Of a stretch of DNA of 45,510 bases, positions 1-45,510 are shown in pieces. Below the pieces are notes generated by a model that saw only the letters and a list, made by a program, of their open reading frames with translations, was not told the origin of the DNA and ran no database searches. Numbering within the stretch: position 1 is the stretch's first letter; the number at the start of each line of letters is the position of its first letter. Both the position numbers and the translations under genes were made by a program. The DNA lies in contig JAUSHB010000008.1 of NCBI GenBank assembly GCA_030648955.1, positions 1 through 45,510 of the forward strand, in the 5' to 3' direction. Origin of the DNA: a bacterium. Its GTDB lineage: Bacteria; Patescibacteriota; Minisyncoccia; Phycocordibacterales; JAUSHB01.

Positions 1-1
1 G

Positions 2-121
2 GATCGATTGCCAAACAATGTGAGGAAGATCAATTGCGAATTAAAAAAATATCTGCAATACTACAATTACAAAAGAGTCCATGCAGGAATTAATTACTTA
101 ACTCCCATGCAGGTGGTGTGA
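2..121 (+). CDS. Transposase, C-terminal fragment (integrase core; truncated by window start)
   Basis: An open frame runs in from the window edge and stops at 119-121. The last residues read YYNYKRVHAGINYLTPMQVV, the usual end of an rve/DDE integrase-core transposase of the IS3 or IS481 type (N..R.H..L.Y.TP). Only about 39 residues are visible, so catalytic residues and family cannot be judged. The stretch 122-236 holds no gene and probably contains the right end of the element. A boundary ending in CA near 171 is possible, but I cannot confirm a terminal repeat without the left end. Confidence 0.7.
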   Translation, partial: DRLPNNVRKINCELKKYLQYYNYKRVHAGINYLTPMQVV

Positions 122-236
122 AGCTATTGGTTAGATTACGACATCTCAAAATTTTATCCTGAAGCATAGCACGTCCGAGAAATGGTGACGTGTCGTCCCA
201 ACGTCGTTTCGCAACTTCTGTGATAGTTTCTATTAT

Positions 237-269
237 AAAAAAACTTCCGGAAATTAAATTCCGGAAGTT
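237..269 (-). terminator. Intrinsic terminator for the 279-899 gene
   Basis: A perfect 11-bp stem (AACTTCCGGAA at 242-252, TTCCGGAAGTT at 259-269) with a 6-nt loop is followed on the minus strand by a run of T (A run at 237-243). It lies ten bases beyond the stop of the minus-strand gene. Confidence 0.85.
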
Positions 270-278
270 GAAAATATG

Positions 279-899
279 TTACATGTAATTCAATTTTGTA
301 AGTGCTTTTCGTGTCACGCACGACAGAAGAACAAAACAATCAGCCATACATAAATCATCCAATGAAGGACTTTTCCTTGTGAGGATTTCATAAAGCCCTA
401 CACCAAGTTTACAGTAATAGTTGCGCTTAATGGAACCCCCTTCTGCATCATTCGGAAAAATGGTATAGATGAGAAAGCATAGTTCAGCATTCTTGCGAAT
501 CATGCACCACTCTCTTTTTTCTATGGTATCAGAGAGAAAATCATAAGGAGAAACGTATGTTTTGTGATTTTTCAAAAATTGGATGATTACATGTGCTATA
601 TACTTGCTCCCATAAACCGCAACATCATCAGGCATCAGATGGCTCTCGCATTCCTTACGAATTGCTTCTTCAAGACCTTTTGTTGCGCGGTCTATTGTAT
701 TTTGAACATCGTATGGAGTTTTTTTCTTTACCAATATAGCGAGACGAGAATACAGTATTTCTCCCCAATGGGTAATGTCCTCTAAGTCATGTCGTTTCTT
801 GATTGAGAATTTTCTGTGCTTGTGTCTCCTTAAATCATCACACCTTTCTTCAAAGTCAATAACGTTTGTGGTTTTAGATGCACGATTATCTCGAGTCAT
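279..899 (-). CDS. Hypothetical protein, 206 aa, strong SD
   Basis: I do not recognise this protein. It is a soluble, charged, mainly helical sequence without membrane segments. Its N-terminus (MTRDNRASKTTNVIDFEERC) is basic and polar, and its C-terminal half has several Cys and aromatic residues. The start is well supported: AGGAGG lies five bases before the ATG. A clear intrinsic terminator follows the stop, so it is a single-gene unit between the transposase remnant and uvrA. It belongs to the class of small orphan genes with strong ribosome binding sites seen through this window. It could be cargo of the neighbouring element, but nothing in the sequence proves that. Confidence 0.75.
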   Translation of the reverse strand: MTRDNRASKTTNVIDFEERCDDLRRHKHRKFSIKKRHDLEDITHWGEILYSRLAILVKKKTPYDVQNTIDRATKGLEEAIRKECESHLMPDDVAVYGSKYIAHVIIQFLKNHKTYVSPYDFLSDTIEKREWCMIRKNAELCFLIYTIFPNDAEGGSIKRNYYCKLGVGLYEILTRKSPSLDDLCMADCFVLLSCVTRKALTKLNYM

Positions 900-1049
900 G
901 AATTCCTCCTCTATGTTTGCTAATATATTCCTTTTGTATTCTCTACTTAATCATTGGCTATGTAAAGAGCTTGCTCTCAAGTTGATTTACCTATAAAGTG
1001 TTGCGTATACCTTCCCCTATGGCACGACCAAAGGGGTGGTTGTGCATTT

Positions 1050-3593
1050 ATGAAAGACGAACAAAAAATCATTGTGAAAGGGGCGCGTACTCACAATCTC
1101 AAAAATATCACGGTTGAGATGCCGCGCAATAAAATGATTGTATTTACAGGCCTTTCGGGTTCTGGGAAATCTTCGCTTGCTTTTGATACTATTTTTGCAG
1201 AAGGACAACGTCGCTATGTAGAATCACTTTCCGCGTATGCTCGACAATTTCTTCATCAGATGCAAAAGCCTGACGTAGACGAAATTACAGGGCTTTCTCC
1301 GGCGATATCAATCGACCAAAAATCTCACTCGTCCAATCCTCGTTCTACGGTTGCCACCATCACAGAGATTTATGATTATCTACGCGTCTTATTTGCGCGA
1401 ATTGGAAAGCCTCATTGTCTCGTGTGCGGAATAGAAATTCAAAAACTATCAAATGAAGAGATACTCAATTTTGTTCTTGAGAAAATATCTCAAAACAGGA
1501 GGAAGGCTAAAGGAAAAACTTCTCTCACAATCCTCGCACCCATTGTTCGAGGAAGAAAAGGGGAATACTACCAGCTCCTCTACGACCTTTTAAGCAAGGG
1601 ATATTCTAAGGTTCGCATCGACGGTACAATGAAAATTTTGCGCGAACAAATCATCCTTTCTAAAAATAAAAAACATGATATTGATGTATCGATCGATGAA
1701 ATAGAAATATCGGGCGCTAAAAGTGACTTCAAGGTCATAAAAGAGCGTCTGGCTGAAGCGGTTGAACGTGCGCTCATCGAGTCTGAAGGATTGGTAAGAA
1801 TTGTTTTTGATTCCGGCGACGAGGCGCTTTTGTCTAGTAAATTTGCATGTCCCACGGACGGCTTTTCATATCCGGAAGTTGAGCCACGTTTATTTTCATT
1901 CAATTCTCCCTACGGAGCCTGTGAAGCATGTCATGGTTTGGGTACTAAACATCTTTTTGGGGATGATCCTTGTACTGTCTGCAAGGGAACTCGTCTAAAG
2001 CCTGAAGCGCTTGGTATTCTTGTGGGAAAGAAAAATATCCATGAACTTGTTGCGCTCTCAATTCAGGATGTGAGTGAATTTTTTAAAAATATAAAACTAT
2101 CAGAACGCGATCGTAATATTTCCTCCGTGGTTATCAAAGAAATTGAACACCGTCTTCGTTTTATGCTTGATGTGGGAATAGAATATCTAACACTTAATCG
2201 CCGTGCAAATACGCTTTCAGGAGGTGAAGCTCAACGCATCAGACTTGCATCACAATTGGGGTCTCGTCTTGTGGGAGCACTCTATGTTCTCGATGAGCCG
2301 ACCATTGGACTTCATCAACGCGACAACGACCGTCTCATTAAAACACTTCAAAATCTTCGCGATTTGGGCAATACAATTATTGTGGTTGAACATGATGAAG
2401 ATACTATTTTTTCTTCAGACTATCTTGTCGATATTGGTCCTGGCGCCGGAGTACACGGGGGAAAGATTGTTGTTGCGGGTTATTTGGAAAAACTTTTAAC
2501 TGATAAAAAATGCTCTTCGTTGACGTTGGACTATTTGCGTGGAGATGAAAAAATTGAAATTCCCAAGATACGCCGTGAGTCTGACCGAGGAGCTCTTAAA
2601 ATTCTTGGGGGAACGATCTTCAATATCAAAAACATGGATGTAACGATACCCCTTGGAAAATTTACTGTTATAACCGGAGTATCTGGATCCGGAAAGTCAT
2701 CGCTTATGTATGAAATTATTTATAAAAATCTACAAGGACGTTACGATAGGCGGTATCGAACCAATGAGATTTATAATTGTAAAACATTTCAGGGAATGGA
2801 ATATATTAACCGTGCCGTATTGATTGACCAAGGTGCGATTGGAAGAACACCTCGTTCCAATCCCGCTACCTATACCGGAATGTTTATTTTTATACGAGAG
2901 CTTTTTGCGGAAAGCGAGGAGGCGAGAATTCGCGGATGGAGCCCCAGTAGGTTCTCGTTTAATGTGAAGGGTGGGCGATGTGAAGCGTGTGAAGGGAACG
3001 GCACAATTGCGGTTGAAATGCATTTTTTGCCAACTGTCTATGTTTCCTGTGATGTATGTCGTGGAAAACGATTTGAAAAAGAAACACTTGAAGTCAAATA
3101 TAAAAAGAAAAGTATTTTTGAAATACTTGAAATGACTGCGGAGGAAGCATTTAGTTTTTTTGAAGATATCCCAGCGATTCATGACCGCCTTAAAACCCTT
3201 GTTGATGTTGGGTTAGGGTATCTAAAATTAGGACAATCGGCTACCACACTTTCGGGTGGGGAAGCGCAACGTGTTAAAATTGCAGCGGAATTATTCAGAC
3301 CCGATCTCTATAAAACAATATATCTTCTTGATGAACCAACGATTGGGCTTCACTATGAAGACGTAAAAAAGCTTATCGAAATTCTCCAGAAACTTGTTGA
3401 TAAAGGCAATACGGTTGTTACAATTGAGCATAATATGGATTTTATAAAATGCGCTGATTATGTTCTTGATATTGGTCCTGAAGGTGGTAGCGGGGGAGGA
3501 AATGTTGTTGCAAAAGGAACACCCGAACAAATCGCCGCGCACCCTAACTCTCATACCGGCAGATATCTTCGAAAGGTATTAAGGAGAAAATAA
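1050..3593 (+). CDS. uvrA: Excinuclease ABC subunit A (UvrA), compact form
   Basis: UvrA is the damage-scanning ABC ATPase of nucleotide excision repair and works with UvrB and UvrC. The first ATPase has a Walker A (GLSGSGKSS, about 34-42), signature LSGGEAQR (about 389-396) and Walker [12 protein letters not shown]. The second has [18 protein letters not shown] and LLDEPTIGL. The second zinc module is intact (CEAC, then CDVC about 20 residues later). At 847 aa it is about 90 residues shorter than usual UvrA: the stretch between [10 protein letters not shown] and [10 protein letters not shown], which normally holds the insertion domain, is almost gone. The usual CPxCG of the first zinc module reads CPTDG, so one Cys ligand is Asp. 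No clear SD precedes the ATG (weak GGGGTGG at 1033-1039). Confidence 0.96.
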
Positions 3594-3598
3594 GGAAA

Positions 3599-3624
3599 GG
3601 CGGTATGTTCTAGAACATACCGCC
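3599..3624. terminator. 26-bp perfect palindrome between convergent genes
   Basis: GGCGGTATGTTC and its complement meet at a TAGA centre, giving a perfect palindrome six bases after the uvrA stop and seven bases beyond the stop of the minus-strand gene ending at 3631. The minus-strand side is followed by a T-rich stretch, so it best suits that gene. It could serve both. Confidence 0.75.
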
Positions 3625-3630
3625 CAAACA

Positions 3631-4065
3631 TTACTGTTTCGATACTTTAAAGTACGCGTTGGGATCTGGATATCGTAGACTCCTTCTCATGATGCGATTA
3701 AATGTCGAAATCGCAATAACCAGAAAATCCTTTTCAAAACGACCACTCGTTGATTCAGCATGGTTAATTCCCGGATATTTTTCTTCGTCACGAATACCCC
3801 AGTATATCTGAAGAAAATTAATGATCATTTTTCTTATTTCCATATCCGCCATCTCCGCGAACATGCCAGTTTCTTGAAGAAGACATGCAAGGATTGCGCA
3901 TGTTTCAACGTGTAATTGCTGACCGTTGAGTGAACGTCCCATCCCTCTGTCTAATAACTCTTTAACCATGGGTAAATATTGAGGATATTTTCCCGCTTCT
4001 GATATCCACGTGCTTTTGTTAACACTTGTGTGATGACCTGCGGATTTCGGTTTTTCTTTAGACAT
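3631..4065 (-). CDS. Hypothetical protein, 144 aa
   Basis: No family is recognised. The product is soluble and mostly helical (region TCAILACLLQETGMFAEMAD, about 55-75), with a basic N-terminus. I place the start at the ATG at 4065 because GAGGTG lies six bases upstream; an in-frame GTG at 4074 would overlap that SD. The gene is convergent with uvrA, divergent from uvrC, and shares the palindromic terminator at 3599-3624. It belongs to the SD-led orphan class. Confidence 0.7.
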   Translation of the reverse strand: MSKEKPKSAGHHTSVNKSTWISEAGKYPQYLPMVKELLDRGMGRSLNGQQLHVETCAILACLLQETGMFAEMADMEIRKMIINFLQIYWGIRDEEKYPGINHAESTSGRFEKDFLVIAISTFNRIMRRSLRYPDPNAYFKVSKQ

Positions 4066-4079
4066 TGACGTCACCTCGC

Positions 4080-4107
4080 TTGTGATGTTCTTTTGTAACT
4101 ATATACT
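4080..4107 (+). promoter_or_regulatory. Promoter of uvrC, probably leaderless transcript
   Basis: TTGTGA (4080-4085), a 16-bp spacer and TATACT (4102-4107). Only eight bases separate the -10 box from the uvrC ATG at 4116, so transcription should begin at or beside the start codon. No SD is present. Confidence 0.55.
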
Positions 4108-4115
4108 ACCTATAT

Positions 4116-5381
4116 ATGAAATATCAAGCCCTTACAGCCAAGAAACTTCCCCGGGAACCCGGGGTATATTTTTTCACTGGGGCAGGTGGAAAAATTCTCT
4201 ATATTGGCAAGGCGACCTCGATTCGTGAGCGCGTACGAAGTTACTTTGGAAAGGATGTTGCAAACACACGCGGGCCGCAGATTGTCTCAATGATCGAGAA
4301 AGCGAAAATCATAAAATTCCAAAAAACCGATTCGGTTCTCGAAGCACTTATCCTTGAAGCAGAGCTGATTAGAAAACATAGGCCTCTCTATAATACAAAA
4401 GAGAAAGATGATAGGAGTTTTAACCACATTGTCATTACTGACGAGGATTTCCCCCGTGTTCTCATTATACGCGCCCGCGAACTACAAACTAAAAACTACA
4501 AACTAAAAACTATTTTTGGTCCCTTCCCCCGTGGAGGAATACTCAAAGATGCGACGAAAATCATCCGTAAAATTTTTCCTTTCCGGGACACGTGCGTGCC
4601 TGCCACGACACTTATGGCGCAGGTAGGCTTGCCTGGTATTGGCAGACCGTGTTTTAATCGCCAGATCGGGCTGTGTCCGGGTGTGTGCACTGGTGAAATT
4701 TCACCAGAAGAATATCGTGCTCGGATAAAAAACCTAAAACTTTTCTTGCGCGGACGCAAAAAAGATGTGGTTCGAAATCTCACCAAAGAAATGAGGGCTC
4801 TTTCAAAACGCCAGGAGTTTGAAAAAGCAGGGGAGATAAAACGAACCCTTTTTGCACTGACTCATATCCAAGATATCGCCCTTTTAAAACGTCATCTTTC
4901 CATCCAAAGCGAGGCTTTGGATGGATTTCGCATTGAGGCTTATGATGTAGCGCATATTAGTGGAAAATATCTTGTCGGAGTGATGACGGTTGTCGAAGAT
5001 GGCGAAACCGCAAAAGACGAATACAGAAAGTTTAAAATCAAAAGTTTTCAGGGTGTTGATGATACTCGCGCCCTCAAGGAAGTTTTGGAAAGGCGTCTCG
5101 CGCACCCCGAATGGCAGTACCCAAAACTTATTGTTGTAGACGGTGGGAAAGCGCAGAAAAACGCCGCAGAGGTCGTTTTACGCGCGGCAGGAGTGAGTAT
5201 TCCTGTAGTTGGCGTGGTCAAAGATGAACACCATCGCCCCAAAGAGATACTCGGTATTGCAAAGGTCCGACCTTGGGGAGCCTTAAGGTCGGACCTTGAG
5301 CATTCAATTCTACTCGCCAACAGCGAAGCGCATCGATTTGCGATCAAATACCACAGGGAAGTACGGGGAAAGATGAGATAA
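4116..5381 (+). CDS. uvrC: Excinuclease ABC subunit C (UvrC), lacking the C-terminal HhH domain
   Basis: UvrC makes the dual incisions in nucleotide excision repair. The N-terminal GIY-YIG nuclease is visible (GVYFF about 16-20, YIGKATSIRERV about 29-40, catalytic-type Glu near 77). It is followed by a UVR/UvrB-binding helix pair (about 223-258) and the RNase H-like nuclease with Asp in EAYDVAHISG (278), VVDGGKAQ (342) and VKDEHH (370) and His in NSEAHRFAI (406). The protein stops right after this domain at 421 aa, so the (HhH)2 DNA-binding tail of standard UvrC (about 600 aa) is absent. Two repeat-like insertions lie inside the gene: a 14-bp tandem repeat encoding QTKNYKLK, and a 36-bp inverted repeat encoding KVRPWGALRSDL beside the last catalytic segment. 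Confidence 0.95.
   Translation: MKYQALTAKKLPREPGVYFFTGAGGKILYIGKATSIRERVRSYFGKDVANTRGPQIVSMIEKAKIIKFQKTDSVLEALILEAELIRKHRPLYNTKEKDDRSFNHIVITDEDFPRVLIIRARELQTKNYKLKTIFGPFPRGGILKDATKIIRKIFPFRDTCVPATTLMAQVGLPGIGRPCFNRQIGLCPGVCTGEISPEEYRARIKNLKLFLRGRKKDVVRNLTKEMRALSKRQEFEKAGEIKRTLFALTHIQDIALLKRHLSIQSEALDGFRIEAYDVAHISGKYLVGVMTVVEDGETAKDEYRKFKIKSFQGVDDTRALKEVLERRLAHPEWQYPKLIVVDGGKAQKNAAEVVLRAAGVSIPVVGVVKDEHHRPKEILGIAKVRPWGALRSDLEHSILLANSEAHRFAIKYHREVRGKMR
4481..4512 (+). repeat. 14-bp tandem repeat inside uvrC
   Basis: The unit ACTACAAACTAAAA occurs twice in direct succession (4481-4494, 4495-4508), followed by ACTA. Because 14 is not a multiple of three the two copies are read in different frames, giving LQTKNYKLKTI. 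The reading frame of uvrC stays open. Confidence 0.85.
5262..5297. repeat. Inverted repeat within the uvrC coding sequence
   Basis: A perfect 13-bp inverted repeat (AAGGTCCGACCTT at 5262-5274, AAGGTCGGACCTT at 5285-5297) with a 10-nt loop. It encodes residues 383-394 in a surface segment that varies among UvrC proteins, between two catalytic motifs. Confidence 0.9.
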
Positions 5382-5392
5382 TTTTCGTTGGG

Positions 5393-5421
5393 TTGACAAT
5401 CTTTTTATAATGTGCTAGCAT
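5393..5421 (+). promoter_or_regulatory. Strong promoter for the 5476-5715 gene
   Basis: TTGACA (5393-5398), 17-bp spacer, and extended -10 TGCTAGCAT (-10 box TAGCAT 5416-5421). The TATAAT at 5406-5411 is only 7 bp from the -35 and is not the paired -10. Confidence 0.8.
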
Positions 5422-5475
5422 GTTAATTAGAGATTTTTGTTTTCTTATCCGTCAACAAACGAAAAGGAGTTGACC

Positions 5476-5715
5476 ATGGCACATAACCAACTGCAACAAC
5501 GTATTGATGAAGTATCGGGTGGCATAATCGGCCTCCTGGCAGGACTGACTGATGCACGCGTTTCTTTGGGCGACGCACGTGTGACGGAATTTCTGGATAT
5601 AATGCCCCAAAAAGGCGAAGTGCTTTGGCGACATTTTCTTGCCGACAAAGAAGAGTACGAATGTACTTTTGTAGACTTCGTGAGAGTTGCAATTTCTCAA
5701 TATCAATGGTCGTAA
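5476..5715 (+). CDS. Hypothetical protein, 79 aa
   Basis: No family is recognised. It is a small, acidic, soluble, probably helical protein beginning MAHNQLQQRIDEVSGG and ending in an aromatic tail (YQWS). The start is set by AAGGAG seven bases before the ATG. A consensus promoter and a strong terminator flank the gene, so it is transcribed alone. Confidence 0.8.
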   Translation: MAHNQLQQRIDEVSGGIIGLLAGLTDARVSLGDARVTEFLDIMPQKGEVLWRHFLADKEEYECTFVDFVRVAISQYQWS

Positions 5716-5727
5716 CATTGACCATCG

Positions 5728-5770
5728 AAACCCCACTGAATGTAAATTGCAGTGGGGTTTTTATTTTTTA
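5728..5770 (+). terminator. Intrinsic terminator
   Basis: Stem AAACCCCACTG (5728-5738) and CAGTGGGGTTT (5750-5760), followed by a T-rich tract. It ends the 5476-5715 transcript. Confidence 0.9.
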
Positions 5771-5850
5771 AGATTTAAAACAATCCTTCAGAACCTCCTT
5801 CACCCCCGTAGTAAAGTAAAGCTTACTACAGGACAAGCATCTCCACCATT

Positions 5851-6309
5851 TTAGCTAAATAGTTCTTCGATAACCTGCTTAACATCATTGCCGTCAGCAC
5901 TATCTTTAAGCTCCTTCATTACCGCACCCATAAGTTTTCCCATATCTGCTTTGAGGGTATACCCAAGCTCTTTTTGTTTCTTTTCGGCAACTTTTTTAAT
6001 ATCAGCCTTGCTCATTGTCTCCGGAAGATATTTTTGCAATAAGACAAGTTCTTCTTCTTCAATTTTCACAAGATCTTCGCGTGAACCTTTTGTAAATTGC
6101 TCGATAGAATCTTTACGCTGATTGGCAAGCCGTTTAATGACCTTGAGGGCATCGGGGTCGGGAAGTATCTCATGTGGTTTTTTCTTCTGCACAATAAGCT
6201 CGTTGACGAACGCGGACAGAATTCCTCGGACGACATTCAGGCGCATCGTATCTCTCGCTCGCATTGCTTCTTTCACCTGATCTCGTATTTTTTCATGAAT
6301 GGTGGGCAT
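5851..6309 (-). CDS. yqeY: GatB/YqeY-domain protein
   Basis: The 152-aa product has the full YqeY pattern: IHEKIRDQVKEAMRARDTMRLNVVRGILSAF at the N-terminus (split here by family features, not by domain), then EEELVLLQKYLPE, and a C-terminal MGKLMGAVMKELKDSADG. YqeY resembles the tail domain of GatB, the amidotransferase subunit that makes Gln-tRNA or Asn-tRNA. Its free-standing role is not settled. It is divergent from an AspRS, and the two may be functionally linked through tRNA-dependent amidation, but that is inference. No SD precedes the ATG. Confidence 0.92.
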   Translation of the reverse strand: MPTIHEKIRDQVKEAMRARDTMRLNVVRGILSAFVNELIVQKKKPHEILPDPDALKVIKRLANQRKDSIEQFTKGSREDLVKIEEEELVLLQKYLPETMSKADIKKVAEKKQKELGYTLKADMGKLMGAVMKELKDSADGNDVKQVIEELFS

Positions 6310-6429
6310 GATGTATTTATTACTAATATGTAAAACAGTATAGTATAACCAAAGTCAATTTTCAAACATTGGGACATTGTAAATTTAATGAAAATTGAGA
6401 ACTGAAAATTGGAAATTCCCCCATATTTC

Positions 6430-6438
6430 TGGTACTAT
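6430..6438 (+). promoter_or_regulatory. Extended -10 promoter of aspS
   Basis: TGGTACTAT (TG 6430-6431, -10 box 6433-6438) lies 13 bases before the aspS ATG. The leader would be about 7 nt and has no SD. Confidence 0.5.
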
Positions 6439-6451
6439 AAAGAAAATACAT

Positions 6452-7780
6452 ATGAAGCGAATTTATATCAAAGATCTACACGACCATATTGGGAAAGAGG
6501 TATCTATCGCCGGGTGGGTGGATGTGCGCCGGGACCATGGCAAGCTTGTTTTTATTGACCTTCGCGACGCGACAGGAACTGTGCAAATGGTTGCGTTGCC
6601 AAACCACGAAGAAGCTCACGCACAAGCTCACACTGTGCGACCGGAGTGGGTGCTTGGCATACAAGGGAGGGTCAATAAACGTCCAGAAAAAATGGTGAAT
6701 ATGAATACACCGACAGGGGATATTGAAATTGAAATCCTTGGAGTGGAGATTTTAAACAAAGCACATGAACTTCCGTTTGAAAAAAGTACGGGACTGAATC
6801 TTGATACCTATCTTGATTACTTGCCACTTACCCTTCGCACTGCGCGCTCACGGGCAATTTTTCGTGTTCAGGCACACATCATCAAAGCGTTCCGTGATTT
6901 CCTCACCAAAGAGGGATTTATCGAGATACAAATCCCTAAAATTGTCGGGGGAGACGCGGAAGGAGGCGCCGCAGTTTTTCCGATAGAATATTTCGGACAT
7001 ATCGCATACCTTGCAACAAGCCCGCAACTCTACAAACAAATCATGGTGGGAGTGTTTGAGAAAGTATTTGCGACAGGAAATATTTATCGCGCCGAAAAAC
7101 ACAGCACCACGCGTCATATCAATGAATACACAAGTCTCGACCTTGAAATGGGGTTCATTAAAGACCACGTGGACATCATTCTCCTTGAAACTCGCTTTCT
7201 TCATTTCCTTCTAAAACGGCTTGAGGAGTCTTGCGCGGAAGATTTCAAGCTTCTCATTGCGGAACTCCCCACACTTCCCACAACAATCCCTACCATGAAA
7301 CTTCGTGAAGCGCAGGAAATCATCAAAAAAGAAACGGGGGAGGATTGCACGCATGAGCCAGACCTTGATCCGCAACACGAACGATGGCTTTGTGAGTATG
7401 CCAAGAAAAAGTTTAATTCTGATTTTATTTTTATTACGCATTACCCGGTAAAAAAACGTCCCTTTTATACTTACGAGGATGAAAATGATTTGGGATACAC
7501 AAAAAGTTTCGATCTTCTTTTTCGAGGACTTGAAATAACCACGGGCGGACAACGCATCAATGATCACGATAAACTTGTGGCGAACATCAAAGCATGGGGA
7601 CTCGATCCTGAAAAATTTTCATACTATCTTCAGTCGTTCAAATACGGCATGCCACCGGAAGGTGGGCTTGCGATAGGACTTGAGCGCATTACCGCAAAAC
7701 TCTTGGGAATTGAGAATATCAAAGAAGCGACGCTTTTCCCAAGAGATATCAATCGTATCGATACCCTACTTTCTCAATAG
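6452..7780 (+). CDS. aspS: Aspartyl-tRNA synthetase, short archaeal-type
   Basis: This class II synthetase charges tRNA(Asp), and in non-discriminating forms also tRNA(Asn). The N-terminal OB fold is visible (AGWVDVRRDHGKLVFIDLRD, about 20-39). The catalytic core carries YLATSPQLYKQIMVG, the motif 2 segment FRAE-like IYRAEKHSTTRHINEY, LDLEMGFI, and the motif 3 segment GGLAIGLERITAKLL. At 442 aa it lacks the GAD insertion of the 590-aa bacterial enzyme and matches the archaeal/eukaryal architecture. The OB-fold segment looks more bacterial. I start at the ATG at 6452, since an upstream in-frame TTG (6395) lies in AT-rich repeat and before the predicted promoter. Whether it discriminates tRNA(Asp) from tRNA(Asn) cannot be read with confidence. 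Confidence 0.9.
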   Translation: MKRIYIKDLHDHIGKEVSIAGWVDVRRDHGKLVFIDLRDATGTVQMVALPNHEEAHAQAHTVRPEWVLGIQGRVNKRPEKMVNMNTPTGDIEIEILGVEILNKAHELPFEKSTGLNLDTYLDYLPLTLRTARSRAIFRVQAHIIKAFRDFLTKEGFIEIQIPKIVGGDAEGGAAVFPIEYFGHIAYLATSPQLYKQIMVGVFEKVFATGNIYRAEKHSTTRHINEYTSLDLEMGFIKDHVDIILLETRFLHFLLKRLEESCAEDFKLLIAELPTLPTTIPTMKLREAQEIIKKETGEDCTHEPDLDPQHERWLCEYAKKKFNSDFIFITHYPVKKRPFYTYEDENDLGYTKSFDLLFRGLEITTGGQRINDHDKLVANIKAWGLDPEKFSYYLQSFKYGMPPEGGLAIGLERITAKLLGIENIKEATLFPRDINRIDTLLSQ

Positions 7781-7794
7781 TTTTTTATCAACAC

Positions 7795-7823
7795 TTCACA
7801 AAATCCATATTCGCTGGTATAAT
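7795..7823 (+). promoter_or_regulatory. Promoter for the 7856-8158 gene
   Basis: TTCACA (7795-7800), 17-bp spacer, and extended -10 TGGTATAAT (TATAAT 7818-7823). Confidence 0.8.
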
Positions 7824-7855
7824 TCTTTATAGTTAGTCATCGAGGAGATTTGATT

Positions 7856-8158
7856 ATGTCAAAGCCTGACTTTGTTCATCTACAAAATTTTACAACTGTC
7901 GAGGACATATTAGATGAAGCACGGAGGCATAATTTCCCCGCTTCCCCAGTTCGTTTAGTGTCTACTGAACTTAATTCCCGGATGCCCATTGGACACACGG
8001 TTGTTAAAACCGAAGAAGAGCTCGTTAGAAAAGCCGTTGAAGTTATGGAGTTTAGTTCAATGCTTCATGTAATGGTCGTTCCTTCAAACGATCCAAGATT
8101 TTGGAACACTAAACTTCTTTACCCAAAACCGAACAACCACGAATATGTTAAGTTGTAA
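7856..8158 (+). CDS. Hypothetical protein, 100 aa
   Basis: Not recognised. It is a soluble alpha/beta-looking protein (VEDILDEARRHNFPASPVRL, later LHVMVVPSNDPRFW). GAGGAG lies nine bases before the ATG at 7856 and decides the start. A consensus promoter and terminator make it a single-gene unit. Confidence 0.8.
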   Translation: MSKPDFVHLQNFTTVEDILDEARRHNFPASPVRLVSTELNSRMPIGHTVVKTEEELVRKAVEVMEFSSMLHVMVVPSNDPRFWNTKLLYPKPNNHEYVKL

Positions 8159-8186
8159 TGGTCTGCCTTTCGGGCAGACCATTTTT
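8158..8186 (+). terminator. Intrinsic terminator
   Basis: Stem ATGGTCTGCC / GGCAGACCAT (8158-8182) followed by TTTTT. The hairpin begins at the last base of the stop codon. Confidence 0.9.
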
Positions 8187-8187
8187 C

Positions 8188-8216
8188 TTGAAAAACAACT
8201 GATAAAAAGGTAGTAT
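8188..8216 (+). promoter_or_regulatory. Promoter of scpAB
   Basis: TTGAAA (8188-8193), 17-bp spacer, TAGTAT (8211-8216). The scpA ATG is 12 bases beyond the -10 box, so the leader is only about 5-6 nt and carries no SD. Confidence 0.6.
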
Positions 8217-8228
8217 CTTAGAATCATT

Positions 8229-8981
8229 ATGAATGCAGAATTTCAAGTAAAAACATCGGTATTTGAAGGGCCTCTCGACGTGCTTCTCGATCTTATTGAA
8301 AAGCGGAAACTTCTTATCAATGACATATCGCTTGCACAAGTGGCAGATGATTATATTGCTTATATAAAAAACTTTGATCAATTCCCAATTGAGCATGCCG
8401 CTGATTTTGTGTTTGTCGCGTCAACACTTGTTCTGATTAAATCAAAATCGCTTTTGCCGACCCTCGAACTTACTGAGGAAGAGCAGGGGAGTATTGAAGA
8501 TCTGCAGAAACGGCTCGCAGAATATAAGCGCATTAAAGAATTGAGTGTTTATATTAGAAAAATGTATGGAGAAAAAATGATCTTTGCCCGCGTTCCTTCG
8601 CGCATGACCACACCGATATTTTCTCCCAACCAAGAAACTACACTCGAGCATATTTGGGGGGCAATCCAAAATATCATCAACACACTCCCCAAAAAGCAAT
8701 TTATCCCCAGGGTGGTGGTCGCAACCGTGATCAGTCTTGAAGAAATGATGGATCGATTGACTGACAGAATACGAGAAAATATCAATATGAGCTTTAAAGA
8801 TTTCGTCGGAGGGACAAAAGAACGAGTCAATGTTATTGTGGGGTTTCTTGCCCTCCTCGAACTAGTAAAGCAAGGTATGATTTCCGTAGTGCAACAACAG
8901 AGTTTTGAAGATATTCATATTAAGGTGGGAGAAGAGGTGGGCGAAGCTTCCATAGCTTCAGAAGCGTCGCAAGCTTTATAG
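8229..8981 (+). CDS. scpA: Segregation and condensation protein A
   Basis: ScpA is the kleisin subunit that bridges the Smc heads and binds ScpB in bacterial condensin. The 250-aa protein starts with the family signature (FEGPLDVLLDLIEKRKL, about 13-29, then ISLAQVADDYIAYI) and continues ASTLVLIKSKSLLP. The winged-helix C-terminus follows (VNVIVGFLALLELVKQGMISV). The last twelve residues (EASIASEASQAL) are low complexity and coincide with a repeat also found at 12528, so they are probably an added tail. scpB follows after 13 bases; no smc gene is in the window. Confidence 0.94.
   Translation: MNAEFQVKTSVFEGPLDVLLDLIEKRKLLINDISLAQVADDYIAYIKNFDQFPIEHAADFVFVASTLVLIKSKSLLPTLELTEEEQGSIEDLQKRLAEYKRIKELSVYIRKMYGEKMIFARVPSRMTTPIFSPNQETTLEHIWGAIQNIINTLPKKQFIPRVVVATVISLEEMMDRLTDRIRENINMSFKDFVGGTKERVNVIVGFLALLELVKQGMISVVQQQSFEDIHIKVGEEVGEASIASEASQAL
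8943..8978. repeat. Palindromic repeat copy 1, at the 3' end of scpA
   Basis: GAAGCTTCCATAGCTTC (8943-8959) recurs with one mismatch at 12528-12544. Both copies are followed by a GC-rich link and AGCTTT. The core can form a hairpin (GAAGCT / AGCTTC). It is translated as EASIASEASQAL at the end of ScpA. GAAGCGTCGCAAG (8961-8973) resembles GAAGCCTCGCAAG in gltX (15659-15671). Confidence 0.7.
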
Positions 8982-8994
8982 AGCCTAAAAAATC

Positions 8995-9573
8995 ATGAGT
9001 ATTGATGCAAAATTAGAAGCAGTATTATTTTTTAAAGCAGAACCACTGTCGATAAAAAAACTTTCCCAAATTCTTAATGTTGACGAAACAGAAGTAAAAA
9101 GTGCGCTTGAAATCCTGAAAGAGAAACTTCTAGAAAGAGGAGTTACTCTCATTGAAAAAGATGATGAAGTGATGTTGGGAACTGCATCAGAAGCAAGTGG
9201 AATCATTGACGAACTTTCCCGAGAAGAGCTCTCGCGCGACCTAGGAAAGGCTGGACTTGAAACGCTTTCTATTATTTTATATCGCGGACCAATCACACGA
9301 AGTGGCATTGATTATATTCGTGGTGTCAATTCAACATTTATTCTACGAAACCTTTTAATCCGCGGTCTTGCTGAAAAGATTCCTAATCCGACCGACCAAA
9401 GAAGTTTTTTGTACCGCGCAACGTTTGACCTTCTTTCACACCTTGGAATTTCACGCGTCGAGGATCTTCCGGAATATGGGAGCACAAATGAATCAATAGA
9501 AAAATTTGTAGAAGAGTTTAACAATGAAAGCAATGGCGAACAACAACCAGAACAAACCCAACCCACCGAGTGA
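8995..9573 (+). CDS. scpB: Segregation and condensation protein B
   Basis: ScpB dimers bind ScpA in the Smc-ScpAB complex. The 192-aa sequence has the two winged-helix domains typical of the family: KLEAVLFFKAEPLSIKKLSQIL near the N-terminus, then LETLSIILYRGPITRSGIDYIRGVNS and ILRNLLIRGLAEK, and the end signature YRATFDLLSHLGI..EDLPEYG. The acidic, Gln-rich tail (EQQPEQTQPTE) is poorly conserved. It follows scpA closely without an SD, and its 3' end overlaps the next gene by 50 bases in another frame. Confidence 0.94.
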   Translation: MSIDAKLEAVLFFKAEPLSIKKLSQILNVDETEVKSALEILKEKLLERGVTLIEKDDEVMLGTASEASGIIDELSREELSRDLGKAGLETLSIILYRGPITRSGIDYIRGVNSTFILRNLLIRGLAEKIPNPTDQRSFLYRATFDLLSHLGISRVEDLPEYGSTNESIEKFVEEFNNESNGEQQPEQTQPTE

Positions 9574-10834
9574 CTCACTCGCAGTGAAGAGTGTCCGTAA
9601 AAACAAAAAGCTCTCCGCTCAAAATAAAAAACAAGAACCCGAGCTTGATAGTTTTTCAAGCGCTCTTTTGGGAACATATTCAAACAAGAGTGATAACACC
9701 ATTGAGGCTGTCTCCGATTCCGAACCAATATTGTCTTCTCAAGACGATACTCTTGATGTCATTTCCAACGATAGTTTTGAAAATATTAAAGAGCCGTCCC
9801 CCGAAGAAAAACATCTCGAACTTCCCAAGGAAAAAGATTTGGTGTTATTACCCAGTCATGGAGATGTAAAAATTTTGACACCGGGCGAGATTCAAACGGG
9901 TAAAAAATCATTACTCCCCGCACTCATACTTATCACGCTTATGGTTGTTTCGTATGCAATTGGCTATAACAAAAATCACACGAGCAACGAAGAAAACGTG
10001 ATTACAAACAATAATTTAGAAGAACAGACGAACCCATTTGAACATATTGAGCTCAAAGGGAAGGCTGCGTATGTGTATGACACCACAACAGGCACTACCT
10101 TATTTGAATATAACGCACATGATATTTTACCGCTTGCCTCACTTACAAAGTTAATGACAGCGATTACAGCATCGGAAATCCTCCCCATAGGCACGGTCGT
10201 AACCATCAACAGATCTGATATCGAGAGCGAGGGGGATTCGGGACTCTTTATGAATGAACGCTGGAAACTTTCCGATATTATTGGCTTCACCCTCATGACT
10301 TCATCAAACGACGGCGCAAGCGCTCTCGCTACGGTTGCCGGATCTTTGGGACAAAATGCGTATGGAAAGCCTGTCGATGAATCAAAGCAAAAGTTTATTG
10401 CCGAAATGAATAGAAAATCACAAGAACTTGGATTGCAGGGAACTCATTTTTATAATGAATCAGGGCTTGATGTTGATGGTGAAATAAGCGGCGGATACGG
10501 AACCGCACGAGATGTTGCGTTACTCATGGCGTATGCACTAAAAAACTCATATAGAAATATGGAACTAACAACACGGGTGCGCACCACGATGACTTCCCTC
10601 GACAATATTCGCCATAAAGCGACCAATACTAACGAGAATATTAATGCCATCCCGGCAATCATTGCTTCCAAAACCGGATATACCGATCTTGCGGGGGGAA
10701 ATCTCGCCGTTGCCTTTGACGCAGGACTATCACACCCTGTTATTGTGGTCGTGCTTGGCTCTACGCGTGAAGGGAGGTTTAAGGATGCTGAAGCGCTTAC
10801 TTGGGCGGCACTGGAAGAGCTCAAAAGAAAATAA
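9524..10834 (+). CDS. D-alanyl-D-alanine carboxypeptidase (S11/PBP5-like), membrane-anchored
   Basis: A serine DD-peptidase that would trim pentapeptide stems in peptidoglycan. The active-site motifs are all present: SLTK (206-209), S-S-N (260-262) and KTG (383-385). The N-terminal 125 residues are long, charged and cytoplasmic-looking. A single membrane segment (about 130-147) anchors the C-terminal catalytic domain outside, unlike classical PBP5, which uses a cleaved signal and a C-terminal helix. At 436 aa the extra length is this N-terminal tail. The start overlaps the end of scpB; an alternative ATG lies nine bases downstream (9533). Confidence 0.9.
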   Translation: MKAMANNNQNKPNPPSDSLAVKSVRKNKKLSAQNKKQEPELDSFSSALLGTYSNKSDNTIEAVSDSEPILSSQDDTLDVISNDSFENIKEPSPEEKHLELPKEKDLVLLPSHGDVKILTPGEIQTGKKSLLPALILITLMVVSYAIGYNKNHTSNEENVITNNNLEEQTNPFEHIELKGKAAYVYDTTTGTTLFEYNAHDILPLASLTKLMTAITASEILPIGTVVTINRSDIESEGDSGLFMNERWKLSDIIGFTLMTSSNDGASALATVAGSLGQNAYGKPVDESKQKFIAEMNRKSQELGLQGTHFYNESGLDVDGEISGGYGTARDVALLMAYALKNSYRNMELTTRVRTTMTSLDNIRHKATNTNENINAIPAIIASKTGYTDLAGGNLAVAFDAGLSHPVIVVVLGSTREGRFKDAEALTWAALEELKRK

Positions 10835-10845
10835 TAAATAATAGA

Positions 10846-10873
10846 AAAGCCGCCTTGCTAGCAAGGCGGCTTT
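10846..10873. terminator. 28-bp perfect palindromic terminator
   Basis: AAAGCCGCCTTGCT followed by its exact complement, twelve bases after the carboxypeptidase stop and 31 bases before the stop of the convergent minus-strand gene. It may serve both. Confidence 0.85.
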
Positions 10874-10904
10874 AAAAAATATAAAAAGAAAAGAGCCATC
10901 TTAA

Positions 10905-11231
10905 TTATGAACTAGACCAATGTCCTGAACCAACACTAGATTTTTCTTTCAAAACAACGCACTTTATGTGTTTAGGGCGGAATCCCGACTGTACTACACG
11001 ACCCACAGATTTGGTCAATCTATCCAGTTCCTTCCCCCCAAGAACTATGGGACCAGAAATATGAACAATAATTTCTTCGCCTAGCCCCCAATTCATTCTA
11101 TCTGTTGGAAAAAATACTGCGAGAGATTCCATATCTCTAGACTTAAAAATATCGATTAAAAGCTTGGTCACCGTTTTGTAGATATCTTCATCAACTCCAT
11201 TAGGCGTACCCCAGATATAAATTGAGTTCAT
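10905..11231 (-). CDS. Hypothetical protein, 108 aa
   Basis: No family is assigned with confidence. The fold looks like alternating strands and helices (MNSIYIWGTPNGVDEDIYKT, then EEIIVHISGPIV). The size and pattern recall small tautomerase-like proteins, but the usual Pro-1 is not present. AGGAG lies seven bases before the ATG. It has its own consensus promoter (11273-11301) and ends at a shared palindromic terminator. Confidence 0.75.
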   Translation of the reverse strand: MNSIYIWGTPNGVDEDIYKTVTKLLIDIFKSRDMESLAVFFPTDRMNWGLGEEIIVHISGPIVLGGKELDRLTKSVGRVVQSGFRPKHIKCVVLKEKSSVGSGHWSSS

Positions 11232-11272
11232 TAAAATCTCCTAGGTTTTGATTTCAAAAGTAATCTTACTCT

Positions 11273-11301
11273 AAGCTAAAACAAAACCAAGACCGTGTCA
11301 A
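11273..11301 (-). promoter_or_regulatory. Promoter for the 10905-11231 gene
   Basis: On the minus strand: TTGACA (11301-11296), 17-bp spacer, TAGCTT (11278-11273). It leaves a leader of about 35 nt with the SD. Confidence 0.65.
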
Positions 11302-11346
11302 GCAGCAAGAAGATATTTTTTCGCTCTTTCTTTTTCATTATTTTAA

Positions 11347-11401
11347 GATATATTTCCATATATCAGGTTCATTCGCTCCAAGTAAAAATAAGTTTTTACT
11401 T
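11347..11401. promoter_or_regulatory. Two inverted repeats upstream of the mraY promoter
   Basis: GATATAT-ttcc-ATATATC (11347-11364) and AAGTAAAAA-taag-TTTTTACTT (11380-11401) are perfect inverted repeats. The second overlaps the -35 box of mraY, the position of an operator. The otherwise gene-free stretch 11232-11466 also holds the promoter of the minus-strand gene. Confidence 0.45.
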
Positions 11402-11423
11402 ATCGCTCATTGCCTGATATAAT
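11395..11423 (+). promoter_or_regulatory. Promoter of mraY
   Basis: TTTACT (11395-11400), 17-bp spacer, extended -10 TGATATAAT (TATAAT 11418-11423). Transcription should start near 11430, which rules out the in-frame TTG at 11410 and ATG at 11425 as start codons. Confidence 0.7.
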
Positions 11424-11466
11424 CATGGCAATACGTTTATTTTCTTTTCAACTCTTAACTTATTTC

Positions 11467-12522
11467 ATGATCATCAACGTCGTCAAAGTTTTCATACCGC
11501 TCGCGATTGCTTTTTTTATTGGGATCGCGATAACGCCTCTTCTTACTCACTATCTCTATAAACATAAGATGTGGAAGAAAAAGGCGCGTACCGAAGGGCT
11601 TGGTGGGGGAGGGACGCCGATTTTCAATAACCTGCACAAAGAAAAAGAAGTTGGGACGCCACGAATGGGCGGGATAATCATCTGGATGAGCGTTCTGCTC
11701 ACCATGTTTGCGATATGGGTCATCGCAAAACTTTTTCCATCCGATATTACTGCAAAACTTAATTTTTTAAGCAGGGAACAAACATGGCTTCCGCTCTTTA
11801 CACTTATTGTCGCATCTCTTGTCGGTCTTGTGGATGATATTCTCGTTATTTATGGCAGGGGAGGATACATCGCGGGCGGAATTCCCCTTAAAATTCGCAT
11901 TGGTGTCGTGCTTCTTATTGGACTTATCGGTGGATGGTGGTTTTTTGATAAATTGGATGTTTCTTCGATCCATATTCCGTTCAACGGAGACTGGGAGCTT
12001 GGAATATTCATTATTCCATTCTTTATGATCACCATGCTTGCGCTTTTTTCAGGTGGAGTAATTGATGGTATTGACGGGCTTGCGGGAGGGATTATGGCGG
12101 CAATTTTTACCTCATATGCCGGTATAGCATTTTTTCAAAACCAAATCGATCTTTCTGCATTCTGCGCAGTTGTGGCGGGAGGGATTCTTGCATTTTTGTG
12201 GTTTAATATCCCACCTGCACGTTTTTATATGTCTGAAACAGGGATGCTCGGGCTCACCACTACCATCACCGTCGTTGCATTTCTTACCAAAAGCGTCTTG
12301 GTGCTTCCCATTATCGCCATGCCGCTTCTTCTCGCATCACTTTCAGTCATCATTCAAATCACGTCAAAAAAATTACGTAATGGAAAAAAAGTATTTTTAG
12401 TCGCCCCCATTCACCATCACTTTGAGGCACTTGGCTGGCCATCGTATAAAGTCACCATGCGTTTTTGGGTCATTTCAATATTCTTTGCTGTCATTGGATT
12501 AATTGTTGCACTTATTGGATAA
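11467..12522 (+). CDS. mraY: Phospho-N-acetylmuramoyl-pentapeptide transferase (MraY)
   Basis: MraY transfers phospho-MurNAc-pentapeptide to undecaprenyl phosphate, forming lipid I at the membrane. Visible motifs are GTPRMGGI near the N-terminus, the DD pair in LVDDILVI, GVIDGIDGLAGG, and APIHHHFEALGWP before the last helices (RFWVISIFF). About ten membrane segments are present. One odd point: the common PAxxFMGDxGS motif reads PARFYMSETGM. I choose the ATG at 11467 (351 aa) because upstream starts lie before the predicted transcription start. The next gene, ftsW, is 59 bases downstream. Confidence 0.93.
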   Translation: MIINVVKVFIPLAIAFFIGIAITPLLTHYLYKHKMWKKKARTEGLGGGGTPIFNNLHKEKEVGTPRMGGIIIWMSVLLTMFAIWVIAKLFPSDITAKLNFLSREQTWLPLFTLIVASLVGLVDDILVIYGRGGYIAGGIPLKIRIGVVLLIGLIGGWWFFDKLDVSSIHIPFNGDWELGIFIIPFFMITMLALFSGGVIDGIDGLAGGIMAAIFTSYAGIAFFQNQIDLSAFCAVVAGGILAFLWFNIPPARFYMSETGMLGLTTTITVVAFLTKSVLVLPIIAMPLLLASLSVIIQITSKKLRNGKKVFLVAPIHHHFEALGWPSYKVTMRFWVISIFFAVIGLIVALIG

Positions 12523-12527
12523 CAACA

Positions 12528-12560
12528 GAAGCTTCAATAGCTTCGCGAGCTTTCAAGATA
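12528..12560. repeat. Palindromic repeat copy 2, mraY-ftsW spacer
   Basis: GAAGCTTCAATAGCTTC (12528-12544), then GCGAGCTTT. It is the second copy of the element at the scpA 3' end (8943). It fills most of the short spacer between mraY and ftsW. Confidence 0.7.
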
Positions 12561-12581
12561 GAAAAACCAAAAAGCAACTCT

Positions 12582-13679
12582 ATGAATCGCAAAAAGGCAG
12601 ACAGAATATTTCTTGGAATCGTGGCGGCACTCGTGCTTGTCGGAACTTTTTTGTTTTTTTCCGCAAGTTTGGGGCTTTTGGCGCGTAGCGAGGATTTATT
12701 TTCCAGTGTAATATTCAGCAGACTTATCTTTGGGTTATTGGCAGGAACTATAACGCTTATTATTACTTCAAAAATTCCGCATACCTTTTTAAAAAAATCA
12801 TCTTTCTATTTCTTTGTATTTTCAGTAATTCTGACTTCGCTCGTATTTGTTCCAGGAATTGGTTTTGAGCACGGCGGGGCAAAACGTTGGATTCATCTTT
12901 TTGGCATATCATTACAGCCGGCAGAATTTCTAAAATTAAGCTTTGTTATTTATTTCGCTGCGATTCTCTCGTCACTTAAAGGAAAAATTAAAACATTCGC
13001 GTATGGACTTCTCCCAGCCCTTATTTTGCTTGGCATTACAGGGATCCTACTTATTAAGCAACCTGATATGGGAACGTTTCTTGTTATTTTTACCTCTGCA
13101 ATTGCCATGCTTATTGTAAGCGGAGGGAAATGGTCACACATAGGAATCTTGGGAGGAATTTCCATCGTAAGTGTTGCCATTCTCGCACACTTTAAACCTT
13201 ACATTCTTTTACGTTTCACCACCTTTCTTGATCCAACAGGAGACCCACTTGGGGCCGGATATCAAATACAACAATCATTAATTGCCATAGGCTCGGGGGG
13301 TATTTTTGGAAGAGGTTTCGGACAGAGTATCCAGAAATTCGGCCAACTTCCCGAACCCATAGGTGATTCGATTTTTGCTGTGGCATCAGAAGAATTTGGA
13401 ATGATTGGTGCTGTAATAATTATTGCACTTTTTGTTGCACTTGCGATACGTGGTTTCCAGATTGCTTCACGTGCTCCAAATTATTTTAGTGGACTTCTTG
13501 TCGTAGGTCTTGTTATACTAATGGTGACCCAATCATTTATGAATATTGCATCAATGCTTAGTGTCCTTCCCTTGGTTGGCGTCCCACTTCTTTTCATTAG
13601 TCACGGCGGTACAGCACTTTTGTTCGCGCTCCTTGAAGCAGGGATTATTTTACAGGTGTCGAAGTATCAGAGGGAATAA
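12582..13679 (+). CDS. ftsW: FtsW/RodA/SpoVE family lipid II polymerase
   Basis: A SEDS-family glycosyltransferase that polymerises lipid II during septation or elongation. About ten membrane segments are visible, with the family signatures GGAKRWI, LQPAEFLKLSFV, IKQPDMGTFLVI, GAGYQIQQSLIAIGSGG..GRGFGQS, LPEPIGDSIFAVASEEFG (catalytic-type Asp and Glu) and PLLFISHGGTAL. Position between mraY and murG favours FtsW over RodA, but sequence alone does not separate them here. I use the ATG at 12582 (365 aa); the longer in-frame extension would overlap mraY and read through the repeat. No SD is evident. Confidence 0.92.
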   Translation: MNRKKADRIFLGIVAALVLVGTFLFFSASLGLLARSEDLFSSVIFSRLIFGLLAGTITLIITSKIPHTFLKKSSFYFFVFSVILTSLVFVPGIGFEHGGAKRWIHLFGISLQPAEFLKLSFVIYFAAILSSLKGKIKTFAYGLLPALILLGITGILLIKQPDMGTFLVIFTSAIAMLIVSGGKWSHIGILGGISIVSVAILAHFKPYILLRFTTFLDPTGDPLGAGYQIQQSLIAIGSGGIFGRGFGQSIQKFGQLPEPIGDSIFAVASEEFGMIGAVIIIALFVALAIRGFQIASRAPNYFSGLLVVGLVILMVTQSFMNIASMLSVLPLVGVPLLFISHGGTALLFALLEAGIILQVSKYQRE

Positions 13680-13717
13680 TACAAGAAAAGTAATTTTTAA
13701 TTTCCAATGAAATAATT

Positions 13718-13747
13718 TGAAAATTGTAAATTTTTATGCAATATACT
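13718..13747 (+). promoter_or_regulatory. Promoter of murG
   Basis: TTGAAA (13718-13723), 18-bp spacer, TATACT (13742-13747), in an AT-rich spacer after ftsW. Confidence 0.55.
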
Positions 13748-13756
13748 TCATTATCA

Positions 13757-13793
13757 GCAATAACATCTCCCGTAATAGCTTTTGAGTTATTGC
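13757..13793 (+). promoter_or_regulatory. Hairpin in the predicted murG leader
   Basis: A perfect 8-bp inverted repeat GCAATAAC / GTTATTGC (13757-13764, 13786-13793) encloses 21 nt. It lies between the predicted transcription start (about 13754) and the murG ATG at 13812, so it would form in the leader RNA. No terminator-like T run follows. It may act on translation or stability. Confidence 0.4.
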
Positions 13794-13811
13794 AGGCGGG
13801 TTTCTAATAAG

Positions 13812-14939
13812 ATGAAGGTAGTCTTTACTGGCGGGGGATCAGGAGGTCATTTCTATCCTATAATAGCTATCGCGGAGAAACTTAATGAGCTTCTTGATCG
13901 TGAGAAATTTGTTGATGTTAAAATCTACTATCTTTCTGATGCTCCATACGACGAGCGAATACTTTTTGAAAAAGGAATCATATTTAAAAAATTACCCGCT
14001 GGTAAACTACGAAGATATTTTTCATTTTTAAATATAGTTGATCTTTTCAAAACAGTCTACGGCGTAGTGCGAGCACTCGGAGTATTATATGTTCTGTTTC
14101 CCGATGTGGTGGTAGGGAAGGGGGGGTATGCAAGTTTTCCTACACTGATTGCGGCAAAATTTCTCAATATTCCGGTCATTATTCATGAATCAGACAGCGT
14201 ACCCGGACGTGCGAATATTATTGCATCTAAATTTGCACGACGTATCGCTGTATCGTATCGTGAAGCGGCGGAATATTTTCCCATAGAAAAAACTGCATTT
14301 ACGGGAAATCCAATCAGAAGAGATGTTGCCATTCCTATGCGTGAAGGTGCGCATGAAATCCTCAAACTTGACAGCACGGTACCCACGATACTTATTCTCG
14401 GCGGTTCTCAAGGGGCGTCAATTATCAATGATGCCATTATGCAAGCGGCTCCACGTCTTACAGAAAAATATCAGATCATCCACCAAGTGGGTATCAAAAA
14501 TCTTGAAGCTATGAAAAATATGGCAGAGGTGGTGATGGCAAAAAGCCAATATCGCGAACGTTATAAAATGTTTGGGTATTTAAATGAGATTACATTGAGA
14601 ACATCTGCGGGTGTCGCAGACCTTGTTATATCGCGAGCTGGATCAGCAATTTTTGAAATAGCTGCATGGGGAATACCTTCTATTATTATTCCTATCACTG
14701 ACTCCAATGGAGATCATCAAAGAAAAAATGCGTATGCATACGCCCGAGGGGGAGGATGTATTGTTATAGAAGAATCAAATCTTACGACAAACCTCATAAC
14801 TTCCGAGGTTGAACGTCTTATGGATGATGCAGAGATTCGAGAAAAAATGAAGGTGAGTGCAAAATTATTTGCTAAAGATGATGCTGCTCTAAAAATAGCT
14901 CAAGAAATTCTTCTTGTCCTCAAAGAACACGCGAAGTAA
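13812..14939 (+). CDS. murG: MurG N-acetylglucosaminyl transferase (lipid II synthase)
   Basis: MurG adds GlcNAc from UDP-GlcNAc to lipid I on the inner face of the membrane. The 375-aa GT28 protein has the N-terminal loop TGGGSGGHFYPIIAIAE, GKGGYASFP, HESDSVPGRAN, LGGSQGAS, and the donor-binding C-terminal SRAGSAIFEIAAWGIPSIII with DHQRKNA. The start is the ATG at 13812, directly before the conserved first strand; an in-frame TTG at 13782 lies inside the leader hairpin. It ends at a terminator at 14957. Confidence 0.96.
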   Translation: MKVVFTGGGSGGHFYPIIAIAEKLNELLDREKFVDVKIYYLSDAPYDERILFEKGIIFKKLPAGKLRRYFSFLNIVDLFKTVYGVVRALGVLYVLFPDVVVGKGGYASFPTLIAAKFLNIPVIIHESDSVPGRANIIASKFARRIAVSYREAAEYFPIEKTAFTGNPIRRDVAIPMREGAHEILKLDSTVPTILILGGSQGASIINDAIMQAAPRLTEKYQIIHQVGIKNLEAMKNMAEVVMAKSQYRERYKMFGYLNEITLRTSAGVADLVISRAGSAIFEIAAWGIPSIIIPITDSNGDHQRKNAYAYARGGGCIVIEESNLTTNLITSEVERLMDDAEIREKMKVSAKLFAKDDAALKIAQEILLVLKEHAK

Positions 14940-14956
14940 CCTCTTTTTGGGTAAAC

Positions 14957-14990
14957 CAAAACCCCCATGAAAAATCATAGGGGTTTTTAC
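14957..14990. terminator. Terminator between murG and the convergent orphan gene
   Basis: An AAAACCCCCATG / CATAGGGGTTTTT hairpin with one mismatch and a T run on the plus side. It overlaps the stop of the minus-strand gene. Confidence 0.8.
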
Positions 14991-15280
14991 CTGCTTCGCC
15001 TTTCCTTGCGACTAATTTTTTGTATGTATGCATAATCAAACTTTATTTCATCTCCTTTCACAAGCCCTTGGCTGTGCCAACGATTTGAAATTTTTGGATA
15101 GTCCTTGAGACACACGGCAGTAAACCAGTATGAACCATTTGAATTAGTCCTTGGGGGTGTAAGTGCTTTTATAAAAATTCCTCCGACTTCCCCGATTATT
15201 TTTTTACATACATATAGCCTGTCCCCCTCTCCTACGCAAATAACCTTAAAGCATTCTCCTGTTTTCAATCTTGCTTTCAT
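14987..15280 (-). CDS. Hypothetical protein, 97 aa
   Basis: Not recognised. It is a basic small protein with an N-terminal beta-rich half (MKARLKTGECFKVICVGEGD, RLYVCKKIIGEVGGIFIKAL) and a basic tail (KISRKERRSR). The pattern resembles a small SH3-like or OB-like barrel. GGAGGG about eight bases before the ATG at 15280 sets the start. It is divergent from gltX. Confidence 0.7.
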   Translation of the reverse strand: MKARLKTGECFKVICVGEGDRLYVCKKIIGEVGGIFIKALTPPRTNSNGSYWFTAVCLKDYPKISNRWHSQGLVKGDEIKFDYAYIQKISRKERRSR

Positions 15281-15307
15281 AAGGCTACCCTCCAATTTAT
15301 TAGATTG

Positions 15308-15316
15308 TGTTACAAT
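15308..15316 (+). promoter_or_regulatory. Extended -10 promoter of gltX
   Basis: TGTTACAAT, with the -10 box TACAAT at 15311-15316. No good -35 is seen. The leader would be about 18 nt without an SD. The in-frame TTG at 15305 lies before it and cannot be the start. Confidence 0.5.
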
Positions 15317-15340
15317 ACAAATATATTCTACAAAGATTGT

Positions 15341-16768
15341 ATGGAAAAGAATCAAAAAAAGCAAGAAGTTCGAGTTCGTTTTGCCCCATCCCCAACAGGC
15401 GTCTTACATGTGGGAGGAGCACGCACCGCTCTCTTTAATTTCCTATTTGCAAAAAAACATGGTGGGAAGATGGTTTTGCGCATCGAAGATACGGATAAAG
15501 AGCGTTCAAAGAAAGAACATGAGGACGATATCCTCGAGGGATTGAAGTGGCTCTCTATTTCATACGATGAACTCTATCGTCAATCTGACCGAACTGCTGT
15601 GTATAAGAAATATCTTGAGCAGCTCATTGTCGCGGGATCGGCATACATTTCAAAAGAAGAAGCCTCGCAAGAAGGACTCCCTGCACCGCAAAGCACTGCG
15701 TCGCGGCAGGTAAGTAAGCGAGGGGAAGTAATACGATTCAAAAACCTCAATAAGATAGTCACCTTTCGCGATCTCATCCGCGGTGATATATCATTTGATA
15801 CGACCGAGCTTGGCGATTTTGTAATCGCAAAAGATCTTGAAACTCCGCTGTATAATTTTGCCGTGGTGGTGGACGATTTTGACATGGGTATAACGCACAT
15901 CATTCGCGGAGAAGACGGAATATCAAACACACCACGACAAATTCTTATACAGGAAGCGTTGGGTGCACCTAGACCTTTCTATGCTCACATACCGTTCATT
16001 CTGGCCCCCGATAGGTCTAAGCTCTCCAAAAGACATGGTGCCGTATCGGTGACCGAATATCGAGACCTTGGATTTTTTCCTGGAGCACTGGTTAATTTTC
16101 TCGCACTTATCGGATGGAACCCTGGAGATGAGCGAGAAATTTTTTCTATAGAAGAACTCACGCGAGAATTTTCGATTGAAAAAGTTCAAAAAGGAGGTGC
16201 GATATTTAATATTGAAAAACTTCGATGGATGAATAAGGAATATCTCAAAAAAATGCCGCCTACGGAATTCAAAAAGCGCGCTTTAGAATATGTTCCAGAT
16301 TCAATCCGAGCGTTCCCTGGTTTCAGTGAAAAAAGATTTGATGCGGTACTTGCGGTCATTAGCGAGCGTATGAGCACATTCAAAGATATTGCCACGATGG
16401 CAGAGACTGGAGAAATCGGATATTACTTTGTTGTGCCTGAATATCAAAAAGAAAAACTTTTATGGAAACCTACCGGCGCTCATTTGGCAGGCGGGGAAGA
16501 TGGCGATTACACAAAAATAAAAGCACAGCTTACGCGGGTAGTAGAAATTCTTGAAACTGTTGATAACGCGTCTTTCACTAAAGAAAAAATAAAAGAGGCG
16601 CTTTGGAATTATGCGACAGAAGAGGGGAGGGGGTTCGTACTTTGGCCAGTACGTATGGCACTATCAGGGAAGGATAAATCTCCAGACCCATTTGTGCTTG
16701 CTGAAGTTTTGGGCAAAGAAGAAACGATGGAAAGACTTTTAGTGGCGATAAAAAAATGTAGTGAGTAA
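15341..16768 (+). CDS. gltX: Glutamyl-tRNA synthetase
   Basis: A class I synthetase that charges tRNA(Glu), and often tRNA(Gln) where GatCAB exists. The HIGH-type motif is FAPSPTGVLHVGGARTALFN (about 14-33) and the KMSKS-type motif is KLSKRHG (about 227-233). GEDGISNTPRQ and HIPFILAPDR are also typical. The protein is 475 aa. The region that in many GluRS carries zinc Cys residues has none here. Instead it holds SQEGLPAPQSTASRQVSKRG (about 109-128), encoded by a GC-rich palindromic stretch that looks inserted in frame. The next gene starts two bases after the stop, so the two are co-transcribed. Confidence 0.95.
   Translation: MEKNQKKQEVRVRFAPSPTGVLHVGGARTALFNFLFAKKHGGKMVLRIEDTDKERSKKEHEDDILEGLKWLSISYDELYRQSDRTAVYKKYLEQLIVAGSAYISKEEASQEGLPAPQSTASRQVSKRGEVIRFKNLNKIVTFRDLIRGDISFDTTELGDFVIAKDLETPLYNFAVVVDDFDMGITHIIRGEDGISNTPRQILIQEALGAPRPFYAHIPFILAPDRSKLSKRHGAVSVTEYRDLGFFPGALVNFLALIGWNPGDEREIFSIEELTREFSIEKVQKGGAIFNIEKLRWMNKEYLKKMPPTEFKKRALEYVPDSIRAFPGFSEKRFDAVLAVISERMSTFKDIATMAETGEIGYYFVVPEYQKEKLLWKPTGAHLAGGEDGDYTKIKAQLTRVVEILETVDNASFTKEKIKEALWNYATEEGRGFVLWPVRMALSGKDKSPDPFVLAEVLGKEETMERLLVAIKKCSE
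15663..15723. repeat. GC-rich nested inverted repeat inside gltX
   Basis: An outer CCTCGC (15663-15668) / GCGAGG (15718-15723) pair encloses an imperfect inner pair: CCTGCACCGC near 15680 against GCGGCAGG ending at 15710. The stretch is clearly more GC-rich than the surrounding gene and keeps the frame open. Confidence 0.65.
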
Positions 16769-16770
16769 AT

Positions 16771-18048
16771 ATGAACATACGTTTTTTAGTATATATAGTT
16801 ATTTTATTTCTTACATTCGTAGTATCTCCCGTTGATATTCACGCGGGAATCATTGATGATCTTCGACAAAAAATAGACGGTAGGGGAATAGAAATTAAAA
16901 ATCTTGAGCAGGAAATCGCGCAATACGAGAAAGATATCGCATCACTAGGGGGACAAGCAAAAACACTTGCAACCTCAATCAAGGAACTTGATATTGCCCG
17001 CAAAAAGCTCGATGTGAATATTCGCCTTACTGAAAGTAAAATTTCAGCGCAAAATCTCAAGATTGAAAAACTCGAACTTGAAATTAATGACAAGAAGGTT
17101 AAGATCGGTCTAAATTCCAGCGCTATTGGAGAAATACTTCGCACGATGGACCAAACTGAATCAAAAAATTTGGTTGAGGTGATTCTTTCTACTAATAATT
17201 TTTCAAAATTTTGGGATGATATAGAAAATTTAGAGCGTTTAAGTGGTTTAATTCGTGAACAACTTAAGGAACTCGAACAACTAAAAGCTGCGCGAGAATC
17301 TGATAAAAAGTCTACGGAAGAAGAAAAAGAGGTGCTTATGGGACTTAAGAAAGAGTTAGCTGATGAGAAACGAGTTGTTGAAAATAATAAAAAAGAAAAA
17401 GATCGCTTACTTGTATCTACGAAAAACAAGGAATCAAATTATAAAAAAATTCTACAAGAAAAGCAAAAACTCAAGGATGCTTTTGAAGCAGAACTTCGTG
17501 AGTTTGAATCTGAACTTAAGGTTGCAATTGATCCGAATAGTTTTCCTCCCGTCGGATCGCAGGTTTTATCATGGCCTACGGACAATGTTCGTGTAACACA
17601 ATATTTCGGCGATACTGCATTTGCAAAAAGTGGCGCTTATAATGGAAAAGGTCATAATGGCATTGATATTGGTGTAACCTATGGTACAAAAATTAAAGCA
17701 TCTCTGTCGGGAACAATTGCAGGTACGGGAGATACAGATATTATTTGTCCTGGAGCTTCCTATGGTCGCTGGGTACTTATAAAGCACAAAAATGGCTTGA
17801 GTACGCTCTATGCACATCTTTCAGTTATAAGTGTCTCTGCGGGGCAAGAAGTCGATACAAGTGGTATTATTGGATATAGTGGTGACACGGGGTATTCCAC
17901 AGGCCCGCACCTCCATCTTACTGTTTATGCAACCCAAGGCGTGAGTATTGAATCAAGAAAAAGTAAGGTATGTGGAGGAACATATATAATACCGATAGCA
18001 CCACTCAACGCATATCTTGACCCAATAAATTACCTTAAAAAATTATGA
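16771..18048 (+). CDS. Murein hydrolase of the M23 family with coiled coil (EnvC-like architecture)
   Basis: An exported zinc metallopeptidase or hydrolase activator acting on peptidoglycan. A signal peptide (about 1-25, MNIRFLVYIVILFLTFVV) is followed by a long coiled coil (about 27-250) and an M23/LytM domain. The metal ligands are visible: H295 and D299 in HNGIDIG, H349 in YAHL, and H380/H382 in GPHLHL. The set is complete, so it could be an active endopeptidase rather than a degenerate activator. It sits directly after gltX in the same transcript. Confidence 0.9.
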   Translation: MNIRFLVYIVILFLTFVVSPVDIHAGIIDDLRQKIDGRGIEIKNLEQEIAQYEKDIASLGGQAKTLATSIKELDIARKKLDVNIRLTESKISAQNLKIEKLELEINDKKVKIGLNSSAIGEILRTMDQTESKNLVEVILSTNNFSKFWDDIENLERLSGLIREQLKELEQLKAARESDKKSTEEEKEVLMGLKKELADEKRVVENNKKEKDRLLVSTKNKESNYKKILQEKQKLKDAFEAELREFESELKVAIDPNSFPPVGSQVLSWPTDNVRVTQYFGDTAFAKSGAYNGKGHNGIDIGVTYGTKIKASLSGTIAGTGDTDIICPGASYGRWVLIKHKNGLSTLYAHLSVISVSAGQEVDTSGIIGYSGDTGYSTGPHLHLTVYATQGVSIESRKSKVCGGTYIIPIAPLNAYLDPINYLKKL

Positions 18049-18055
18049 GCTTACT

Positions 18056-18091
18056 AATCATTCCAATATTCTGCAGAATGTTGGAATGATT
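18056..18091. terminator. 36-bp palindrome after the M23 gene
   Basis: Arms AATCATTCCAA / TTGGAATGATT enclose a second palindrome, ATTCTGCAGAAT, with one T-G wobble. This gives an almost continuous 18-bp stem. It is followed by AT-rich DNA, and the -10-like TATAAT (18091-18096) of the next gene starts at its last base. Confidence 0.7.
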
Positions 18092-18108
18092 ATAATAATA
18101 AAATACCT

Positions 18109-18321
18109 ATGCCCTCAACACAAAAATCAGGTTTTATTAAATTAATACTCGTATTTATAATTGTTATAGCTATTATTTCTTATTTTAGTATAGATATTCG
18201 CGCAATCGTGGAATCAAATACATTTCAATGGGGACTTGGGCTTGCGAAAGGACTTTGGCAGAATTACGTATCACCGGCAGTAAATTTTATTTTCGGCTAT
18301 TTTGAAAAATCAAAAGTTTAA
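18109..18321 (+). CDS. Small membrane protein, 70 aa
   Basis: Not recognised. One strongly hydrophobic helix (FIKLILVFIIVIAIISYFSI, about 9-28) is followed by an amphipathic, aromatic tail (GLWQNYVSPAVNFIFGYF). A TATAAT box lies 12 bases before the ATG and there is no SD, so the transcript is probably near-leaderless. It sits after the M23 murein hydrolase, and a role at the envelope is possible only by position. Confidence 0.65.
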   Translation: MPSTQKSGFIKLILVFIIVIAIISYFSIDIRAIVESNTFQWGLGLAKGLWQNYVSPAVNFIFGYFEKSKV

Positions 18322-18553
18322 GGGAGATGTTTGTGTCGCAATTAGCGATTGTGCGATCTATAACCTAAAAATAGTCGCGCAATCGCGACGATCTTTTGCA
18401 ACGTTATATTATTTACACGTGCTTATGCAGTAAAACTAGAAATATCAATCTGCCATATTTACCGTTCTCATGCCTCACTTGGTGGTTAAAAAGTTATGAC
18501 GTCGCAAAAGATATATTGTGCGACGTCGTATGTTTTTATAAAGCCCTTACTCC
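18322..18553. other. Structured intergenic region with two hairpins
   Basis: No gene is seen. GTCGC...GCGATTGTGCGA (18335-18356) pairs with TCGCGCAATCGC (18375-18386). Separately, TGACGTCGCA (18497-18506) pairs with TGCGACGTC (18519-18527). The second hairpin has a T-rich flank on each side and is the likely terminator of pyrF. The first has no T run and no assigned role. Confidence 0.6.
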
Positions 18554-19189
18554 CTAGAGTTCCTTGAGTGCCCTTAGTGGACTCTTAGCTTTTGTAATCG
18601 GTCTCCCGATAACCAAATAATCCGCGCCAAGTCGCATCGCTTCATGGGGAGTAATTGTACGCTTCTGATCATCTTTTTTTGCATACCACACAGGTCTTAT
18701 TCCAGGCACAACCTTGATTATTGATTTGATTCCTGGGACACCCTTAAGCGCCCCCAGTTCCTGCCCCGAACACACTATCCCTTGCACTCCCACGGTTATG
18801 GCATCTTGAGCGAGTTTTATGACGTTTCTTTTTGTATTTTTATTATTTTGCGAAGTAAGCACAGTTACAGCAAGAATTTTACTCCTTCCAGCATTTTGTT
18901 TTGCGGCTTTTATCATTTCAATACCGCCGGAAGCATGAACGGTTATCATATCAGCGCCGGCGCGTGAGAGTTTTTTCACACTATTTGCAACAGTATTAGG
19001 AATGTCATATAACTTAACATCAGCAAACACGTGCCCGAACTTTTTGAGTTTTCGAACAATAGAACTATCCTCATAGAGTAGGTCGCCTATTTTAAACCCC
19101 CAGACTTTTCCACTTAACGCGCGGGCAATTTTAAGCGCTTCTTTTAAGTTCATCCCGTCTAATGCAATAATTAAATTTTCCTTCTTCAT
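18554..19189 (-). CDS. pyrF: Orotidine 5'-phosphate decarboxylase
   Basis: PyrF converts OMP to UMP, the last step of de novo pyrimidine synthesis. The 211-aa TIM barrel starts with LIIALDGMNL. It carries the catalytic signature FADVKLYDIPNTV (D-x-K-x-x-D), then GADMITVHASGG, VVPGIRP and the phosphate-binding end GADYLVIGRPITKA. No other pyrimidine gene is in the window, so it may work on imported or partially synthesised precursors. A -10-like TATAAT (19215-19220, minus) lies upstream, and there is no SD. Confidence 0.95.
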   Translation of the reverse strand: MKKENLIIALDGMNLKEALKIARALSGKVWGFKIGDLLYEDSSIVRKLKKFGHVFADVKLYDIPNTVANSVKKLSRAGADMITVHASGGIEMIKAAKQNAGRSKILAVTVLTSQNNKNTKRNVIKLAQDAITVGVQGIVCSGQELGALKGVPGIKSIIKVVPGIRPVWYAKKDDQKRTITPHEAMRLGADYLVIGRPITKAKSPLRALKEL

Positions 19190-19225
19190 GTTTTAAAGGT
19201 TACTATTCTGTTATATTATAGAGAA

Positions 19226-19260
19226 AGCAAAAGCCCGCAATAGAAACTTTTGCGGGCTTG
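19226..19260 (-). terminator. Intrinsic terminator of the 46-aa membrane microprotein gene
   Basis: Stem AAGCCCGCAA / TTGCGGGCTT (19231-19240, 19250-19259). On the minus strand it is followed by TTTTGCTTTC. Confidence 0.85.
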
Positions 19261-19279
19261 TTAATTGAGTTGCCTCAAA

Positions 19280-19420
19280 TTAATTTAATCTTTGAGATTT
19301 TCCTCCAGGATAATTATCCATCATTATGGCCGGCCATATCCAGACTATAATAAATGTTATAACCCCCCAAATATATGATTCGCAGAACCAACCCCAAAGA
19401 GTCTCGAAGATTTTCTTCAT
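19280..19420 (-). CDS. Membrane microprotein, 46 aa
   Basis: A short gene that a length cut-off would miss. The protein starts MKKIFETLWGWFCESYIWGV and has one hydrophobic, Trp-rich helix (about 16-35), then a short polar tail (DNYPGGKSQRLN). Support is strong for so short a gene: a consensus promoter (19458-19486), GGAGGTG five bases before the ATG, and an intrinsic terminator just after the stop. It belongs to the SD-led orphan class. No homologue is recognised. Confidence 0.75.
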   Translation of the reverse strand: MKKIFETLWGWFCESYIWGVITFIIVWIWPAIMMDNYPGGKSQRLN

Positions 19421-19457
19421 ATGCCACCTCCATGAGAATTAGATTTTATCTCATTAA

Positions 19458-19486
19458 AATATAGCCTGCGGAGGTAGAGTTGTCAA
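19458..19486 (-). promoter_or_regulatory. Promoter of the 46-aa microprotein gene
   Basis: Minus strand: TTGACA (19486-19481), 17-bp spacer, TATATT (19463-19458). Confidence 0.8.
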
Positions 19487-19526
19487 TCAAGCCGTAATAT
19501 CCCAATAGCATGGAATTTTTGATTCG

Positions 19527-19562
19527 AAAAAACAACAACTCCCACCTAAGTGATGGGAGTTT
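19527..19562 (-). terminator. Intrinsic terminator of the 19591-19788 gene
   Basis: Stem AACTCCCA / TGGGAGTT (19537-19544, 19554-19561), followed on the minus strand by GTTGTTTTTT. A second small hairpin (TTGGGC-aaa-GCCCAA) precedes it. Confidence 0.85.
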
Positions 19563-19590
19563 GGGCAAAGCCCAACCGTTAATGTACTAC

Positions 19591-19788
19591 TTAGCGCACC
19601 ATGCGCTTTCTTGGATGTGAGCGAGTATAGCCCTTTGGAGGCTCTGGTGACTTTGTTGAATTGTTGCCGGGGATCTTTTTGTCTCCTTCTTCGTCGGACA
19701 CGATTTTTGCTCTCCCAAAGGCAATTGTTACGAAAAGACCAGCAACTAGCCAAACAAATAGAACTGTCATCAATGTGTTAGCGTTCAT
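19591..19788 (-). CDS. Small membrane protein, 65 aa
   Basis: Not recognised. One N-terminal membrane helix (LMTVLFVWLVAGLFVTIAFG, about 6-25) precedes a basic, Pro-rich cytoplasmic tail (PEPPKGYTRSHPRKRMVR). GAGGAGG lies five bases before the ATG at 19788. It has its own promoter (19847-19876) and terminator. It is adjacent to the 46-aa microprotein gene and similarly organised. Confidence 0.75.
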   Translation of the reverse strand: MNANTLMTVLFVWLVAGLFVTIAFGRAKIVSDEEGDKKIPGNNSTKSPEPPKGYTRSHPRKRMVR

Positions 19789-19846
19789 CAAAACCTCCTC
19801 AAGCTGATTTAAGGCTTATGTGGGGTTGTGGAAACATCTAGCGTTT

Positions 19847-19876
19847 ATTATCCCCTATTTTTGTAATCTTTGTCAA
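19847..19876 (-). promoter_or_regulatory. Promoter of the 65-aa membrane protein gene
   Basis: Minus strand: TTGACA (19876-19871), 18-bp spacer, GATAAT (19852-19847). Confidence 0.7.
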
Positions 19877-19983
19877 GGGTTTTAGACTTATCAAATTCCA
19901 GGCCTAATGAGCAGGTTTTTATAGCTTATTTTTATTTGAAATTTCGGCAGATACCTCTCCGATATGCTCAACAAAAAAACATA

Positions 19984-20571
19984 CTATGCACCATCAATAA
20001 CACCCAAAAGAGTTTCGATGAGTGCTGCAATCGCCAATGTGGGAACAACTATCTTAAAAAATACACCGAGAGCTGATGAAAAGCTTGGGTGAAACGACTC
20101 CCTTGTCCTTATTTGCGTATAAAATTTTTCACCGAGCATCACCCCAAGGCTTGCCGCAAGAAGTACTGCTGGAATCTCCAAAATACCATGCGGAAGAGTG
20201 AGCGCAAGAAAACTCGTGATTCCCTTCTCTGCAATGGCAACAGTACCCACAATACCAATAACATACCCATTGATAAGAATAAACATGACTGGAATAATAC
20301 CAAAAAGAATCCCACTAACCAGTGCGAAAAATGATTTTACTGCATTATTTAAAAATATGATCCAAAACATTTCAAACGTTCCCGCACTGGATATAAACTC
20401 AAGTTGTTGAGATATCTCTTCAACCCCCTCTCGTGCTTCATGGGGAAAAAGTTGGGCAGTGATAATTCCCACTGAAATTGCTATAAAAAAAATAAGCGAT
20501 ATAACTTTTAAATATAGCTCTGTGCTTTCGTTGATTTTGCATAGTTCTCGTATTTTTCCCCTTAATATCAT
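19984..20571 (-). CDS. SpoIIM family (stage II sporulation protein M-like) membrane protein
   Basis: A 195-aa protein with about five membrane segments and the family signature LPHGILEIPAVLLAASLGVMLG (read in two parts: LPHGILEIPAV, then LLAASLGVMLGEKF). SpoIIM works with SpoIID and SpoIIP on peptidoglycan at the engulfing membrane in endospore formers. In non-sporulating bacteria SpoIIM-like proteins occur without a known role. No sporulation genes are seen here. The ATG at 20571 overlaps the nth stop (ATGA), so the two are translationally coupled. Confidence 0.88.
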   Translation of the reverse strand: MILRGKIRELCKINESTELYLKVISLIFFIAISVGIITAQLFPHEAREGVEEISQQLEFISSAGTFEMFWIIFLNNAVKSFFALVSGILFGIIPVMFILINGYVIGIVGTVAIAEKGITSFLALTLPHGILEIPAVLLAASLGVMLGEKFYTQIRTRESFHPSFSSALGVFFKIVVPTLAIAALIETLLGVIDGA

Positions 20572-21230
20572 ATAAGATTTCTTTTTATAAGCACTCGAGT
20601 AACAGGGCACGTTCTATGGTCATGTCGTGGAACCGCTTTGCAATACTTTCTTCCATATTCTATAAGTCGATACGTAAACTCAAACCATTCCTTCTTGGGC
20701 AACACTTCCATGAGCTCACGTTCTATTTTTATTGGATTAAATTCAAGAGTGAGTCCGAATAATCTCGATAATCGTCTTACGTGCGTATCAACAGCAATCC
20801 CCTCTACAATACCATACGCGTTCCCCAAGACAACGTTTGCTGTTTTGCGTGCAACGCCGGGCACAGCGAGAATCTTCTCCATGGTATGAGGTACCTCCCC
20901 GTCATATTCTTTTTTGATCATTTTTGCCGCCGCTAATATATTTTTTGTCTTGTTGCGATAAAATCCCGTTGAATAAATATCTTTCTCAAATTCTTTCTGT
21001 TTCGCGTGCGCGTAATCATCGAGTGTTCTGTATTTTTTAAAAAGCTTTTCGGTTACCTCGTTTACTTTTTTATCAGTGCATTGCGCGGAAAGCTCCACAG
21101 CAACCAAAAGCTCCCAATTATTTGAGTATCGAAGCATCATCCCCGCCTTCGGAAAAAGTTTTTTAAGTTCCCTTAAAACAATCTTTGCTCGACGTTTGCG
21201 GATTTCTAAATTTTTATTATTTTGCTTCAT
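20568..21230 (-). CDS. nth: Endonuclease III, lacking the 4Fe-4S ligands
   Basis: A base excision repair DNA glycosylase/AP lyase for oxidised pyrimidines. The HhH motif and catalytic Lys are visible (VPGVARKTANVVLGNA, Lys 129), as is the catalytic Asp (VDTHVRRLS, Asp 148), with LSAQCTDKKV earlier. Normal Nth ends in C-x6-C-x2-C-x5-C. Here only C197 and C208 remain in CKAVPRHDHRTCPV, so no 4Fe-4S cluster can form in the usual way. It is the middle gene of a mutY-nth-spoIIM run with a 3-nt and an ATGA junction. Confidence 0.93.
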   Translation of the reverse strand: MKQNNKNLEIRKRRAKIVLRELKKLFPKAGMMLRYSNNWELLVAVELSAQCTDKKVNEVTEKLFKKYRTLDDYAHAKQKEFEKDIYSTGFYRNKTKNILAAAKMIKKEYDGEVPHTMEKILAVPGVARKTANVVLGNAYGIVEGIAVDTHVRRLSRLFGLTLEFNPIKIERELMEVLPKKEWFEFTYRLIEYGRKYCKAVPRHDHRTCPVTRVLIKRNLI

Positions 21231-21233
21231 AGG

Positions 21234-22070
21234 TTAACGAGCAAGCGTATAGAGTGTTCCCCGTTTTTTTAAAAACCCTTCATGAACAAGATCATTAATA
21301 TTTTGGGGTAATTCAGGACGATTAATTTTCTCCTTAAATTTTTTTATTGACAAAGACTTGTTCTCAAGAAGAACCTGAATAATGAGCCCCCGCACTTCCC
21401 TATTTGACCCCTTGAACGGTTTTTGTTTTGTATAATACTTGCTTCTGCGATTTGGGTTCGTGACTTTTCTTACGAGCATTGCTCCATAGTCCATAAGTGC
21501 GTAATACCATTCTCGCGGATTCTTTTTATCGAGAGTTTTTTCAACTAATGTAAGAATTTCTTTGTCACTCACTTCACTGCGATGTTTAAAAAAATGATAA
21601 ATAAAAACGCGCCTGATGTTGGTTTCGATAAAAACAGCCGGTTTATTGAACGCAAACGCAATAATCGCGCCAGCAGTATTCTTTCCAATCCCGGGAAATT
21701 TTTCGAGGATTACTGGATCATTAGGAACCACTCCGCTGTATTCTTTCATTATTTTGTCTGCAATCTTTTTAAGTGCGATAGCCCGCCTGTTATACCCCAT
21801 CCCCTGCCAAACGCTTAAAATTCGCTTAAGAGGGGTTTTTGCGAGCACTCTAGGGCTAGGAAATGCCTGTATAAACTGAGGGTATTTTTTGAGAACGCGC
21901 GAGACCTGGGTCTGTTGAAGCATCACTTCCGATACCAAAATTTTATAGGGATCATGCGTATTTCGCCACGGCATTTCTCGTTTATTTTTACGATAAAAAT
22001 TTCGGATATTTTTTTTAAATGCCGGTATATTTTTATTATTCCTCGTATGTGTTGTTTCACTTGTTGACAT
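21234..22070 (-). CDS. MutY-related HhH-GPD DNA glycosylase, lacking Fe-S cluster and NUDIX-like domain
   Basis: Resembles MutY, which removes adenine opposite 8-oxoguanine. The catalytic-type Glu lies in SEVMLQQTQVSRV (E48), followed by VWQGMGYNRRAIAL and the HhH PGIGKNTAGAI. The position of the usual catalytic Asp (LDGNV) reads IETNIRRV, so Glu replaces Asp (E149). After MDYGAMLV, where four Cys normally hold 4Fe-4S, there are no Cys. At 278 aa the C-terminal 8-oxoG-recognition domain is replaced by a short winged-helix-like tail. Specificity is therefore uncertain. The ATG at 22070 is preferred over an in-frame codon at 22097. Confidence 0.85.
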   Translation of the reverse strand: MSTSETTHTRNNKNIPAFKKNIRNFYRKNKREMPWRNTHDPYKILVSEVMLQQTQVSRVLKKYPQFIQAFPSPRVLAKTPLKRILSVWQGMGYNRRAIALKKIADKIMKEYSGVVPNDPVILEKFPGIGKNTAGAIIAFAFNKPAVFIETNIRRVFIYHFFKHRSEVSDKEILTLVEKTLDKKNPREWYYALMDYGAMLVRKVTNPNRRSKYYTKQKPFKGSNREVRGLIIQVLLENKSLSIKKFKEKINRPELPQNINDLVHEGFLKKRGTLYTLAR

Positions 22071-22093
22071 GGTAAAAATATAAGCGTATTGTA
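22064..22093. promoter_or_regulatory. Divergent promoter region, mutY-like gene / 22143 gene
   Basis: Plus strand: TTGACA (22064-22069), 17-bp spacer, TATTGT (22087-22092) for the 22143 gene. Minus strand: extended -10 TGTTACAAT with its box at 22093-22088 for the mutY-like gene. The two sites overlap almost entirely. Confidence 0.45.
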
Positions 22094-22142
22094 ACATACG
22101 GATTTTTATTATCTGAACTTAACTTCGAGGAGGGCGCGACTT

Positions 22143-22379
22143 ATGTGCACAATGATCAGAGTGGTCCCAGTGAATGGTACTGGGTTTAAGGTTGTTTTTG
22201 AATGGGGTGATGGCATGATGAAAAATATCCCACTCGCAGAAGCAAAAACCGTACAAGAAGCAAACAATGTAGCACGGGCATGCAGAGCGGCAGTTTTAGC
22301 CGAAAAACAAAGAATAAGTGGCTCTGTTAACGATGGCCTCAGTGTGAATTATCTTCCTGCTCCTGCCCACAATACATAA
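22143..22379 (+). CDS. Hypothetical protein, 78 aa
   Basis: Not recognised. It has a beta-rich start (MIRVVPVNGTGFKVVFEWGD), then a helix (KTVQEANNVARACRAAVLAE). GAGGAGG lies nine bases before the ATG. An intrinsic terminator follows. It is a single-gene unit of the SD-led orphan class. Confidence 0.75.
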   Translation: MCTMIRVVPVNGTGFKVVFEWGDGMMKNIPLAEAKTVQEANNVARACRAAVLAEKQRISGSVNDGLSVNYLPAPAHNT

Positions 22380-22411
22380 ATAACACAAATACGTTATTCT
22401 TTTTGATTCGC

Positions 22412-22446
22412 AACACACTAAACCTTACTGGTTTGGTGTGTTTTTT
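22412..22446 (+). terminator. Intrinsic terminator
   Basis: Stem ACACACTAAACC / GGTTTGGTGTGT followed by TTTTTT, beginning about 33 bases after the stop of the 78-aa gene. Confidence 0.85.
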
Positions 22447-22475
22447 AGTAAATCAAAGTAGCAAATATTTCATTA

Positions 22476-22484
22476 TGTTACAAT
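22476..22484 (+). promoter_or_regulatory. Extended -10 promoter of the RecB-like nuclease, leaderless
   Basis: TGTTACAAT (box 22479-22484). The ATG at 22491 begins six bases later, where transcription should start. No SD and no clear -35. Confidence 0.6.
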
Positions 22485-22490
22485 GTTTTG

Positions 22491-23666
22491 ATGCGAACAT
22501 CATATTCAGCTCTGGCAACCTACAAAATCTGCCCGCTTAAATACAAATATTCCCAAATAGATAAGATCAAAGAGCCCAAACGCGCCGAGCAAGTCTATGG
22601 CACCCTCATTCACTCTGCACTCAAGTTTATGTTTGAGCGCAACCCCCTCTACCCTACTCTCGACCAGGTGATAGATTTTTATACGAAAAAATGGAACGAA
22701 AAGTCACTGTTTATTGAATGGAGAAATCTTGAAAAAAAAGAAGCGGAGGAAAAAGTTTATTTTGATGAAGGGATTGCCACGATTAAGAATTTTTACAAAA
22801 AGAATCAGCCATGGACATTTAATGTGGTTGAGCTTGAAGGACGTTTTTCACTTGAATTGACTGATGAAGTGTCAGGGAAGGTACACACGCTCGCGGGCAT
22901 CATAGATCGTATTGATAAAGATCCACAATCCGACCTCTATGAAATCATAGACTACAAAACCGGGAAACGGATGCCTGCCGAGAAAGATTTGAAGGAAAAT
23001 CTTCAATTGGGACTTTACCACCTTGCGCTCATTTCCCGCTGGCCTCAATTAAAACCGGAAAACATTAAAACGAGTCTTTATTTTTTAAAACATAATGAAA
23101 AAATTTCCGTTACCCCTACGCAAGAGATCGCGCGTGCAACAAAACAAAATATTCTCAACACTATTCGTGAGATCGAGCAGAAAATAGAGAAAGAAGAAGC
23201 ATTCCCGCCAACCCCTTCAGCCTTCTGCGGTTCATGCGGGTATCGCAAAATTTGTCCTATGTGGTCACATGAATACAAAAAGGCAGAAGTAAAAACTGCA
23301 AGTGATAAAGAAGTTGCAGTCGCAATCAAAGAATTTTTTGATATTAAGGCAGAAGATGACACAAGAAAAAAGCGTCTTGCTGATTTACGCAATATCATTC
23401 TTTCATATATGGAACAAGAAAAAGTTGAAAGGGTTTTTGGTGGTCCCGGGTATATCACCAAAGGAATACAAGAAAGATTTTCTTATGATCTTGAAAAGAT
23501 AAAACCGATCCTTGAAAAGATCGGCAAATGGAACGCGATTCTTGACCCTGACGAGAAAAAACTTGAAAAACTTCTCGCGCAAATCCCTGAAAATATCAAA
23601 GAGGAAATTTTGATGTTTCGTAATAAAAAACTTATTATTACCCTCAAGCCGACAAAGAAAAAATAA
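22491..23666 (+). CDS. PD-(D/E)XK nuclease, RecB/AddB/Cas4-like
   Basis: A RecB-family exonuclease domain protein, probably in DNA repair or recombination. The nuclease motifs are clear: GTLIHSALKFMF (His 42), GIIDRID (Asp 139), EIIDYKTGK (Asp 154, Lys 156) and NLQLGLYHLAL. One Cys at 14 (YKICPLKYKY) plus C246, C249 and C255 (CGSCGYRKIC) reproduce the Cas4/AddB pattern of a 4Fe-4S staple. No helicase domain is fused and none lies nearby. The 391-aa protein has a basic helical tail after the Cys cluster. Confidence 0.9.
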   Translation: MRTSYSALATYKICPLKYKYSQIDKIKEPKRAEQVYGTLIHSALKFMFERNPLYPTLDQVIDFYTKKWNEKSLFIEWRNLEKKEAEEKVYFDEGIATIKNFYKKNQPWTFNVVELEGRFSLELTDEVSGKVHTLAGIIDRIDKDPQSDLYEIIDYKTGKRMPAEKDLKENLQLGLYHLALISRWPQLKPENIKTSLYFLKHNEKISVTPTQEIARATKQNILNTIREIEQKIEKEEAFPPTPSAFCGSCGYRKICPMWSHEYKKAEVKTASDKEVAVAIKEFFDIKAEDDTRKKRLADLRNIILSYMEQEKVERVFGGPGYITKGIQERFSYDLEKIKPILEKIGKWNAILDPDEKKLEKLLAQIPENIKEEILMFRNKKLIITLKPTKKK

Positions 23667-23672
23667 AAAAAC

Positions 23673-24278
23673 TTATATCAATTTTCCCTGTTCTGGTATT
23701 TCCACGGAATACTGCGCAAATTCTGGCAAGAGATTTTTACCGTGGATAACACGCGAGAACGCCTCCGCTTCATATTTTGCACCATTGATCGCAATGTGTG
23801 GTTTTGGTTCCGGCGGAAGACCCAAAGACGCAAGGATTTTAGTGAGCGAGAGGGCAGATTGGTCAAATTTGATCGGCACCTCTCTTCCCTCCTTAAGAAA
23901 TTGGGCATACGCCAAGGCATGAAGATCAAGGGTTCTGAATGAAAATCGCCATTCGATATTGGCGCGCTTGAGTGCTTGATTTAAAAATTGCGCGTCAAAC
24001 GAAACGTTTTGACCAGCGATCGTTTTATCGGAAATTTCCTGTATCCAAACATAAAACTCTTTGATCAGTTCTGTTTCACTTTTTTTATTTTTATCCCGAC
24101 ACTGCTCATCAGTAAACCCATTTACCGCAAGCGCTTCCGGGTCGGTTTCGGCCCCATCCCAAATCCTGCATTCTCCGTAAAATTGTCTTTCAGGGTGAGT
24201 GAAATCAACTGCGCCAATGCTCACGAGCGAGTGTTTCAGTGGACTAAGTCCTGACATTTCGGCATCAATAACAATCAT
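23673..24278 (-). CDS. DEDDh-type 3'-5' exonuclease (DnaQ/RNase T-like)
   Basis: A stand-alone 3'-5' exonuclease. The DxE motif is IDAEMSGL (Asp 5, Glu 7). The second Asp is in QNVSFDAQFL, and the final His is in PHIAINGAKYEAEAF. The usual H-x4-D reads H-I-A-I-N-G, so the fourth acidic residue is missing at that place; a nearby Glu might substitute. The start codon overlaps the stop of the Nudix gene (ATGA), so both are made from one transcript. Confidence 0.82.
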   Translation of the reverse strand: MIVIDAEMSGLSPLKHSLVSIGAVDFTHPERQFYGECRIWDGAETDPEALAVNGFTDEQCRDKNKKSETELIKEFYVWIQEISDKTIAGQNVSFDAQFLNQALKRANIEWRFSFRTLDLHALAYAQFLKEGREVPIKFDQSALSLTKILASLGLPPEPKPHIAINGAKYEAEAFSRVIHGKNLLPEFAQYSVEIPEQGKLI

Positions 24279-24733
24279 AGAGTTTTTTCAAAATGTTTAT
24301 CGGCATATTCTTTTGCCTCACGAATAATATTTTTTCTACTTTCATATTTTACCAGATCTAAAGATTCTTCATAAGTAAACCACCCGTACCCAATAATCTC
24401 ACTGTGGTCTATCGTAACTTTTGTTTCGGGCACGCGGGCTAAAAAATATTTTACTGTTTTATCAATGGTTATACCATCGTGTTCTGCTTCATAGCGTTCA
24501 ATAAAGAAAGGACCTTCAATAATTTGAATATCGATAATTTTTGTTTCTTCAAGAAGTTCCCGTCGAGCTGTTTCCAGTTCATTCTCATTATTTTGGGGAT
24601 GCCCCTTAGGAAAACCCCAAGCACCTTCCTTTTGCTGAATAAGAAGAAATAAAAACTCCCCATCATTGCCATGAAGGGGTACTATTCCGAAAGACTCATC
24701 ACTCCCATTTTTATCTACTTGTTGCTGTACCAT
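24275..24733 (-). CDS. NUDIX hydrolase
   Basis: A pyrophosphohydrolase acting on nucleotides or nucleotide-linked substrates. The complete Nudix box is GHPQNNENELETARRELLEE (G-x5-E-x7-R-E-U-x-E-E), preceded by GAWGFPK. The substrate cannot be read, but the length (152 aa) and GFPKGH recall Ap4A or MutT-like enzymes. I use the ATG at 24733 because the longer frame reads into the upstream gene in an unlike, very basic sequence. It is coupled to the exonuclease. Confidence 0.88.
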   Translation of the reverse strand: MVQQQVDKNGSDESFGIVPLHGNDGEFLFLLIQQKEGAWGFPKGHPQNNENELETARRELLEETKIIDIQIIEGPFFIERYEAEHDGITIDKTVKYFLARVPETKVTIDHSEIIGYGWFTYEESLDLVKYESRKNIIREAKEYADKHFEKTL

Positions 24734-24755
24734 AAACGTTTTATATATTAAAAAA

Positions 24756-25175
24756 TTATTGCGATAAACCTTTGCAATTTGCCGCCGGAGTAAATCCTGC
24801 CGCCTTAGCTTCCGCTTCATTGGTAAACCAAACCTTATTCTCTTCTTTGATCTGTTGTGCACCTGCACACCAAGGGAAATGATATTTCTTGCCAGTTTTT
24901 GAACCAACAATAAATCCCTCATTAGATGCAATCTTGTTTACCATGGACTCCCGCACAAATCCTTTGGTATTTGGACCTACTGTAGAAACTGCTTGAGCCC
25001 CTCCTACATTAACTCCCTTGATACTTAGGGGAGCTTTTAATTGCTCTATTTTTGAAAGTCTGCCAAGCCCAAAACTACCCATCGCCACAAGAACGATAAT
25101 AAGACTTGTAGTGAGAACTTCCGGCCACATGGCGGGGTTGATTTTTTTAATATGTTCTAGTATACTCATAGCCAT
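24756..25175 (-). CDS. Membrane-anchored protein with Ada-like zinc-binding end
   Basis: A 139-aa protein with one membrane helix (about 20-40, VLTTSLIIVLVAMGSFGLG) and a C-terminal module GKKYHFPWCAGAQQIKEENK...AGFTPAANCKGL. The latter resembles the Ada metal-binding / micrococcal-nuclease-associated small domain (H..C...C). The function is unknown. It lies upstream of the Nudix-exonuclease pair. An extended -10 (TGCTATGAT, box 25195-25190 minus) lies 14 bases before the ATG, with no SD. An alternative start is at 25169. Confidence 0.65.
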   Translation of the reverse strand: MAMSILEHIKKINPAMWPEVLTTSLIIVLVAMGSFGLGRLSKIEQLKAPLSIKGVNVGGAQAVSTVGPNTKGFVRESMVNKIASNEGFIVGSKTGKKYHFPWCAGAQQIKEENKVWFTNEAEAKAAGFTPAANCKGLSQ

Positions 25176-25247
25176 TAACGATAAGCAATATCATAGCATA
25201 AAGACGGAAGAATAAAGCATTTTAGCAAAAATAACATAATCAAGCGA

Positions 25248-25335
25248 GTTGAAAGTTCTAAAGTTATAAAGTTCATAAAGCGCGCGCATAATTCATTTCT
25301 TTATAAACTTTACAAACTTTCTACTTTATAAACTA
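25248..25335. repeat. AAAGTT/ATAAAG repeat array with inverted arms upstream of rpmA
   Basis: Several near-copies of AAAGTTNATAAAG on the left and CTTTATAAACTTT on the right flank a GCGCGCGC core. The stretch can fold on itself and fills most of the spacer between the divergent membrane gene and rpmA. Confidence 0.55.
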
Positions 25336-25340
25336 ATTTT

Positions 25341-25613
25341 ATGGCAAGTAAAAAAGCGGGCGGAACAGCTAAAAACCTACGAGATTCGAACCCAAAATAT
25401 CTCGGCACAAAACTCTATGACGGAGAAAATGCCAAGACGGGTTTTGTTTTGGTGCGCCAACGAGGCACCGTGATATTTCCTGGCAAAAACGTCGGCATGG
25501 GCAAAGACCACACGTTGTTCGCCCTCAAAGACGGGACAGTAAAGTTCACCCAAAAACGACGCGTAAAATTCAACAATCAAACTTCAAAAAGGAAATTCAT
25601 TAACATAATCTAA
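25341..25613 (+). CDS. rpmA: 50S ribosomal protein bL27
   Basis: Large-subunit protein near the peptidyl transferase centre. The N-terminus [21 protein letters not shown] matches bL27 (usual KKAGGS..NGRDS), followed by [25 protein letters not shown]. The N-terminus has no long extension, so it needs no Prp cleavage. The 90-aa length is normal. rplU, usually its neighbour, lies 8 kb away on the other strand. No SD. Confidence 0.96.
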
Positions 25614-25631
25614 CAAAATATTTTTAGCCAC

Positions 25632-25667
25632 AAAAAAACACCTCCTTAATCTAGGAGGTGTTTTTTT
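25632..25667. terminator. Bidirectional terminator between rpmA and rplI
   Basis: AAAAAAACACCTCCT (25632-25646) and AGGAGGTGTTTTTTT (25653-25667) with a 6-nt loop give T runs on both strands. Confidence 0.92.
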
Positions 25668-25689
25668 GTTTCGTCTTGATTAAAGTGTG

Positions 25690-26133
25690 TTATATTTTTT
25701 CAATAATGACTTTGAATGACGCTTTTTTGTCTTGAACAATAATTTTCACTTCATGTTCGCCTAATTCTTTGATTGGTTTTTCTAAAATAATATGTTCAGC
25801 AGAAACATCAAGGCGTGTAGCTTCTTTGATAGCCAGAATAAGCTGTTCTTTGTGAATTCCCGCAAATAAGTGCCCTTGCTCGTTTGCCTTACCGCGAAGT
25901 GTGATGGTAACGCCCTTGAGGTCCTCGAGATTTTTTATGAGCAAATCTTCGTGTATTTTTTTCTCTTGTGAGAGACGTCCTTTTTCGCGCTGTGCCCACT
26001 CAATAAGTTTTGGCGTAGCCATATCACCCAGTTTGTTCTTGATGATAAAATTGCGTGCATAACCATCCGCAACATCCTTTATATCATACCTTCTTCCTAC
26101 TTTGGGAACATCCTTTAGTAATATCACCTTCAT
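25690..26133 (-). CDS. rplI: 50S ribosomal protein bL9
   Basis: The N-terminal domain reads [29 protein letters not shown], the canonical bL9 start (MKVILLxDVxxLGxxGD). A connecting helix and a C-terminal domain follow, for a normal 147 aa. bL9 is missing in several CPR groups, mainly Microgenomates relatives, so its presence is useful for placement. The spacer 26134-26265 is AT-rich and low in complexity; I see no gene in it. Confidence 0.96.
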
Positions 26134-26265
26134 ACAATCTTTATAGTTAGCTGGTATGTGTTACATATACCACAGACACATTCTTAAATCAAACATCAAA
26201 AATCAAAATGCAAAATGACAGTTTAAAATAAAAAAGTTAATATTTCCTTGTTTGGTTTCCTCATT

Positions 26266-27489
26266 TTAATTTTTCATTTTTAAAATTTCTATCGCCTTAT
26301 CCATTTGCGGGTCAATTTTTTTCTCAAAGTCTTTCACTGTTCTCTCTACTGCAACATCAGGCTTAAGACCGCGACCCGATAATTGTTCGCCGTTGGGTGT
26401 AAGCCACTCCGCAATGGTCACCTTAAGCGAAGTATCGGGAGTAACATCAATAAGTTCTTGAACCGATCCCTTACCAAAACTTGTTTCTCCGACAAGTTTT
26501 GCAACACCATGATCATGAAGCGCTCCGGCAAGGATTTCCGATGCAGATGCAGACCCCTTGTTCATTAAAATCACAAGCTCAAGCGTATCATTAAAAATAT
26601 TATAGCCTTTACTACGATACACAACGTCATCCTTACTTTTCCCAAAATGTTCTTTCACCACAACCTTTCCGGGTGGCAAAAACCAGCTCGCCATGTCAAT
26701 TGCAGCTTCAAGATATCCTCCGGGGTTATTTCTCAAATCGAGAACAAGCTTATGGTATCCAGAATCCACAAATTCACGTAATGCCCCGCGAAATAAATTG
26801 GGGGAATCTGCGCTGAAATTATATAAACTGATTACAAATATTTCATCATTTCTTTTTTCCGTTTCGACGGTAGGAATGTTGATGACATCTCTAATGATTG
26901 TTACATCAACAACATCTTCAGCATTTTCATGGAGAACTGTAAGGATAACTGGGGTGCCCCGCTCACCACGTATGAGAGATATTGCTTCATCAAGTTTTAA
27001 ATCTGCGGTAGACGTTGCGTTTATTTTTATAATTTTATCTCCAGCAAGTATTCCCGCACGGTCTGCGGGAGTTCCTTTGAGGGGTGCTATGACCGAAAGA
27101 ACGTCGTCACGTATGCCAATTTCAATTCCAATACCTCCAAAATTCCCACGAACTTCGCTTTGAAAATACTCCGCTTCGCGGGGCGGAAAGAAAACTGTAT
27201 AGGGGTCCCTAAACGACTGGGTGAGTCCAGAAATAGCTCCCCATACTTTTTCCTGATTTGTTACAGTATCGGGTTTTACATATTTTTCATTCAATATATC
27301 CCAAGCAATCCAAAAGGGGGCAAAGTCTACTTCTTTGGGACCCACACTATCGTTAAACACAACTGATGCTTCTTGTTTTCTGTATTCTAGATTAAAATTT
27401 CTATCAATAAAAATACCCGCCGTAAATGAAAAAGTCATGGCGAGTGCTACCCATAAAATATTTGTTATGTTCTTGTTTTGAAGATTCAT
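26266..27489 (-). CDS. C-terminal processing peptidase (S41/CtpA), membrane-anchored
   Basis: A serine-lysine protease acting outside the membrane. An N-terminal membrane anchor (about 10-27) is followed by the N-terminal helical part, a PDZ domain (about 110-190, GNFGGIGIEIG...GDKIIKIN), and the catalytic domain. There VLDLRNNPGGYL, NKGSASASEILAGAL (Ser in 313-317) and GETSFGKGSVQ (Lys 340) show the S41 pattern. The length of 407 aa is typical. No SD before the ATG. Confidence 0.94.
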   Translation of the reverse strand: MNLQNKNITNILWVALAMTFSFTAGIFIDRNFNLEYRKQEASVVFNDSVGPKEVDFAPFWIAWDILNEKYVKPDTVTNQEKVWGAISGLTQSFRDPYTVFFPPREAEYFQSEVRGNFGGIGIEIGIRDDVLSVIAPLKGTPADRAGILAGDKIIKINATSTADLKLDEAISLIRGERGTPVILTVLHENAEDVVDVTIIRDVINIPTVETEKRNDEIFVISLYNFSADSPNLFRGALREFVDSGYHKLVLDLRNNPGGYLEAAIDMASWFLPPGKVVVKEHFGKSKDDVVYRSKGYNIFNDTLELVILMNKGSASASEILAGALHDHGVAKLVGETSFGKGSVQELIDVTPDTSLKVTIAEWLTPNGEQLSGRGLKPDVAVERTVKDFEKKIDPQMDKAIEILKMKN

Positions 27490-27761
27490 CCCGTTAGAAA
27501 CAGGAAATGTAAAACATTCCCGTAATTAAGTCGATATTTTTAAACATTTCTGTGTTTCTCATTATGCACAATTTCCCAATAAAAACAAACTACTAGATTT
27601 CTAAGGAGACTCATCTTGCTTATTATCACAAAATCTCTACCCGTGGTCAAATTTATAATAATATATCAAGTTCGTCTAATTAAAATCGAGTAAGCTCGAT
27701 TTCTTCCTCACTGCCTGATATAATATATCTAATTAATCAGTTCGATTGAATTTTTAAAGAA
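27490..27761. other. AT-rich spacer between the protease and the CorA-like gene
   Basis: Contains a short hairpin GGAAATGT-aaa-ACATTCC (about 27503-27520), an 8-bp inverted repeat AAATCGAG-taag-CTCGATTT (27683-27702), and the promoter of the CorA-like gene. No gene of convincing size is seen. Confidence 0.5.
27716..27724 (+). promoter_or_regulatory. Extended -10 promoter of the CorA-like gene
   Basis: TGATATAAT (box 27719-27724). The 18 bases CTCACTGCCTGATATAAT match the mraY promoter (CTCATTGCCTGATATAAT) with one difference. The inverted repeat at 27683-27702 overlaps the -35 position. Confidence 0.6.
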
Positions 27762-28664
27762 ATGATATCAACATACACCTACAAAGACCTAACGTGGATC
27801 GACCTTGAATCTCCGAGCAAAGATGAGGTGCGTTCCGTGATGGAGCAATATGATATCCACCCCCTCGTGGGAAATGAGCTTCTTACCCCTACCGAACATC
27901 CAAAAGTTGACTTGTATGACCATTATATTTATTTAGTTTTCCACTTCCCTGCTGTTTCCCATAAACATGGAAGTGAAACTAAACAAGAAATCGATTTTAT
28001 CATTGGAGAAAAATTTATCATCACCACCCATTACGACCTCATTGACCCGCTCCATGAATTTTCAAAAGTTTTTGAGGTCAACACACTTTTAGATAAAAGT
28101 ACTATCGGCAAACACGCGGGATTCGTTTTTTTCTACATCATCCGTGAGCTTTATAAAAATATGACTCAACAGCTCGATGGTGTTGAAGAGCTTCTTAAAA
28201 AAATTGAAGCCAACATATTCACGGGACACGAAGGAGAGATGGTTGCAGAAATATCCCGAGTGAATCGCGACTTGCTCAATTTTAAGCAATCAATCCGACC
28301 GCAAAAAGAAATTCTTGAGTCGTTTGAACGCGCCGGAGAAAAATTCTTTGGAAATGATTTTTCCTATTATTCCCACGCAATGACCGGGGAATATTACAAG
28401 GTTGCAAGCATTCTCGATGGCCACAAAGATACCCTTCTAGACCTTCGTACAACGAACGACTCACTTCTCACAACAAAAACCAACTCTATTATGCGTACAC
28501 TTACCGCAGTGACGTTCCTTGTGCTTCCATCAACACTCATTGCCGGTCTTTTTGCCATGGACCTTCCCGATGCTCCTGATCCGGAATTTTGGCTCGTCAT
28601 TGGCGCCATGGTCGTTTCAATGATAGGCATGCTCACGATTTTTAAGCATAAGAAATGGATCTGA
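27762..28664 (+). CDS. CorA-like divalent cation transporter with AMD instead of GMN
   Basis: A CorA/ZntB-family membrane protein of 300 aa. It has the N-terminal alpha/beta domain (LTWIDLESPSKDEV, later VDLYDHYIYLVFHFP), long helices, and two C-terminal membrane segments (about 245-264 and 277-294). In CorA the first segment ends with the pore signature YGMN. Here it reads GLFAMDLPDAPDPEFW, so GMN is AMD (265-267) and an Asp replaces the Asn. The periplasmic loop is short and acidic. Transport or its ion choice may therefore differ. The end HKKWI is basic, as in CorA. Confidence 0.85.
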   Translation: MISTYTYKDLTWIDLESPSKDEVRSVMEQYDIHPLVGNELLTPTEHPKVDLYDHYIYLVFHFPAVSHKHGSETKQEIDFIIGEKFIITTHYDLIDPLHEFSKVFEVNTLLDKSTIGKHAGFVFFYIIRELYKNMTQQLDGVEELLKKIEANIFTGHEGEMVAEISRVNRDLLNFKQSIRPQKEILESFERAGEKFFGNDFSYYSHAMTGEYYKVASILDGHKDTLLDLRTTNDSLLTTKTNSIMRTLTAVTFLVLPSTLIAGLFAMDLPDAPDPEFWLVIGAMVVSMIGMLTIFKHKKWI

Positions 28665-28750
28665 GCAAGGCGCGAACTAATGCGGACTGAACGCAGACTG
28701 TTGCGGAAAAAATAAAATGCACTATCTATTAGCACTAAAACGACGAACTG

Positions 28751-30154
28751 ATGAGCATTAAATTATTTAATACTCTTTCCCGAAAAAAAGAGGCATTCAG
28801 ACCCATACGCAAAGGTGCGGTTGGTATGTACACATGCGGTCCTACGGTATACCAATATGCGCATATTGGGAATATGCGCGCGTATGTCATGGCGGATGTT
28901 TTAAAGCGCACCCTTAAGTACGCGGGGGTTAAGGTGAATCATGTCATTAATATAACCGACGTAGGTCACCTTACTTCTGACGCGGATGAAGGTGAAGACA
29001 AAATGGAAGCGGAAGCACGACGAGAACAAAAGAGCGCGCAAGATATTGCACAATTCTACACAACGGCATTCTTTGATGATCTTAAGATTCTTAATATCAT
29101 CACAAAAGGCATAAAATTTCCCCGCGCGTCAAAACATATCAAGGAACAAATAAGACTCATTAAAATCCTTGAGAAAAAAGGGTTCGCATACCAAACTTCG
29201 GACGGAATATATTTTGATACTTCAAAATTTAAAAACTACGGCAAACTTGCGCGGCTAAATCTCAAGGGACTTCGAGAGGGCGCTCGTATCGGCATTCACG
29301 TGGAGAAAAAAAATGTATCGGATTTTGCACTTTGGAAATTTTCTCCGAAAGAAAGTGTCCGACAGCAGGAGTGGAAATCACCGTGGGGTGTAGGATTCCC
29401 TGGCTGGCACATTGAATGCTCTGCTATGTCTATGAAGTATCTGGGGAAACATTTTGATATTCACACTAGTGGCATCGATCATATTCCCGTGCATCACACC
29501 AATGAAATCGCGCAATCAGAATCCGTAACAGGAAAGAAGTTCGTAAATTATTGGATCCACAATGAGTTTGTGAGCATGGAAGGAGAAAAGATGGCAAAAT
29601 CTCTTGGTAATATTTTTACCCTTGCTGACCTTGGAAAAAAGGGGGTCTCCCCTGCCACATACCGCTATTGGCTTCTCACAGCACACTACCGAAGCCCTAT
29701 TGCGTTTAGCTTAGAAGCCGTCCACGGCGCAGGGGTGGCACTTCTGCGCATTATTTCTACTATCGCAGGGGCACCTGGAGGCGGACGTCCTGTGAAGCGT
29801 ATTATGAAGAAATTTACAGAATATATAAGCAATGACCTTGATACGCCGCGTGCCGTTGCCCTTATATGGGAAGTGTTAAAAGACGAAAAAATTTCACCGC
29901 AGGACAAGCGAGCAACTATTTTTGAATTTGATAATGTGCTCGGACTTGATATGAAGGGACTCGTAAAAAACACAAAAAAAATAGCGCGTGTAATTGTTCC
30001 AGAAAACATAGAACAACTCCTCCGTGAGCGTGAAGATGCCCGAAATAAAAAAGATTGGGCAACAGCGGATAAACTACGCGGTGCCATACACGCTCTCGGC
30101 TATGAAATCAAAGACACCAACAAGGGTCCCGAGGTTGTCAAAATATTTTCTTGA
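28751..30154 (+). CDS. cysS: Cysteinyl-tRNA synthetase
   Basis: Charges tRNA(Cys). The class I motifs are YAHIGNMRAYV (HIGH) and GEKMAKSLGN (KMSKS). The zinc and cysteine-binding residues are in YTCGPTVYQ, WHIECSAMS and GIDHIPVHHTNE. The C-terminal DALR-like helical part (LLREREDARNKKDWATADKLR) is present. The 467-aa length is normal. There is no SD; the ATG lies about 85 bases after the CorA-like gene. Confidence 0.97.
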   Translation: MSIKLFNTLSRKKEAFRPIRKGAVGMYTCGPTVYQYAHIGNMRAYVMADVLKRTLKYAGVKVNHVINITDVGHLTSDADEGEDKMEAEARREQKSAQDIAQFYTTAFFDDLKILNIITKGIKFPRASKHIKEQIRLIKILEKKGFAYQTSDGIYFDTSKFKNYGKLARLNLKGLREGARIGIHVEKKNVSDFALWKFSPKESVRQQEWKSPWGVGFPGWHIECSAMSMKYLGKHFDIHTSGIDHIPVHHTNEIAQSESVTGKKFVNYWIHNEFVSMEGEKMAKSLGNIFTLADLGKKGVSPATYRYWLLTAHYRSPIAFSLEAVHGAGVALLRIISTIAGAPGGGRPVKRIMKKFTEYISNDLDTPRAVALIWEVLKDEKISPQDKRATIFEFDNVLGLDMKGLVKNTKKIARVIVPENIEQLLREREDARNKKDWATADKLRGAIHALGYEIKDTNKGPEVVKIFS

Positions 30155-30160
30155 AAACTT

Positions 30161-30186
30161 AAAGGATAGGTGTGCACCTATCCTTT
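30161..30186. terminator. Palindromic terminator between cysS and a convergent gene
   Basis: A 12-bp perfect stem (AAAGGATAGGTG / CACCTATCCTTT) lies six bases after the cysS stop and nine bases beyond the stop of the minus-strand gene. Confidence 0.88.
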
Positions 30187-30194
30187 AAAACATT

Positions 30195-30479
30195 TTACTT
30201 ATTTTTTTCTTCGTCTATTTCTTTTTCGAGACCAAATGAAAGAACTTCGTCTGGTACAACGGGTCTGTTGCGCCAGTTTTTTGCTCGCTCAACATTATCA
30301 TTAGTTTTGTTTACGATTCCCGCCATGGTTATTCCTATTATTACCACGGCTACAATTACAATTGTATCGAGCGTATAGTAGATTAGCCCAACAATGATTC
30401 CCACCGTAACGGCAATAGTAAGGAGCGCAAGCCCAAAATGTAGCGGCTTCCACCGTAAAAATGGTACTCTCGTATTCAT
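30195..30479 (-). CDS. Two-helix membrane protein, 94 aa
   Basis: Not recognised. Two adjoining membrane helices (about 14-33 and 37-55, rich in Ile/Val/Thr) precede a charged cytoplasmic tail (NDNVERAKNWRNRPVVPDEV..EKEIDEEKNK). GGGGGGTG lies four bases before the ATG. It has its own consensus promoter (30513-30541). The hairpin at 30161-30186 can terminate it. Confidence 0.75.
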   Translation of the reverse strand: MNTRVPFLRWKPLHFGLALLTIAVTVGIIVGLIYYTLDTIVIVAVVIIGITMAGIVNKTNDNVERAKNWRNRPVVPDEVLSFGLEKEIDEEKNK

Positions 30480-30512
30480 GGCACACCCCCCTGATTGATT
30501 TGTCTAACTAAA

Positions 30513-30541
30513 AGACTACCGCCAACAAAGAATCTTGTCAA
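30513..30541 (-). promoter_or_regulatory. Promoter of the 94-aa membrane protein gene
   Basis: Minus strand: TTGACA (30541-30536), 17-bp spacer, TAGTCT (30518-30513). Confidence 0.75.
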
Positions 30542-30559
30542 AAAAGACTCACATAAGAA

Positions 30560-30589
30560 AGTCCGCTCGTTATAATACACGAGCGGACT
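30560..30589 (-). terminator. Intrinsic terminator of the 30618-31034 gene
   Basis: Perfect 10-bp stem AGTCCGCTCG / CGAGCGGACT with a 10-nt loop. A T-rich stretch follows on the minus strand. Confidence 0.85.
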
Positions 30590-30617
30590 AAAAATTACTT
30601 TTCACTATTTGTCGTTT

Positions 30618-31034
30618 TTAACGGAGCACACTACTCAATAATAACGCGGGCGTGTAAATTCCACTCCTCAATTCTTCTGTGATTTTTACTCGCGGAATGT
30701 ACTCCGGATTTTTGTTATTTAGTTTTTGTTTTTCGTGACCTCCCCTTGTTGTCAGAAAAAAATGATTACACCCTCTCCCTTTTGAGTTAAGATTTTTTTC
30801 TGGATAAAATGGCTTTTTAAAAACTAGTCCTCTCATAATCATATTTCGAAGGATGTAGTCAAGCATTCCATTATTGATTGTCGCTCCTATGTTCCCAAAT
30901 GCATTCCTTAGATCTTCGATCGAATTGCCGTTCTTTATGGAAAGCATATTAAGAACCCATTGCTCACTTATAGATGTGCTGTTTTTTTTGGGTCTATGTT
31001 TACACCCTGTCAAATAGCTTTTTGAAGTATCCAT
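30618..31034 (-). CDS. Hypothetical protein, 138 aa, possible winged helix
   Basis: Not recognised. The segment SISEQWVLNMLSIKNGNSIEDLRNAF...GMLDYILRNMIMRGLVFKK (about 22-75) has the helix pattern of a winged helix and ends in a basic wing (read in two parts here). This would suit a DNA-binding protein, but no named family is claimed. AAAGGATG lies six bases before the ATG. Its own promoter is at 31092-31120, giving a leader of about 50 nt. Confidence 0.65.
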   Translation of the reverse strand: MDTSKSYLTGCKHRPKKNSTSISEQWVLNMLSIKNGNSIEDLRNAFGNIGATINNGMLDYILRNMIMRGLVFKKPFYPEKNLNSKGRGCNHFFLTTRGGHEKQKLNNKNPEYIPRVKITEELRSGIYTPALLLSSVLR

Positions 31035-31091
31035 AAAATCATCCTTTATATGGTTGGGGGGATAATAATCACTCCGTGCTTCTCTACCTTA

Positions 31092-31120
31092 TTTCTAGAA
31101 CATTATATAATATTTGTCAA
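31092..31120 (-). promoter_or_regulatory. Promoter of the 30618-31034 gene
   Basis: Minus strand: TTGACA (31120-31115), 17-bp spacer, TAGAAA (31097-31092). Confidence 0.7.
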
Positions 31121-31192
31121 CCACAAAAAACACTGTGCACACCTTAGCCACAGCTTCTCCAGAGTAAGAGAATGCGGGGTCATGAATAATTG

Positions 31193-31201
31193 TGCTAGAA
31201 T
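31193..31201 (+). promoter_or_regulatory. Extended -10 promoter of dnaB-recR, leaderless
   Basis: TGCTAGAAT (box 31196-31201) lies seven bases before the dnaB ATG. No SD. This excludes the in-frame upstream starts (31050 onward). Confidence 0.6.
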
Positions 31202-31208
31202 TCAAAAT

Positions 31209-32588
31209 ATGGCAAAAGTATCTCGTAAAAGCTTCAGAGACGGCCTAAGGGTGCCTCCACAAAATATTGATTCCGAAAAGGCGCTTTTGGGGTCCATTAT
31301 GCTTCGTCCGGAAGGATTTATCGAAGTCACTGACACAGTAAATGAAAATTCATATTATGTTGAGAAGCATCGCCTCATCTATCGCGCGATGCTTGAACTT
31401 TTTAGTAAAAAAGAACCGATAGATCTCCTTTCTCTTTCTTCCCGCCTTAAAGAAAAAAAACTGTTGGACCAAGTTGGCGGTAATACCTATTTGAGCGAAC
31501 TCACCAATTCAGTTCCCTCTTCGTCGAACTTAAAACACTATGCGGAAATTGTTCAACGCAAACAAATCTTAAGAAGCCTCATCGAAGCGGCAGACCATAT
31601 TTCCGAACTCGGTTATGACGAAGATATTGAACTTGAAGAACTTCTTGATAAGGCCGAGAAAAAAATATTTGCGGTAACGACATTCTCCACGGCACGCGAT
31701 TACATAAATATCAAAGACACCCTTGAGGAGGCGTGGGACAGACTTGATAAACTTCATAAATCAACGGGAGAAATGCGCGGCATTCCGACAGGATTCAAAG
31801 ATCTTGATGAAAAACTTGCAGGGCTTCAAAAATCAGATCTCATCATCCTCGCAGCACGACCTTCAATGGGTAAGACGTCTCTTGCGCTCGATATCGCCCG
31901 TCAAACGGCAATCAATCACAATACACCCGTCTGTATCTTCTCTCTTGAAATGAGCTCGCAGCAACTGGTAGACCGCATGCTTGCTGCCGAATCTCGCGTT
32001 GATGCATGGAAATTACGAACCGGAAAACTTTCTGTTGATTCAGAATTTTCAAAATTACGTGATTCACTCGACAAACTTGCCAAAGCTCCTATTTTTATTG
32101 ACGACCAGGCCAGCAACACTATTATGAAGATGCGGAGTGTAGCACGAAGAGTCAAGCGTGAACACGGACTCGGACTTATTGTTGTTGATTATCTTCAGCT
32201 TATGGCCACAAATAAAAACTATGATTCGATGGTCAACCAAGTGACTGAAATATCCCGCTCTCTCAAGGCACTTGCAAGAGAGATTAATGTCCCTGTATTA
32301 GCGCTTTCTCAGCTTTCCCGAGCGGTCGAGCAACGACGAGACAAGCCTCGCCTATCAGATCTTCGCGACTCGGGATCGATTGAGCAGGATGCTGATGTTG
32401 TTATGTTCATTCATCGCGACGATAAATATAACGAGAACTCCGATAAGCCCAATGTTGCAGAAATCCTTATAGAAAAACATCGAAACGGACCTACGGGAAT
32501 GGTGGAGCTTTATTTTGATGAAAAGAAAACAACGTTTTTAAATATCGAAAAAGGATCTTACACTGCGGGTGATGTTGATAATTTTTAG
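31209..32588 (+). CDS. dnaB: Replicative DNA helicase
   Basis: The hexameric fork helicase. The N-terminal domain begins VPPQNIDSEKALLGSIML, and the RecA-like domain has Walker A AARPSMGKTSLALDIA, the Walker B region GLGLIVVDYLQLM, and LSQLSRAVEQR..RPRLSDLRDSGSIEQDADVV in the usual order (written here in pieces). The 459-aa length is normal and no intein is present. The start follows from the promoter just upstream and from alignment with the family N-terminus. recR follows after nine bases. Confidence 0.97.
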   Translation: MAKVSRKSFRDGLRVPPQNIDSEKALLGSIMLRPEGFIEVTDTVNENSYYVEKHRLIYRAMLELFSKKEPIDLLSLSSRLKEKKLLDQVGGNTYLSELTNSVPSSSNLKHYAEIVQRKQILRSLIEAADHISELGYDEDIELEELLDKAEKKIFAVTTFSTARDYINIKDTLEEAWDRLDKLHKSTGEMRGIPTGFKDLDEKLAGLQKSDLIILAARPSMGKTSLALDIARQTAINHNTPVCIFSLEMSSQQLVDRMLAAESRVDAWKLRTGKLSVDSEFSKLRDSLDKLAKAPIFIDDQASNTIMKMRSVARRVKREHGLGLIVVDYLQLMATNKNYDSMVNQVTEISRSLKALAREINVPVLALSQLSRAVEQRRDKPRLSDLRDSGSIEQDADVVMFIHRDDKYNENSDKPNVAEILIEKHRNGPTGMVELYFDEKKTTFLNIEKGSYTAGDVDNF

Positions 32589-32597
32589 AATTGAAAC

Positions 32598-33218
32598 ATG
32601 GATCCCACACAGAAACTCACAGAATATTTTTTAAAATTCCCTGGGATTGGCCGACGCCAAGCACGTCGTTTTGTGTATCACCTCCTTTCAAAAAATCAAA
32701 ACTATTTAAGCGAATTTGCTGGCTTAATCACAGAAATTAAAAAAGAGACCGCGGAATGCTCTTCGTGTCATCGCTTCTTCTCATCAAAAATATTAACAGG
32801 AGACTTGTGTGATATTTGCAAAGATACAGCAACCGATACAGCAACAATTATGATCGTCGAAAAAGATTTTGATCTTGAAAACGTGCGAAAAAGCAGAGCG
32901 TACGGAGGCAGGTATTTTGTGCTCGGCGGTACACTTCCCTTTCTTGATAAAAATCCCAATGAATCTATTCGTGCGAAAGCACTTTTTGATGAAGTAGAAA
33001 AAGGCGTTAAGGTAAAAACTCTTAAAGAAGTGATTCTTGCTCTTTCTGCAAACCCTGAAGGTGAACATACCGCATTGTATGTAAAAAAAATCCTTGAACC
33101 CCTTGCAGAAAAACATCAGCTTAAAATATCAACCCTCGGACGCGGGCTTTCAACAGGAACAGAACTTGAGTATTCCGACAGTGATACCCTCAAGAATGCT
33201 TTCAGGAATCGCGGGTAA
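32598..33218 (+). CDS. recR: Recombination mediator RecR
   Basis: RecR works with RecO (and RecF) to load RecA at gaps. An HhH motif (FPGIGRRQARRFVYHLL, about 14-30) is followed by the zinc finger CSSCHRFFSSKILTGDLCDIC (about 53-73, read as two CxxC pairs). The Toprim domain has IMIVEKDFDLENVRKS, then GGTLPFLD and LALSANPEGEHTALYVKKIL. It ends with the Walker-like GRGLSTGTELEYSD. Length 206 aa, normal. It lies in an operon with dnaB; no SD. Confidence 0.96.
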   Translation: MDPTQKLTEYFLKFPGIGRRQARRFVYHLLSKNQNYLSEFAGLITEIKKETAECSSCHRFFSSKILTGDLCDICKDTATDTATIMIVEKDFDLENVRKSRAYGGRYFVLGGTLPFLDKNPNESIRAKALFDEVEKGVKVKTLKEVILALSANPEGEHTALYVKKILEPLAEKHQLKISTLGRGLSTGTELEYSDSDTLKNAFRNRG

Positions 33219-33254
33219 AAATTAGATTGACTCAAAGATATCATACCTGTACCC

Positions 33255-33263
33255 TGGTATAAG
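33255..33263 (+). promoter_or_regulatory. Extended -10 promoter of the 33287-33529 gene
   Basis: TGGTATAAG (box 33258-33263). A TTGACT lies at 33227-33232, too far away to be its -35. Confidence 0.45.
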
Positions 33264-33286
33264 ATAAGTTCTATTGGGAGAACCTG

Positions 33287-33529
33287 ATGAGCAACGAACA
33301 CAAACTTGAGTTATGCATTGCAGTAGGAATGTTTATTGTTCTTCTTGTGCTCAATGCAAAAATTACACTGTATATTGTAGCGGTAATCGGAGGATTCCTT
33401 ATCGTTAAATATTGGAGATTATTACACGAATACCGGAGGTTCTTTAACCCAAGATTCTGGTTACTGATTCTTGTTCTTTATTTTTTCACTCGTGATAAAA
33501 AATCCAGTAAAAGCAGGAATAATTTATAA
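33287..33529 (+). CDS. Small membrane protein, 80 aa
   Basis: Not recognised. Two or three hydrophobic stretches (about 9-24, 26-41 and 57-68) alternate with basic loops (HEYRRFFNPRF, RDKKSSKSRNNL). A GGGAG motif sits six bases before the ATG. A strong terminator starts at the stop codon. Confidence 0.7.
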   Translation: MSNEHKLELCIAVGMFIVLLVLNAKITLYIVAVIGGFLIVKYWRLLHEYRRFFNPRFWLLILVLYFFTRDKKSSKSRNNL

Positions 33530-33560
33530 AAAGTCTCGACAGTGTCGAGACTTTTATTTT
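33529..33560. terminator. Terminator between the 80-aa gene and rplU
   Basis: Perfect 12-bp stem AAAAGTCTCGAC / GTCGAGACTTTT with a 2-nt centre, then TTTTTAT. The A/T flanks allow action on both strands. Confidence 0.9.
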
Positions 33561-33907
33561 TATGTAACCGAAGAGATTTTCACTTTCATGTAGGGCTGAC
33601 GATGACCGCGTTTCTTGAAATACCTGCTTTTTGCTTTGTATTTAATAACAATCACTTTGTCCCCCATTCCTTCTTCTTCAAGTGTCGCCTCTATTTTTGC
33701 ACCAGAAAGATAGGGTGCGCCAATCTTGGTACTTACCCCATCATCCTTAAGAAGCACCTTGTCAAAAGCGATTATTGAGCCATTTTTGAGCTCTCCTGGA
33801 AGTTTCTCAATTGTGAGTGTCTGCCCTTCTGAAACTCGATACTGCTTCCCTCCGGTCTGTATAACCGCGAAGTGCGCCCCCTTAGTAATAGGTTTTCCTT
33901 TAGCCAT
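33560..33907 (-). CDS. rplU: 50S ribosomal protein bL21
   Basis: The family signature is FAVIQTGGKQYRVSEGQTLTIEKL near the N-terminus (split as FAVIQTGGKQYRV and SEGQTLTIEKL), then AKIEATLEEEGMGDKVIVIKYK and KKRGHRQPYMKVKI at the end. I start at the ATG at 33907 (115 aa). An upstream in-frame GTG (33916) lies against the predicted -10 box TAGAAT (33922-33917, minus). Only nine bases separate that box from the ATG, so the mRNA is probably leaderless. rpmA is not next to it, unlike in most bacteria. Confidence 0.95.
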   Translation of the reverse strand: MAKGKPITKGAHFAVIQTGGKQYRVSEGQTLTIEKLPGELKNGSIIAFDKVLLKDDGVSTKIGAPYLSGAKIEATLEEEGMGDKVIVIKYKAKSRYFKKRGHRQPYMKVKISSVT

Positions 33908-33988
33908 AATCACCACATTCTACACAAAATTAAAAAAAATGCAAATACATTAAATTTTCTAGGGTTTTAATGAGATTTTTTTGAAATA

Positions 33989-34016
33989 TTGACAGTTTGA
34001 GATTTTACTATATCAT
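33989..34016 (+). promoter_or_regulatory. Promoter of the putative small RNA
   Basis: TTGACA (33989-33994), 16-bp spacer, TATCAT (34011-34016). Transcription should begin near 34023. Confidence 0.7.
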
Positions 34017-34022
34017 ATGAAA

Positions 34023-34122
34023 TGTCACGAAAAGCATCTCCTCCTAGTTGTGCCCTAGTGACACAAGTGAGCACCTCCCGTTCACTTGCTTCGAGGAACG
34101 ACCCTGTCGTTCCTCTTTTTTT
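34023..34122 (+). ncRNA. Putative small regulatory RNA with two anti-SD loops
   Basis: A 100-nt unit with promoter and terminator but no credible coding frame. Hairpin 1: TGTCAC (34023-34028) pairs with GTGACA (34058-34063), with an inner GCA/TGC pair. Its apical loop 34037-34050 holds CTCCTCCT. Hairpin 2: CAAGTGA (34064-34070) pairs with TCACTTG (34082-34088), and its 11-nt loop holds CACCTCC. Hairpin 3: GAGGAACGAC / GTCGTTCCTC (34093-34115) is followed by seven T and is a textbook terminator. Both loops copy the anti-SD sequence of 16S rRNA and could pair with SDs of mRNAs. No known RNA family is recognised. The ORF over this stretch has no SD and runs through the terminator, so I do not call it a gene. 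Confidence 0.65.
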
Positions 34123-34128
34123 ATTAGC

Positions 34129-34202
34129 CCCACTGTGCAATAATCTTTTCTATTGCAATGACGAACTCTCAATCTCGTTACAAAAAATTATCGCACAGCG
34201 GG
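34129..34202. repeat. Long imperfect inverted repeat after the small RNA
   Basis: CCCACTGTGCAATAAT (34129-34144) matches the complement of ATTATCGCACAGCGGG (34187-34202) except for two positions. It lies between the small-RNA terminator and the rmuC stop and may be the rmuC 3' structure or a small mobile palindrome. Confidence 0.55.
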
Positions 34203-34215
34203 TCTATTAACAAAA

Positions 34216-35265
34216 CTACTCCTCTATGTTGGGACGATTTAACGCAATCGGTTCTATTTCAGGAGAAACTCCTGAAATCTTGAGCACATCTTTATCAATT
34301 TTTTTAAGTTCTTTGTGGGCTACATTGTAATGGTTTACCGTCGTGCCGAGTGCATTCCCGAGTTTAGCCATATATTGATCATAACTGCCAATATGACGTC
34401 CGAGTTCCCCCACTCTCTTCTGAATTTCTTTTGCAGACTCTTCGATCTGGAGAGCCCGCAGTCCCTGAAGAACTGTCTGGAGGTATGCCATGAATGATGT
34501 CGGAGACACAATAATCACATGTTTGTCACGAAATGCGTATTCGATGAGATCGCGCGCATCGGCACCCATTTTATTTACAAGAAGATCATAGTAAATTGCC
34601 TCGGATGGAATAAACATGAAAGCAAAATCCATCGTATTTTCCTTAGGACGGATGTATTTTGAGGTTTCATCAATACGATTTTTAATATCCTGCACAAAAA
34701 GTTTTTCAAGTCGCGTACGCTCATTGCCGTCAGGTTCTACCACAATGCGATTATAATTTTCCAGTGAAAACTTTGAATCTATCGGGAGTATCTTATCTTT
34801 AAGGAAAATGACCGCGTCCACGATATCGCCATCGACAAATTTGTATTGCAATTGATATTGGCTGGGCGGAAAAATATTCTTGAGCACGGTATCAAGATAG
34901 TATTCACCGAGCACCCCGCGCTGTTTTGGATTTTGAAGCGTATTTTGAAGTGATTTAAGCTGGTCGGCAACATTTACCACCTGCTTATTGGTTTCCTTCA
35001 CATGAGTGATTTGCTCAGTGATATCTTTAATGAGTTTTTGTGACTCACCAAATTGCACACGAACCGCTGTTTGCATTTCCCTATTAGATTCCCCCAATTT
35101 AGAATCTATTGATTTCGTTAAATGTTCTATTTGGTTTTGAAGCAATAAGAGTCCTTGCTGTTCCCCTTTTCCTTCTTCTTGGGCAACAGGAAACATGCGC
35201 ATAATAATCCACGCAATAAAGGCACCTACAATAACACCCAACACCACGTAAAGAGATACTGACAT
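34216..35265 (-). CDS. rmuC: RmuC family protein
   Basis: RmuC limits recombination at inverted repeats and has a predicted nuclease core. An N-terminal membrane helix (LYVVLGVIVGAFIAWIIM, about 5-22) is followed by a coiled coil (about 35-115) and the conserved core QRGVLGEYYLDTVL, then DGDIVDAVIFLKDKILPIDSKFSLENY, FAFMFIPSEAIYYDLL and VIIVSPTSFMAYLQTVLQGL. The ATG at 35265 (349 aa) follows the preceding gene by seven bases. GGAGGT lies 13 bases upstream, inside that gene, too far to be ideal. Confidence 0.93.
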   Translation of the reverse strand: MSVSLYVVLGVIVGAFIAWIIMRMFPVAQEEGKGEQQGLLLLQNQIEHLTKSIDSKLGESNREMQTAVRVQFGESQKLIKDITEQITHVKETNKQVVNVADQLKSLQNTLQNPKQRGVLGEYYLDTVLKNIFPPSQYQLQYKFVDGDIVDAVIFLKDKILPIDSKFSLENYNRIVVEPDGNERTRLEKLFVQDIKNRIDETSKYIRPKENTMDFAFMFIPSEAIYYDLLVNKMGADARDLIEYAFRDKHVIIVSPTSFMAYLQTVLQGLRALQIEESAKEIQKRVGELGRHIGSYDQYMAKLGNALGTTVNHYNVAHKELKKIDKDVLKISGVSPEIEPIALNRPNIEE

Positions 35266-35272
35266 GATTTCA

Positions 35273-35473
35273 TTACATACCTCCGTAAAACGTAGAGATA
35301 CCATTCAGAAGTGATGGTAAAATAACCGCCATAACAATAAGCGGAAGGACAAAAAATATGAGAGATGTGATAAGCGTCCACTGAAAATATTTCCGTGTTT
35401 TCTCTACAGATTTGTATATCTTATCAATCTTCACGTCCAATTCTTTTAATATATTTAATGTTTCCGGTTCCAT
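35273..35473 (-). CDS. Small membrane protein upstream of rmuC, 66 aa
   Basis: Not recognised by name. The N-terminal half is a short coiled coil (LNILKELDVKIDKIYKSVEK); a membrane segment follows (LITSLIFFVLPLIVMAVILP, about 34-53). It is translationally linked with rmuC. An extended -10 (TGGTATGAT, box 35515-35510 minus) lies about 36 bases upstream. There is no SD. A partner role at the membrane for RmuC is an inference from linkage. Confidence 0.7.
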   Translation of the reverse strand: MEPETLNILKELDVKIDKIYKSVEKTRKYFQWTLITSLIFFVLPLIVMAVILPSLLNGISTFYGGM

Positions 35474-35537
35474 AGTATAGAATTAAAATTTAAAAATATT
35501 CATACGACCATCATACCACAAAGACAATAATCTATGT

Positions 35538-36143
35538 CTATCGCACACCACGAGCTCCTTGTTTTGATTGTAACATGGCACGATCTGCCTCTTTAATAAG
35601 GGTATCGAAATCAAAAGGTTCGTCATTTTTTGCTATCGCCACACCAACCGTCGCTTCAAGTTTAATCATGTGTCCATGAACCTTAAATGTATGCTCTCGA
35701 AGATGTTCAACAATGTTCGTAGCGATTTTTCTTGCTTCATCCTCATCGACACCTTCTAGGATCACCACAAACTCATCTCCATGAAGTCGCGCAAGAGTAT
35801 CCTTGGATCGGACATGCTCTTTGAGAAACTTACTGAATTCAACAATTAAAACATCCCCCACATGGTGACCATATTTATCATTCACTGGTTTGAATTTATC
35901 AAGGTCGATATAGAGCACGGCGCCAGTTGCTTCATTATGTCTTTTTCTGCGGTCAAACATCCAAAATCCATCGCTGTTTTTCCTACGGGTATATTTTCTC
36001 CGTGCTTCAAAAAGCCCAACCTTATTGAGAAGCCCGGTAAGCGTGTCCGTGGTGATGACACGGCGTTGTTCGAGAAAAAGAACAAGAAGCAGGATGTTGA
36101 TCCCGAGCGATATGGCAAGTATGATGCCGACGGATGAAAACAT
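35538..36143 (-). CDS. GGDEF-domain protein (diguanylate cyclase-like) with one membrane helix
   Basis: GGDEF proteins make c-di-GMP. The 201-aa product has an N-terminal membrane helix (about 6-26), then DTLTGLLNKVGLFEARR, LYIDLDKFKPVNDKYGHHVGD, and the active-site loop ARLHGDEFVVI, so the signature is HGDEF rather than GGDEF (121-125). The end has ATVGVAIA and a DRAM..K helix. An insertion of basic residues lies at about 51-70. I use the ATG at 36143, since an extended -10 (TGGTATTAT, box 36157-36152 minus) ends eight bases before it. In-frame ATGs at 36161 and 36182 lie at or before that promoter. Confidence 0.85.
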   Translation of the reverse strand: MFSSVGIILAISLGINILLLVLFLEQRRVITTDTLTGLLNKVGLFEARRKYTRRKNSDGFWMFDRRKRHNEATGAVLYIDLDKFKPVNDKYGHHVGDVLIVEFSKFLKEHVRSKDTLARLHGDEFVVILEGVDEDEARKIATNIVEHLREHTFKVHGHMIKLEATVGVAIAKNDEPFDFDTLIKEADRAMLQSKQGARGVR

Positions 36144-36189
36144 ATAGATACATAATACCATGGGTCTAGATTTGCTCACCATAGAGCAA

Positions 36190-36218
36190 GAAAAAGACCC
36201 GTGTATAAAACGGGTCTT
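36190..36218 (-). terminator. Intrinsic terminator of the 36237-36605 gene
   Basis: Stem AAGACCCGT / ACGGGTCTT (36194-36202, 36210-36218), then TTTTTC on the minus strand. Confidence 0.88.
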
Positions 36219-36236
36219 GATGGGTAAAGTTATTGA

Positions 36237-36605
36237 TTACTCCCCCTCGAGAAGGAGACAATGATTGTGAGTTGGCACACGGGCTATCTTCACGGGTGTG
36301 TAAAAACCATCCCAATTTGTTTTTTGTGACCGCCCTACCAGCCATTTCAGATTTTCACCGTCTTCAAGACAGAGCTCGACGGCGAGAATGGGGAGATCCT
36401 CCTCATTCAATACCCCGAGAACTAGGTAGTTATCATTTGTTAGATACCAATCATAATCCCGCATTATAAGCGCAGTACGTGCGGCATCACCGTACATCAC
36501 AAGATCCCATGAAACTATTTGGAATCCCTTCTTCCTTCTAATTTTTAGTTTGAATTCTATGCGGTTAATAGGGGTACCGTAGCTCCGAGCTAAAATTGCC
36601 GACAT
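36237..36605 (-). CDS. Hypothetical protein, 122 aa
   Basis: Not recognised. It appears beta-rich (INRIEFKLKIRRKKGFQIVS, YLVLGVLNEEDLPILAVELC) and soluble, with several Trp. AGGAG lies eight bases before the ATG. An extended -10 (TGGTATAGT, box 36642-36637 minus) lies upstream, and a terminator follows. It is another SD-led single-gene orphan. Confidence 0.72.
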   Translation of the reverse strand: MSAILARSYGTPINRIEFKLKIRRKKGFQIVSWDLVMYGDAARTALIMRDYDWYLTNDNYLVLGVLNEEDLPILAVELCLEDGENLKWLVGRSQKTNWDGFYTPVKIARVPTHNHCLLLEGE

Positions 36606-36636
36606 GGAAAGATCTCCTGTTTGTTTTGCTTAGGTG

Positions 36637-36645
36637 ACTATACCA
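36637..36645 (-). promoter_or_regulatory. Extended -10 promoter of the 36237-36605 gene
   Basis: Minus strand TGGTATAGT, -10 box TATAGT (36642-36637). Confidence 0.5.
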
Positions 36646-36679
36646 CAGAAATTTAGTTTTGGAAGGGGGCACATATTTT

Positions 36680-36712
36680 AAAAAATCATCAGCCAGTGGC
36701 TGATGATTTTTT
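36680..36712 (-). terminator. Intrinsic terminator at the 3' end of the RhuM-Fic gene
   Basis: A 15-bp stem (AAAAAATCATCAGCC / its complement) with a 3-nt loop. The hairpin overlaps the last two bases of the gene. Confidence 0.92.
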
Positions 36713-37667
36713 ATTTCAGGAGGTGTGTTACGAGTGCCACCATTTGATCCTTCTTTTGCGGGTCGCTTTCGGCAATAAGAAGTGTGAGCGCGGTCAATGT
36801 AGCTGGATTGATATTGCGACCGCCCTTTGCGCGATGTTTGCGAAGAAACCACACAAAGGCAAAAGCACCGGAGCGTTTGTTCCCGTCTGTAAATGGGTGG
36901 TTCTTTACCATAAAATACAAAAGGTGTGCCGCTTTTTCTTCTACACTCGGATACACCGGCTTACCGCCAAATGATTGCATGATATTCCCTACGATGCTCT
37001 CGATACTTCCTGATACTCTTTCTTGAGCGAATAGTTCTGTTGTTTCACCTTTTTTCATTAAATCGGTTCGCAGCGTTTGCAAAGCATTGGTCAATTCTTC
37101 TCCGGTGAGCTTGATGGCTTTTTTGGTTGTGCCAACGGTTTTAAGTGTTTCTTTGTCATAAGCGTCAAGTGATATCCACGTACTCGCAAATTCCTTAACG
37201 AGCTCAAGAACTAACTTTGGATCAACCGTAATATGTTCGGGAAGAAGTACTTGAATGTTGGCAACCGCCTTCATAAACTCATTGTAATTTTGGGCGATAC
37301 GCTTGCGATTGATGGTATAACCCTTGGTAATATGCTCGCGAAGCGTCTTTGTCGTCCATTTTCTAAATTCAATAGCACGAGCAGAATTTGCTCGATAGCC
37401 GACGCCTAAAATGATGTCAAGAGAATAAAGTCCGACGGGCTTATCCGATTTTGCAATGTGCATTTTTTGCACATTGCTTTGTTTATCAACCTCCCGCGTT
37501 TTCAAAATATTGTTGATGTGCTTTGTGACAACAGAACGCTCAACGCCAAAAATATCTGCTATTTGCGCTTGAGTCGCCCACACAGTTTCACGCTCAAAAT
37601 CCCCACGTAGTTCGATCGCACCAGAGGATGCTTGATAAAATACTATCTGTTTACCTTCTTTTTTCAT
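36711..37667 (-). CDS. RhuM-like protein fused to a Fic/Doc domain
   Basis: The N-terminal half has the RhuM pattern: GAIELRGDFERETVWATQAQIADIF with an HTH, RSVVTKHINNIL, then LYSLDIILGVGYRANSARAIEFRKW. The C-terminal half is a Fic fold with the core HPFTDGNKRSGAFAFVWFL, which resembles the Doc form (HxFxDxNKR) more than the AMPylase form HPFxxGNGR. Fic/Doc proteins modify other proteins by AMPylation or phosphorylation and are often toxins. No clear small antitoxin lies beside it, so the RhuM half may itself be regulatory. An extended -10 (TGGTACAAT, box 37683-37678 minus) ends ten bases before the ATG, and there is no SD. Confidence 0.88.
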   Translation of the reverse strand: MKKEGKQIVFYQASSGAIELRGDFERETVWATQAQIADIFGVERSVVTKHINNILKTREVDKQSNVQKMHIAKSDKPVGLYSLDIILGVGYRANSARAIEFRKWTTKTLREHITKGYTINRKRIAQNYNEFMKAVANIQVLLPEHITVDPKLVLELVKEFASTWISLDAYDKETLKTVGTTKKAIKLTGEELTNALQTLRTDLMKKGETTELFAQERVSGSIESIVGNIMQSFGGKPVYPSVEEKAAHLLYFMVKNHPFTDGNKRSGAFAFVWFLRKHRAKGGRNINPATLTALTLLIAESDPQKKDQMVALVTHLLK

Positions 37668-37758
37668 CAGTAAATTTATTGTACCACGAGGACATGGGAC
37701 GGGTTGGTTGTGCGTAGCTTTAAGAATATTTAGAGGATTATTCTCTTAAAACATACGT

Positions 37759-38046
37759 TTACTTATTTGAATCGTCCTCCCCCTTTTTTAAATCCGCCAT
37801 TTGAATTGGACTCTGTATTTGAGGCTCTGTCATATCGATAACACCAAATTGTTTTTCATAATTTTTTATTTGTTCGTTCATCCAAATAGCAATGCTTTTC
37901 ATGACTTGAGGAGTAGTTGCAAATGAGTCAATATTGTTTCCCGATGTTAAGGCAAAAGAAAATATTTCCTTCCCATAGGCTCCAATTGCTCCATCACAAA
38001 ATTTCTTTGGGAGTTGATTAAAATCAATTTTTTTAGGATCTATCAT
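37759..38046 (-). CDS. DUF3467-like protein, 95 aa
   Basis: The centre (GAYGKEIFSFALTSGNNIDS, then ATTPQVMKSIAIWMNEQIKNYEKQFGVID) matches the DUF3467 pattern of a short beta part followed by a helix ending YEKQFG. The tail is acidic and Gln-rich. The role is unknown. It lies between the RhuM-Fic gene and the GHKL regulator in the same direction. No SD is seen. Confidence 0.65.
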   Translation of the reverse strand: MIDPKKIDFNQLPKKFCDGAIGAYGKEIFSFALTSGNNIDSFATTPQVMKSIAIWMNEQIKNYEKQFGVIDMTEPQIQSPIQMADLKKGEDDSNK

Positions 38047-38188
38047 GGTTTATGTGTGTGTTAAATAATAAAGATTTGGCTGTGCCTGTATTCTAGCATA
38101 CCACACCCCACCATCTGTTCTGCAACAAAGTGTGTGCTGGATGTAGTTGTGAAAGAATAAAATTTTCTTATTCCTTCATTCGATTCCC

Positions 38189-39244
38189 TTAACTCTTTTT
38201 TCTCGCCTCGTTTTTTGCGCGTAGAATCATAAAGCGTACCCCCTCGCTCATATTTTCATTTTCAAGACGAATGTCTGGATGAAGCCCTTGGAACACTCGA
38301 TAAATCTCATCAGCAAAGGCTTGCCCCACCATAGGAACCTTTTCATAATCAAATAAAATAATTTTGAACTTCTCGAGTCCTACAAGCACTCTACGGGCTT
38401 GAGAGCGAGAAATATGAATACCGCTCGTCATAAAGAGCTTCACTCGTATTTCAGTTTTATCAAATCCAAAATCACCACCATCTTTTAAATTAGTATATTT
38501 CTTAAATACATCATTAAGATGAAGTTTTGAATGAACAGAGATTTTAAACATAACACGCGTTCCGCGTTTTAAAACTGATATTTGTTTGACCTTAACATCA
38601 CCCAGTAGGGTTTGTAGGGCGAGTTGATATCCAAAACTATCTAAAATAAACAAATCCGATGCCTTTGACGTAAAAAATATTCCCTCTCCGGAATGTGACT
38701 TTGGCATGGTAGTGGTTTTCCCCTTTAGAAGATCTTGAATGGCTTCGACAATGGAACGCAACCCTTTCTTTTTCATAATATTTCGAAAAACTCCAATACC
38801 TGAATCGTCGATAATAAAGGATACTGTATCGTTTATTAAAGACACTTCAACTGAGATTATCTTTGATTGCGAGTGTTCGATAGCATTATTAAACATCTCA
38901 GAAAAAGCAAAGGTAAAAATACTCTTTATATTTTCTGGAATATTTGAAATAAGTGGAAATTTTTCTTCAAGTTCTACTAAAACTTGATGTTCTTCAAGTG
39001 AAATATTTTTATATTTCTTTTTAAAAGTCAACGGAAGAACATCTGGATGTTCCTGTACATAATCCGATGAAACATAAAAAGCATTGCGAGTCCCCCCCAG
39101 TTTTATTACCTGTTTTTCTGCAATAAGACCGGAGATGACCATATTTACATACTGACGAGATACGCCAACACTGCCAGTTATTTCACGAGAAGTAAGCCTG
39201 CCCTTTTGTTTGATCAACTGTAATATTTTTTCTTTGTTTTTCAT
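38189..39244 (-). CDS. HTH - GHKL ATPase - DUF4325 regulator
   Basis: Three modules in 351 aa. Residues about 5-60 form a winged HTH (LTSREITGSVGVSRQYVNMVISGL). About 85-235 form a GHKL ATPase with N box FSEMFNNAIEHS, G1 box IDDSGIGVF and G2 box SGEGIFF. About 255-345 form the DUF4325 STAS-like domain (SGIHISRSQARRVLVGLEKF, DYEKVPMVGQAFADEIYRVF). There is no DHp domain, so it is not a classical histidine kinase; the plan recalls anti-sigma kinase and STAS partner modules joined in one chain. Two TTGACA promoters with an inverted repeat lie upstream, which suggests autoregulation. I start at the ATG 39244. Confidence 0.88.
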   Translation of the reverse strand: MKNKEKILQLIKQKGRLTSREITGSVGVSRQYVNMVISGLIAEKQVIKLGGTRNAFYVSSDYVQEHPDVLPLTFKKKYKNISLEEHQVLVELEEKFPLISNIPENIKSIFTFAFSEMFNNAIEHSQSKIISVEVSLINDTVSFIIDDSGIGVFRNIMKKKGLRSIVEAIQDLLKGKTTTMPKSHSGEGIFFTSKASDLFILDSFGYQLALQTLLGDVKVKQISVLKRGTRVMFKISVHSKLHLNDVFKKYTNLKDGGDFGFDKTEIRVKLFMTSGIHISRSQARRVLVGLEKFKIILFDYEKVPMVGQAFADEIYRVFQGLHPDIRLENENMSEGVRFMILRAKNEARKKS

Positions 39245-39254
39245 AAGCAACTAC

Positions 39255-39296
39255 ATTGTAAACCAATCTATATTCAATTGTCAAGTAGATTGTCAA
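39255..39296 (-). promoter_or_regulatory. Tandem promoters and operator of the GHKL regulator
   Basis: Minus strand: TTGACA (39284-39279), 18-bp spacer, TACAAT (39260-39255). A second TTGACA (39296-39291) has an 18-bp spacer and TATAGA (39272-39267). An inverted repeat AATCTA / TAGATT (39265-39291) spans the second -10 and the first -35. The ATG lies ten bases beyond the nearer -10, without an SD. Confidence 0.6.
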
Positions 39297-39300
39297 CAAA

Positions 39301-39484
39301 TTACAACTCCCCCATAAGCGCCCTTTTTAGCACTGACTTTTTAAGCTCTTCCATGTCTACCCGTATTTGCGTGGATTTGGTTTGGAAAGGGGCGGCTAGG
39401 TTTTTATTGTAATTGTGGAGAATCCCCAGACGGTCTGCCTGTATAGTAGGTAGGCTTGCCGCGGGGATGGGGTATAGGACGAGG
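39301..39484 (-). pseudogene. Possible decayed 3' end of a restriction specificity (HsdS-like) gene
   Basis: In one minus-strand frame the end reads VDMEELKKSVLKRALMGEL, which resembles the closing helix of type I restriction S subunits (LKxSILxxAFxGxL). Upstream the frame runs into the SLOG gene in another frame, and I see no plausible start or target-recognition domain. It may be a remnant or a chance frame. Confidence 0.25.
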
Positions 39485-39991
39485 TCAAATTTTATATTTT
39501 TTATGATTTGAAATTGGTAGTCCGGCTTTTGCAGATTTATCGATAGTGTCTTGCGTGCCAGTGCTATCATTCACCTGAAAGGCATATACTTCGTCCGAAT
39601 ACATAACCTCTTGATCGTGGCGTAAATTATAATGTTCTTGAGTAATGGTCTCATACGGCATTTCTAAGAGCGCGGTTGGATTGACCTTTTTTATTTTCTT
39701 TAAGAGCGCGGCGAGTTCATCGATATCTTTCTTTGTGATCGGTTCGTGGCACCAATTCGTAAAATAGTCGTGGATATAACTATCGAGCCGTGCGGGAATG
39801 ATGACACGCAAACGAGAGACGGACGGGTCCAGTTTCAAAACTTCGTCCATCGCGAAATAATCAACGCCTGTAGCGCCGCCCGTGAGAACTCCGTCTCCCC
39901 GCTCAATAACAGATCGAGCGGCTTTTCGTACGTCCTCCTCTATTTCTTTATTGGTAAGTTTCCAAGTGCCGGTGAATAGAATCCATTTCAT
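39485..39991 (-). CDS. SLOG-domain (Rossmann-like) protein
   Basis: A 168-aa protein beginning MKWILFTGTWKLTNKEIEED, with GDGVLTGGATGVDYFAMDEVL (about 32-52) as the nucleotide-binding glycine-rich segment, written here as GVLTGGATGVDY. The second half ends SDEVYAFQVNDSTGTQDTID. This is the pattern of SLOG/DprA-like nucleotide-binding proteins, which in some conflict systems sense nucleotide ligands. A ligand cannot be assigned. It lies just downstream of the toxin-antitoxin pair in the same direction. Confidence 0.78.
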   Translation of the reverse strand: MKWILFTGTWKLTNKEIEEDVRKAARSVIERGDGVLTGGATGVDYFAMDEVLKLDPSVSRLRVIIPARLDSYIHDYFTNWCHEPITKKDIDELAALLKKIKKVNPTALLEMPYETITQEHYNLRHDQEVMYSDEVYAFQVNDSTGTQDTIDKSAKAGLPISNHKKYKI

Positions 39992-40026
39992 GATAATAAG
40001 TTACGGGATAAAATGATGTGTGAAAT

Positions 40027-40419
40027 TTATAAAAGGTTTTTGTATTCGAGATAGTTATTTTTTATAATATTACTCCACCAGACTGTTTCATTGCCACCTT
40101 GAATATCGTGTTTACAATAAACCAAAAGAATCCTTACTTCCATTTTTTCTTTATCTTGCACAATAATACATCTATTGCCTGATGATTTTGCTGATTCGTT
40201 TGGTAATATCTTGAATTCTGATTTACATATAACAATTTTCCCGTCTTTGTCAGATATTGCGTTAGTCCCACTGCGTTTAAGTAGAAGATCAAATTTTTCC
40301 AGCAGAAGTAAAAATGCCTTCCATGGAATATCAAATGATTTATTATACTTTTTACGAAAATTTTTTAGATAGTGTCCTTCCGCAAAATCTTCTATAGTCA
40401 CTAAATATTTAATAGACAT
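40027..40419 (-). CDS. Putative toxin paired with the Panacea antitoxin, 130 aa
   Basis: I do not recognise a named family. The basic N-terminal half (GHYLKNFRKKYNKSFDIPWK) is followed by a strand-rich core (NRCIIVQDKEKMEVRILLVY) and ends ETVWWSNIIKNNYLEYKNLL. The order of strands with a basic core is compatible with a RelE/HigB-like mRNase fold, but the evidence is weak. It overlaps the antitoxin gene by 11 bases, which is typical of a co-translated toxin-antitoxin pair. The toxin role is inferred from this linkage. Confidence 0.6.
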   Translation of the reverse strand: MSIKYLVTIEDFAEGHYLKNFRKKYNKSFDIPWKAFLLLLEKFDLLLKRSGTNAISDKDGKIVICKSEFKILPNESAKSSGNRCIIVQDKEKMEVRILLVYCKHDIQGGNETVWWSNIIKNNYLEYKNLL

Positions 40420-41089
40420 GATCGGGGTCTTCTTGGGTGATTAATTCGTATGGAATCACCGCCCCTTTATCCGCAAAAGTATATGGTAACTGATTATGGG
40501 TAAATTTAACGATTTCTTCCGTATCTTTATTTCTCCACTTTTGCGCTATTTCTTTAATAAGCTTCTTCTCTTTGATGCTTAGTAAATTATCCTCGACTTT
40601 TTGTCCACTTCGCGTTTCAGCGATAAGATACGCTTTCCCCTTCGGCTGTATAGAGATTTTTCCATCGCCCTCTAATTCTTCTAAAAGTGTGAAATAGTAG
40701 TTAGGAACAGGCCCATGTTCAATTTTTCTATATGGTAAACCACTCATGCTTGCATGAGTGGTATAAAACCATGCAAAATCTGCTAAATACAAAAGTTTAG
40801 CAAGTTTTGTTTTTGGCAATTTTCCATCTCCTGCAGTATTTCGCAAAAAGGCAAAAAGCATCTGTTCGTATTTTTTATATTTTTGTCCGTCGTCTAATAA
40901 AAGATCTTCAATGGTTACATTAAATAATTTACTAAGCACACCGAATTCTGTAAGCGATAACTCTCGTTTACCCTGTTCCAATGAAATATAAGAGGGCCTA
41001 GAAATGCCTAATTCTGTTGCCACTTCCTCTTGTGAAAAATTATTTTTCCTGCGCAGTTCTTTAATTCTTTGGGCATATATTGTAGTCAT
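40409..41089 (-). CDS. XRE HTH - Panacea (DUF4065) antitoxin
   Basis: The N-terminal XRE helix-turn-helix is clear (IKELRRKNNFSQEEVATELG, then ISRPSYISLEQGKRELSLTE). From about 75 to 185 the Panacea/SocA-like domain follows: KLPKTKLAKLLYLADFAWFY, then SGLPYRKIEHGPVPNYYFTLLEEL. Panacea domains are known as promiscuous antitoxins, often fused to a DNA-binding domain that represses the operon. The gene has TTGACA (41123-41118), a 16-bp spacer and TATACT (41101-41096) upstream on the minus strand. The ATG follows six bases later, so the mRNA is probably leaderless. Confidence 0.88.
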   Translation of the reverse strand: MTTIYAQRIKELRRKNNFSQEEVATELGISRPSYISLEQGKRELSLTEFGVLSKLFNVTIEDLLLDDGQKYKKYEQMLFAFLRNTAGDGKLPKTKLAKLLYLADFAWFYTTHASMSGLPYRKIEHGPVPNYYFTLLEELEGDGKISIQPKGKAYLIAETRSGQKVEDNLLSIKEKKLIKEIAQKWRNKDTEEIVKFTHNQLPYTFADKGAVIPYELITQEDPDHVY

Positions 41090-41095
41090 ATCTTA

Positions 41096-41177
41096 AGTAT
41101 AAATGTTCTTCCATAGTTGTCAACAGTTTATACACAGATGTCGAGATATTTGACATCATGAAATTAAGGCGTAAAAT
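41096..41177. promoter_or_regulatory. Divergent promoters with an operator-like inverted repeat
   Basis: Minus strand: TTGACA-N16-TATACT (41123-41096) for the antitoxin-toxin pair. Plus strand: TTGACA (41150-41155)-N16-TAAAAT (41172-41177) for the DUF1508 gene. GATGTC / GACATC (41137-41142, 41152-41157) is a perfect inverted repeat that overlaps the plus -35 and is a candidate site for the XRE domain. Confidence 0.65.
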
Positions 41178-41221
41178 GTGCTCATTCGGCTTAGTCGAAC
41201 CGATTTAATTAGAAAAATACC

Positions 41222-41404
41222 ATGGCAACATACTATATCAAGAAAGATAACGCTGAACAATATTTTTGGGTTCTAAAATCAAGCAATGGGGAAATTGTTT
41301 GCATGAGTAGTGAGTCTTATGATTCCAGGCAAGAAGTCAAAAAATCAATAAATTGGACGCAAGCAAACGGAAAGACTACTGATATTCGTGATTTAACAAT
41401 ATAG
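41222..41404 (+). CDS. DUF1508 (YegP-like) protein, 60 aa
   Basis: A single DUF1508 unit: YYIKKDNAEQYFWVLKSSNG, then SESYDSRQEVKKSINWTQAN and TTDIRDLTI. Most YegP proteins carry two such repeats; one is present here. The role is unknown. It is divergent from the antitoxin gene. No strong SD is seen. The following 100 bases hold no gene. Confidence 0.82.
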   Translation: MATYYIKKDNAEQYFWVLKSSNGEIVCMSSESYDSRQEVKKSINWTQANGKTTDIRDLTI

Positions 41405-41511
41405 AGGTTAACTTGAGCAAAAAGTACTGGATTATAGAGAGCTTGCGGAGAAAGAGAATTGATTGAGTTACAACTATTCCCCAACAGCGCTAGAAAAGTA
41501 TACCTCGCTCA

Positions 41512-41541
41512 AAATAAATCACCCTGTGGGTGATTTATTTT
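41512..41541. terminator. Terminator between the DUF1508 gene and the HNH nuclease gene
   Basis: AAATAAATCACCC / GGGTGATTTATTT with a 3-nt loop. A/T runs on both sides allow action on both strands. It lies 14 bases from the stop of the minus-strand nuclease gene. Confidence 0.9.
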
Positions 41542-41554
41542 TAAATAACAATTA

Positions 41555-42724
41555 TTATCGATTTCCTTTTGCCCGATTATGAGTCTTGCACAACATTTCA
41601 CAATTCTTTGCCGAAGTAGCTCCGCCCTTACTCCAAGCTGATACATGGTCCGCTTCCATTTCGCCAAAACTCCAAATCTTTTCCTTATTAGCATCGTGCC
41701 CTATAGCACAATGTGAGCAATTTGATTTCTTTTTAACCTCAGCTTCTTTAGTTTGTTTGGCGTAAACAGACCGTTTAGTTGCGTCATCGAAAACTCGAAT
41801 ATCTAGCAACTTTGTGTCTTCCGAACCACCGAGAATGTACTCATAAATGCCTTTGCGGGTTTTGACATACGGGTCACCGTAGAGCTTCCGTACCTCTTTC
41901 GATACTTTTGAAGGATTGTAAGCTTTCTTGTGGTACTGCTCATACAGTCGTCCCCACTCAAGTCCGCACATCTCGCTTTCTACATCGGTAAATACACTGG
42001 AGATCCAATCAATTACACTATTGAAATATTTTTTTAACTCACTGATATTTTTGTCGTTGCGATGAATACTCATGTAATCATCGATATTCCCCTTACTCAC
42101 CCAGTCTAAAGCCCTCTCAAAAAATGCTTGTCGGTTCGCACTGCCTTTTATGTACGCACTCCATTTTTGAGTATTGGCATTTTGGCTGTTGCTAAACTCC
42201 TCTTTACCCAGCGTAACGAATGGTCCAGAATAGATCGCATTTAACAACTCCTGGGGGACGAGCGGAACACCCGCAATGTTTATAGTCTTGAACCACTCTT
42301 TTATCTGGCTTTCTGTACCTTCGCACTCATAAATAAGTAGTTTTGTTTCCAATATCTTATTTTTTTTATCTTTTGCCATACCACTGAAATTTTGTTGTAA
42401 ACCATTTTCATCCACAATTGCAAATTTGTCGGTGATAAATCGTCCAAGACTTGTGATGCGTTGTTGCCCGTCTAAAACTTCTAGGTTGTCAGTGGAAACT
42501 TTATTGAAATAAATCAATCCAATCGGATATCCCTTGAGAACTGATTCAATGACAGCCATTTCTCTTTTACCGCCATCGGATGCATAAATATAATTGCGTT
42601 GGTATTCTGGCTGAATAGTGAGCTTGCCAGACAAACCAAATAGCCCTTTGCCCTCCAGTTCGTTATAGACGAACTCTTCGCAAATATCTTTTACAGTGAT
42701 GTTAGTTTTTAAAATTGTTTTCAT
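41555..42724 (-). CDS. DUF262 - HNH endonuclease
   Basis: A 389-aa probable restriction nuclease. The DUF262 (GmrSD/ParB-like) N-terminal half has [19 protein letters not shown] (about 36-54) and [17 protein letters not shown] (about 81-97, DGQQR motif). The C-terminal HNH domain has [29 protein letters not shown] and [14 protein letters not shown], with a CxxC zinc pair. DUF262 is thought to bind or hydrolyse NTPs. The gene is the last of a three-gene run headed by an EcoRI-type methyltransferase, which suggests a restriction-modification role. No SD. Confidence 0.88.
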
Positions 42725-42770
42725 ATTATTTTTTGCTCAAAACGAGCTCCATTTTAACAGAGCGGCACTC

Positions 42771-43118
42771 TTAGTCTTCAGAAAGTTTTGCTTTTAAAGA
42801 ATAAACCTCTCGTGCATCATTTAAAGTAGTAATAATCTTTTTTGATAGATCCTCTCTTTGTTCCCATTGCTGTTCTTCGCTGGGAATCTTGATTTCTTTA
42901 CCTGTTCCAAAAGAATTATCAAAAGTGATAACTACCGAAACAGGATATGGCGTGTCAATCGCTTTATAGAGTTTTCTTGCTGTAAAGATAATTTGGCAAA
43001 GTTGCAAGCTTTTTTTATGAAGATCTTCAAACTCTTCTTTTGCATTCAGCCGTTTATTAAGCTCAAAAAGCAACGAGTCAATTTCTTCTATCACTTTTTT
43101 AGGGTTTAATTTTTTCAT
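42771..43118 (-). CDS. Small protein between methyltransferase and nuclease, 115 aa
   Basis: Not recognised. The sequence is helical and highly charged (KKVIEEIDSLLFELNKRLNA, LHKKSLQLCQIIFTARKLYK), with a short central beta part (PVSVVITFDNSF). It starts one base after the methyltransferase stop, so it is surely co-expressed. Possible roles are a control or assembly protein of the restriction system; this is inferred from position only. Confidence 0.7.
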   Translation of the reverse strand: MKKLNPKKVIEEIDSLLFELNKRLNAKEEFEDLHKKSLQLCQIIFTARKLYKAIDTPYPVSVVITFDNSFGTGKEIKIPSEEQQWEQREDLSKKIITTLNDAREVYSLKAKLSED

Positions 43119-43119
43119 A

Positions 43120-44265
43120 TTATTTTTTCTTGTGTTTTATAAGTATTCGGGTATAAAGTCTATTGTTACTTATATAACCTCTATCTAACTTACCTTTCCA
43201 TCTTGGATTAACCAATTCAGGAAGTAACCCCTCTTTAACATTATAATCACTTCCTAAAATTTCGAACTGCTCAGGATTATATTTGTCCAAGAAACTAATC
43301 GGCACACCCATTACACCTTTATAATCACTCGGTATTGCGTCAGTAAAAGGTACTTCTATCGCATTATAATTGTCGTATTTATCATATGACCTTTTACCTT
43401 TGATCTCTTTATGTTTACTATACTTTAAATTCTCCTCTATTGTCATAAGTGGCAATGGTTGATGACGTCTTCCGTGGCCAAGATTAGTGAGCCACAAGCA
43501 ATTATTAGTGGCGACAATTCGATCTCCGTTTTCATCTATCCGAGCTTCTGTCCCGTACAATTCGTAGGATTCAGGCACAATAAATCCAGAAATCCACCTT
43601 CCCATTCCATTGCCAAGCCATGCTCTGTTTTCTTTAATTTTTTGGAATATTTCCTTATAAGTTATGCAATTGATATTACCGATAATCAAAAACTTTTTAT
43701 TATAATCAAAAAGCTGCCCTACATATTCACGAAACAAACTGAAAGGTGGGTTGGTTACTACTATATCGGAGCGCTTAAGTAATTCGATGCATTCATCACT
43801 ACGAAAATCACCATCACCATCTAATGGCCTCCACTCATTATGTTTGTTCGCCTTTAACTGCTTAGCAACATCTTTCAGGTTGAACTCGCCGTCACCGTCT
43901 ACATCTTTCACTTCGTTGATAATAAATTTGTTGGCGGTTACCTTCGGACGGCCCTTTGCTTTTGCAAGTGTTTTATCGTTGCCAAACAGTCCGAGTTGCG
44001 TATTGGCGACAGGCGATGGCTTATAACTAGTCGTGATGAGTTGCTTCAATCCAAGTTTGTTGAAATTTAGAACAAAGTAGCGAAAGAAATTGCTCTCAAA
44101 TGGGTCGTCGCAATTGCAATATACTGCTTTGTTGCGAAAAGTATCTGGACTATAATCCAGATACTTTTCAACCTCTTTTTGAATATCAATGTACTGAGTA
44201 TAAAACTCATCGTTCTTTGCCCGCTTCGCATTTGTAAGATGTTTGATTGATGCTTCTCTAGCCAT
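43120..44265 (-). CDS. EcoRI-type adenine-specific DNA methyltransferase
   Basis: The 381-aa sequence matches the EcoRI methylase family. The N-terminus has AKNDEFYTQYIDIQKEVEKY and AVYCNCDDPFESNFFRYFVL. The catalytic motif IV is VTNPPFSLFREYV (NPPF 172-175). FLIIGNINCITYKEIF and the stretch NNCLWLTNLGHGRRHQPLPL follow. It would methylate adenine and protect host DNA from the companion nuclease. The companion here is not an EcoRI-fold enzyme but a DUF262-HNH protein. It contains a Gly/Asp-rich low-complexity stretch (DVDGDGEFN, LDGDGDFRSDE). Confidence 0.9.
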   Translation of the reverse strand: MAREASIKHLTNAKRAKNDEFYTQYIDIQKEVEKYLDYSPDTFRNKAVYCNCDDPFESNFFRYFVLNFNKLGLKQLITTSYKPSPVANTQLGLFGNDKTLAKAKGRPKVTANKFIINEVKDVDGDGEFNLKDVAKQLKANKHNEWRPLDGDGDFRSDECIELLKRSDIVVTNPPFSLFREYVGQLFDYNKKFLIIGNINCITYKEIFQKIKENRAWLGNGMGRWISGFIVPESYELYGTEARIDENGDRIVATNNCLWLTNLGHGRRHQPLPLMTIEENLKYSKHKEIKGKRSYDKYDNYNAIEVPFTDAIPSDYKGVMGVPISFLDKYNPEQFEILGSDYNVKEGLLPELVNPRWKGKLDRGYISNNRLYTRILIKHKKK

Positions 44266-44269
44266 AAAT

Positions 44270-44464
44270 TTATTTCAAAAGCCCGCCATCATCCGAGATT
44301 CCCAACACTACAGTTATAGAATATGCACTTGAGGAACAGTGGGGGTGTTTTGCTGTCATAATTCCTTCATCAAACCACAAAAGACCCTTTGTTTCAAGGA
44401 GAAATGGGGGTATGGTGCCTTTGGGCAGAATCGGACTGGCAAAGGGTTTTATTTGAACACTCAA
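44270..44464 (-). CDS. Doubtful small ORF, 64 aa
   Basis: An open frame with a TTG start and no SD fills the gap between the membrane protein gene and the methyltransferase. The sequence (FLLETKGLLWFDEGIMTAKH) matches nothing I know. The stretch is more GC-rich than its neighbours. It may be a remnant or noncoding. Confidence 0.25.
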   Translation of the reverse strand: MSVQIKPFASPILPKGTIPPFLLETKGLLWFDEGIMTAKHPHCSSSAYSITVVLGISDDGGLLK

Positions 44465-44468
44465 AAAT

Positions 44469-45437
44469 TTAAACTTTTATTTTCTTTCTTCTACTCCAAT
44501 CTGCCAACTTAACAATCAAATTTGATACGGAAAGCAAAATATGTGGTAACCAATTGTCAAACACAATAAACCAAATTATAACAACAGAAGCAGTAAGAAA
44601 TGTGTTTTTTGCAAAAAGATAAGCCATTCCTTTGTCAAGGCTTGGAAACCAAAAATATCCAATTAGATTTAAGGATACAAAAATAAAAGCTGTATAAATG
44701 ACAGAATTTTTTGAAATAGGAAGTTCTGTACCAAATATCTTTAAATCTTTAGGTTGTTTTATTTGAAATAAGCCGTGTGGAATTGGCTTAAGAAAAAGCT
44801 CGTAAGCAACGGTGTCGTAAGAGCGTGTATCGGGTATATCTCTTGAGAAAACTTGTTTATTCACAATGTAAATACCCTTACAGATTAACAGCGGGTAATT
44901 TGCAAAAAAATCACGAGTATTTAATTTAAGTCTAAATGGTAACCCCCTGAAACGCTTAGCTGTCTTTAAATGTTCTAAAAATATTTTTTCGATGATTTCA
45001 TGTGTGTTTACTTCGGCATTATTAGTACTATTTAGAATTTTATTTGTTTTGGTGTTAAATATATAAGCATCCTCTAAAAGCTCCGGCGGTTTAAGGGCTT
45101 TCTGCCACTCCAACAAGGCTTCTTCAGACGGACTGTCTTGATCTTCATAGTTATACCGAATCCTACCACCTAGAAGATACTTACTTGCGGGACTAATCCA
45201 AACAGATAAAGGGCACATGTCATTTTTATCTACATTCTCAAGTACAAAATAGATTTTAATTAATGCCACAGAATCAACTTCATTTTTTTGATTCCTCATT
45301 GGTTGAAATATCAAGCCAGTCTTAGGATATTCTTTAGTTATACTAAAACCGACAACACCTAAATCAGCAAAATTAACTCTAGTATCTTTTTGTTCGTCAC
45401 GAAGAAAAAGGTTTGAAAATTGTTCTGAGGTAATCAT
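44469..45437 (-). CDS. Membrane protein of unknown function, 322 aa
   Basis: Not recognised. A large soluble N-terminal part (about 1-240) is followed by two membrane segments (about 246-262 and 274-296) and a basic end (WSRRKKIKV). The soluble part has a WISPASKYLLGG segment and alternating strands and helices. It lies upstream of the methyltransferase cassette in the same direction, separated by 200 bases. A part in defence is conceivable but unsupported. No SD precedes the ATG. Confidence 0.65.
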   Translation of the reverse strand: MITSEQFSNLFLRDEQKDTRVNFADLGVVGFSITKEYPKTGLIFQPMRNQKNEVDSVALIKIYFVLENVDKNDMCPLSVWISPASKYLLGGRIRYNYEDQDSPSEEALLEWQKALKPPELLEDAYIFNTKTNKILNSTNNAEVNTHEIIEKIFLEHLKTAKRFRGLPFRLKLNTRDFFANYPLLICKGIYIVNKQVFSRDIPDTRSYDTVAYELFLKPIPHGLFQIKQPKDLKIFGTELPISKNSVIYTAFIFVSLNLIGYFWFPSLDKGMAYLFAKNTFLTASVVIIWFIVFDNWLPHILLSVSNLIVKLADWSRRKKIKV

Positions 45438-45445
45438 ATGTATTT

Positions 45446-45508
45446 TTAGCTTACTGCTTTCTTAGCAAAATCGCTCCTTAGTTTAGAAAACAAAAACGTT
45501 TCGATTGG
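45446..45508 (-). CDS. Possible C-terminal end of another gene (cut by window end)
   Basis: One minus-strand frame is open from the window edge to a TAA at 45446-45448 and reads PIETFLFSKLRSDFAKKAVS at its end. It stops nine bases before the next ATG, as expected for an operon neighbour. The visible part is too short to identify. Confidence 0.35.
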   Translation of the reverse strand, partial: PIETFLFSKLRSDFAKKAVS

Positions 45509-45510
45509 TG

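Follow-up and report, generated by a model that had tools for sequence, protein, structure and literature searches.

The stretch at positions 33989 to 34122 of the window (the whole 45,510-nt stretch of DNA analyzed) lies between two protein-coding genes and carries a promoter-like sequence, C-rich hairpins, and a terminator, which raises the question of whether a small RNA is made here that pairs with Shine-Dalgarno (SD) sites of mRNAs.

Genomic context and structure of the element

The element is located on contig C8 of a 973-kb genome of the Patescibacteria type (G000). The closest database relatives, judged from ribosomal protein L21, are Candidatus Paceibacterota, Parcubacteria, and Campbellbacteria MAGs. 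Pfam searches identified the flanking genes as rplU, encoding L21 (33560 to 33907, minus strand), and rmuC (34216 to 35304, minus strand). The promoter, the three-hairpin unit of about 100 nt, and the terminator described in the initial annotation are all present, as follows.

33989 to 34016, plus strand: sigma-70-type promoter, TTGACA-N16-TATCAT, matching 11 of 12 consensus positions
34023 to 34122, plus strand: predicted small RNA of about 100 nt, present once in the genome, with the 5' end inferred from the -10 box and the 3' end placed at the T run
34023 to 34063, plus strand: hairpin 1, the same in the minimum free energy (MFE) and centroid structures, with pair probabilities
34038 to 34047, plus strand: anti-SD-like sequence of loop 1, CTCCTCCTAG, mean unpaired probability of 0.75
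34064 to 34088, plus strand: hairpin 2, from the MFE and centroid structures and pair probabilities
34073 to 34079, plus strand: anti-SD-like sequence of loop 2, ACCTCCC, unpaired probability of 1.00
34093 to 34122, plus strand: intrinsic terminator with a 10-bp stem (third hairpin, 34093 to 34115), a 3-nt loop, and T7

The folding energy of positions 34015 to 34130 was -38.3 kcal/mol, compared with -18.7 ± 3.16 kcal/mol for shuffled sequences (z = -6.2), and none of 200 shuffles was as good. As in genes of trans-acting small RNAs (sRNAs), the locus has its own promoter and an intrinsic terminator, recognized at the level of consensus only, and contains no conserved open reading frame (ORF). 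Positions 33989 to 34122 are thus likely to be a stand-alone, independently transcribed small-RNA gene, as predicted, and that a small RNA of whatever function is transcribed from 34023 to 34122 is probable.

Loop accessibility and chance level of the double CCTCC

The two loops were said to be exposed, and the computed structure agrees: they present CUCCUCCUAG and ACCUCCC, the first mostly and the second fully open. A weak 4-bp inner stem closes loop 1 and lowers its mean openness to 0.75; the CCTCC inside the loop is 0.86 open. When the 70 nt preceding the terminator were dinucleotide-shuffled 3,000 times, 14 shuffles had two accessible CCTCC motifs at least 12 nt apart, and two CCTCC motifs were present in 0.14% of intergenic 70-nt windows. 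Among the 28 terminators of the genome with noncoding upstream DNA, only that of this element is preceded by two CCTCC motifs, the genome-wide chance expectation being about 0.04 to 0.13 across these approximately 28 units. The double anti-SD display is therefore improbable for one locus and marginally surprising genome-wide, which is suggestive and no proof. A strict scan for two-hairpin CCTCC units returned a zero count that is uninformative, since the weak inner stem of hairpin 1 causes the scan to miss even this element.

Search for homologues

Conservation in related genomes, which was to be checked with a covariance model, was found neither by blastn nor by covariance model nor by synteny. 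In 60 relatives, blastn retrieved no homologue and only short noise matches, mainly to the terminator and T run. A covariance model built from the single sequence found no relative in 297 genomes of the order and 384 of the class (overlapping draws, about 640 distinct genomes) and no homologue on selected contigs of relatives. Its matches were all subthreshold; of the two loci inspected, L033 did not have the architecture and L034 was a bare terminator. No counterpart was found in the syntenic regions upstream of rplU in relatives, and no relative of the sRNA was found in phages and plasmids. Viral contigs gave only 16-mer matches, which the covariance model did not confirm and which look like chance. 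Likewise, no loop motif was seen to be retained on varying stems, as no homologue was found and the divergent strand in relatives was not enriched in C-rich motifs.

The closest genomes compared belong to the same order, and none is from the same genus or family; the conservation test therefore reaches deep divergences only. Absence of conservation in relatives had been named as grounds for rejecting the sRNA, and at the available depth it is indeed absent, but a close relative for a fair application of this test is lacking. With no relative found, there is no covariation evidence for the sRNA. Since the published stems of multiloop anti-SD RNAs diverge, the failure of a single-sequence covariance model is not final. 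So far, the element is an orphan small RNA, unique among the genomes searched.

The rmuC-rplU spacer can be aligned by gene order in many relatives, in which the two genes are co-oriented and adjacent. Divergent TTGACA promoters upstream of rplU were observed in L041, L089, L043, and L048, with predicted, previously undescribed, C-rich structured transcripts of about 180 to 300 nt; L041 and L089 have the promoter region in common, and L043 and L048 the 3' part. None of the four transcripts had an Rfam match. A fast-evolving spacer sRNA family comprising these four was considered and is unsupported by the alignments and by the strand counts in 23 spacers of relatives (14 CCTCC versus 10 GGAGG). 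A further candidate was rejected in G068, the nearest relative examined (C7 near 3,300; L239:3230-3375): it has a promoter, hairpins, CCTCCTAG, and a terminator, but its CCTCC is mostly paired (0.2 open). The same unit also contains TTCCTCCTCGG; its motifs are mostly paired, and it has no Rfam match.

Comparison with known RNA families

No Rfam family matched the sRNA above its gathering score. The best weak match on the sRNA strand, to the alphaproteobacterial sRNA ar14 (RF02344) at 34020 to 34118, scored 20.1 bits, below the gathering score of 58.8; the likeness consists of this weak covariance match only, and it was taken as chance.

The Rhizobiales RNAs RFMSmelA075 and RFMSmelA099 are the group later named cuckoo RNAs. 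The element resembles the cuckoo type in that at least two of its hairpins present C-rich open loops, here upstream of an intrinsic terminator, and it departs from that type in that its hairpin loops are CTCCTCCTAG and ACCTCCC instead of CCUCCUCCC throughout. The published rhizobial RNAs have three or four hairpins with CCUCCUCCC in every loop, and a covariance model was inadequate for them since their stems diverge (PMC3927594). They share with the present sRNA the placement of several hairpins with anti-SD motifs in the loops of one short RNA; their loops are kept while the stems diverge, and binding to ribosome-binding sites has been proposed for them (PMC3927594). In contrast, the loops here read CUCCUCCU and ACCUCCC, the host belongs to another phylum and its 16S rRNA has no anti-SD, no sequence homology was found, and no conservation is shown for the sRNA here. 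The statement that no family with this layout had been described thus needs to be amended, since the rhizobial CCUCCUCCC-loop RNAs are published (PMC3927594), although it stands insofar as those RNAs are not homologous to this one. Staphylococcus aureus RNAIII, CyaR, and AbcR1 (cited in PMC3927594) are similar in that a C-rich loop or single-stranded stretch blocks translation by pairing with the SD, but they differ in structure, lineage, and partner proteins, and the 16S rRNA of their hosts competes for the sites. The sRNA would therefore work, if at all, by a principle like that of the cuckoo RNAs, without being a member of that family.

Loss of the anti-SD from 16S rRNA and SD motifs on accessory genes

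The loops had been described as mimicking the anti-SD of 16S rRNA. The 16S gene of the host (C21:5210-6805) ends in GTGGATTATTTCAAGGTG, without CCUCC, and the sRNA loops therefore do not mimic the 16S rRNA of this cell. In the tail, ...GCTAGCGGAAGCTGGTCGTGGATTATTTCAAGGTG (C21:6790-6810), helix 45 is intact and CACCTCCTT is replaced. CCTCC is absent from all 29 readable 16S tails of relatives in the order, which are of the GGATTATTTCAA type and often form a short inverted repeat. Elsewhere in the class, outside the order, 11 tails keep CCTCC and 14 are without it, and in other classes of the phylum it is kept in 24 of 25 Patescibacteria. The relatives covered by these 16S comparisons were L203-L232, L249-L278, and L342-L370. 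Paceibacteria are reported to have mostly lost Era, the known binding site of which takes in the anti-SD (PMC12641178, PMC10582724). According to the portions available of a survey of 20,648 taxa, 128 are without a consensus anti-SD and generally also without SDs, and those portions make no mention of this group (PMC6107228). Our literature search found no publication on anti-SD loss in this group, a negative result that does not prove there is none.

SD motifs are nevertheless found in the host genome. The most enriched 5-mers before its ATG starts are AGGAG (29 versus 3.4 expected) and GGAGG (21 versus 2.1; z of about 14), and at SD spacing they precede about 5% of its genes (about 3 to 5% across G000 and G068). 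Among genes of at least 120 amino acids, a reciprocal best hit in G068 was obtained for only 2 of 40 SD-led genes versus 347 of 729 others (P = 1e-8), and in G068 itself for 2 of 22 versus 345 of 633 (P = 3e-5); the gene calls were crude (longest ATG ORFs) and the SD test simple, and spurious ORFs could add to the accessory set. Candidate functions of ten SD-led genes include two M23 peptidases, LysM, a thymidylate kinase, and a cation-efflux-like protein, the rest having no assignment. SDs are thus a property of accessory genes, whether left over from transfer or kept for some role besides 16S pairing. The order-wide loss of the 16S anti-SD, together with SD motifs on accessory genes, is a more robust result than the sRNA and arguably a more interesting one.

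In both G000 and G068, -10-like hexamers peak 12 nt before ATG genome-wide. In G000, 56 of 768 genes have such a hexamer at -12, compared with about 10 genes at each other position. Leaderless starts therefore look common, suggesting many leaderless mRNAs in both genomes.

Putative targets and mode of action

The four SD complements quoted in the initial annotation do exist: CUAGGAG (gene at 11231), AGGAGGA (gene at 899), AGGAGG (gene at 19788), and GGAGGTG (gene at 19420). Genome-wide there are nine perfect 8-nt matches to loop 1 (CTAGGAGG), including that of the RNA gene. Four of these sites are located 13 to 14 nt upstream of an ATG that opens a short accessory ORF, and three of these ORFs encode paralogous secreted proteins (C10:61395, minus strand; C13:61616 and C13:62574, plus strand), and the best-matching leaders for the sRNA are the CCTAGGAGG sites of this small secreted-protein family. 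The three paralogues have a common leader, CGACCCTAGGAGGTCAT, before the ATG, which is partly self-complementary (GACC/GGTC). Elsewhere in the window, a terminator-like hairpin, AACACCTCCTTAATCTAGGAGGTGTTTTTTT, in the region of 25651 (plus strand) includes CCTCC and CTAGGAGG.

Predicted duplexes of -12 kcal/mol or stronger were formed by loop 1 at the start regions of 144 genes versus 162 in controls 70 to 120 nt upstream, and by loop 2 at 46 versus 73. In duplex strength at start regions, the real loops were at most slightly better than shuffled ones. With no duplex excess over the upstream controls, a target set is not distinguished. Of the proposal that the RNA pairs with SD-led mRNAs, the complementarity of its C-rich loops to SD-like leaders therefore stands, while the pairing itself is plausible rather than proven. 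Hfq was not found in the genome, which, like the missing duplex excess and the lack of homologues and covariation, speaks against regulation by loop pairing; the double CCUCC could also be chance.

The reading considered most likely, with a probability of roughly 0.4, is that the sRNA is a trans-acting regulator that pairs through its loops with AGGAGG-like leaders and blocks 30S loading. It builds on a computed promoter, structure, terminator, open loops, complementary leaders, and lack of a 16S anti-SD; that the sRNA is transcribed, that it pairs inside the cell, and in which direction it acts are inferences. The putative RNA would be an independently transcribed, intrinsically terminated noncoding RNA of about 100 nt, whose loops CUCCUCCUAG and ACCUCCC may initiate pairing with AGGAGG-like sites 8 to 14 nt before start codons. 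The targets would be a minority of accessory genes, on which pairing would block 30S loading. Since the host 16S rRNA is without an anti-SD, the sRNA would meet no competition for those sites from base pairing by the ribosome. It is very unlikely that the sRNA supplies the anti-SD in trans, recognizing SD sites left only on accessory, perhaps foreign, genes and silencing or enabling them, so that incoming SD-led genes would be told from the SD-less core at the RNA level.

Alternative explanations

A genuine small RNA may also be made in which the loop CCUCC is incidental, acting through a protein or other mRNA segments or being a lineage-specific transcript without anti-SD function. This explanation is doubtful but has to be taken seriously: the element is unique to this genome, duplex targets are no more numerous at start regions than in upstream controls, and by the strand counts in the 23 spacers C-rich loops do not characterize the divergent transcripts of relatives. 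It is countered by the rarity of two accessible CCUCC motifs within 70 nt in the shuffles and by the perfect openness of loop 2. A chance association of fold, promoter, and terminator at a locus that is not transcribed is unlikely; the lack of conservation would fit, and matching a promoter consensus does not establish function (6 sites versus 3.5 expected in 1.3 kb), but a single stretch of 134 nt holds a fold with a z of -6.2, a textbook terminator, and, at the right distance, an 11/12 promoter.

An ATG at 34022, at the predicted start site, opens a 62-amino-acid frame (34022 to 34210) that reads through the terminator, which counts against a noncoding sRNA and would make the locus a leaderless small mRNA or an attenuated leader. 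The abundance of apparently leaderless starts, with 56 genes having the hexamer at -12, agrees with this, yet it is improbable. The frame would have to be read across a strong terminator with its U tract, and relatives match it only at residues ~26 to 58, where the similarity is due to a dispersed palindromic repeat and no gene; the -10 box is at -11, a position without excess in this genome (7 genes). Directly after the terminator, at 34126 to 34207 of the window, is a palindromic MITE-like repeat of about 80 nt (CCCC..TGTGCAATAA ... TTATCGCACAGCGGG), with related copies on contigs C9, C10, C11, and C19 of the host genome and several in G025. The minus strand could instead be the meaningful one, as a structured leader of rplU (33560 to 33907, minus strand) with loops exposing GGAGG motifs. 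In many relatives rmuC lies next to rplU in the same orientation, so that a transcript reading through would include the element. Even so, this is highly improbable: T7 follows the stem on the plus strand only, no rplU-leader family of Rfam matched, and the candidate minus-strand promoter (33945 to 33917) is downstream of the element, which would therefore be outside the rplU mRNA.

Implications

If real, the loop-pairing sRNA would represent RNA regulation by base pairing in Patescibacteria, in a genome in which no Hfq was found, and its target motif would be one that the ribosome's own RNA does not read. Its context makes it possible to test why SD motifs persist before accessory genes in the absence of a 16S anti-SD and what, if anything, reads them.
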